Assembly: GCA_025362575.1 (NCBI GenBank)
Contig: JANYIQ010000109.1
Span: 1-34,661 of the forward strand
DNA: 34,661 bases
Source of the DNA: Bacteroidia bacterium
GTDB lineage: Bacteria; Bacteroidota; Bacteroidia; B-17B0; Aurantibacillaceae
Direction: 5' to 3'
The position numbers and the translations under genes are program-made. The notes below the pieces were generated by a model. The model was given only the letters and a program-made list of their open reading frames with translations. It was not told the origin of the DNA and did not search any database. This document shows positions 1 through 34,661 of the stretch, piece by piece (position 1 is the first letter of the stretch; each line of letters starts with the position of its first letter).

Positions 1-1458
1 CAAAATCTTGGACCAACAGTAAATTCAAGTTCAGGTGATTACTCTTCTGTTTTGTCTGCTGATCAACAAACACTTTTCTTCACTTCACGCCGTCCGGAAA
101 GCACAGGCGCACAAAAAGATGCGGATGGAAATTTTATGGAAGATATATATATGTCAACCAAAACAAAAACCGGTTGGTCGGTAGCCAAAAACATAGGTTC
201 GCCAATTAATACTGAATGGCACGAAGCAACTGTTGGCATCTCGCCCGACGGACAAACTATTTTAATTTACAGAGATGATTCGGGTGATGGAAATATTTAC
301 ACAACAACCTTAAATGGCGATGTGTGGAGCACGCCGATTAAACTAAACGATAACATTAATACAAAACATTGGGAGCCGAGCGCATTTATTTCTGCTGATG
401 GTACTAAACTTTATTTTGCAAGCGACAAACCCGGAGGATACGGCGGAAGAGATTTATACGTTAGTAAGCGTGAATTTGGAGGCGACTGGGAAAAAGCAGT
501 TAATATGGGTCCGGTTATAAACACACCGTTCGATGAAGACGCGCCTTTTATCCATCCTGATGGCGTTACATTATACTTCAGTTCTAACGGTCACAATACA
601 ATGGGTGGATTTGATATTTTTAGCAGTTTTCAATTAAATGAAAACACATGGTCAGAACCTGTTAACGCTGGTTTCCCTATAAATACTACTGATGATGATG
701 TTTTTTATGTAATCAGTCCTGATGGTCGAACTGCTTATTTCTCTTCTTTTAGAGAAGGTGGCTTGGGCGAAAAAGATAACTACATGGCAACGTTCCCAAC
801 CGCAAAATCAAAACCTCTAGTATTAATAAAAGGAAATGTTATTGATGAATCGGGAAAACCAGCGAAGAATGCTATTGTAACAATAACTGATAATGAAACT
901 GAAAAGGTAGTAGGTGTTTACAATGCCAATAGTAAAACAGGTACGTTTCTTTATATTCTAACGCCCGGTAAAAACTATAATATTACTTACCAAGCCGATG
1001 GGCATTTGTTTTATTCAGAGAATATGGAAATTAAAAAAGAGACGGATTATTCCGAGCTGAATAAAGATATAAAACTGAATCCTATTACCGTTGGATCTAA
1101 GATCGTGCTTAATAATATTTTCTTCGATTTTGATAAGGCAACGCTACGTCCGATTTCTAACGTAGAGCTTAAAAATTTAGTTACCTTAATGCGAAGTAAC
1201 CCTAATTTAAAAGTGGAGATATCAGGACATACCGACAGCAAAGGAGATAATGAATACAACAGAAAATTATCTGAAGAGCGCGCTAAGGCCGTGGTGAATA
1301 AGTTGGTTGAGAATGGTATTAGTGCCAGTCGTTTTAAAGCTAAAGGGTACGGCGAGAAAACGCCGGCAGTATCCAATACAAAAGCAAACGGCACTGACGA
1401 TCCTGAGGGAAGGCAATTGAACAGAAGGGTTGAGCTAACCATTACTGAAATCAATTAA
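1..1458 (+). CDS. OmpA-family protein with PD40 propeller repeats (5' end outside window)
   Basis: The reading frame is open from base 1, so the gene begins upstream; the first possible internal start (TTG at 52) is not a real start. The first ~260 residues hold repeated PD40/WD40-like blades (SADQQTLFFTS, SPDGQTILIY, SADGTKLYFASD, HPDGVTLYFSSNG, SPDGRTAYFSS). Next comes a carboxypeptidase-regulatory-like beta domain (around IKGNVIDESGKPAKNAIV). The last ~115 residues are an OmpA-like peptidoglycan-binding domain with FDFDKATL, GHTDSKGDNEYN and the terminal NRRVE signature. Proteins of this layout are periplasmic or outer-membrane linked and bind peptidoglycan; several in Bacteroidota belong to T9SS or gliding modules, but no such neighbour is seen here. 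The next gene starts 3 bp after the stop, so they are probably co-transcribed. Confidence 0.9.
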   Translation, partial: QNLGPTVNSSSGDYSSVLSADQQTLFFTSRRPESTGAQKDADGNFMEDIYMSTKTKTGWSVAKNIGSPINTEWHEATVGISPDGQTILIYRDDSGDGNIYTTTLNGDVWSTPIKLNDNINTKHWEPSAFISADGTKLYFASDKPGGYGGRDLYVSKREFGGDWEKAVNMGPVINTPFDEDAPFIHPDGVTLYFSSNGHNTMGGFDIFSSFQLNENTWSEPVNAGFPINTTDDDVFYVISPDGRTAYFSSFREGGLGEKDNYMATFPTAKSKPLVLIKGNVIDESGKPAKNAIVTITDNETEKVVGVYNANSKTGTFLYILTPGKNYNITYQADGHLFYSENMEIKKETDYSELNKDIKLNPITVGSKIVLNNIFFDFDKATLRPISNVELKNLVTLMRSNPNLKVEISGHTDSKGDNEYNRKLSEERAKAVVNKLVENGISASRFKAKGYGEKTPAVSNTKANGTDDPEGRQLNRRVELTITEIN

Positions 1459-1461
1459 TAA

Positions 1462-2331
1462 ATGAAGAAGGCACTTAAGTACATAAGTATCTTCTTTTTG
1501 ATCTTCTTGCTTGTTTTCGCAAGCAGTGTATTTATTTTCAGAAGTCGCATTATAACCCACTACAGACCGGAGATAAAACAGGTTGGCATAATCTATATTA
1601 ACATAAAAGGTGATACTTCTTATATCAATTCAAAGCTTGAGATTAAAAGCAATGTTTTTTTTAGGATCAACGTTGATACGATAAAATACAAAATAGATCT
1701 TTTTGAAAAAACATATTTACAAAGCACCGAAGCATTAGGAGTACAGCTACCTTCGTATGGCCGAGATACGATAGATTTTCTAATAAAAATTCCGCACCGT
1801 ATTCTTATGCAAAATATAAAGACGGAACGGAAAACAGAAGACAGCGCGGGGTATGAAATTAACATCTCGCTCCAGGCCTCCACTCCATTTTGGAAGGGAG
1901 ACATTCCATTTAACAGATCGGCAAAATTAAAAATGCCAACACCGCCGGAATTAGAACTTGTTGAGATGAAATATAAAAAAATCAGGTTCAGATCTATAAT
2001 CGCTGATGCCAGAATTAAAATTACAAATTATTCTAACGTCACCCTATCTGTTAAAGACATGGCATATAAAATGAAGATCCTTAAACAAGGCGATATAAAG
2101 GGAACTCATCAACAAACAATCCGTTTAAAACCGAAAGGAACCACTTATATTAATTTACCTATGGAAATTAATATTAATCATGTGGGAAAGATACTATGGG
2201 CAGTACTAAACGACAAGGATAATTACGATTATACATTATCAATGAACGCCACAGTGGAATCCACAACTCCGGTACAAGAATCTTTTCAGATAGAATTAAT
2301 TAAAGTGGGCAGAATGGAACTAAAAAAATAA
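1462..2331 (+). CDS. LEA14/WHy-like membrane-anchored protein
   Basis: A 289-residue protein with one N-terminal membrane segment (residues ~7-27, ISIFFLIFLLVFASSVFIF) and a long extracytoplasmic region. The part from ~residue 165 (KKIRFRSIIADARIKITNYSNVTLSVKDMAYKMKIL, shown here only as a guide) looks like the LEA-2/WHy beta-sandwich, in which alternating strands follow an N-Y-x-N-V-T-L pattern. That fold is known from desiccation-related proteins and from Bacteroidota proteins of unknown role. It follows the OmpA gene by 3 bp, which suggests one operon. The function is not established; the domain call is by pattern only. Confidence 0.72.
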   Translation: MKKALKYISIFFLIFLLVFASSVFIFRSRIITHYRPEIKQVGIIYINIKGDTSYINSKLEIKSNVFFRINVDTIKYKIDLFEKTYLQSTEALGVQLPSYGRDTIDFLIKIPHRILMQNIKTERKTEDSAGYEINISLQASTPFWKGDIPFNRSAKLKMPTPPELELVEMKYKKIRFRSIIADARIKITNYSNVTLSVKDMAYKMKILKQGDIKGTHQQTIRLKPKGTTYINLPMEININHVGKILWAVLNDKDNYDYTLSMNATVESTTPVQESFQIELIKVGRMELKK

Positions 2332-2346
2332 TTTTATGGATAAAGT

Positions 2347-2410
2347 GTGAATTATGCAGGTGTCTTATAAAGTCGGGCAATTTTAAATCCCTAAATTGTT
2401 TTCACTTTTG
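2347..2410 (+). promoter_or_regulatory. Shared promoter motif, copy A (degenerate)
   Basis: GTGAAT at 2347, half-site TGCAGG at 2355, second half-site GGCAAT at 2376 (21 bp later) and CACTTTTG at 2403 (27 bp after the second half-site). The spacing is identical to the other five copies, but both half-sites and the -10-like box deviate from consensus. It precedes the pseudogene at 2419 by only 8 bp, closer than any other copy. Confidence 0.6.
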
Positions 2411-2418
2411 TTATCTAA

Positions 2419-2841
2419 ATGAAAAACATGACGACAGTTAAAGGAATTCTAATAGGTTTAATATTGCTGCTTGCATTTGCATCAAAAGCAATGGTATTAG
2501 TTAATGTAAATGTAGGTTCACCGCCTTCATGGGGACCAGACGGATTATTGCGGTAACGAACCTTTTGTTCACTTCAAAACTCATAAAGTTAAATACTGTA
2601 AAGGATATAAGGGCGGAGCGCAAAAGACCCCTGGTGAAAAGCCGGGTAAAGGAAACAATAAATCAAATGGCCCTTCTAATAACGGAGGAAATAAAAAGTC
2701 CTGCCAAAATAGTGACCACGGCAACTAACAAAATGAAGGAAACAAGGTTTCTCATAACGAGAAAAAAGCGAAGGAAATTCTAATGGCGGTTTTAGTTATG
2801 GAGAAAATTATAGCCATGGCGGTGGCGGTAAGAAAAAGTAA
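2419..2841 (+). pseudogene. Decayed small secreted protein gene (VNVNVG...HFKTHKVKY type)
   Basis: An intact signal-peptide-like start (ATG 2419) runs into VNVNVGSPPSWGPDG and stops at TAA 2554-2556. The continuation lies in another frame: from ~2540 it reads EPFVHFKTHKVKYCKGYKGG and then a Gly/Asn/Lys-rich tail. It meets an in-frame TAA at 2726-2728, goes on as NEGNKVSHNEK, and needs a further frame change at the A6 run near 2763 to finish as NGGFSYGENYSHGGGGKKK with TAA at 2839-2841. From memory, Bacteroidota have small secreted proteins that begin with the same VNVNVG...PPSWGP block and carry the HFK-HKVKY-KGY block about 80 residues later, so the middle also seems to be deleted. Function unknown even for intact relatives. 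At least three lesions make expression of a full product unlikely. Confidence 0.7.
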
Positions 2842-2915
2842 ACCGCAGCCAATTTGAAATTTAACCGCAGACACGAAAAATGGCTTGTGATTTTTTATAC
2901 TTTTTATTTCGAAAC

Positions 2916-2979
2916 GTAAATTATGAAATTCAAGCAGAAATTTATGTAACACTTTCTAATGCCTAATAGCTCACCTTTG
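2916..2979 (+). promoter_or_regulatory. Shared promoter motif, copy B
   Basis: GTAAAT at 2916, TGAAAT at 2924, TGTAAC at 2945 and CACCTTTG at 2972. Half-sites are 21 bp apart; the second half-site is 27 bp before the box. It lies 36 bp upstream of the ATG of the lipoprotein gene at 3016 and is the only promoter candidate for the 3016-6827 unit. Confidence 0.75.
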
Positions 2980-3015
2980 TCCAATAAAATTTAAACTTCA
3001 CATTAATTAAATAAC

Positions 3016-4734
3016 ATGAAAAAAACGAAAAGGAAAATAGCAGTAATCACAGCCTCTTTAGCCATATTGGCAACAGCATTTATTGCAGGTTGTAAGAAAG
3101 ACACGTATATAGGACTAGTCAGTGCCTGTCCTAATGTCATAGCTACAAGCCCTTCTAATCTTGAAGCGGGCGTATTGGCTAACAAAGTAATTACAGTAAC
3201 TTTTAACGAAAAAATGAATCCTGCAACAATAACGCAGGCCTCTTTCATTCTTCAAGGCACATCCGTTATTACAGGCACAATAACTTATGATGGCACAGGT
3301 AATACAATGAGTTTTACGCCCACCAATAGTTTAAGCCCGAACACTACTTATACTGGAAGAGTAACCACAAAAGTAAAAGACATGATGGGGAATGCTTTAC
3401 AAAAAGATTATGTGTGGACTTTTAGTACGGGCACAACAGTTGCACCAATGGTAACTGCTACTGATCCTACTAACACTGCCACCAGTGTATTTCTTAATAA
3501 AATTGTTGTGGCTACTTTTAATATGCCAATGAATCCAACCACATTGAATTCAACAACTTTTTTAATGAAGCAAGGTGCTACACCTGTAACGGGTACGGTT
3601 TCCTATTCAGGATTGAACGCTTACTTTATACCTTCGGCTGATTTTGCACCTAACACACTTTATACTTGTACCATCAGTACCGGAGCTCAGAACACAACTT
3701 CTACACCAATGGCTGCTGATTATATTTGGTCGTTTACTACCGGAGCGATCTCTGCACCAAAAGTTATTTCAACCAATCCTGCAAACAATGCAACAGGAGT
3801 TGTTTTAACTAAAGTTATCACAGCAACTTTTGATATGCCAATGAATCCTTTAACTATAAATGGTACCACTTTTGTTTTAAAACAGGGTACAAATGTTGTT
3901 GCAGGAACTGTAACTTACGCAGGATCTACTGCTTCATTTACACCTTCTTCCAATCTTTTATCTGGCGTAGTTTATACAGCAACAATTACAACCGGCGCTC
4001 AAAATCCTGGTGGTACTCCAATTGCGAATGATTATATCTGGAGCTTTAGTACTATTCCTCCAACAGGCGCACCAACAGTAAATTTAAATTCTGTAGGGGT
4101 ATTTGGAATCATAGCAGGTGTTGGTGTAAGTAATAACGCAGGTTTTAGTGTAATTAATAATATGGATGTTGGTATTAGTCCTGGTGTTCGTAGCTCAATT
4201 ACAGGCTTTCCTCCTGCAGTTGTTGTTGGAGGTGCAATTTATGCATCTGATGATGCTACTCCCGTTGGTATCGCGGCAACTTTAACACAAGCTAAACAAG
4301 ATCTTACTAATGCTTATCTTTTTGCTCAAGGAGCAACAGCTCCTGCGCCTGCAACTGTATCAGGTGATATTGGAGGTTTAACTTTAGCTCCCGGAATTTA
4401 CAAATCAACTTCAACACTTTTAATTCAATCCGGCGATCTAACGCTCGACGGACAAGGTGATGCAAATTCAACTTGGATCTTCCAAATAGCTTCTGCGTTT
4501 ACAACTGTTGGTGGTGCTGGTGGAAATGTAATATTAACAGGTGGTGCACAAGCGAAAAATGTTTTTTGGCAAACAGGAAGTTCTGCAACCATCGGAAATA
4601 ACACTTCTTTTAATGGCACTGTGTTAGCATTAACGTCCATCACTATGGGTTCAAACGCAACTGCGGTTGGACGGATGTTGGCACGAAACGGTTCTGTAGT
4701 ATTAACAAGTACAAATATTTTAAATAAGCCTTAA
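3016..4734 (+). CDS. Lipoprotein with three Ig-like domains and a C-terminal DUF3494 (ice-binding-like) domain
   Basis: A 572-residue protein with an SpII lipobox (IAGC, Cys26), so it is expected to be lipid-anchored, probably at the outer membrane. Three SbsA/Big_5-type Ig-like domains follow at ~36-131, 136-237 and 240-345; each ends in DYVWTFSTG or DYIWSFTTG and contains the F-x-x-x-M-N-P block. The last ~210 residues are a DUF3494 beta-helix (INNMDVGISPGVRS, SGDIGGLTLAPGIYKS, DLTLDGQGDANSTWIFQIAS, GGAQAKNVFWQTGSSATIG). DUF3494 includes proven ice-binding proteins, but many members are non-ice adhesins or surface proteins. The Ig stalk plus lipid anchor would display the domain away from the cell. 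The next gene starts 5 bp after the stop. Confidence 0.88.
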   Translation: MKKTKRKIAVITASLAILATAFIAGCKKDTYIGLVSACPNVIATSPSNLEAGVLANKVITVTFNEKMNPATITQASFILQGTSVITGTITYDGTGNTMSFTPTNSLSPNTTYTGRVTTKVKDMMGNALQKDYVWTFSTGTTVAPMVTATDPTNTATSVFLNKIVVATFNMPMNPTTLNSTTFLMKQGATPVTGTVSYSGLNAYFIPSADFAPNTLYTCTISTGAQNTTSTPMAADYIWSFTTGAISAPKVISTNPANNATGVVLTKVITATFDMPMNPLTINGTTFVLKQGTNVVAGTVTYAGSTASFTPSSNLLSGVVYTATITTGAQNPGGTPIANDYIWSFSTIPPTGAPTVNLNSVGVFGIIAGVGVSNNAGFSVINNMDVGISPGVRSSITGFPPAVVVGGAIYASDDATPVGIAATLTQAKQDLTNAYLFAQGATAPAPATVSGDIGGLTLAPGIYKSTSTLLIQSGDLTLDGQGDANSTWIFQIASAFTTVGGAGGNVILTGGAQAKNVFWQTGSSATIGNNTSFNGTVLALTSITMGSNATAVGRMLARNGSVVLTSTNILNKP

Positions 4735-4739
4735 TTAGT

Positions 4740-6827
4740 ATGAAAAATAAAATAAATTTTAAACAAGTATTGCGCGAAGCACGAATTTTACATTTCAAGT
4801 TAAAGAATTTCATTCTTTCGATATTGATTTTGTTTGGCACATTAACGCCATTAAAATCACAAGTTGATAGCATTAAGCAACCTTCATGGTGGTTTGGTGT
4901 AGCGGGTGGTGCAAACTTCAATTTTTACCGTGGCTCAACACAAGAGTTAAATTCTGAATTAACAACTCCCGTTGCTTTTCACAATGGGTTTGGCACCGGA
5001 CTTTATCTTGCACCATTAGTAGAATTTCATCGCCCGGATTCAAAGTGGGGTGTTATGTTGCAAGCAGGATATGACAATCGTAATGGTAAATTTAAAGAAG
5101 TTTTTTCTCCTTGCGATTGTCCAAGAGATTTAACTACTAAACTTACCTACGTAACTGTAGAACCAAGTTTACGTTTTGCACCCTTTAAAACCGGACTTTA
5201 TTTATATGCTGGACCAAGGGTAGCGTTTAACATTGAAAAATCATTTACATATATGCAAAAAACAAATCCTAATTATCCGGAACAGGAAGCTGAACAGGAT
5301 ATAAAAGGAAATTTAAGTAATGTAAATGCAACTTTAATTTCAATGCAAGTTGGAGCCGGGTATGATATTCCACTTTCTCCACCAAGTAAGCAGTCTCAAT
5401 TTATTATATCTCCCTTTGTTTCATTTCAACCTTATTTTGGGCAATCACCAAGATCAATTGAAACTTGGAATGTAACTACAGTAAGATTAGGAGCCGCATT
5501 AAAATTCGGCCATGGTAGAAAAATACAAGCTAAAGAAGCTACCACGGCAGTGGCTTCAGTAGTACCATCTGAAAAACCATCTGAAAAAACTGAAAAACCA
5601 ACCGAAAATGCTTTGTCTGGCGCACAAGTTGATTTTATTGTTAACGCTCCTAAAAACGCACCTGTTGAACGGAGAGTTAGAGAAACTTTCCCGCTCCGTA
5701 ATTATGTGTTCTTTAATAAAGGGTCTACCGAAATACCGGATCGTTACGTTTTGCTTCAAAAAGATCAGGTAAAAGATTTTAAAGAAGATCAATTAGAAGT
5801 GTTCAAACCAAAAAAACTATCCGGTCGATCGGCACGTCAAATGGTGGCTTACTATAATATTTTAAATATATTAGGCGACCGTATGCAAAAAAAACCTACT
5901 ACAACTATTAAGTTAGCAGGCTCATCAGAAAGCGGTATTTCTGATGCTAAAGAAATGGCTGAGTCTGTGAAAAAGTATTTAGTGGATGTTTTTGCGATAG
6001 AGCCTTCAAGAATTTCAACAGAAGGACTTGATAAACCTGTCAATGCTTCTGTAAAAGAAGACGGCACTAAGGAACTTGAGCTTCTTCGTGAAGGAGATCG
6101 CAGGGTGACTATTGAAACTGCTTCACCAACTTTGTTGATGGAATTTCAAAGCGGACCAGATGCTCCTTTATTACCTGTGACAATTGAGGCAGTGCAAGAA
6201 GCACCTCTTGATAGTTATGTTACTTTTAATGCTCAAGGTGCAAGTCAGGCATTTACTTCTTGGTCATTAGAAGTAAAAGATGAAAATGGAAACATTCAAA
6301 ATTTCGGACCGTATACTCAAGATAAAATTAGTTTACCGGGGAAATTAATTTTGGGCACACGACCTAAAGGTGATTACAAAGTAAATATGATTGGCATAAC
6401 AAAAAACAAAGAGAAAGTAACTAAAGAAGCTTCGGTTCATTTAGTTCTTTGGACTCCGCCAAAAGATGAGCAGGGGATGAGATATAGTGTTTTGTTTGAC
6501 TTTAATAAATCAAAAACAACTTCTATTTACGAAAAATACCTAACTGATATTGTAACTGCAAAAATTCCACAAGGGGGAACTGTTATAATACATGGTTATA
6601 CCGATGTTATTGGGGATGCTGCGCAAAACCAGAACTTATCAGCCGCAAGAGCAAAGGACGTAAAAGATATTATTGAAAAAAGTTTACTAGCTTCAGGCAG
6701 AAGCGATGTTAAATTTGAAGTGCTCGGATTCGGTGAAGATGAGAAACTCGCGCAATTCGAAAACAAATTTCCTGAAGAACGTTTTTACAACCGCTCTGTT
6801 GTAATTGATATTATTCCGAAAAAATAA
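4740..6827 (+). CDS. Outer-membrane barrel protein with two OmpA-like domains
   Basis: A 695-residue protein with a hydrophobic N-terminal signal (FILSILILFGTLTPLKSQ). Residues ~45-260 look like an outer-membrane beta-barrel (alternating hydrophobic strands such as WWFGVAGGANFNFY and GLYLYAGPRVAFN). A Lys/Glu/Pro-rich linker follows (SEKPSEKTEKPTEN). Two OmpA-like regions come next: ~320-470 (YVFFNKGSTEIPDRY ... REGDRRVTIE) and ~580-695 (VLFDFNKSKTTSIYEKY ... GYTDVIGDAAQNQNLSAARA ... NRSVVIDI). It would tie the outer membrane to peptidoglycan. It is in the same unit as the Ig/DUF3494 lipoprotein just upstream, and the pair is closed by a strong terminator, so the two may act as a surface module. 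Confidence 0.85.
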   Translation: MKNKINFKQVLREARILHFKLKNFILSILILFGTLTPLKSQVDSIKQPSWWFGVAGGANFNFYRGSTQELNSELTTPVAFHNGFGTGLYLAPLVEFHRPDSKWGVMLQAGYDNRNGKFKEVFSPCDCPRDLTTKLTYVTVEPSLRFAPFKTGLYLYAGPRVAFNIEKSFTYMQKTNPNYPEQEAEQDIKGNLSNVNATLISMQVGAGYDIPLSPPSKQSQFIISPFVSFQPYFGQSPRSIETWNVTTVRLGAALKFGHGRKIQAKEATTAVASVVPSEKPSEKTEKPTENALSGAQVDFIVNAPKNAPVERRVRETFPLRNYVFFNKGSTEIPDRYVLLQKDQVKDFKEDQLEVFKPKKLSGRSARQMVAYYNILNILGDRMQKKPTTTIKLAGSSESGISDAKEMAESVKKYLVDVFAIEPSRISTEGLDKPVNASVKEDGTKELELLREGDRRVTIETASPTLLMEFQSGPDAPLLPVTIEAVQEAPLDSYVTFNAQGASQAFTSWSLEVKDENGNIQNFGPYTQDKISLPGKLILGTRPKGDYKVNMIGITKNKEKVTKEASVHLVLWTPPKDEQGMRYSVLFDFNKSKTTSIYEKYLTDIVTAKIPQGGTVIIHGYTDVIGDAAQNQNLSAARAKDVKDIIEKSLLASGRSDVKFEVLGFGEDEKLAQFENKFPEERFYNRSVVIDIIPKK

Positions 6828-6850
6828 ATTATTGATATCGTGTTAATTAA

Positions 6851-6880
6851 AAGGCTATCTCGATCAGATAGCCTTTTTTT
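6851..6880 (+). terminator. Rho-independent terminator after the OmpA-like gene
   Basis: A 10-bp perfect stem AAGGCTATCT / AGATAGCCTT with a 5-nt loop is followed by a run of T. It ends the 3016-6827 unit. Confidence 0.92.
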
Positions 6881-6910
6881 GTTTATAGATGGTATGCCCT
6901 TGAATAAAGC

Positions 6911-6973
6911 GTGAATTATGTAATTTTTTACCAGAGTGCTGTAATCTGGCTTACTTTGGTTTATTCACCTTTG
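6911..6973 (+). promoter_or_regulatory. Shared promoter motif, copy C
   Basis: GTGAAT at 6911, TGTAAT at 6919, TGTAAT at 6940 and CACCTTTG at 6966. Half-sites are 21 bp apart and the box begins 26 bp after the second. Because the box ends at 6973, an ATG at 6978 would lie at or before the expected transcription start, so the start at 7032 is preferred for the gene downstream. Confidence 0.78.
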
Positions 6974-7031
6974 GTCTGTGAAAATGTATTCACATCTGTT
7001 CCGCCACAAGCGGCATACTAAAACCAAAAAA

Positions 7032-7787
7032 ATGAAAACTAAAAATTTATTAGCAACCTTAGCAATAGCGACTGTTGTTTTAATGGCAGGATGCAAAAAG
7101 AAAGAAGCTCCAGCACCGGCGTCTTCTGGCACAACTACACCAATCACAATTCCAACTCAAACAACTTCTCAAGCGCCAGTAGCACTGGCAGGCGCCGTTA
7201 ATCTTGCTATATTAGCGGGTTCAGGCATTACTAATACCGGAGCAACAAATATTACAGGCGATATGGGTTTAAGCCCAGGAACATCTGTTGGTGGTTTTCC
7301 TCCCGGAATATTAAATGGAACGCTTCATGTTAACGATGCTATTGCCAATCAAGCCAAACTTGATCTGACGGCAGCATATAATGATGCGGCAGGAAGAAGC
7401 AGTATTGACATGGTAACTTTATCAGGAAATATTGGCGGACTCACTTTAACTCCGGGCTTATATAAGTCCACTTCTACACTGGCTTTATCTTCAGGTGATC
7501 TTACATTTGACGCAAAGGGAAATGCAAGTGCTGTTTTTATTATTCAGATAGCTTCAGCATTAACAGTTACTTCAGGTCGACAAGTTATATTGGCAGGTGG
7601 TGCTTTAGCCTCAAATATTTTCTGGCAAGTTGGAAGTTCGGCAACTTTTGGAACGACTTCATCTTTTAAGGGAACTATTATGGCGATGCAATCAATCTCC
7701 TTTGATACAGGAGCTACCCTGAACGGCAGAGCACTTGCCAGCAGCGGCGCTATTACGATGGCAGGAAACACAATTGTAAAACAATAA
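7032..7787 (+). CDS. DUF3494 (ice-binding-like) lipoprotein
   Basis: A 251-residue protein with signal MKTKNLLATLAIATVVLMAGC, lipobox at Cys21. A short Pro/Thr-rich linker (to ~residue 50) leads into one complete DUF3494 domain (AVNLAILAGSGITNTGATNI, DMGLSPGTSVGGFPPG, SGNIGGLTLTPGLYKS, DLTFDAKGNASAVFIIQIAS, NIFWQVGSSATFG, GRALASSGAI). The frame is open to an upstream ATG at 6978, but those residues are charged and precede the signal peptide, and the promoter box lies at 6966-6973. The domain is closely similar to the C-terminal domain of the protein at 3016. Predicted surface or periplasmic lipoprotein; ice binding is possible but not shown by the sequence. Confidence 0.88.
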   Translation: MKTKNLLATLAIATVVLMAGCKKKEAPAPASSGTTTPITIPTQTTSQAPVALAGAVNLAILAGSGITNTGATNITGDMGLSPGTSVGGFPPGILNGTLHVNDAIANQAKLDLTAAYNDAAGRSSIDMVTLSGNIGGLTLTPGLYKSTSTLALSSGDLTFDAKGNASAVFIIQIASALTVTSGRQVILAGGALASNIFWQVGSSATFGTTSSFKGTIMAMQSISFDTGATLNGRALASSGAITMAGNTIVKQ

Positions 7788-7806
7788 ATAGTAACTTATT
7801 ATGTTT

Positions 7807-7838
7807 AGAGCGTTGTTAATAGCAATGCTCTTTTTTTT
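7807..7838 (+). terminator. Rho-independent terminator
   Basis: A 9-bp stem AGAGCGTTG / CAATGCTCT (one G-U pair) with a 7-nt loop, followed by eight T. It separates the DUF3494 lipoprotein from the next unit. Confidence 0.88.
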
Positions 7839-7853
7839 GTCTAATTCTGAACT

Positions 7854-7917
7854 GTGAATTATGCAACTTAAATGTGTTGTTCTGCAACAACTGCTTGCGT
7901 TTATTAAATCACCTTTA
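7854..7917 (+). promoter_or_regulatory. Shared promoter motif, copy D
   Basis: GTGAAT at 7854, TGCAAC at 7862, TGCAAC at 7883 and CACCTTTA at 7910. Both half-sites carry the same T-to-C variant (TGCAAC), and the 21 bp and 27 bp spacings are kept. The box position rules out the upstream ATGs of the following frame. Confidence 0.77.
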
Positions 7918-7954
7918 TACTATGAAAATTATTTCATACCTAAATCTATTTCAA

Positions 7955-9574
7955 ATGAAAAAATTATTACAAAACGCAACTATGGTTGCATTATTATCTT
8001 TACCGATTCTCAATTTTGGACAAGCCCCCACTTTGGGAACAGCTGCTAATTTTGTTCTCTTTTCTACAAATGGAGCAGTTAGCAATACAGGTACCTCGCA
8101 TCTTACAGGAAATGTTGGAACCAATAACGGATCAAGCACCGCCTTCGGAAATGTGGATGGTGTTATGAATGATCAAAACGGAGTTAGCGCCCAATGTGCT
8201 GCCGACCTATTAATCGCATACAACCAATTAAATGCTACAGTTCCTACTTTTTTCCCGGCAGCTCTTTTAGGTAACGGCCAAGTGCTTAACGCTGGGGTTT
8301 ATTCAATTGGGGCCGCAACAACATTGAACCTTAACCTTATTTTAGACGGACAAAGTAATCCAAATGCAGTATTTATTTTTAAGATTGGCGGGCCATTTTC
8401 TGCAAACGCAGCATCCAAAGTAAAATTAATTAATGGCGCACAAGCCTGTAATGTATTTTGGAAAATTGAAGGCTTAGTAAGCGTGGCTTCAGGAAGTCAT
8501 TTGAAAGGAACCATCATTGCCAACAACTCTGCAATAAACATGAGCACAGGTGATACATTAGAAGGAAGAGCTCTTTCAACTGCAGGAGCTGTAACAATAA
8601 ACGGGCTTTTAGCTTATACGCCTATTGGTTGTGGAAGTCCAATTTTAACCGGCCCTGCTGCACCAAATCTTGGGGGAGCAGCTTGTTATGGAATTTTCTC
8701 TGGTAATGGGGCAGTTTCGAATACAGGAATAACTTATGTTACAGGTGATGTTGGAACTAATGTTGGTTTAGCTACAGGTTTTAATACAGTGAATGTAACC
8801 GGAAAAGTTCATCCAAGTCCGGATGGTTCAACTGCACAATGTAAGACTGATCTATTAGTAGCTTATAATTATATAAATACATTATCTAACGACATTCAAT
8901 TATTGTATCCTGCACAATTCGGGAAAAATCTTGTGCTTACTCCTCATACGTATTTGCTAAATGCAGCAACTGTATTAACGGACTCACTTTATTTGAATGC
9001 ACAAGGGAATGCGAATGCAGTATTTGTGATTAAAATAAACGGAGCACTTTCTACAAGTACAAATGCAAAAGTTAAATTGATTAATGGCGCGCAATCTAAA
9101 AATGTGTATTGGAAAATAGAAGGGGCAGTATCTATAAACAGCAATTCTGTAATGCGCGGAACTATTATATCTAATAACGGAGCCTTAGCTTCAACCAGTA
9201 CCGGAGTATTGATCGATGGAAGAATGCTTACAACTAATGGCGCATTAAGCACTAGCGCGAGTACTATTACCGCTTTCAGTATCCCTTCTTATTGTGCAAC
9301 GCTTAGTATAGCTGATCTTGCTTTAGAAAACAATAACGTAAGTATTTATCCCAATCCGTTCACATCTCTTGTTAACGTACTTATTAATAAAGTTTCCCAA
9401 GTTAAGGATGCCGAATTAATTATGTACAACGCCTTAGGTGAGATTGTGCTGCACAAAACCATTACTAAAGAGCTAACAACTCTTGAAATGCATCAATACA
9501 ATCCGGGAATCTATTTTTATAGAGTAATGGATAATGCAACAGTAATACAGTCAGGCAGATTAATATCAAAATAG
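7955..9574 (+). CDS. T9SS-secreted protein with two tandem DUF3494 (ice-binding-like) domains
   Basis: A 539-residue protein. The start at 7955 gives a clean signal peptide (MKKLLQNATMVALLSLPILN, cleavage near FGQ); in-frame ATGs at 7874 and 7922 lie before or at the promoter box. Two DUF3494 domains follow, at ~28-225 and ~240-445, each with the pattern AVSNTG...VTGDVGTN, LNAQGNANAVFVIKI, KVKLINGAQ and GTIISNNGA. The last ~75 residues are a type A T9SS sorting domain (VSIYPNPFTSLVNVLI ... NPGIYFYRVMDN ... RLISK), which directs export and surface attachment by the type IX machinery. This differs from its lipid-anchored paralogues upstream. It is transcribed alone, between motif copy D and a terminator. 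Confidence 0.9.
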   Translation: MKKLLQNATMVALLSLPILNFGQAPTLGTAANFVLFSTNGAVSNTGTSHLTGNVGTNNGSSTAFGNVDGVMNDQNGVSAQCAADLLIAYNQLNATVPTFFPAALLGNGQVLNAGVYSIGAATTLNLNLILDGQSNPNAVFIFKIGGPFSANAASKVKLINGAQACNVFWKIEGLVSVASGSHLKGTIIANNSAINMSTGDTLEGRALSTAGAVTINGLLAYTPIGCGSPILTGPAAPNLGGAACYGIFSGNGAVSNTGITYVTGDVGTNVGLATGFNTVNVTGKVHPSPDGSTAQCKTDLLVAYNYINTLSNDIQLLYPAQFGKNLVLTPHTYLLNAATVLTDSLYLNAQGNANAVFVIKINGALSTSTNAKVKLINGAQSKNVYWKIEGAVSINSNSVMRGTIISNNGALASTSTGVLIDGRMLTTNGALSTSASTITAFSIPSYCATLSIADLALENNNVSIYPNPFTSLVNVLINKVSQVKDAELIMYNALGEIVLHKTITKELTTLEMHQYNPGIYFYRVMDNATVIQSGRLISK

Positions 9575-9590
9575 TAAAAAATTAAACAGC

Positions 9591-9624
9591 AAAGCCCGCT
9601 ATACATATGTATAGCGGGCTTTTT
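9591..9624 (+). terminator. Long perfect-stem terminator
   Basis: A 32-bp perfect palindrome (AAAGCCCGCTATACAT and its complement) followed by T. The symmetry would allow function on either strand. Confidence 0.92.
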
Positions 9625-9651
9625 CTATTATTTTCATTTCATATTTAAGGT

Positions 9652-9715
9652 GTGAATGATGTAACTTATTAGAGAAGTCCTGTAACACTATGGACTCTTT
9701 AGTTACGCACCTTTG
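9652..9715 (+). promoter_or_regulatory. Shared promoter motif, copy E (best match)
   Basis: GTGAAT at 9652, TGTAAC at 9660, TGTAAC at 9681 and CACCTTTG at 9708. All elements match consensus, with half-sites 21 bp apart and 27 bp to the box. It lies 28 bp upstream of the CsbD gene start. Confidence 0.82.
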
Positions 9716-9743
9716 ATGCACAGAAATTAATTGCTTAAACTAT

Positions 9744-9932
9744 ATGAAAAACGTAAATGAATTAAAAGGAAATTGGAATGAGACTAAGGGAAAGTTAAAA
9801 GAAAAATTCGCCATTCTTACCGATAATAATCTCTTGTTGATCAACGGCAAGCAAGACGAAATTCTGGGTAGAATTCAATTGAAACTTGGCAAAACAAAAG
9901 AAGAAGTACAAAAACTTATTTCGGAACTATAA
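9744..9932 (+). CDS. CsbD-family stress protein
   Basis: A 62-residue hydrophilic helical protein. The N-terminus NELKGNWNETKGKLKEKF is the CsbD hallmark, repeated imperfectly as ILGRIQLKLGKTKEEVQKLI. CsbD was defined in Bacillus subtilis as a SigB-controlled general stress protein; biochemical function is unknown. It heads a run of small envelope and stress genes and sits 28 bp after motif copy E, which supports stress-type control. Confidence 0.9.
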   Translation: MKNVNELKGNWNETKGKLKEKFAILTDNNLLLINGKQDEILGRIQLKLGKTKEEVQKLISEL

Positions 9933-9965
9933 ATTACACTATAAATAATTAATAAAATTAAAACC

Positions 9966-10397
9966 ATGAAAAAGTCAATATTAACCATCGCAGTAATTAC
10001 AAGTACATTGTTAATGAGCTGTGGCACCAAAGCTGAAAAAGTAGAAAACGCTGAAGTAAAGGTTGCAGAAGCCAATCAAGATTTAAATAAAGCTAATGAA
10101 GACTATTTAATTGAAGTTGAGGCTTACAAAAAGGAAACCGCACAAAAGATCGCAGCGAACGAACAAAGTATTGCTGATCTTAAATTAAGAGTTGAAAAAG
10201 AGAAAAAGGAAGCTAAAGCCGATTACAAAAAACGAATTGCGGAATTGGAACAAAAAAATAACGATATGAAAAAGACGATGAATGATTACAAAGCAGATGG
10301 AAAAGAGAAATGGGAATCATTTAAAACTGAATTTAACCATGATATGGCAGAATTAGGTAAAGCTTTTAAAGATTTAGGAACAAACAATGTAAAGTAA
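9966..10397 (+). CDS. Coiled-coil lipoprotein
   Basis: A 143-residue protein with signal and lipobox LLMSC (Cys19). The mature part is almost entirely a charged Lys/Glu/Ala helix (EKVENAEVKVAEANQDLNKA ... KKRIAELEQKNNDMKKT), so an extended coiled coil in the periplasm is likely. It lies 33 bp after csbD-like 9744, and no terminator is seen between them, so it is probably in the same operon. I do not recognise a family beyond general stress-associated Bacteroidota lipoproteins. Confidence 0.8.
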   Translation: MKKSILTIAVITSTLLMSCGTKAEKVENAEVKVAEANQDLNKANEDYLIEVEAYKKETAQKIAANEQSIADLKLRVEKEKKEAKADYKKRIAELEQKNNDMKKTMNDYKADGKEKWESFKTEFNHDMAELGKAFKDLGTNNVK

Positions 10398-10418
10398 TAA
10401 CCTCTAAAAAAAAACACC

Positions 10419-11066
10419 ATGAAAAAATTAATTTTAACTATAGCAGCAGTCACTTCGCTAATTGTGACTTCTAATGCACAGAACAACGAGACTGATTTTA
10501 GAGATAAATTATCATTCGGTTTAAAGGCAGGAATAAATTATTCTAATGTATACGATTCGAAAGGCGAAGAATTTAAAGCGAGTCCGAAATTCGGTTTAGC
10601 AGGTGGCGCATTCTTGGCTATACCTTTCGGTAAGTACTTTGGTTTACAGCCTGAGGCGTTGATCTCACAAAAAGGATTCAGCGCAACAGGGCGCATTTTA
10701 GGGGATTCCTATAAATTTACGCGCACTACCACTTATGTTGACTTGCCTTTATTCTTTGCATTAAAACCAAGTGAATTCTTTACCATCATGGTAGGCCCGC
10801 AATATTCGTACCTGATCCATCAAACAGATGTTTTTGCCAATGCCAGCACATCTATAGCACAAGAAACAGAGTTTCAGAATGATAACATCAGAAAAAATAC
10901 GCTTTGTGTGGTAGGAGGATTTGATCTAACCATGAAGCATATTGTGCTAAGCGCAAGGGCCGGATGGGACCTACAGAATAATAATGGAGACGGAACTTCA
11001 ACTACGCCACGTTACAAAAATGCTTGGTATCAGGCCACTATAGGTTACAGATTTTATCGCCAATAA
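10419..11066 (+). CDS. Outer-membrane beta-barrel protein (PorT/OMP_b-brl_2 type)
   Basis: A 215-residue protein with signal peptide MKKLILTIAAVTSLIVTSNA. Alternating strands follow (LSFGLKAGINYSNVYD, FGLAGGAFLAIPFGKYFGLQPEALI, TYVDLPLFFALKP, FFTIMVGPQYSYLI) and end in an aromatic-rich strand (YQATIGYRFYRQ). This is the eight-stranded small-barrel pattern common in Bacteroidota. It lies 21 bp after the coiled-coil lipoprotein and is probably co-transcribed from 9744. Substrate unknown. Confidence 0.82.
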   Translation: MKKLILTIAAVTSLIVTSNAQNNETDFRDKLSFGLKAGINYSNVYDSKGEEFKASPKFGLAGGAFLAIPFGKYFGLQPEALISQKGFSATGRILGDSYKFTRTTTYVDLPLFFALKPSEFFTIMVGPQYSYLIHQTDVFANASTSIAQETEFQNDNIRKNTLCVVGGFDLTMKHIVLSARAGWDLQNNNGDGTSTTPRYKNAWYQATIGYRFYRQ

Positions 11067-11102
11067 AAAACAAATTAACTAATACAGACCAAAAGCTAAT
11101 TC

Positions 11103-11702
11103 ATGAAAACACTAGTCTTTACATCGCTATTATTCTTGGCTACTGCCGGAATTAATATACAAGCTCAGGACAATATAAAAATTGAAGAAAAACCGGCATA
11201 CGAGAAATACGGCAAAACATTGAACCTCGGAGTTGGTATCGGTTACTATGGATACGTTGGGCATTCGATGCCTGTTGGAACCATAAATTTTGAATTTGAT
11301 GTAGCAAGACAATTTACATTAGCGCCGTTCATCGGATTCTACTCTTACAAAAGCTATTATTACTGGGGTAACCCCGGTAAAGGCTATGGAGATCCTTCAT
11401 ACCGTAACTACTCTTACAGGGAAACAGCAGTGCCGGTAGGTGTAAAAGGAACCTATTACTTCGATAAGTTATTTCATGCTAATGCTAAATGGGATTTTTA
11501 TGCAGCAGGATCTTTAGGTTTTGTATTTAGAAGTTATACTTGGGAAGATGGATATTACGGCGATCAACATGCTTACAAAAGCGCTAGCCCGTTATATCTT
11601 GATGCGCATGTTGGAGCTGAATATCACATGACACAAAAAGCAGGACTATTTTTAGATCTGTCAACAGGCGTTTCAACATTTGGCCTCGCTTTTCATTTTT
11701 AA
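11103..11702 (+). CDS. Small outer-membrane beta-barrel protein
   Basis: A 199-residue protein with signal peptide (MKTLVFTSLLFLATAGINIQ, cleavage near AQ). It is Tyr/Gly-rich with amphipathic strands (LNLGVGIGYYGYVG, FTLAPFIGFYSYKSYYYWG, AVPVGVKGTYYFD, YLDAHVGAEYHM) and ends in FGLAFHF, a typical C-terminal barrel strand. Last gene of the run begun at 9744. Function unknown. Confidence 0.78.
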   Translation: MKTLVFTSLLFLATAGINIQAQDNIKIEEKPAYEKYGKTLNLGVGIGYYGYVGHSMPVGTINFEFDVARQFTLAPFIGFYSYKSYYYWGNPGKGYGDPSYRNYSYRETAVPVGVKGTYYFDKLFHANAKWDFYAAGSLGFVFRSYTWEDGYYGDQHAYKSASPLYLDAHVGAEYHMTQKAGLFLDLSTGVSTFGLAFHF

Positions 11703-11798
11703 TTAGTGAAAATTAGCGCCAGTATCAATTCTCCGGATGCGTTATCGATTAAAATGATTGCAATTCTTGAAAGGACGGACCTGGCCCCTAACGAATCG

Positions 11799-11814
11799 GG
11801 ATGAAGATTCATCC
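11799..11814. repeat. Short inverted repeat GGATGAA-GA-TTCATCC
   Basis: A 7-bp perfect inverted repeat with a 2-bp centre in the 160-bp gap before the mini-gene at 11863. There is no T run. It could be an operator or RNA hairpin; nothing in the sequence decides which. The shared promoter motif is not present in this gap. Confidence 0.4.
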
Positions 11815-11862
11815 TTACCGAACAGAATTCAGAAACAATTATAAATAATAATAAAACAATTT

Positions 11863-12018
11863 ATGGGAAATATACTTTATACAGTTGCAGTAATACTTGT
11901 GATCATTTGGGCTATCGGATTTTTAGGATTTAATAGCGGAGGGATAATACACATCCTATTGGTCATTGCAATAATTGCAGTTTTGTTTAGACTTATTCAA
12001 GGTAACAAGACAATTTAA
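11863..12018 (+). CDS. lmo0937-like mini membrane protein, copy 1
   Basis: A 51-residue protein read directly from the sequence (ATG 11863, TAA 12016-12018). Two hydrophobic helices flank the conserved turn: TVAVILVIIWAIGFLGF, then NSGGIIHILLVIAIIAVLF, then a basic tail RLIQGNKTI. The W-A-x-G-F-x-G-F ... G-G-x-I-H-x-L-L-V-I-A pattern matches the lmo0937 family of small stress-linked membrane proteins. A second copy lies at 13518 with the same layout. Role unknown. Confidence 0.85.
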   Translation: MGNILYTVAVILVIIWAIGFLGFNSGGIIHILLVIAIIAVLFRLIQGNKTI

Positions 12019-12112
12019 ATCATTAACGACAAAACTTACCGATGCGCGCTTATCTTTAGTTTATGATAATTCATTGGAGTTAGCTAGTCTCAAGAATTGC
12101 ATTAGTTATAAA

Positions 12113-13279
12113 ATGCGGAATACCACCTGCTTCGGATTGATTATTTTTTACCTTCTGCTATATTGCATGAAAGGCAAAGCACAGGAACTTGTCATAAAAA
12201 AAAGTGCAGGTGTAAAAACCATTTGGGATATTCCGCACAAAACACTCTTTGAAAAATGGATGTGGCCACATAGAAGCCTTGCATTCAAACTAACCAAGGA
12301 ACGAAAAGTAAATTACGATACAGCTTACATAAAATCCTATTATAAAAAACTAGTTGTAACACTGCCTATTTCGAATAGATTTCTAAAATTTGCTTTGTTG
12401 GATCTGGAAAGCGGGAACAAATTAAACTTTGCGCCTAATCTTCAATATAACCTTGGACTTTCAATCAGCTCAAGATGGGCTACTTTTATGATTAACTCAC
12501 GAGTTAAGGTATATGGTGGGAATTCAGATATTAAAGGGCAAACAAAATATCAAGATTATCAGCTTAATCTTTATGGAAGGAAATTTACTACAGATTTATT
12601 GGTACAATATTACAGTGGATTTTATATTAAAAACTCAAAAAATTATGATACTTATATAAGTGAAAAACCTTATGCACTCCGTGCAGATGTAAGTGCTTTC
12701 AATATGGGGATCAGTACTAACTATATTGTTAATCACAGACGATTTTCCTTTGGTAATTCATTCGGTTTTGTTGAACAACAGAAAAAAAGTGCGGGGTCTG
12801 TCCTATTAGGTGTTTATTATTCCTATTTTGATGTCAATAGCAGCCCTTCCTTAGTAACAGAGCCTTTTAGAAAAAATTTCGATTCACTTTCATTTTTACG
12901 GAACGGGCATTCCCATAATTTTGGCCTGAGCCTTGGTTATATTTATACTCTTGTTTTCCTAAAAAAATGTTACACTACTGTATCGCTTGTTCAAGGCATA
13001 GGAGGCAAGCAAGTAGTTTATACGCGCGAAGACAGCATTACTACAAAGAAATTAATTCCGGGCACCGCTAAACTCCATTTACGATTCGGTCTTGGATATG
13101 ATCAGGGTCGTTATTTCGTCGGTACAATGGGAATGTTCGATTATTTCATGTTTGGTGACAGGTCCGGCTCTGAATTAAGCTATAGCTATGGTAAATTCAT
13201 GGTATATGTTGGTTATCGCTTCTCCATTCTTAAACCTGAACGAAAATTGCTCCGAAAACTTAAATTGATAGATTACTAA
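12113..13279 (+). CDS. DUF4421 family outer-membrane protein
   Basis: A 388-residue protein. The ATG at 12113 gives a signal peptide (CFGLIIFYLLLYCMKGKAQ); the frame is open farther upstream but overlaps the lmo0937-like gene and is not signal-like. The body shows FAPNLQYNLGLSISSRW, the DYQLNLYGRKFTTDLLVQYY block and barrel-like strands to the end (GKFMVYVGYRFSIL), typical of DUF4421, a Bacteroidota family with predicted barrel structure. No terminator is visible after it; motif copy F begins 7 bp after its stop codon. Confidence 0.78.
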   Translation: MRNTTCFGLIIFYLLLYCMKGKAQELVIKKSAGVKTIWDIPHKTLFEKWMWPHRSLAFKLTKERKVNYDTAYIKSYYKKLVVTLPISNRFLKFALLDLESGNKLNFAPNLQYNLGLSISSRWATFMINSRVKVYGGNSDIKGQTKYQDYQLNLYGRKFTTDLLVQYYSGFYIKNSKNYDTYISEKPYALRADVSAFNMGISTNYIVNHRRFSFGNSFGFVEQQKKSAGSVLLGVYYSYFDVNSSPSLVTEPFRKNFDSLSFLRNGHSHNFGLSLGYIYTLVFLKKCYTTVSLVQGIGGKQVVYTREDSITTKKLIPGTAKLHLRFGLGYDQGRYFVGTMGMFDYFMFGDRSGSELSYSYGKFMVYVGYRFSILKPERKLLRKLKLIDY

Positions 13280-13285
13280 AAAAGC

Positions 13286-13348
13286 GTGAATAATGTAACT
13301 TAATTAAAAAGTTTCACAACATTCCCGGCGCAAGAGAAGCCACCTTTA
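13286..13348 (+). promoter_or_regulatory. Shared promoter motif, copy F
   Basis: GTGAAT at 13286, TGTAAC at 13294, CACAAC at 13315 and CACCTTTA at 13341. Half-sites are 21 bp apart and the box begins 26 bp after the second. It would drive the 13394/13518-15770 gene run. Confidence 0.75.
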
Positions 13349-13393
13349 CGCAGCGGAAATTTGATTATATTATTTAATTCAAAAAACCAAATT

Positions 13394-13456
13394 ATGATCG
13401 GAGGAAAAGGGTCAATAGGTGTAAAAAGGTCTAATCGAGGGTTGCAGGAATTATAG
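13394..13456 (+). CDS. Possible 20-residue leader or remnant ORF
   Basis: ATG 13394 to TAG 13456 encodes MIGGKGSIGVKRSNRGLQEL, 46 bp after promoter box F and 61 bp before the next gene. Being so short, it may be a leader peptide, the start of a decayed gene or chance. I do not recognise it. Confidence 0.3.
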   Translation: MIGGKGSIGVKRSNRGLQEL

Positions 13457-13517
13457 TTTTTATCACCCTTCAATTTATTAGGTAGAAAAGTTTATACATC
13501 ACAAAAAAAAATAAAAC

Positions 13518-13670
13518 ATGGAAAATTTGCTATACATTATTGCGGTAATTCTGATTATTGGCTGGGCAGTTGGCTTTTTAGGCTTTCATGCGGGCGGACT
13601 AATTCACGTATTATTGGTAATCGCACTTATAGCCGTTATTTTACGCATCATTAAAGGAAAACAATTATAA
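13518..13670 (+). CDS. lmo0937-like mini membrane protein, copy 2
   Basis: A 50-residue protein (ATG 13518, TAA 13668-13670) with [35 protein letters not shown] and a basic tail RIIKGKQL. It aligns without gaps over its whole length to copy 1 at 11863, with many conservative changes, so this is an old duplication. Its neighbours are YtxH and a holin-X-like protein, a grouping I associate with stress-type small membrane genes. Confidence 0.85.
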
Positions 13671-13683
13671 ATTTAAATCAATT

Positions 13684-13938
13684 ATGGAAAATTCAAACAA
13701 TTCAGTAAAACTTGTTGGAGCCTTATTACTTGGCGCAGCAGTTGGCGCAGCATTAGGGATTCTTTTTGCTCCGGATAAAGGCAGCGAAACTCGTAAAAAA
13801 ATCGCAGGAAAAACAAGCGATCTCACCGATTCCTTGCAAGAGAAATTTCAGGCTTTTTTGGAAGATGCCAAAAAGGAATTTGAAAGTGCTAAGGATAAAA
13901 CTACGCATCTTACAGATGAAACGAACACAAAAACATAA
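13684..13938 (+). CDS. YtxH-like stress protein
   Basis: An 84-residue protein with one N-terminal glycine-rich membrane helix ([21 protein letters not shown]) followed by the YtxH signature [13 protein letters not shown] and an amphipathic helix with [20 protein letters not shown]. YtxH proteins are SigB-type general-stress proteins in Bacillus; the function is unknown. It lies 13 bp after the mini membrane gene and 9 bp before the next, so clearly within an operon. Confidence 0.88.
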
Positions 13939-13947
13939 GAGCACGTA

Positions 13948-14292
13948 ATGGAAAACGATAACACACCAACCGTAGAAGTCCTTTTTGAAAAAACAGAATC
14001 TTATGTAAAAGTAAGCACTGAGGTTTTTAAACTGAAGATGATAAATAAGATCTCAGAAGTAGTTTCTGACCTAACAGCAAAACTTGCTGTAATAGTTTTC
14101 ATCGCACTATTCTTTTTAATCTTCAATATTGGTGTTTCTTTGTGGATAGGCGAACTATTTGGGAAAATGTATCTTGGTTTTTTCATCGTATCAGCATTTT
14201 ATATGCTTACGGGAGTTGTCCTTTATCTATTTCGTAATAGTTGGATCAAGGTCCCACTAAGAAATGCCATCATTACAAGTTCATTAAACTAG
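13948..14292 (+). CDS. Phage-holin-3_6 (holin-X)-like membrane protein
   Basis: A 114-residue protein. An N-terminal amphipathic part (EKTESYVKVSTEVFKLKMI) is followed by two membrane helices (LAVIVFIALFFLIFNIGVSL and YLGFFIVSAFYMLTGVVLYLF), the layout of the putative holin-X family that commonly follows YtxH in Bacteroidota. Despite the name there is no phage context here; it is a chromosomal stress-operon member. Confidence 0.75.
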   Translation: MENDNTPTVEVLFEKTESYVKVSTEVFKLKMINKISEVVSDLTAKLAVIVFIALFFLIFNIGVSLWIGELFGKMYLGFFIVSAFYMLTGVVLYLFRNSWIKVPLRNAIITSSLN

Positions 14293-14298
14293 ATCAAA

Positions 14299-14685
14299 AT
14301 GCAAACAAAAGACCCATACATTTTGTTAAATGAACTTATTCTTGCAAAAGAAGCAGAACGAAAGCAGGAGGGAATAGCGCTAAAAGAATATTTTAAGGAA
14401 ACATACGAAAGTTTGAAGCCAATAAACATTCTTAAAAGCACATTAAAAAAAGCCGTTTCTTCGCCAGATCTAAAATCAAAAGTAGCCGATACGGCAATCG
14501 GCATCACAGTTGGATTTTTAACAAAAAAATTATTCAGTGGCAATTCAAATAACCCTCTTATTAAATTAGCAGGAACAATGATAGGATCGTTTGTTGGTTC
14601 TAAAGCGGAAGATAATGCGGAAGTAATAAAAACTATGGGTAATATTCTTGTTAGGAAACTAATGCAGCCACAAAGCAAAAAGTAA
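14299..14685 (+). CDS. Small protein of the YtxH/holin-X operon, unknown function
   Basis: A 128-residue protein. An N-terminal charged helix (LLNELILAKEAERKQEGIAL) is followed by a Gly/Ala-rich moderately hydrophobic part (VADTAIGITVGFLTKKLF, LIKLAGTMIGSFVGSKAED) that may associate with the membrane. It begins 6 bp after the preceding stop, and its TAA overlaps the next ATG by one base (TAATG at 14683-14687), so translation is probably coupled to the transporter. No family recognised with certainty. Confidence 0.75.
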   Translation: MQTKDPYILLNELILAKEAERKQEGIALKEYFKETYESLKPINILKSTLKKAVSSPDLKSKVADTAIGITVGFLTKKLFSGNSNNPLIKLAGTMIGSFVGSKAEDNAEVIKTMGNILVRKLMQPQSKK

Positions 14686-15770
14686 TGAACGAAACTTTTA
14701 AAATTCCTTTTTACGCTAAAATAGCGCTCATTTCTATTGGGCTTTTTTTCTTTGTTTATACCATGTATTTAGGTCAAGAAATTATTATTCCTATTGTATT
14801 TGGAACAGTCATTGCAATTTTGGTAAACCCTCTTGTTAATTTTTTAACAAACAAGGGCTTAAGTAGAATAGTATCTATCTCCATGGCTGTAATGCTTGTT
14901 ATTCTTGTTGTCGTTGGGATTTTTTACATTGTTTCATCGCAAGTTACCGTGTTTAGTGAAACATACCCTCAATTAAAATTAAAATTTAATGCCGCTAGTC
15001 GTCAATTGGTGCATTGGATCTCAGAAAAATTTAATATTCGTATTTCAAAGATTAATACATGGACTAAAGAAACACAAAGCGAAGCAATAGACAATTTTGA
15101 ATTTGGAGAAAAATTTATAGAAGTAAGTCGTAGTATGATAACGCTTATGCTTTTACCGGTTTATTTGTTCATGATACTTTACTACAAACCGCTTTTGCTT
15201 AATTTTGTTCGTCAACTTTTTGGGCACGAACATCAAAGCGTAGTAGAGCAAGTTTTATTAGGAAGCAAAAAGGTAATTCAAAGTTATCTTGTTGGTCTTT
15301 TTTTTGAAATGATAATTGTTGCAAGCCTTAACTCCATATGCTTACTTATTTTAGGAATCGATTATGCCATAATTCTGGGAATAACGGGCGCTATTGTTAA
15401 TATAGTACCTTATATAGGAGGCATTATAGCAATTGCTTTACCAATGATAATCGCTTTTGTAACAAAAGAATCATCAACATACCCTATTCTTGTATTTTGT
15501 ATTTATATTTTGATTCAGTTTATCGACAATCATTATATCATTCCAAAAATTGTCGCCTCTAAGGTTCAAATTAACGCGTTGGTTTCTGTAATTGTAATTT
15601 TAATAGGCGCTGCCATATGGGGAATTCCTGGTATGTTCCTTTCTATTCCCTTAACGGCAATTTTCAAGGTTATTTTTGACCACATTGAATCTTTAAAGCC
15701 CTGGGGATTTTTGCTAGGAAATGTTGTCCCTACAGCTAAACATTTTTCTCCAAGTAAAAATAAACCATAG
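14685..15770 (+). CDS. AI-2E family (PF01594) membrane transporter
   Basis: A 361-residue polytopic protein with about seven or eight helices (FYAKIALISIGLFFFVYTMY, IIPIVFGTVIAILVNPLVNF, ISMAVMLVILVVVGIFYIV, ITLMLLPVYLFMILYY and a C-terminal cluster). The family signature GIPGMFLSIPLTAIFKVIFDH near the C-terminus is present, as is the IVNIVPYIGGIIAIALPMII loop. Members have been linked to AI-2 export or Na+/H+ antiport; which applies cannot be told here. The start codon overlaps the upstream stop. Last gene of the unit led by motif copy F. Confidence 0.9.
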   Translation: MNETFKIPFYAKIALISIGLFFFVYTMYLGQEIIIPIVFGTVIAILVNPLVNFLTNKGLSRIVSISMAVMLVILVVVGIFYIVSSQVTVFSETYPQLKLKFNAASRQLVHWISEKFNIRISKINTWTKETQSEAIDNFEFGEKFIEVSRSMITLMLLPVYLFMILYYKPLLLNFVRQLFGHEHQSVVEQVLLGSKKVIQSYLVGLFFEMIIVASLNSICLLILGIDYAIILGITGAIVNIVPYIGGIIAIALPMIIAFVTKESSTYPILVFCIYILIQFIDNHYIIPKIVASKVQINALVSVIVILIGAAIWGIPGMFLSIPLTAIFKVIFDHIESLKPWGFLLGNVVPTAKHFSPSKNKP

Positions 15771-16401
15771 ATGTTTGGCCTTTCTGCAACCGGTCGGCTT
15801 TTCCTTGAAATATTTATCAGAATGGCAGCTAAATCCATCGCCAACGAATACCCAAGAAGAAAATAAATTGCGATTGATTAAGACCGGCAAAACCGAAAGG
15901 TTAACGTAGATAGCGGTAAATTAGTTGTTAGAAGGGACAATAGAATTGAAATAAAATTCTGTAACGAGTGGATCCTTCTATGGCTAAACCCTTAAAATCC
16001 ACAGCCATTTCTTGCTAGTCTATATTTATTGTGCCTGAAATAATACGGCTTCGGTTCTTTGTATTTAAACGCTTCGGTAAGCTCAGCTTCTTTTAAAGTA
16101 AATTTCATTTACCAGCTTTAGGTCGACCTTTCTAAAAATGCACACCACACATTTTCTTAATACCTAACCCCCCCGGTTGTACCGTAGGTTTTTAACATAG
16201 CTATTTTTTGATGAGCTGAAATGTTGGATTCTGTATCTTTTTTGCCGAATATTGCACCGGTTTGTTGAGCTTTGAGTCGATTCCTCTACATTTAAAGTCC
16301 TGTGTCTTAAAGGACGTAAGGGTTTAAGTCCAGTTTGGGCTACGTAGAAAGGCGAGTAACTAGCTTGCTTTTTTTTTGATTTAAAATTGCTGGTTATAAT
16401 T
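15771..16401. other. 630-bp stretch without a convincing gene
   Basis: Neither strand has a reading frame that looks coding. Short fragments on the minus strand around 16190-16270 and 15992-16108 read like protein-coding remnants but are broken by stops and frame changes and match no family I recognise. There is a C7 run near 16169-16175. No tRNA, terminator or shared promoter motif was found. The stretch may be decayed sequence, or the 5' leader and promoter region of rluF at its right end. Confidence 0.5.
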
Positions 16402-17094
16402 ATGAAAATAGATAAATACATTGCTGATTCAGGTTTTTGCTCAAGGCGCAAAGCCTGCGATCTGCTTGAAGAAAACAGAGTGCAGGTAAATGGTAAGCCG
16501 GCGACTTTCAAAACTGAAATAAAAGAAAAAGATCTGATCATGATCGATGGGCAACAGTTAATTGTAAAAGAATTCGTACCAACCTATATCGTATACAATA
16601 AACCGAAAGGTATCGAGTGCACCTCTGAAAAAATCGAGAATAATATTATTGATGCTATCGGGCATGAACAGAATATTTTTCCCGTTGGTCGATTGGATAA
16701 GGATTCAGAAGGATTGATCTTACTTACCAATCATCGCGAGATCATTGACAAGATCACTAACTCCGGTCATGGTCACGAAAAAGAATACATTGTTACTTTG
16801 AATTTACCGGTGCGCAAACAATTCTTAAGAGAAATTTCAGAGGGAGTGATGATACTTGGTGAAAAAACAAAGCCTTGTGTAGTAAGTTTAGAGCCAAATG
16901 CCAAACGCATTTTCAGAATAACACTAACGCAAGGTCTCAATCGCCAGATCCGTCGTATGTGCAATGCAGCAGGTTATCAAGTGATAAAACTTCAACGCGT
17001 TAGAGTAGTGAATATCAAATTAGGAAAGCTAAAATTAGGTGAGTGGCGAAATTTAACCGCAGAAGAATTAACAGATTTATTAGCTTCATTGTAG
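16402..17094 (+). CDS. rluF: 23S rRNA pseudouridine synthase, RluF-like
   Basis: A 230-residue protein. An S4 RNA-binding domain (KIDKYIADSGFCSRRKACDLL, ~residues 1-55) precedes the RsuA-type catalytic domain. The catalytic Asp lies in GRLDKDSEGLILLTN; HEKEYIVTL, ILGEKTKPC, the RITLTQGLNRQIRRMC block and LGEWRNLTAEEL follow, in the order typical of RluF. In E. coli RluF modifies U2604 of 23S rRNA. The ATG at 16402 starts directly at the S4 domain; an in-frame alternative start at 16387 adds only MLVII. It is ~60 residues shorter than E. coli RluF, mainly at the C-terminus. Confidence 0.88.
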   Translation: MKIDKYIADSGFCSRRKACDLLEENRVQVNGKPATFKTEIKEKDLIMIDGQQLIVKEFVPTYIVYNKPKGIECTSEKIENNIIDAIGHEQNIFPVGRLDKDSEGLILLTNHREIIDKITNSGHGHEKEYIVTLNLPVRKQFLREISEGVMILGEKTKPCVVSLEPNAKRIFRITLTQGLNRQIRRMCNAAGYQVIKLQRVRVVNIKLGKLKLGEWRNLTAEELTDLLASL

Positions 17095-17133
17095 TTCTAA
17101 ATTAATTATATTTATGAATTCAAAGATCTCAAT

Positions 17134-17598
17134 ATGAATTTAATTGCAAAACGCTCACTCTTCTTTTTAGTAATTGTTCTTAGTTTCATTTCCTGTAAAA
17201 AAAAGGATAAAAGAAGCCAGGCCCAAAAAGACGAAGACATTATACAGGCATATATTTCCGACAATAAACTGGATGCGCACGCAACAGGTTCGGGATTATA
17301 TTATGTGATGACATCACCTGGCACTGGAATTCAACCAAACATTAACAGTAATGTTACGGTTAAATACAGTGGCCAGCTTACCAACGGAAAAATTTTTGAT
17401 CAAAGCGGAAGTGCAGGAATTACTTTTGGCTTGAATTCGGTGATCAAAGGTTGGCAGGAGGGAATCCCTCTTTTCAAAAAGGGTGGTTCGGGTACTTTGC
17501 TTATCCCTTCTGCATTGGGTTATGGATCTCAGTCACAGGGCAGTATTCCGCCCAATTCAGTTCTGGTTTTTGATATCGATCTGCTGAATGTTCAATAA
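17134..17598 (+). CDS. FKBP-type peptidyl-prolyl isomerase lipoprotein
   Basis: A 154-residue protein with signal and lipobox FISC (Cys21), then a Lys-rich linker. The FKBP domain spans ~60-154 with VTVKYSGQLTNGKIFDQSG, VIKGWQEGIPLFKKGG, LIPSALGYGSQ and IPPNSVLVFDIDLL, so the active-site Tyr, Phe-Asp, Val-Ile, Trp and Tyr positions of active FKBPs are all kept. Predicted periplasmic folding helper anchored by lipid. Stands 39 bp after rluF. Confidence 0.92.
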   Translation: MNLIAKRSLFFLVIVLSFISCKKKDKRSQAQKDEDIIQAYISDNKLDAHATGSGLYYVMTSPGTGIQPNINSNVTVKYSGQLTNGKIFDQSGSAGITFGLNSVIKGWQEGIPLFKKGGSGTLLIPSALGYGSQSQGSIPPNSVLVFDIDLLNVQ

Positions 17599-17657
17599 AT
17601 TAAAAAAATGATTTTTTTTACTATCTTTAGTTTTAAATAAATAAGCACACGAAAACT

Positions 17658-18275
17658 ATGAAAACACTAATTGCCGCTTTTTTTATTCTGATCACTTTTT
17701 TAAGTTTTTCTCAAGCTTGTTTTACAGATTGTTCCGAACGCCTCAATCGTTCGGTCGATACTCTGGTTACAGCCGACCAGATGAAAAAGAAAATTCATGA
17801 AGCAGATCCTTTAAGTGCGAATCATAAAATATTGAATGACCTCAAGGGTTGTGAATTTCCTAAAACAAAATTCAATAACGTAAATGGAAAATCAATAAGC
17901 ATAAGTGATTTTAAAGGAAAACCTGTTTTTGTAAGTTTCTGGTTCACTTCCTGTGCTACTTGCATTGCCGAAATACTCAGCATTAATAAACTGATCAAAG
18001 AGTATGGAAATTCAGCAGTTTTTCTTTCCATCAATACTGATGAGCCGGAAACGTTGAAGGAGTTTTTAGGAGGTACCCCTTATAATGCCCAGCACGGCTA
18101 CATTACACGAGAGGATGCTTATAAAGAATTTTGTACAATTGCCGGATTCCCATGTAATTTGATACTTGATAAAGATGGGAAAGTTTTTGATGTTTGGGTC
18201 GGTGGCGAATCTGACCCTTCAAAAAAAGAAGATTTCTATCAGCGCATAAAAAAAGGAATTGATAAATGGAAATAG
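17658..18275 (+). CDS. TlpA/AhpC-TSA-type thioredoxin-like secreted protein
   Basis: A 205-residue protein with signal peptide (LIAAFFILITFLSFSQA). The thioredoxin fold from ~residue 75 has FKGKPVFVSFWFTSCATCIAE with a CxxC active site (C-A-T-C), followed by AVFLSINTDEPETLKEFLGG and the cis-Pro region AGFPCNLILDKDGKVFDVWVG. Two further cysteines occur near the N-terminus of the mature protein (CFTDCSE) and two more later (FCTI, FPCN). Likely a periplasmic thiol-disulfide oxidoreductase. Its stop is 4 bp from the end of the convergent peptidase gene; a 7-bp AT-rich hairpin (TAGTTTT/AAAACTA) spans the junction. Confidence 0.87.
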   Translation: MKTLIAAFFILITFLSFSQACFTDCSERLNRSVDTLVTADQMKKKIHEADPLSANHKILNDLKGCEFPKTKFNNVNGKSISISDFKGKPVFVSFWFTSCATCIAEILSINKLIKEYGNSAVFLSINTDEPETLKEFLGGTPYNAQHGYITREDAYKEFCTIAGFPCNLILDKDGKVFDVWVGGESDPSKKEDFYQRIKKGIDKWK

Positions 18276-18279
18276 TTTT

Positions 18280-18765
18280 TTATAAAACTACCGCAACCCT
18301 CGAAATTTTTATAAATCGTTTTTGATAATAAGGCGATTCTGAAAAATTAGTGATGATCACTCCGCAATTTTTTCCCGACGAGCTGTGAATGAATTTGACA
18401 GGTTCTCCTTTATTGGAAATGATAATGCCAACATGCCCCGGCGCTCTGTTTTTGGTTTTTGTGCCCGTAAAAACAATAACGTCCCCTTTTTTGCAGGAAT
18501 CAAGTGAGATGAGTTTCCCTGACTTTTCGTAATCCATCGATGCTCTGGGTACTTTAATATTGAAGTGCGAAAACACATAATATACAAAGCCGGAGCAGTC
18601 GAAACCGTTTTTAGGACTACTATTCGCGTAACAGTATTTTGTACCTAAATGTTTTTTGCAGAATGAAATTAAACTGTCTGCATTAAGCGTGTCTTTGGGT
18701 TCAATGTAATTTCCGTACGAAAAAAATACCGAAAAAATGAAGAGTGAGAGAAGGAACTTATTCAT
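18280..18765 (-). CDS. NlpC/P60 (C40) cell-wall peptidase
   Basis: A 161-residue protein with signal peptide MNKFLLSLFIFSVFFSYG. The NlpC/P60 domain has the catalytic Cys in NGFDCSGFVYYVF, the GDVIVFTG strand and the catalytic His in APGHVGIIIS, with FIHSSSGKNCGV following. Family members cleave D-Glu-diaminopimelate bonds in peptidoglycan stem peptides. Short single-domain form. The ATG at 18765 is chosen because it begins the signal peptide; it overlaps the TGA of the upstream gene (TGATG), which suggests translational coupling. An ATG at 18789 would add eight residues inside the upstream gene. Confidence 0.9.
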   Translation of the reverse strand: MNKFLLSLFIFSVFFSYGNYIEPKDTLNADSLISFCKKHLGTKYCYANSSPKNGFDCSGFVYYVFSHFNIKVPRASMDYEKSGKLISLDSCKKGDVIVFTGTKTKNRAPGHVGIIISNKGEPVKFIHSSSGKNCGVIITNFSESPYYQKRFIKISRVAVVL

Positions 18766-19175
18766 CAGTCCTTTAACTCCAGCAGCCACTCAATGGCTTT
18801 TTCTTTACTGTCAAACATCCTCATTTTCATGCTTTGCTTTCTGATAAAATTGATCATGAAATTAATAACGATACGATGCGCTAAGGATTTTACCAAAACA
18901 GCACTTCCAATTGTCATTGCATTTCTTTCCGGAGCAGCAGAAAATTCTCTGGCCTCATTTGAAATGGAAGTGAATCTTCCCGGTTCAACCAGAACCCTTA
19001 GTTTATTAACACCGTTAAATTTTGATCTCAAAAAATTATATTGCCGTTCCGAATCTTCCAGTTCGACCTGAACGTTGTCATCTATTTTTATGAAAATAAT
19101 GCCATTGTCCCAAAACTCGATCAAAGCGGTTCTGTCGCGATGCGATTCAATGACGGAGTGGTTGGTTAATAGCAT
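18765..19175 (-). CDS. DUF7793 (SpoIIAA/STAS-like) family protein
   Basis: A 136-residue cytoplasmic protein. The sequence pattern (SISNEAREFSAAPERNA, SAVLVKSLAHRIVINFMI, RMFDSKEKAIEWLLELKD) matches small Bacteroidota proteins of the DUF7793/SpoIIAA-like group, which end in an F-x-(D/S)-x-E-x-A-x-x-W-L helix. Their role is unknown. It forms a two-gene operon with the NlpC/P60 peptidase (1-base overlap). The promoter box TATCTTTG ends 8 nt before the ATG, so the transcript may be leaderless. Confidence 0.75.
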   Translation of the reverse strand: MLLTNHSVIESHRDRTALIEFWDNGIIFIKIDDNVQVELEDSERQYNFLRSKFNGVNKLRVLVEPGRFTSISNEAREFSAAPERNAMTIGSAVLVKSLAHRIVINFMINFIRKQSMKMRMFDSKEKAIEWLLELKD

Positions 19176-19183
19176 TTCTATAT

Positions 19184-19213
19184 CAAAGATAATTAAAAAG
19201 TGGAGGGAGCAAA
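19184..19213 (-). promoter_or_regulatory. Promoter TTTG-N18-TATCTTTG, near-leaderless
   Basis: On the minus strand a -33-like TTTG (19213-19210) and a perfect TAnnTTTG -7 box (19191-19184) are separated by 18 bp. Only 8 nt separate the box from the ATG at 19175. Confidence 0.65.
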
Positions 19214-19405
19214 TTTTATGAGGTCAAAAAAAGGATATCGCTGTATTCCGGGACGGTAAATCTATATAGGCAAATATTATGTATGAAAAGTGCTGTGATT
19301 TTTACAATGCCCAAGGAGCATAATAATTAGTTAAACATCTAATAATCAGCACATTAATTTTATTAATATTACGACGTTTAAACCCACTTTTTAAAAATTT
19401 ATTTT

Positions 19406-19413
19406 TAAGTTTG
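19406..19413 (+). promoter_or_regulatory. TAnnTTTG box directly before apt
   Basis: TAAGTTTG, a perfect Bacteroidota -7 box, ends 8 nt before the TTG start of apt. No clear -33 element is seen upstream. The transcript may be leaderless. Confidence 0.55.
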
Positions 19414-19421
19414 TAGCAGAG

Positions 19422-19949
19422 TTGAACTTAGTTACCCAAATAAAGAACAGCATTCGTGATGTAGCTGATTTTCCCAAACCCGGAATAATGTTTAAAGACA
19501 TAACACCGATTTTCGAAGATCAAACCTTATGCAATAACATTACAGATGGTTTTATAAATGCATTGCCATCTAAACCGGATGCCGTTGCAGGAATTGAAAG
19601 CCGTGGTTTTTTATTCGGGATCCTGCTAGCCAATAAATTGAACGTTCCTTTTATTCTGATCCGTAAAGCCGGCAAACTGCCTTACAAAACAGTTGGCCAT
19701 GAGTATGCTTTGGAATATGGCACTGCAAAAATTGAAATGCATGTTGACAGTGTAAAAAAAGGAATGAATGTTTTGATACACGATGATCTGCTCGCAACCG
19801 GCGGAACTGCCGAAGCAGCTGCTCATTTAGTAAAACAGCAAGGTGCTACCGTTAGTGGGTTTACGTTTGTGGTGGAACTCGGATTTTTAAAAGGAAAAGA
19901 AAAATTAATTACTTATTCAAATAATATAATATGTCTGGCACAATACTAG
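19422..19949 (+). CDS. apt: Adenine phosphoribosyltransferase
   Basis: A 175-residue enzyme, the usual length, converting adenine and PRPP to AMP (purine salvage, cytoplasm). N-terminus KNSIRDVADFPKPGIMFKDI matches the Apt family; GIESRGFLFG and KAGKLPYKTVGHEYALEYG are present, and the PRPP loop is VLIHDDLLATGGTAEAA (the first Asp of the common VDDLLATGGT is replaced by His-Asp spacing VLIHDD). The start is TTG at 19422: the frame has a stop at 19392-19394 and no ATG between that stop and the conserved N-terminus. The stop at 19949 lies 14 bp before the preferred start of the acyl-CoA dehydrogenase, so the two are co-transcribed. Confidence 0.94.
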   Translation: MNLVTQIKNSIRDVADFPKPGIMFKDITPIFEDQTLCNNITDGFINALPSKPDAVAGIESRGFLFGILLANKLNVPFILIRKAGKLPYKTVGHEYALEYGTAKIEMHVDSVKKGMNVLIHDDLLATGGTAEAAAHLVKQQGATVSGFTFVVELGFLKGKEKLITYSNNIICLAQY

Positions 19950-19963
19950 AAAATTCAGTTGGA

Positions 19964-21103
19964 ATGAGCTTCGCGCTTAACGAAAACCAGCAAATGATCG
20001 CGGATATGATCCGTAAATTTGGCAAAGAACACATTTACCCTAAATACATGGAGTGGGACGAAGCACAAACTTTTCCTATTGATGTTTTTAAGAAACTGGG
20101 AGAACTTGGTTTAATGGGCGTTTTGGTTCCAACAGAATACGGCGGATCAGGTTTATCGTATACAGAATATGTAACTGCCATCATTGAGCTTTCAAAGATC
20201 TGCGGTTCCATTGGTTTATCTATGGCGGCTCATAACTCTTTGTGTACAGGTCATATTTTAGCCTTCGGTAACGAAGAGCAAAAGAAAAAATATTTACCAA
20301 AATTAGCTACTGCTGAATGGATCGGTGCCTGGGGATTAACTGAAACAGGAACAGGTTCAGATGCCGGAGGGATGATGACCGTTGCCAAAAAAGAAGGCGA
20401 TCATTATATTATTAACGGGAGCAAGAACTTTATTACACATGCCATCAGCGGAAATGTTGCTGTTGTTATTGTGCGTACCGGCGAAAAGGGCGATAGCCAT
20501 GGCATGAGTGCTTTTATCATTGAAAAAGGAACTCCCGGATTTAAATCGGGTAAGAAAGAAAATAAATTAGGCATGCGTGCCAGCGAAACCGCGGAGTTGA
20601 TATTTGAGAATTGTAAAGTTCACAAAGATCAGATGTTGGGTAAAGAAGGAGATGGATTTGTTCAAGCCATGAAAGTGCTCGACGGTGGTCGCATCTCCAT
20701 CGCTGCACTGAGTTGCGGTATTGCCCGTGGTGCTTATGAGTGTGCTTTAAAATATTCTAAAGAGCGTAATCAGTTCGGTAAACCTATTTCTGCTTTTCAG
20801 GCCATCGGATTTAAATTGGCAGATATGGCTACAGAATGTGAAGCAGCAGAATTGTTAACCTTTAAAGCAGCTGACATGAAAAATCGCGGTCAGAAAATGA
20901 CCAAGGAAGGCGCTATTGCTAAATACTATGCTTCTGAAGTATGTGTAAGAAACGGAAATGAAGCGGTTCAGATATTTGGTGGATACGGATTTACAAAAGA
21001 TTTTCCGGCAGAGAAATATTATCGTGACAGTAAATTATGCACGATAGGTGAAGGTACCAGTGAAATTCAAAAACTGGTGATCAGCAGAGAACTATTGAAA
21101 TAA
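19964..21103 (+). CDS. Acyl-CoA dehydrogenase (short-chain type)
   Basis: A 379-residue FAD enzyme of fatty-acid beta-oxidation. N-terminus SFALNENQQMIADMIRKFG is the family N-terminal helix; WGLTETGTGSDAGGM and NGSKNFITHA form the FAD/substrate region; GGRISIAALSCGIARGAY and QAIGFKLADMA follow; the catalytic Glu is in CTIGEGTSEIQKL. The ATG at 19964 fits the family N-terminus; an in-frame ATG at 19931 would add 11 residues overlapping the end of apt. Two signals favour co-transcription with apt: the tight spacing and a terminator only after this gene. Confidence 0.93.
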   Translation: MSFALNENQQMIADMIRKFGKEHIYPKYMEWDEAQTFPIDVFKKLGELGLMGVLVPTEYGGSGLSYTEYVTAIIELSKICGSIGLSMAAHNSLCTGHILAFGNEEQKKKYLPKLATAEWIGAWGLTETGTGSDAGGMMTVAKKEGDHYIINGSKNFITHAISGNVAVVIVRTGEKGDSHGMSAFIIEKGTPGFKSGKKENKLGMRASETAELIFENCKVHKDQMLGKEGDGFVQAMKVLDGGRISIAALSCGIARGAYECALKYSKERNQFGKPISAFQAIGFKLADMATECEAAELLTFKAADMKNRGQKMTKEGAIAKYYASEVCVRNGNEAVQIFGGYGFTKDFPAEKYYRDSKLCTIGEGTSEIQKLVISRELLK

Positions 21104-21125
21104 AAAATAATTGAATCTTAAAAGG

Positions 21126-21154
21126 AAGCCGTTTCGAAAGAGACGGCTTTTTTT
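21126..21154 (+). terminator. Terminator with GAAA tetraloop
   Basis: A 10-bp stem AAGCCGTTTC / GAGACGGCTT (one G-U) closes a GAAA tetraloop and is followed by seven T. The T run overlaps the stop codon of the convergent gene; an A-rich 5' side may allow weak function on the other strand. Confidence 0.9.
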
Positions 21155-22607
21155 ACCTAATAACCTTCACAATTACAGTCCCTGTAGTTTCGTAATATTT
21201 TAAAACCTTTACTTTAATATTACTGTTCTTATAATAGCTCATATCATAAGGTGGAAAAATAATTAAATGATCGAACTCGCTTAATTTATTTTTTTGTGAA
21301 CAAATACCTTTTGGAAAACGGGTCTCGATCATTTCACCCATAAATGTATACGGGTAGTCTTTGCAGATGCGGTAGTAATTGCTGTAAACACCGTAGAGCT
21401 CAGGGCTTATTCCCACGCGCTTCGCGGCGGTATTGGCAAGCCAGTTAAAACCTTCGCGTGAGTCGGCCTGTTCCTTAAAATCGAAGCAATATTTTAAATT
21501 CATACTGTAACAGAAATTAATAATAAGACAGCCACTAATAGAAGTGAAAATTAATTTTTTAACGGTTTTGTTTTTGAAAGCATGTTCAACGAAATAAAAA
21601 AGCACAACCGAAACCGGAATGAAAAACACAAGCATGGTTCGGTAAAAGGGAAGCACTATTCCGAAGCAGAAAAAATTGAATAGGATCACACATATCATAA
21701 TTAAAAAAAGGGCCGAACAGAACGAATAAATAATAGTGTCGGAATTTTCCGAAGACTGGTTTTTTATTTTAAATACGCCAAAAATGCAAGCAGCTATAAC
21801 TAACGTAAGAAATATTAGGGCATATATCTGCAGGTGTGCAGGAATAAATTCAAATTTATGATAAGCCTGCCCGTCGATGAACACCCTGAACATCTCGCCA
21901 ATAGTGTAAGTTCCGGCACCTACAAGATCTTTGGAGCATTGTATAATGAAAACAAAAGCCCGCAATAAGACCAATGAAAAGGCAATACTCATGAAAACAT
22001 CAATATAAAAACGCCGTTTTTTCAGGAAGATAAAGCCACTTTGAAAATGAATTTCATAAAAGTAAATAAGTGAAAATGCCATAAAGAAATAAACGAATCC
22101 AAAATTGGCAATGGCACTTAGTCCGGAACAAACCAATGAAAAAAATAAATAATTGCGTTTACCCTTGTTTAAACCTGCAATGTAAAATGAGATGGATAGG
22201 GCCTGAAACATTATTGCCGAAGCATATCCGCGGGCCAGACCAAAATAATCGATCAGGTAAGGACTCAAAAACAAAAAACAGAATGCTGAAAGTTTTAAAT
22301 AGGGTTTTTCGATCGATCGGATCCAGATGAATGCACAAATTAAAACTCCTGCAAATGAAATTAAACTTAGCCAGCGTATGCCTAAAACATTTTCAAAACC
22401 AAAAAGTAAAGAAATTTTTATGGCCAGGCTGTTTAACCAATGCGAATTACCTGTGCATAAGAACTGAACATACCAGAAGTTCTTGATGCTATGATAGGAG
22501 TGTGCTTCGTCGTGAGTAATGTTAAGAAAATGAGAACGAAGCAAAACATAAACAAACAGTAAGCTGCAGAGAAACGCAAAGATCGTATCGTAGTATTTTC
22601 GCACCAT
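21153..22607 (-). CDS. Polytopic membrane protein, GT39/ArnT-like glycosyltransferase candidate
   Basis: A 484-residue protein with about ten or more membrane helices and a small C-terminal soluble part. The first periplasmic loop has HFLNITHDEAHSYHSIKN; an Asp-Glu pair in this loop is the hallmark of GT-C enzymes such as ArnT, PMT and GT39, which use polyprenyl-phosphate sugars. A second loop has LARGYASAIMFQALS, also GT-C-like. Acceptor and donor cannot be inferred, and no sugar-synthesis genes adjoin. Of the in-frame ATGs at 22613 and 22607, the latter lies 9 nt after a TATATTTA box, like other starts in this window. Confidence 0.7.
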   Translation of the reverse strand: MVRKYYDTIFAFLCSLLFVYVLLRSHFLNITHDEAHSYHSIKNFWYVQFLCTGNSHWLNSLAIKISLLFGFENVLGIRWLSLISFAGVLICAFIWIRSIEKPYLKLSAFCFLFLSPYLIDYFGLARGYASAIMFQALSISFYIAGLNKGKRNYLFFSLVCSGLSAIANFGFVYFFMAFSLIYFYEIHFQSGFIFLKKRRFYIDVFMSIAFSLVLLRAFVFIIQCSKDLVGAGTYTIGEMFRVFIDGQAYHKFEFIPAHLQIYALIFLTLVIAACIFGVFKIKNQSSENSDTIIYSFCSALFLIMICVILFNFFCFGIVLPFYRTMLVFFIPVSVVLFYFVEHAFKNKTVKKLIFTSISGCLIINFCYSMNLKYCFDFKEQADSREGFNWLANTAAKRVGISPELYGVYSNYYRICKDYPYTFMGEMIETRFPKGICSQKNKLSEFDHLIIFPPYDMSYYKNSNIKVKVLKYYETTGTVIVKVIR

Positions 22608-22616
22608 TTGCATTTT

Positions 22617-22624
22617 TAAATATA
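22617..22624 (-). promoter_or_regulatory. TATATTTA near -7 box for the GT39-like gene
   Basis: On the minus strand TATATTTA matches TAnnTTTG at all fixed positions but the last, ending 9 nt before the ATG at 22607. Weak on its own; it fits the spacing seen at apt and pssA. Confidence 0.35.
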
Positions 22625-22652
22625 ATGTAAATATTTAGCTTATATAAATGCT

Positions 22653-22660
22653 TATATTTG
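22653..22660 (+). promoter_or_regulatory. TATATTTG box directly before pssA
   Basis: A perfect TAnnTTTG box ends 9 nt before the ATG at 22670, so the transcript should start almost at the start codon. No strong -33 element is visible. Confidence 0.55.
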
Positions 22661-22669
22661 TATAGCACA

Positions 22670-23449
22670 ATGAGCATTAAAAAACACATTCCGAATTTTA
22701 TTACCTGCTGCAATTTGTTGTGCGGCTGTTTGGCCATTGTTAAGGCATTTGATGGCGATCTTGTTTGGGCTGCTTATTTAGTTGGAATGTCAGCCATATT
22801 CGATTTCTTTGATGGATTTGCGGCGCGGATGTTGAAAGTTTCATCGGCTATTGGTAAAGATTTGGATAGTTTAGCAGATATGGTAAGTTTTGGTTTGGTG
22901 CCGGGTATAGTAATGTTCAAGATGATCATTATAGCAAGAGGATTATCTGAATCACCGGAGCTCGAAAATCCGGATACAGGAGGAGTGATGCTTGGAGGCA
23001 TTACTTATTTGCCGGCGTTTCTTGCTTTTGCAATTCCGATTTTTTCGGCAATACGTTTGGCAAAATTTAATAACGACGTACGTCAAACCGATTCTTTTAT
23101 TGGACTACCAACTCCTGCCAATGCAATTTTTTGCTGTTCATTGCCTTTGATAATTGATAAAACAGTTAATAACAATAGTTTTTTTGTGGGTCTCATCTGC
23201 AATCCATACATCCTTTGTATAATCTCATTATTACTCAGTCTTCTATTGGTCTCAGAACTTCAGCTATTCGCACTTAAATTCAAGAATTTTAGTTGGACTG
23301 ATAATAAATTGCGCTTTGTGTTTTTAGGATTGTCATTGTTATTATTGATTACCCTTCAATATGTTGGCATTCCACTTATCATAATAATGTACATTTTGCT
23401 TTCACTGGGACGTAATATGTTGGTTGTACGGAAGCGTGAGGGATTGTAG
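22670..23449 (+). CDS. pssA: CDP-diacylglycerol-serine O-phosphatidyltransferase
   Basis: A 259-residue integral membrane enzyme making phosphatidylserine from CDP-diacylglycerol and serine, the precursor of phosphatidylethanolamine. The CDP-alcohol phosphatidyltransferase motif D-G-x2-A-R-x8-G-x3-D-x3-D is complete in FDGFAARMLKVSSAIGKDLD followed by SLAD. N-terminus KKHIPNFITCCNLLCGCLAI is typical of PssA type II. About seven helices follow. ATG 22670 is chosen over a TTG at 22658, which lies in the -7 box. The last codons (KREGL, stop) lie in a GC-rich repeat that continues downstream, so the C-terminus has probably been rewritten by it. Confidence 0.92.
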   Translation: MSIKKHIPNFITCCNLLCGCLAIVKAFDGDLVWAAYLVGMSAIFDFFDGFAARMLKVSSAIGKDLDSLADMVSFGLVPGIVMFKMIIIARGLSESPELENPDTGGVMLGGITYLPAFLAFAIPIFSAIRLAKFNNDVRQTDSFIGLPTPANAIFCCSLPLIIDKTVNNNSFFVGLICNPYILCIISLLLSLLLVSELQLFALKFKNFSWTDNKLRFVFLGLSLLLLITLQYVGIPLIIIMYILLSLGRNMLVVRKREGL

Positions 23450-23530
23450 CGAAAAGCCCACAGCCCCGAGGAACGAGGGGCGAGGACTTGCAGCGTAAAG
23501 CCCGGCCCGAAGGGCACGCCCAAGGCACCT
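23432..23530. repeat. GC-rich REP-like element overlapping the end of pssA
   Basis: Two imperfect direct copies of a 22-bp unit, at 23438-23459 and 23482-23503, match at 18 of 22 positions, sharing TTGyAGCG and AAAGCCC. Between and after them lie small inverted repeats (CCCC...GGGG at 23464-23480, GCCCGAAGGGC near 23505-23515). The stretch is far more GC-rich than its surroundings. I have seen similar TTGyAGCGnAAAGCCC units as dispersed repeats in Bacteroidota genomes, but copy number cannot be seen here. Confidence 0.65.
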
Positions 23531-23656
23531 TTATCTCAAGGGTTCTAAACCGCTTCAAAAGCCTCATTTTTATTGATAATAAGTTGTTTGGAAATTAATA
23601 TAGTCTTAGTATATTAGCACCTCAAATTTAAATTCACTAATTCTAAAATTAATAAA

Positions 23657-24910
23657 ATGGGATATCTATTTACCTCCGAATCAGTATCAGAAGGTCACCC
23701 TGATAAAGTAGCAGATCAAATTTCTGACGCACTAATTGATAATTTTTTAGCATTTGATCCGCAGAGTAAAGTGGCTTGCGAAACTTTGGTTACAACCGGA
23801 CAAGTTGTATTAGCCGGAGAAGTAAAATCGAAAGCGTATTTAGATGTGCAGGAAATTGCGCGCGAAGTGATCCGTAAAATTGGATACACTAAATCTGAAT
23901 ACATGTTCGAAGCAAATTCTTGCGGAATTTTATCTGCGATCCATGAACAATCTGCTGATATCAACCAGGGTGTTGATCGTAAGAAAAAAGAAGAGCAAGG
24001 TGCAGGGGATCAAGGTATGATGTTTGGTTATGCAACCAACGAAACTGATAACTACATGCCATTGGCTTTAGACCTTGCTCATGGTATTTTATTGGAATTA
24101 GCTGCATTACGCAGAGAAAATAAGGAAATAAAATATTTACGCCCTGATGCAAAATCACAGGTTACCTTAGAGTACGATGATAATAATAAACCGGTACGTA
24201 TCGATGCTATCGTAGTTTCTACACAGCATGATGATTTTGACGCGGAAGGAAAAATGTTAGCCAAAATTAAAAAGGACATTATTGACATTTTAATTCCACG
24301 CGTAAAAAAGAAATATCCTAAGTATGCAGGTTTATTCAATAATAAAATTGCTTACCATATTAACCCAACCGGTAAATTTGTGATCGGCGGTCCGCACGGC
24401 GATACAGGTTTAACAGGTCGTAAGATCATTGTTGATACTTATGGCGGAAAAGGTGCTCACGGCGGTGGAGCTTTTTCAGGGAAGGATCCAAGTAAAGTTG
24501 ACCGTTCAGCAGCTTATGCTACACGTCACATTGCAAAGAACTTAGTGGCAGCTGGAGTTTGTTCGGAAGTATTGGTTCAGGTTTCTTATGCTATCGGTGT
24601 TGCTCAGCCAATGGGTATTTTTATTGATACATACGGAACATCTAAAGTAAAAATGACCGACGGAGAAATTGCGAAGATCGTTGAGAAAGTTTTTGATATG
24701 CGCCCGTACTTTATTGAACAACGTTTTAAATTACGCACACCAATGTACAGCGAAACTGCTGCTTATGGTCACATGGGTCGTAAGAACGAAACCGTTACCA
24801 AAACATTCAAATCACCGGATGGAAAAACAAAGACCATGAAAGTGGAATTGTTTACCTGGGAGAAATTAGATTATGTAGCTAAAGTAAAAGCCGCCTTCAA
24901 AATAAAATAA
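23657..24910 (+). CDS. metK: S-adenosylmethionine synthetase
   Basis: A 417-residue cytoplasmic enzyme making S-adenosylmethionine from ATP and methionine. Signatures: [20 protein letters not shown] at the N-terminus, [36 protein letters not shown] (ATP P-loop region) and [20 protein letters not shown], all intact. It is longer than E. coli MetK (384 residues), mainly by an insertion in the middle ([15 protein letters not shown] region) and a C-terminal insert ([16 protein letters not shown]), both seen in Bacteroidota forms. Single gene closed by a terminator; a possible promoter TTTG with TATATTAG lies ~45-70 bp upstream. Confidence 0.97.
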
Positions 24911-24932
24911 TTTTTAAAAAATATCTTCTTAG

Positions 24933-24962
24933 AAAGGCTGTCTGAAAAGACAGCCTTTTTTT
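24933..24962 (+). terminator. Terminator after metK
   Basis: An 11-bp perfect stem AAAGGCTGTCT / AGACAGCCTTT with a GAAA tetraloop and a T run. Confidence 0.93.
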
Positions 24963-25146
24963 GTTTGTTTTTAACATTTGAAGGACATTTTTTGACCTGC
25001 GCAAATTGGGTGATTTTTAGAAAAATTCGATAAATTGTTCATAATTGATATGTGCTAGATGCTCTGAAACCTCAGTAATATAAGGATTTCGGGTGATTAG
25101 AATAGAATTAGGAATTGAAGCACTTGATTTATGAACATTAACATTT
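24963..25146. other. Part of a 314-bp gap: no gene, distant inverted repeat
   Basis: No reading frame looks coding between metK and the gene at 25225. TGTTCATAA (25036-25044) and its exact complement TTATGAACA (25129-25137) lie ~93 bp apart; they could be regulator sites but may be chance in AT-rich DNA. Confidence 0.35.
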
Positions 25147-25181
25147 TTTGATTAAAGCAAGCCAAAATGTATCTAACTTTG
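25147..25181 (+). promoter_or_regulatory. Housekeeping promoter TTTG-N23-TAACTTTG
   Basis: -33-like TTTG at 25147-25150 and a perfect TAnnTTTG box at 25174-25181, 43 bp before the ATG at 25225. A conventional Bacteroidota promoter with a normal leader. Confidence 0.68.
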
Positions 25182-25224
25182 TACTCTCAAATTTTAAAAA
25201 ATAAAACAAAAACAAAAAACAACT

Positions 25225-27660
25225 ATGAAAAAAATGTACAAACTAGTTCTGACTTTTTTATTCTTAGGAATAGTAAGTTATTTGAATGCGCAAGTTAATG
25301 CCTATTCGTTTTCACAAAACAATGGAACATATACGCCTTTAGCAGGTGGAATAAGTGTTTCTGCCTCTAACACTGCAGTACCGGACGACAACGTATATGG
25401 TAATTTACCAATTGGCTTTACCTTTACTTACAATGGTGTGCCGCAAACAGCAGTTGGCTTGAATGTGAATGGCTGGATCTCTTTTGGAACAGTTACGCCT
25501 ACAAGCAACTATACACCAATAAGCACAGGTGCGATCAACAATCTCATTTCAGGTATGGGTAATGATCTTCAATTAAGTGTTAAGGTTCCTTCATGTGCCA
25601 TTCAAACCGGAAGCGCAACAGTTGTTGTACCTACAGCAACTTTGTTCTCAGTTGGTGATGTTGTTTATGGCAGCACGGGTATGTCGGCAACAGGGTCTAC
25701 CATTACCGCAATCAGCGGTAATAGTTTAACCATTACCCCAAATGCTACCGGAACAAGTACTACAGTTACGGTTAGTAGAAAAGGTAATCTTTCATACCTA
25801 ACTTCAGGTATTGCTCCAAACCGTGTTTTCACAATGGAATGGAACAAAGTATCTCGTTTCGGATCAACTGCATATGATAATATCAGTTTTCAAATCCGTT
25901 TGAAGGAAACATCAAACATTATTGAAGTGCAGTTTGGTTCAGTTACATTTTGGACTACCTCCAATACTGCAGAGGTTGGTTTAAGAGGAAATTCAAATGC
26001 CGACTTTAATAACAGAACTGCCGCCGCAGGAACTGCATGGTCAGCTAATACAGCCGGAACATTAAACAGCTCTTCTTGTGCAATGATCAACACTTCAACG
26101 GTATTGAACGGATTGAATTTTGTTTGGACACCTCCTGTTCCTTGTTCAGGAACACCTTCTGGTGGAACAACTCTTGTAACTACTACATTAGCATGTATTG
26201 GTCAAACAATTGGATTGAATGTAACCGGAAGTACCGCTGCTACAGGCTTAACTTACCAATGGCAATCGTCACCAAATGGAATTACCTGGACACCCATTGC
26301 ATCAGCTACAACCATAGCTACAACTCAAACAGTACTAGCAGCTACATATTATCAATTAGTAATTGCTTGTGGCACTAATACTGCTACTTCAACATCGGTT
26401 TCAGTTGCTGTTGTTGGTGCTCCGGCTTACGCTACAGTACCTTACTTAGAGAATTTTGATAATACCTGGCAAAATCGTTGTGACAATCGTAACGTTCCGG
26501 TTTCAGCAAATTGGTCAAGCAATCCAAGTACAGGTAATCCTTCTTGGAGAAGACAAGACGATGGTGTTTCTGCCGTTTGGAGTTCAGCTACAACTGGTAC
26601 AGTTGCTCCTTTAACAGGCGCCGGTTGTGCAGACTTCCATTCTTATTTTGCAGCGAGTGCAGCAAAAGGGAGTTTAGACCTTTATGTAGACATGAATACT
26701 ACAAACAACTATACATTATCATTTTATCAATTTAACAATACAGGTACAGACTCTTTGGAAGTATTTTTATCAACCAATGGTGGAAGCACCTTTACTAAGC
26801 AAGGTGGTTATAAAACAACAGGAACAACTTGGACAAAACGCACTATTAATTTGGGCCCGGTTGCTTCACCAACTTGTGTAGTTCGTTTTACAGCAACATC
26901 TGATTTTGGTAATGATGATATTGCAATTGATAGTTTGCAAATAAAAGTTGGATGTACGGTTCCAACTGTTTCTGTAGTTTCAACTTCATCTGCCGTATGT
27001 GCAGGTTCTTCTTCAACTTTAACAGCAAGCGGCGCAACAACTTATTCATGGAGCACTGGCGCTTCTGCAAACTCAATTGTTGTAACTCCGACTGCTAATG
27101 CTACTTATACAGTTGACGGTTCTAATGGTGCAGGTTGTAATAATACTCAAACTATTTCAGTAGCAGTTAACGCTCTACCGGCAATTGGAGCAACAACAAC
27201 AAATACTTTATTGTGTGTTGGACAATCGGCAATTTTATTTGCTACAGGTACATCTGCAACTTACACATGGAATACAGGTGCTAACACCAGTTCTATTTCA
27301 GTGAGCCCTTCTGTTACTACTGTTTACACTGTTACGGGATCAAGCGCTGCAGGATGTAAAGCAAGTACAACACTAACTCAATCAGTTTCGGCTTGTACAG
27401 GTATTGAAACTGTTTTAGGAAATGCCGGCGCATCTATTTATCCGAATCCAAACAGTGGATCTATCAATGTTGTGATCTCTGATCTAACTTCATTAAATAC
27501 AATTGAAGTTTATGATGCAACAGGAAGATTAGTAATGGCAACAGAATTGTTGCAGAACCAAACAACAATTTCCACAACACATCTTTCAAATGGAATTTAT
27601 TCTTTCCGTATTAAAAATAATTCGGGAATTGTAAAACAAGGAAAGCTTGTTAAGGAATAA
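25225..27660 (+). CDS. Large T9SS-secreted multidomain surface protein
   Basis: An 811-residue protein with signal peptide (LVLTFLFLGIVSYLNAQ). N-terminal beta-sandwich (YSFSQNNGTYTPLAGGISVS ... IGFTFTYNGVPQTAVGLNVN), then an Ig/PKD-like domain (~310-395, LTYQWQSSPNGITWTPI), a jelly-roll (~400-570, PYLENFDNTWQNRCDN ... DDIAIDSLQI), two short Ig-like repeats ending in TYTVDGSNGAGC and VYTVTGSSAAGC, and a C-terminal type A sorting domain (ASIYPNPNSGSINVVI ... SNGIYSFRIKNNSGIVKQGK). Such proteins are exported by T9SS and act as adhesins or carry substrate-binding domains; no enzyme active site is recognised. It has its own promoter and terminator and is a relative of the gene at 27900. Confidence 0.88.
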   Translation: MKKMYKLVLTFLFLGIVSYLNAQVNAYSFSQNNGTYTPLAGGISVSASNTAVPDDNVYGNLPIGFTFTYNGVPQTAVGLNVNGWISFGTVTPTSNYTPISTGAINNLISGMGNDLQLSVKVPSCAIQTGSATVVVPTATLFSVGDVVYGSTGMSATGSTITAISGNSLTITPNATGTSTTVTVSRKGNLSYLTSGIAPNRVFTMEWNKVSRFGSTAYDNISFQIRLKETSNIIEVQFGSVTFWTTSNTAEVGLRGNSNADFNNRTAAAGTAWSANTAGTLNSSSCAMINTSTVLNGLNFVWTPPVPCSGTPSGGTTLVTTTLACIGQTIGLNVTGSTAATGLTYQWQSSPNGITWTPIASATTIATTQTVLAATYYQLVIACGTNTATSTSVSVAVVGAPAYATVPYLENFDNTWQNRCDNRNVPVSANWSSNPSTGNPSWRRQDDGVSAVWSSATTGTVAPLTGAGCADFHSYFAASAAKGSLDLYVDMNTTNNYTLSFYQFNNTGTDSLEVFLSTNGGSTFTKQGGYKTTGTTWTKRTINLGPVASPTCVVRFTATSDFGNDDIAIDSLQIKVGCTVPTVSVVSTSSAVCAGSSSTLTASGATTYSWSTGASANSIVVTPTANATYTVDGSNGAGCNNTQTISVAVNALPAIGATTTNTLLCVGQSAILFATGTSATYTWNTGANTSSISVSPSVTTVYTVTGSSAAGCKASTTLTQSVSACTGIETVLGNAGASIYPNPNSGSINVVISDLTSLNTIEVYDATGRLVMATELLQNQTTISTTHLSNGIYSFRIKNNSGIVKQGKLVKE

Positions 27661-27681
27661 ATTAGTTTGTTCTGAATGATC

Positions 27682-27730
27682 AAGGCCGCTTATTGTCGTT
27701 GTTAAAACGAAACTAAGCGGCCTTTTTTAT
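27682..27730 (+). terminator. Terminator after the 811-residue T9SS protein
   Basis: An 11-bp perfect stem AAGGCCGCTTA / TAAGCGGCCTT (27682-27692 and 27714-27724) with an inner TCGTT/AACGA helix, then T. The remaining sequence to 27899 is AT-rich and shows no gene or clear promoter. Confidence 0.87.
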
Positions 27731-27899
27731 TAAAAAAATAAAGGAAAAACAGATGATTTTTTTGGTATTTTCTAATATAAATCTAATACCTCTTTTTAAA
27801 TATAAGTGTATGAATTACAAGTATTTAATAAATACTCGTAAAGCATAAATGATTTTGAATTATCTTAGTGATACTTAAAAAATAACCTAATATTAAACT

Positions 27900-30560
27900 A
27901 TGAAAAAAATCTTTACTCTTATTGCAATTCTATTCTTGGCTTTCACCAATTCAGCGAATGCTCAATGTGTGAGCACCACTCTTTTCGCCAGCGGAACTAT
28001 AAGTTCTTCAGTACCCGGTACCTCTTTGCAGGTTACAACTTGTAACTGGGGCGGTGAGTATGATAACATTACGTTTAATGCCACAGGTGCTTTTACATTC
28101 AGTTCAAATATCGCTACGGATTATATTACCGTAACGGATGTTTCTAATAACATTCTTGCTTTTGGTTTTACTCCTTTGGCCACAGCCATACCTTCGGTGG
28201 GTGTGTATCGTATGCACATTGCAGCATCAGGTCCAACGGTTTGTCTGGTTCAGAACAGCTGCCGTGTAACTTCAATTTTTGTTCCGCTTTCAGCATGTGC
28301 AGGAATGCCTGTTGCAGGTTCTGTTCCGGCGTCTTTTTCAATTTGTCCCAACACTACAGCTGCTCTTACCACAACAGGAACAACCGCAGCAAGTGGTTTA
28401 GTTTATCAGTGGCTGCAGTCACCAAATGGTTTAACCGGCTGGACTCCTGTAGTTGGAGGTTCAGGCGCAAATACCACTTCATTAACTACACCATCTTTAA
28501 CTGTGCTTACCTATTATATGATGACGGTAACTTGTACCGTAAGTGCACAAACTGCATCTACAACTGTTCTTTCTGTTAATCCGAATTTACCTACAAGTTT
28601 ATGCTATTGTAATTTGAATTTAGGTGGTAGTGGTTGCGGTTCAGATTATATTGATAACGTTTCAATTTTAAGTACACCTATCAATAATAATTCAATGTGT
28701 AACAATAACGTTACAAACGGAACATACACCTATTTTTCTCCGGGAGCTTCAACAACCGGAACTTTAATGGCTGGAGCTACTTACACCATAGGAGTTAAAA
28801 CTACCGCCAATAACATTGAATCACTTTGGATCGATTACGATCAAAGCGGAACCTATGATCCATCTGAGCACACTCAGATAACATTTACCTCAACTCCGGG
28901 TATTTATTCAACAGCGAGCTTTATGGTTCCGATTGCTGCATTAAGCGGACCAACAGGAATGCGCGTGCGTTCGCGTGGTGCAGGAAATCCAAATGGTTCA
29001 ACAGATGCTTGTACTACTTTTGGTTCAGGTGAAACTGAAGATTACGTTGTTACAATTTCTCCCGCAGTTGGTTGTTCAGGAACTCCAAATGCAGGAACAA
29101 CTACTGCTTCTTCTACATTAGCATGTTCAGGATCTTCGGTTAACCTTTCATTAAGCGGGTCAACTATTGCAGGCGGCTTAACTTACCAGTGGTATTCATC
29201 ACCAAATGGAATTACATGGACCTCTGTACCTACTGCTACAAATATTTCCACAACACAAACAATTATTGCAACAGTTTATTATCAGTGTATTGTAGCATGC
29301 GGTTCTAACACTTCGGCTTCAACTCCAATACAGATCACCATGTTCTCTGGTCCTGTTGCTGGTAATATAAGCGGACCAACAACTGTAACTGTTAATACAA
29401 TTAATTCTTATACCGTTTCTCCTGCCGCAGGAAATATTCAGTGGTATCAAGGTACTTCTTCAACCGGTCCGTGGACTGCAATTGCAAATGCAACTACAGC
29501 TGCTTCTGCTTTCAACTCCACTCCGAGTGGTGTAGTTTATTATATTGCAGTTGCTTCTTCTGCAGGTTGCAGCAGCGCTACTACGGCAGTTGCTTATAGT
29601 GTAACTGTTGTTCCGGCTCCGGGCGACGATGTTTGTTCTGCTATCACTTTAACCTTAGGGCCATCATCAGTAAAATATCCTTTTGCAGGATTTGGTGTTC
29701 AGCCGGGTGAAGTTGCTCCCGGAAGCGGAAGTTGTAACTCAAACATTGTATGGTGTACAAGTACCCTTGAAAACACACGCTGGTTTAAATTTGTTGCACC
29801 TGCTTCGGGTCACGTAACTGTTCAATCACCGGATATGGATACTCAAATAGCAATTTGGAAAGCCGTAGCTTGTGGAAATCTTTTAACTGCTTCTAACAAC
29901 ACATTGATCTCTGCAAATGATGATGATATTAACTACACAGCTAATGGAGGCGTATTATTTTCTTCATATACACATGCTGCCTGTTTAACTCCTGGTTCTA
30001 CTTATTACATACAGTTAGATACATATTCTGCTGCGGCTCCCGGCGATTCAACGCGATTGGTCGTATTGGATGCAGGTACTCCGTTAAATGCATCGTTTAG
30101 CGGACTGGCAAGCGCATATTGTGTTGGTGCTCCTTCAAGTTCTTTAGTGCCGGCAGTTCCGGGTGGAGAATTAACATTGAACACAAGTACAGTTTCAATT
30201 ACTTCATTCACTCCTAACACTGCAGGAACGTTCACTGTAACTTATCAAGCTTACGGTTGCTTCAGCAGTTCTGTAACTGTTGTTTCGGTTTGTACAGGTA
30301 TTGATCCAATTGTTGCAAATGCCAGCGGAGTAAATATTTTTCCAAACCCGAACAATGGATATATTAATGTAACACTAAATGAAAATGCAACCAACAGCGT
30401 TATTGAAATATATGATGCTTTAGGCAAACTGGTTGTTCTGAAAACATTAAGCACTACTCAAACTACCATCAATACAACTGAATTGAATCAGGGCATGTAT
30501 ACTTACCGCATTAGAAATAATGAAGGTGTGATCAACAGAGGTAAATTGATAAAAGAGTAA
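27900..30560 (+). CDS. Large T9SS-secreted surface protein with a GEVED domain
   Basis: An 886-residue protein with signal peptide (KIFTLIAILFLAFTNSANAQ). After an N-terminal beta region there are Ig-like domains (LVYQWLQSPNGLTGWTPV and LTYQWYSSPNGITWTSVPTA). A GEVED domain lies at ~235-390 (IESLWIDYDQSGTYDPSEH ... FGSGETEDYVVTI). A further beta-sandwich at ~575-735 (CSAITLTLGPSSVKYPFAGF ... STYYIQLDTYS) precedes an Ig-like end and a type A sorting domain (VNIFPNPNNGYINVTL ... NQGMYTYRIRNNEGVINRGK). Exported by T9SS, probably surface-bound. One Ig-like block (with CSGTP...G...TLAC and TYYQ/VYYQ) is closely related to that of the upstream gene. Confidence 0.88.
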   Translation: MKKIFTLIAILFLAFTNSANAQCVSTTLFASGTISSSVPGTSLQVTTCNWGGEYDNITFNATGAFTFSSNIATDYITVTDVSNNILAFGFTPLATAIPSVGVYRMHIAASGPTVCLVQNSCRVTSIFVPLSACAGMPVAGSVPASFSICPNTTAALTTTGTTAASGLVYQWLQSPNGLTGWTPVVGGSGANTTSLTTPSLTVLTYYMMTVTCTVSAQTASTTVLSVNPNLPTSLCYCNLNLGGSGCGSDYIDNVSILSTPINNNSMCNNNVTNGTYTYFSPGASTTGTLMAGATYTIGVKTTANNIESLWIDYDQSGTYDPSEHTQITFTSTPGIYSTASFMVPIAALSGPTGMRVRSRGAGNPNGSTDACTTFGSGETEDYVVTISPAVGCSGTPNAGTTTASSTLACSGSSVNLSLSGSTIAGGLTYQWYSSPNGITWTSVPTATNISTTQTIIATVYYQCIVACGSNTSASTPIQITMFSGPVAGNISGPTTVTVNTINSYTVSPAAGNIQWYQGTSSTGPWTAIANATTAASAFNSTPSGVVYYIAVASSAGCSSATTAVAYSVTVVPAPGDDVCSAITLTLGPSSVKYPFAGFGVQPGEVAPGSGSCNSNIVWCTSTLENTRWFKFVAPASGHVTVQSPDMDTQIAIWKAVACGNLLTASNNTLISANDDDINYTANGGVLFSSYTHAACLTPGSTYYIQLDTYSAAAPGDSTRLVVLDAGTPLNASFSGLASAYCVGAPSSSLVPAVPGGELTLNTSTVSITSFTPNTAGTFTVTYQAYGCFSSSVTVVSVCTGIDPIVANASGVNIFPNPNNGYINVTLNENATNSVIEIYDALGKLVVLKTLSTTQTTINTTELNQGMYTYRIRNNEGVINRGKLIKE

Positions 30561-30581
30561 TTTTAAAATAGAATTAGTGTT

Positions 30582-30613
30582 AAAGGCCGGATCTGATTTC
30601 CGGCCTTTTTTTT
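30582..30613 (+). terminator. Terminator after the GEVED protein
   Basis: A 10-bp perfect stem AAAGGCCGGA / TCCGGCCTTT with a 7-nt loop and a T run. Confidence 0.92.
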
Positions 30614-30679
30614 GTGCAAAGTGTTTTTTGGAGGACCAGCCCAAATAAAAATGGGTTTAAAAAACTCCTAAACATTTCG

Positions 30680-30687
30680 TAATTTTA
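30680..30687 (+). promoter_or_regulatory. TAATTTTA near -7 box before the acyltransferase
   Basis: One mismatch to TAnnTTTG, ending 7 nt before the ATG at 30695. Listed because the spacing agrees with the other near-leaderless starts in the window. Confidence 0.35.
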
Positions 30688-30694
30688 GTTCGCA

Positions 30695-31582
30695 ATGAAA
30701 ACCATACTTTTCTATATTTTTCTTCCATTTATTTATTTGCTTTCCATATTGCCATTTCCTCTTTTGTATTTGAAATCCGACTTCTTTTATTTTTTGATGT
30801 ATTATGTTATAGGCTACCGCAAAAAAGTGGTGCGTGAGAATTTGAAAAACTCTTTTCCAAATAAAACACATGAAGAATTAAAGATCATAGAAAAAAGATT
30901 CTTCAAATACTTATGCGATCTTTTTTTAGAGACCTTTAAAACACTTACTATTACACCTGCACAAGCTAAGAAGAGATGTAAGTTCACACCCGAGACCATT
31001 GCTTTATTTGAAAAACTAAATGCCGATAAAAAAAGTTGCATCATTGTAATGGGGCATTTTGGTAACTGGGAGTGGGCAGGAAACACTTTTTCTCTGGCTT
31101 GCAAACAGCAGTTGTATGTGATCTATCATCCTTTAACAAACAAACAATTCGATAAGTTAATTTATAATATGCGCACCCGTTTCGGTACAAAATTATATGC
31201 CATGAAAGATACCATGCGCGAAATGATACGCAACCGAAATGAAACAAATGCCACGGCTTTTATTGCCGATCAAACACCGGCGCCAGAAAGCGCATACTGG
31301 ACCACTTTTTTGAATCAGGATACGCCTGTGTTTTGGGGCACTGAAAAAATTGCGCAGAAATTAAATTACCCGGTGGTATATGTTACCGTTAATCGTGTAA
31401 AACGTGGTTATTATGAAGTGCATTCCGAAATTCTGGTAGCAGAGCCCAAGAACACAAAAGAGGGCGAGATCTCTGAATTACACACCAAAAAACTAGAAAA
31501 AGACATCCTGCAACAGCCAGAAGTGTGGCTCTGGAGCCATCGCCGCTGGAAACATTCCTCTCGGCTCCGCTCGGAAGGATAG
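30695..31582 (+). CDS. Lysophospholipid/lipid A acyltransferase (LpxL/HtrB type)
   Basis: A 295-residue membrane-associated enzyme with one N-terminal helix (TILFYIFLPFIYLLSILPF). The H-x4-E catalytic motif is in VMGHFGNWEWAG; FIADQTPAPESAYWTTFL matches the second conserved block and QQPEVWLWSHRRWKH is the family's usual ending. Members transfer acyl chains to lipid A precursors or related lipids at the inner membrane. The last eight residues (SSRLRSEG) come from a GC-rich repeat beginning in the 3' end of the gene. The desaturase gene that follows may act on the same acyl lipids, but it has its own promoter box. Confidence 0.88.
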   Translation: MKTILFYIFLPFIYLLSILPFPLLYLKSDFFYFLMYYVIGYRKKVVRENLKNSFPNKTHEELKIIEKRFFKYLCDLFLETFKTLTITPAQAKKRCKFTPETIALFEKLNADKKSCIIVMGHFGNWEWAGNTFSLACKQQLYVIYHPLTNKQFDKLIYNMRTRFGTKLYAMKDTMREMIRNRNETNATAFIADQTPAPESAYWTTFLNQDTPVFWGTEKIAQKLNYPVVYVTVNRVKRGYYEVHSEILVAEPKNTKEGEISELHTKKLEKDILQQPEVWLWSHRRWKHSSRLRSEG

Positions 31583-31620
31583 GTTCGCTCCGCACGAAGT
31601 AACACATTCGCAATGACGAC
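31555..31620. repeat. GC-rich palindromic repeat-like element at the 3' end of the acyltransferase gene
   Basis: The stretch (CTCTCGGCTCCGCTCGGAAG, TTCGCTCCGCACGAAG, ending CATTCGCAATGACGAC) is richer in GC than its surroundings and contains short palindromes such as TTCG...CGAA. The CGCAATGACG end resembles the ends of REP/MITE-like repeats found in many bacteria. It supplies the last codons of the acyltransferase and lies directly before the promoter of the desaturase. Only one copy is present here. Confidence 0.5.
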
Positions 31621-31628
31621 AATTTTTG

Positions 31629-31636
31629 TATATTTG
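31629..31636 (+). promoter_or_regulatory. TATATTTG box directly before the desaturase
   Basis: A perfect TAnnTTTG box ends 6 nt before the ATG at 31643. A TTCG (31607-31610) 18 bp upstream, inside the repeat, could serve as a poor -33 element. The box makes the ATG at 31613 an unlikely start. Confidence 0.55.
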
Positions 31637-31642
31637 TTACGC

Positions 31643-32611
31643 ATGTTAGAGGGCAAACAACTAATATTGGCTACCAAGCCTTTTATGAAAGAAGACCGGT
31701 TTAAAAGCTGGTACTATACCCTGAGCACCCTTTTTATTTTGATCGCATTGCTTTTTGGAACTATTCACAATTTTCACTGGAGCTTAAAATTGCTTTCCAG
31801 CATTGCAGCCGGATTTGTAATTGTGCGGTTGTTTGTTATTTATCACGACCATCAGCATAAATCTATTCTTAACAAGTCAAAAGCAGCCGATATTTTATTT
31901 ACCATCTTTGGATTTTATGTTCTGGCGCCAACCGGTATCTGGAGCAGAAGTCACGATTACCATCACAAGAACAATTCTAAATTATACAGCGCCAGCATTG
32001 GTTCTTACCCTATTTATTCAAAACAAAAATTTTTGAAGAGTTCTAAGTCTGAGCAAAGACATTATTTATTCATTCGGCACCCTTTAACAATTGCCTTTGG
32101 TTTTATTTTTGCGTTCATGTGGGGCATGTGTTTTCAATCCATCATTAATCGTTTCAGTAAACACATTGATTCTCTTGTAGCGTTAATTGTACATTTTGCA
32201 TATCAATTCGCTGTGTTCTATTTTTTAGGATGGCATACCTGGATCCTGTTATGTGCTATCCCGCATTTTATTTCGGGAGCCATGGGAGCTTATTTATTTT
32301 ATGCGCAGCATAATTTTCCGGGTGCAACCTTTAAGGGTAACGAAGATTGGACTTACGAAGGCGCTGCGCTGGAATCATCGAGTTACATGGAATTAAGCGC
32401 ACCTTTAAAGTGGGCTACTGCAAATATTGGTTATCATCATATTCATCACATCAATGCCCGCATTCCTTTTTACCGTTTACCTGAAGTGATGGATGCCATC
32501 CCTGAATTGCATACTACAAAACGTACGTCTTTAAAACCCAAAGATGTTATGGCTTGTTTCAAACTAAAAGTTTGGGATCTTGAAAATCAAAAGATGGTGG
32601 GCTTGGGGTAG
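31643..32611 (+). CDS. Fatty-acid desaturase
   Basis: A 322-residue membrane di-iron enzyme. The three histidine boxes are clear: YHDHQHKS (near residue 67), SHDYHHKNNS (near 103) and the distal NIGYHHIHHINARIP (near 270). Membrane helices lie between them (WYYTLSTLFILIALLFGTI, LLSSIAAGFVIVRLFVIY, IAFGFIFAFMWGMCFQSII, FAVFYFLGWHTWILLCAIPH). It would introduce double bonds into acyl lipids, a common route to membrane fluidity in the cold. The ATG at 31643 is preferred to 31613 because the -7 box lies between them. Confidence 0.9.
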   Translation: MLEGKQLILATKPFMKEDRFKSWYYTLSTLFILIALLFGTIHNFHWSLKLLSSIAAGFVIVRLFVIYHDHQHKSILNKSKAADILFTIFGFYVLAPTGIWSRSHDYHHKNNSKLYSASIGSYPIYSKQKFLKSSKSEQRHYLFIRHPLTIAFGFIFAFMWGMCFQSIINRFSKHIDSLVALIVHFAYQFAVFYFLGWHTWILLCAIPHFISGAMGAYLFYAQHNFPGATFKGNEDWTYEGAALESSSYMELSAPLKWATANIGYHHIHHINARIPFYRLPEVMDAIPELHTTKRTSLKPKDVMACFKLKVWDLENQKMVGLG

Positions 32612-32691
32612 GGGTTTTGGGAGGAGGGTATTGGTGTTAGTAGCAATCAATAAGAAATCTTAGTTTTGAATGGTCCTAATTTTTGGGGAGC

Positions 32692-33147
32692 TTACATCAT
32701 GCAACCTCCTTCTTTATTATTCAAACTATGTATTTTTATCATCCCTCTGGAAATATAGGATTCGCTTAATAAATATTTATCCTTTTCCTTTGTAAGAAGT
32801 TTTATAGCAAGATTAATATGATTAAAAGCAGAAGTATATTCCTCAAAAAATATTTGTACATTTCCGAGCAAAAAATGAGCCTCTCCATCTGAAGGGTTAA
32901 TTTTTAAGTTAGCATTCAAATCAGAAATAGCACCTCTATTATCTTCTAATTTAAATTTTGCTTTTGCCCGAAGTAAATAAGCATAGGATTTTTTTGGAAA
33001 TTTATTGATACCAACAGTAGACCATTTAATAAAATTGAATACGTTTTCCTCTAATCCCCCATCATTATTTACATTACTGGTAACGTTTTCCAAGCAGGCG
33101 TAAGTTTTTTGCTTGTCCAAGTTATGCATTTGAGCGTTAACACGCAA
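32692..33147 (-). CDS. TPR protein whose 5' end is replaced by a cassette recombination element
   Basis: The frame encodes 151 residues, but residues 1 to ~23 (MRVNAQMHNLDKQKTYACLE and a few more) are only the translation of the structured element at 33081-33175. From ~residue 24 it reads as a genuine tetratricopeptide-repeat protein (SYAYLLRAKAKFKLEDNRGA, NPSDGEAHFLLGNVQIFFEE, ALNH-type helices and KYLLSESYISRGMIKIHS). There is no native ATG before the TPR part; the next Met is near the C-terminus. The simplest reading is a gene cut at a G-TTAC site when the cassettes were inserted. An ATG at 33129 or 33147 within the element could still allow expression. It has no element of its own downstream. 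Confidence 0.6.
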   Translation of the reverse strand: MRVNAQMHNLDKQKTYACLENVTSNVNNDGGLEENVFNFIKWSTVGINKFPKKSYAYLLRAKAKFKLEDNRGAISDLNANLKINPSDGEAHFLLGNVQIFFEEYTSAFNHINLAIKLLTKEKDKYLLSESYISRGMIKIHSLNNKEGGCMM

Positions 33148-33175
33148 AAAATTACGCTTGCTTGGTGTTAGGGCG
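33081..33175 (-). repeat. attC-like cassette recombination element 1
   Basis: Outer boxes TAAC (33081-33084) and GTTA (33167-33170) pair. A 14-bp arm CCAAGCAGGCGTAA (33090-33103) pairs with TTACGCTTGCTTGG (33152-33165), one G-T. An unpaired G (33104) follows, then TTTTTTGC pairs with GCAAAAAA, closing a 31-nt loop. The spacer between outer box and arm is GTTTT on one side and T on the other. Element 2 has the same plan. This asymmetry, an extrahelical base and simple GTTA ends are features of integron attC sites. It also provides the stop codon of the methyltransferase (33168-33170). Confidence 0.72.
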
Positions 33176-33878
33176 TCGTTTTTTTATTTCCATAATACAT
33201 CCCACGTCCGATTAAACCTTTTTCGTCAAATGTTACGTCAAGGTCGGCAAGTTTAAAAGCATTGAACATTTCTTCTTTTGATGTCAGCCGAAGTTTGTGT
33301 TCTTCTTGGAAATGTTGAACTCCCTTGTCCATATTACCAACTAAATAATGGAAATTTAATATTGAGAAGTCACCGGATAAATAACTTCTATTCATTCGGC
33401 AAATTTTAATGTCCTCTTTGTCGCTCGCAATCATATGAACTTTGCCTTTATGCCAGTTGTCTTTGTTAAACCATGGCTCAACAATTAATAGTCCGTTTGG
33501 TTTTAGGTGCTTGTTAAAACATTTTAAAGCAGAAATAATTTCGTCAACAGTTTGCAAATAACCAATTGAACTAAACAAGCAAATAATAACGTCGTACTGT
33601 TTGTTTAGGTCAAACTGTTTCATATTTGCAACACTGTAATGTCCAGAAGGATTTTTTTGCTTTGATGTCACGATAAATTTGTCGTTTAGGTCAATTCCGT
33701 CAATGGAAAAATATTTGCTTAAATATTTATGATGTTCCGATGTCCCGCAACCGATGTCAAGAATGCTTTTACATTCAGGTCGAGCAGATTTAATTACCTG
33801 AATGATGTCCGCAGATTCTTTTTCATAGTCTTTGAAGCTATAAACTAAATCATATATGTCTGAACTGTCTGTGAACAT
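33168..33878 (-). CDS. SAM-dependent class I methyltransferase (cassette gene)
   Basis: A 236-residue protein. Motif I is SILDIGCGTSEHHKYLSKYF, followed by IDGIDLNDKFI (motif II, Asp for the ribose) and DVIICLFSSIGYLQ (motif IV region), then ALKCFNKHLKPNGLLIVEPW: a Rossmann methyltransferase of the Methyltransf_25/11 type. Substrate unknown. ATG 33878 lies 28 nt after the cassette start; the longer frame to 33965 only translates the neighbouring element. The last residues and the stop codon come from element 1. No promoter is evident, as is usual for cassette genes read from outside. Its stop overlaps the start region of element 1 by design rather than by chance. Confidence 0.85.
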   Translation of the reverse strand: MFTDSSDIYDLVYSFKDYEKESADIIQVIKSARPECKSILDIGCGTSEHHKYLSKYFSIDGIDLNDKFIVTSKQKNPSGHYSVANMKQFDLNKQYDVIICLFSSIGYLQTVDEIISALKCFNKHLKPNGLLIVEPWFNKDNWHKGKVHMIASDKEDIKICRMNRSYLSGDFSILNFHYLVGNMDKGVQHFQEEHKLRLTSKEEMFNAFKLADLDVTFDEKGLIGRGMYYGNKKTTP

Positions 33879-33899
33879 TGTCGTCTGTCTAAAAATGCG

Positions 33900-33996
33900 C
33901 CCTAACGTTTTGCGCCTAGGCTTCCGTTTTTTGCTGGTCCAAGTTATGCATTTGAGCGCTAACACGCAAAAAATGGAGCTTAGGCGCTGTTATAAG
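33900..33996 (-). repeat. attC-like cassette recombination element 2
   Basis: Same plan as element 1: TAAC (33903-33906) with GTTA (33989-33992); arm GCGCCTAGGCTTCC (33912-33925) with TGGAGCTTAGGCGC (33974-33987); unpaired G at 33926; TTTTTTGC with GCAAAAAA; a 31-nt loop nearly identical to that of element 1. Seven of the 14 arm pairs differ from element 1 by compensating changes on both sides. The asymmetrical spacer (GTTTT against T) is kept. On the minus strand it follows the small secreted protein gene by ~60 bp. Confidence 0.72.
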
Positions 33997-34053
33997 TTGG
34001 CTGGCGCACATGGTTTTTCTGTCGGTGTCTGCTGATAAAAATGTCAAATAAAA

Positions 34054-34530
34054 TTATAATGCTAATAAATATGAAGCTGCTCCGTAAATTTCCTCACCGT
34101 CAATTTGCTTAATTAATTTATTTGTGGAAGTATAAATTTTATTGTCTTTGATATAAGGTGCGGTTGTTTTGTCACTTTCGATTCCATTTTTTAAATGGAT
34201 TATTTTTTTGTCAGAAGTTAAATATCCAATTTCTGTTTCCGTTTCTACGGAATCTAGTGAGAAGATTTTAGCTTTTTCGTCATAGTGAGCTCTTTTGCCG
34301 CAAGCATATACTTTATTGTCTACGATTTTAATTACAGCGTTATTAACTGGTTTTATGTCCTTAAGAGTTAGCGAACATTGCATGCATTTAAATATTTTTC
34401 CGGTTGATTTCTCGAAATAGTCGTAATTATTTTTTTCTATTTTGCCGTCCGAGTTAACTGCATAAACAGTTGTTTGTCCTTTTAGGGACGATGCAATTGT
34501 TAGTCCTGAAAGTAAAATTAGTGTTTTCAT
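34054..34530 (-). CDS. Small secreted protein of unknown function (cassette gene)
   Basis: A 158-residue protein with signal peptide MKTLILLSGLTIASSLKGQ. The mature part is beta-rich with alternating charged and aliphatic residues (GYLTSDKKIIHLKNGIES, APYIKDNKIYTSTNKLIKQI). A CxxC pair (FKCMQCSLTLKD) and one further Cys (YACGKRAH) occur. Repeated phrases of the form I-x-D-N-K-(I/V)-Y (KIVDNKVYACG, YIKDNKIYTST) suggest short strand repeats. No known family recognised. It is the first complete cassette in the array; the 80-nt leader between the cassette start and the ATG could hold a promoter, but no perfect TAnnTTTG box is present. Confidence 0.72.
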   Translation of the reverse strand: MKTLILLSGLTIASSLKGQTTVYAVNSDGKIEKNNYDYFEKSTGKIFKCMQCSLTLKDIKPVNNAVIKIVDNKVYACGKRAHYDEKAKIFSLDSVETETEIGYLTSDKKIIHLKNGIESDKTTAPYIKDNKIYTSTNKLIKQIDGEEIYGAASYLLAL

Positions 34531-34586
34531 GTCATTTAGTTTTTAGTATAACGTATTTTGCCTTCAAGTATTGTGTCTTTAGACGA

Positions 34587-34611
34587 CGATGTCCGCCAGC
34601 TTACTTATAAC
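34587..34611 (-). repeat. Cassette 1 start, extended inverted match to the end of element 2
   Basis: Read on the minus strand from 34611 it begins GTTATAAGT, then GCTGGCG, then ACAT. Plus-strand 33989-34013 has the same blocks at the same spacing, 21 of 25 positions equal. The two ends of the cassette are thus inverted repeats well beyond the 7-8 bases of an integron core site. Confidence 0.6.
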
Positions 34612-34661
34612 GTCAGTCTGTCTAAAAACTAACTGTTTAAACAAAAATACGAATTAAAACG

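Follow-up and report, generated by a model that had tools for sequence, protein, structure and literature searches.

Two single-gene units at the end of a contig

At the right end of a contig from a draft Bacteroidia genome (4.32 Mb in 327 contigs, 98.1% complete by the tool's estimate), two minus-strand genes are each followed by a folded element, which raises the question of whether they are mobile gene cassettes and, if so, of which kind of system. The window, that is, the whole stretch of 34,661 nucleotides that was analysed, is this contig in its entirety (C241), and the array of two cassettes occupies positions 33084-34610. A preliminary description made from the sequence had proposed these cassettes and their ACG^TTA junctions, and the two cassettes as delimited here (34610-33906 and 33905-33084) fill exactly the interval that it gave. 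The features of the array are as follows, all on the minus strand.

34611 to 34661, minus strand: contig-end unit, 3' end only, upstream of cassette 1 and truncated where the contig stops
33906 to 34610, minus strand: cassette 1 (705 bp); it starts at TTATAAG, behind G^TT, and its last base is the G of the following junction
34604 to 34611, minus strand: R'-like box GTTATAAG of cassette 1, located at the junction where that cassette starts
34054 to 34530, minus strand: cargo gene of the first cassette; its 158-aa product starts like a signal peptide (by eye) and has a Pfam match below threshold only
33989 to 33996, minus strand: R''-like box of cassette 1, CTTATAAC, just before its own element and the exact reverse complement of the R' box
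33903 to 33992, minus strand: attC-like element of cassette 1, 90 nt (104.3 bits with covariance model R1, whose alignment includes this element, so that the score is not independent)
33084 to 33905, minus strand: cassette 2 (822 bp); it starts at TTAGGGC, and its last base is the G of the final junction
33899 to 33906, minus strand: R'-like box of cassette 2, GTTAGGGC, at the start of cassette 2
33168 to 33878, minus strand: gene of cassette 2, a methyltransferase of 236 aa (Pfam PF13649, E 1.4e-11)
33167 to 33174, minus strand: R''-like box of cassette 2, GCCCTAAC, just before its own element
33081 to 33170, minus strand: attC-like element of cassette 2, 90 nt (107 bits with model R1, under the same reservation)
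32692 to 33083, minus strand: TPR-like reading frame abutting the last element, with sub-threshold TPR matches and no detected element of its own

Each cassette thus comprises one minus-strand gene and one folded site, and the two cassettes meet at G^TTA. Both structured elements that had been described at about 95 bp are present, with a length of 90 nt, and the methyltransferase that had been suggested as cargo was borne out by the Pfam match. The start of cassette 2 is complementary to its own element at 4/4 variable positions.

The 51 nt to the right of 34610 were considered as an attI and dropped. Attachment sites of this kind behind recombinases end in TATAAGGTA|GTTA or similar, and these nucleotides are therefore read as the end of another cassette; they share 93-98% identity with three other contigs of the genome (C246, C212 and C211) as far as a common G^TTA, with different sequence beyond. 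On the other side, the frame at 32692-33083 is a truncated cassette, a degraded cassette or the array edge. Conserved gene order and flanks in relatives had been named as an observation that would speak against cassettes. In 7/7 sister species, the match of the left flank stops at about window position 32601-32602, where a desaturase gene ends, outside the array, and no DNA match to 32603-33033 was present in the sister genomes. The recombinase gene described below is absent from the contig, and a tRNA scan gave zero matches.

Cassette starts pair with the cassette's own element

The central claim of the preliminary description, that a cassette's first bases are complementary to the outer box of the element downstream in that same cassette, holds well beyond the window. 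Among 46 consecutive same-strand element pairs from related Bacteroidota, which are not fully independent because the genomes are related, all four variable bases matched in 35, compared with 3.8% of random pairs and with 4/102 when the boxes flanking one integrated element were paired. Opposite-strand shadows and most duplicate places had been removed from the underlying match list (one locus, L076 1930, repeats L142 5931). The other 11 pairs fell short of 4/4, and in some of them an undetected element may intervene. The complementarity between start and end is longer than the 8-nt box and spans about 20 nt, with 51-52% agreement at positions 9-20 versus 26-27% with shuffled partners, and returns to background level at positions 21-30.

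Elements lying mostly away from gene ends had been given as a second ground for abandoning the cassette reading. Instead, they adjoin the end of a single gene that shares their strand: in the 35 verified cassettes, the longest ORF was on the element's strand in 34 and on the opposite strand in 0, and one had no ORF of 50 aa. Individual cassettes also recur with different neighbours. One cassette of genome G028 has an entire copy (1-644 of 644) in G032 at 84.7% identity, where the arms of the preceding element differ, and its last 286 nt are present in G022 at 94.8%. Within the window's own genome, one cassette end is identical over 129 nt up to GTTA in contigs C255 and C231, which then continue with different cassettes.

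The elements conserve pairing in their arms

Read on the minus strand, the elements consist of TAAC, an A, the left arm, TTTTTTGC, the loop, GCAAAAAA, a C, the right arm and AAAACG^TTA. The two in the window are 80% identical to each other, with folding z values of -2.87 (minus strand) and -4.14 (plus strand) for cassette 1 and of -5.33 and -5.10, respectively, for cassette 2. We aligned 40 elements, out of 51 with both ends clear. In this set, 94.5% of cells were paired and both sides had changed in 109 cells (shuffled mean 34.9), with 0/500 shuffles as high for either value. Ten pairs showed changes on both sides, a number matched by 6/500 shuffles, and these included all nine outer arm pairs. 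Judged by the covariation of their arms, the elements keep structure above sequence, as attC sites do. Integron attC sites have extrahelical bases that act as landmarks; in the elements studied here, an A stands opposite a C at columns 20 and 69 in 39/40 rows, forming a bulge in some and a mispair in others.

The apical loop of this short class is conserved in sequence. The same arrays also contain longer elements of about 125 nt, a second class (18 rows) in which mainly TAACA, the arms and AAACG^TTA are kept and the inner loops differ. When folded as DNA, the bottom strand was the more stable in 62/88 short elements (top strand in 25/88; mean gain 1.2 kcal/mol) and in 20/28 long elements (top strand in 8/28; mean gain 1.7 kcal/mol), so the preference for the bottom strand is weak. 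Classical attC sites have the core boxes GTTRRRY and RYYYAAC. Here the boxes read GTTANNN and NNNTAAC; the classical forms were matched by only 9/110 and 10/115, respectively, with GTT/AAC itself retained.

With model R1 we obtained 24 matches in the window's own genome, two of them opposite-strand shadows and several at contig ends. R1 elements were present in 51/87 genomes of the window's family and in 17/395 genomes of a phylum sample, the window's own included; the latter matches were mostly weak and 125-127 nt long, and this loop class is therefore mainly one of the window's family. The exact core pattern was found in 42 further stretches among named genome contigs (38 with a Bacteroidota title and four titled 'bacterium' only) and had zero matches in viral contigs. 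A blastn search of plasmids and phages with one element also gave zero matches.

A co-oriented tyrosine recombinase with an attI-like site

In the loci that we read, the related arrays lie downstream of a tyrosine recombinase gene and in the same orientation. Searching the 87 family genomes with the IntI model yielded many recombinases of about 375-400 aa that aligned to model positions 1-180 and 238-315, several of them adjoining elements. Sixty neighbourhoods were retrieved, and 46 of the 60 recombinase ORFs were assigned to a subfamily by a C-terminal motif, including the remnant from the window's own genome (in L022). The closed genome G003 has two or more copies of the gene, and others lie on plasmids, both of which would argue against a core gene for Xer chromosome dimer resolution at dif.

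Downstream of the stop codon, 43/46 subfamily recombinases carry the attI-like pattern [TC]ATA[AT]NNNA|GTTA, which was composed after inspection of the loci of these same 46 genes. The site lies at 89-102 nt in 28/43, with the farthest at 942. The same pattern was found upstream in 1/46, behind other tyrosine recombinases in 3/14 and in 1.4% of shuffles. The separate phylum sample comprised 395 genomes, 118 of them with a recombinase match at E 1e-50. Among the best 30 of these 118, an attI-like site was present within 160 nt downstream in 26/29 and upstream in 0, using a pattern loosened after the strict run (GTT[AG] and the first bases) and leaving out L215, for which the pattern gave no ORF. 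Recombinases lacking a site by pattern numbered 3/46 in the family and 3/29 in the phylum sample. With the strict pattern, 16 recombinases of the phylum sample had a site, and the first 8-mer of the cassette recurred as its reverse complement within 1.5 kb in 11/16 (control 0.4%), the sequence having ended with nothing left to scan in two of the 16 loci. The box before the first detected element pairs exactly with the attI-like site in seven of nine closely read loci; in the other two (L138 and L154), its exact partner lies at a later junction instead. Position and sequence thus suggest a counterpart of the attI that adjoins the integrase in an integron.

The linked recombinase lacks the IntI-specific insertion

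The sequence comparisons indicate that the linked recombinase is not IntI, since it lacks the IntI-specific insertion (I2) and falls outside the IntI clade. In an alignment that left out one IntI row (L248, 792 aa), the spacing from KDR to HxLRHS was 58-59 residues in 87/91 recombinase rows and 100 in 16/16 IntI. The remaining four rows were the IntI of L145 (100) and three others with 60, 65 and 66 residues; the XerD-like protein of the window's own genome (L009) has 66. Residues 186-244 of the solved IntI4 structure (2A3V) have no counterpart in the recombinase. In a tree from which the duplicate L145 row was left out, the 16 IntI grouped together (100/99), and a separate branch (98/99) comprised 80 of the new recombinases. 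The Pontibacter recombinase described below and eight family rows fell outside the 80-row branch and also outside IntI, and one other plasmid recombinase joined IntI on a long branch. The tree is unrooted as to origin, with few and long-branched Xer-like rows of our own, and the order of descent is not given by it.

Three members scored 197 to 207 bits with TIGR02249 (cut-off 265) and 208.6-218.3 bits with the nearest NCBIfam model, NF040815 'site-specific tyrosine recombinase/integron integrase' (cut-off 220). In the same three, about 110-125 residues precede the SAM-like domain; this N-terminal region, searched in five pieces, had zero Pfam matches above the cut-off, and a single-sequence structure prediction of the recombinase was uninformative (pLDDT 38.6). 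The recombinase lacks the domain that the literature deems necessary for recombination at folded sites, which is a point against reading the two genes as cassettes that it moves.

True IntI scored above the cut-off in only 1/87 family genomes (G043). The earlier statement that integrons are uncommon in the phylum has to be qualified: IntI was above the curated cut-off in 105/395 sampled GTDB-phylum genomes, of which only one belongs to the window's taxonomic class. The better half of the preliminary interpretation was its alternative, namely that the attC class is an unrecognised one or that the cassettes belong to a different system, given the missed classical consensus and a recombinase lacking the IntI insertion.

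Remnants in the own genome and complete plasmids

The window's own genome contains two recombinase remnants. In one (contig C282), the C-terminal part of a recombinase with stops is followed by TATAAGCTA|GTTAGGTG and then by an array; the other is a scrap on contig C211, matched weakly at 15.7 bits, with CATAAGGTA|GTTAGGTG behind it (by eye). Searches of the genome turned up no intact copy of this recombinase, and none at E 1e-50. Since only remnants of the recombinase are present, the window array is probably a leftover that is no longer autonomous.

The recombinase is encoded on complete plasmids of Chryseobacterium sp. SNU WT5 (NZ_CP041688.1; protein WP_143853951.1) and C. oryzae (NZ_CP094530.1), with 62% identity over 65% of the query; in both, TATAAACAA|GTT lies behind the recombinase and the cassette genes are co-oriented with it (junctions by eye). 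Pontibacter kalidii (NZ_CP111080.1) carries a more distant recombinase (44.9%), followed by ATATACTATAG^TTATGTA and by a first cassette closed by TACATAAC (by eye). The complete plasmids of Chryseobacterium and Pontibacter share the same layout of recombinase, attI-like site and cassettes.

Discussion

We consider it very probable that the two genes represent cassettes of an integron-like system in Bacteroidota that uses a tyrosine recombinase other than IntI. This reading draws, at the level of sequence, on the anatomy of the units, the covariation of the arms, the boundary logic, the position of the attI-like site, the linkage to the recombinase, and cassettes or cassette ends that recur beside different neighbours. 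In the proposed mechanism, a cassette would consist of one gene and one attC-like folded recombination site, and in the free circle the bases flanking the G^TT cut would pair to form the long outer stem. The tyrosine recombinase, whose gene lies upstream of the array and is co-oriented with it, would recognise the folded site mainly through its shape and insert the circle into the attI-like site that directly follows the recombinase stop codon; at attC sites, it would cut cassettes out and reorder them. It would accordingly be the acting enzyme, the sites would fold as single strands with one strand chosen, and the cassettes would presumably lack promoters of their own.

The most serious alternative is that the recombinase acts on ordinary double-stranded sites, and that the stem loops, as by-products or as dyads of binding sites, are not the shape on which it acts. 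The missing I2 insertion, the dyads that we saw by eye in attI-like sites and the weak strand bias of element folding all favour it. Against it stand the wholesale compensated change in the outer arm pairs, with both sides altered in 9/9, and the inner loops that vary between the element classes; together, these indicate recognition by shape. Moreover, the paired boxes belong to a single cassette and not to a single integrated site, and we regard this alternative as unlikely. It is very improbable that we are dealing with a classical integron, in which a true IntI moves the cassettes and the non-IntI recombinase lies next to them by chance. IntI does occur in the phylum and once in the family, but that single genome contrasts with the 51/87 that bear R1 elements, the attI-like site lies at a near-fixed position behind the non-IntI recombinase, and the core boxes do not fit GTTRRRY.

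Transposon-like units with terminal inverted repeats of about 20 nt, inserted in tandem, would also account for the complementarity of about 20 nt between cassette start and end, but not for units that run head to tail in a single orientation, with one shared site and an entry site behind the recombinase, and such an origin seems extremely unlikely. The probability is close to negligible that the elements are terminators, RNA elements or REP/MITE-like palindromes that merely follow genes. They do sit at gene ends and fold, but no Rfam family was matched at gathering score, and at E<=1 there were four microRNA models only, far below their thresholds. That reading, which the boundary-pairing test already strongly disfavours, leaves unexplained the pairing between the box behind one element and the box ahead of the following element, and it accounts neither for the attI-like site nor for cassettes shared with different neighbours.

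An integron-like platform with a non-IntI recombinase would share with IntI integrons a tyrosine recombinase, an adjacent attI, one-gene cassettes in one direction each with an attC-like site, the G^TT cut, and a cassette start that pairs with its own R''-like box. It differs in that the recombinase lacks the IntI insertion and lies outside the IntI clade, in the boxes GTTANNN/NNNTAAC and the outer complementarity of about 20 nt, and in that the recombinase is co-oriented with the array, whereas the integrase of IntI integrons is divergent from it. Judged by its layout, the system can be expected to function as an integron; judged by the protein feature that defines IntI integrons, it is not one of them. 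XerC/XerD, archaeal XerA and IMEX elements such as CTXphi likewise lack the I2 insertion, and the NF040815 scores obtained here are just below the cut-off. The recombinase differs from these in the stretch ahead of the SAM-like domain seen in the three members scanned, and Xer recombinases are not known to have cassette arrays or a dedicated attI. As in CALIN, the clusters of attC sites without an integrase, the own genome has arrays with no intact recombinase found; it differs from them in its non-classical element class and in the decayed non-IntI recombinase that adjoins two arrays. The reverse-orientation integrons of Spirochaetota also have an integrase reversed with respect to the usual layout, but theirs is IntI, according to the available part of PMC9668308.

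Bacteroidota are counted among the integron-bearing phyla (PMC8618304, PMC9668308, available parts). Ghaly et al. built attC models by taxon, and no Bacteroidota group is named among these in the available part of PMC8352920. Among the matches listed in our literature searches (titles and abstract openings, with subscription journals and preprints mostly outside), the system was not described. The additional domain of IntI has been termed defining (PMC9668308, available part), and the gain of the I2 helix has been argued, in the available parts of PMC7790495 and PMC4792948, to have been the switch from double-strand to folded single-strand recombination. CTXphi is described as integrating as a single-strand hairpin (PMC7790495, available part).

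The arrays may represent a second, overlooked route of moving genes as cassettes, an integron-type system possibly of independent origin. With somewhat better than even chances, they belong to a second, phylum-wide class of integrons with folded-DNA cassettes, whose recombinase never had I2, either through independent origin or as a surviving pre-I2 state. If true, folded cassettes moved without I2 would contradict the rule that single-strand cassette recombination depends on I2, and a folded-cassette platform of this kind would be a natural test of the claim about the gain of I2. Surveys keyed to IntI and classical attC sites would then be liable to miss a gene-capture system that occurs in many Bacteroidota and is carried by complete plasmids of named strains.

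Distribution of the recombinase and of attC-like elements

Across the phylum, a true IntI match above the cut-off was obtained in 105 of the 395 sampled genomes, one of which belongs to the same class as the window. Within the 87 genomes of the window's family, the sole match over the cut-off was G043:C26:4401–5339 (locus L145), which the tool read with one internal TGA. When we searched with R1, the covariance model of the short (90-nt) attC-like element, matches of 125–127 nt scoring about 35–40 bits were found in genomes from other families of the phylum (G101, G102, G219, G389, G192, G184, G092, and G145, among others), and these perhaps represent the long element class. Several of them (G102, G184, G389, G092, G145, and G219) also encode a relative of the non-IntI tyrosine recombinase. 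In addition, the plasmid search identified a relative of this recombinase in 138 Acinetobacter plasmid records, with 48.9% identity over 59% of the query among the matches listed; one record names the protein TnpF.

Organization of the arrays and their edges

In five family loci (L138, L150, L153, L156, and L180), an additional gene, ORF6N- or BRO-like as judged by eye, separates the recombinase from the downstream attI-like site, which lies 660–942 nt from the recombinase. Our impression from the neighbourhood tables is that many recombinase contigs stop a short way downstream of the recombinase gene, as would be expected if repeat arrays break the assembly. At the array edge in the window, a TPR-like frame (32692–33083) is joined to the last element, and its 5′ part seems to have been cut off at the junction.

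Possible site-only units and mobile-element genes in a Chryseobacterium plasmid array

In L200, the array on the Chryseobacterium plasmid, a roughly 175-bp palindromic unit occurs at four of the junctions, with starts at approximately 9891, 11986, 14367, and 17436; it begins with GTTGGG and closes with GGCCGTTA or GGCCATTA. No ORF was noticed within this unit at the four junctions, and it looks as if it were a cassette consisting only of a site. By eye, two genes on the strand opposite to the array sit within its attC-like sites, at 13041–14042 and 15507–16823; they encode an IS110-family transposase and a group II intron reverse transcriptase.

attC sites are known targets of IS1111/IS110 elements and of group IIC introns.
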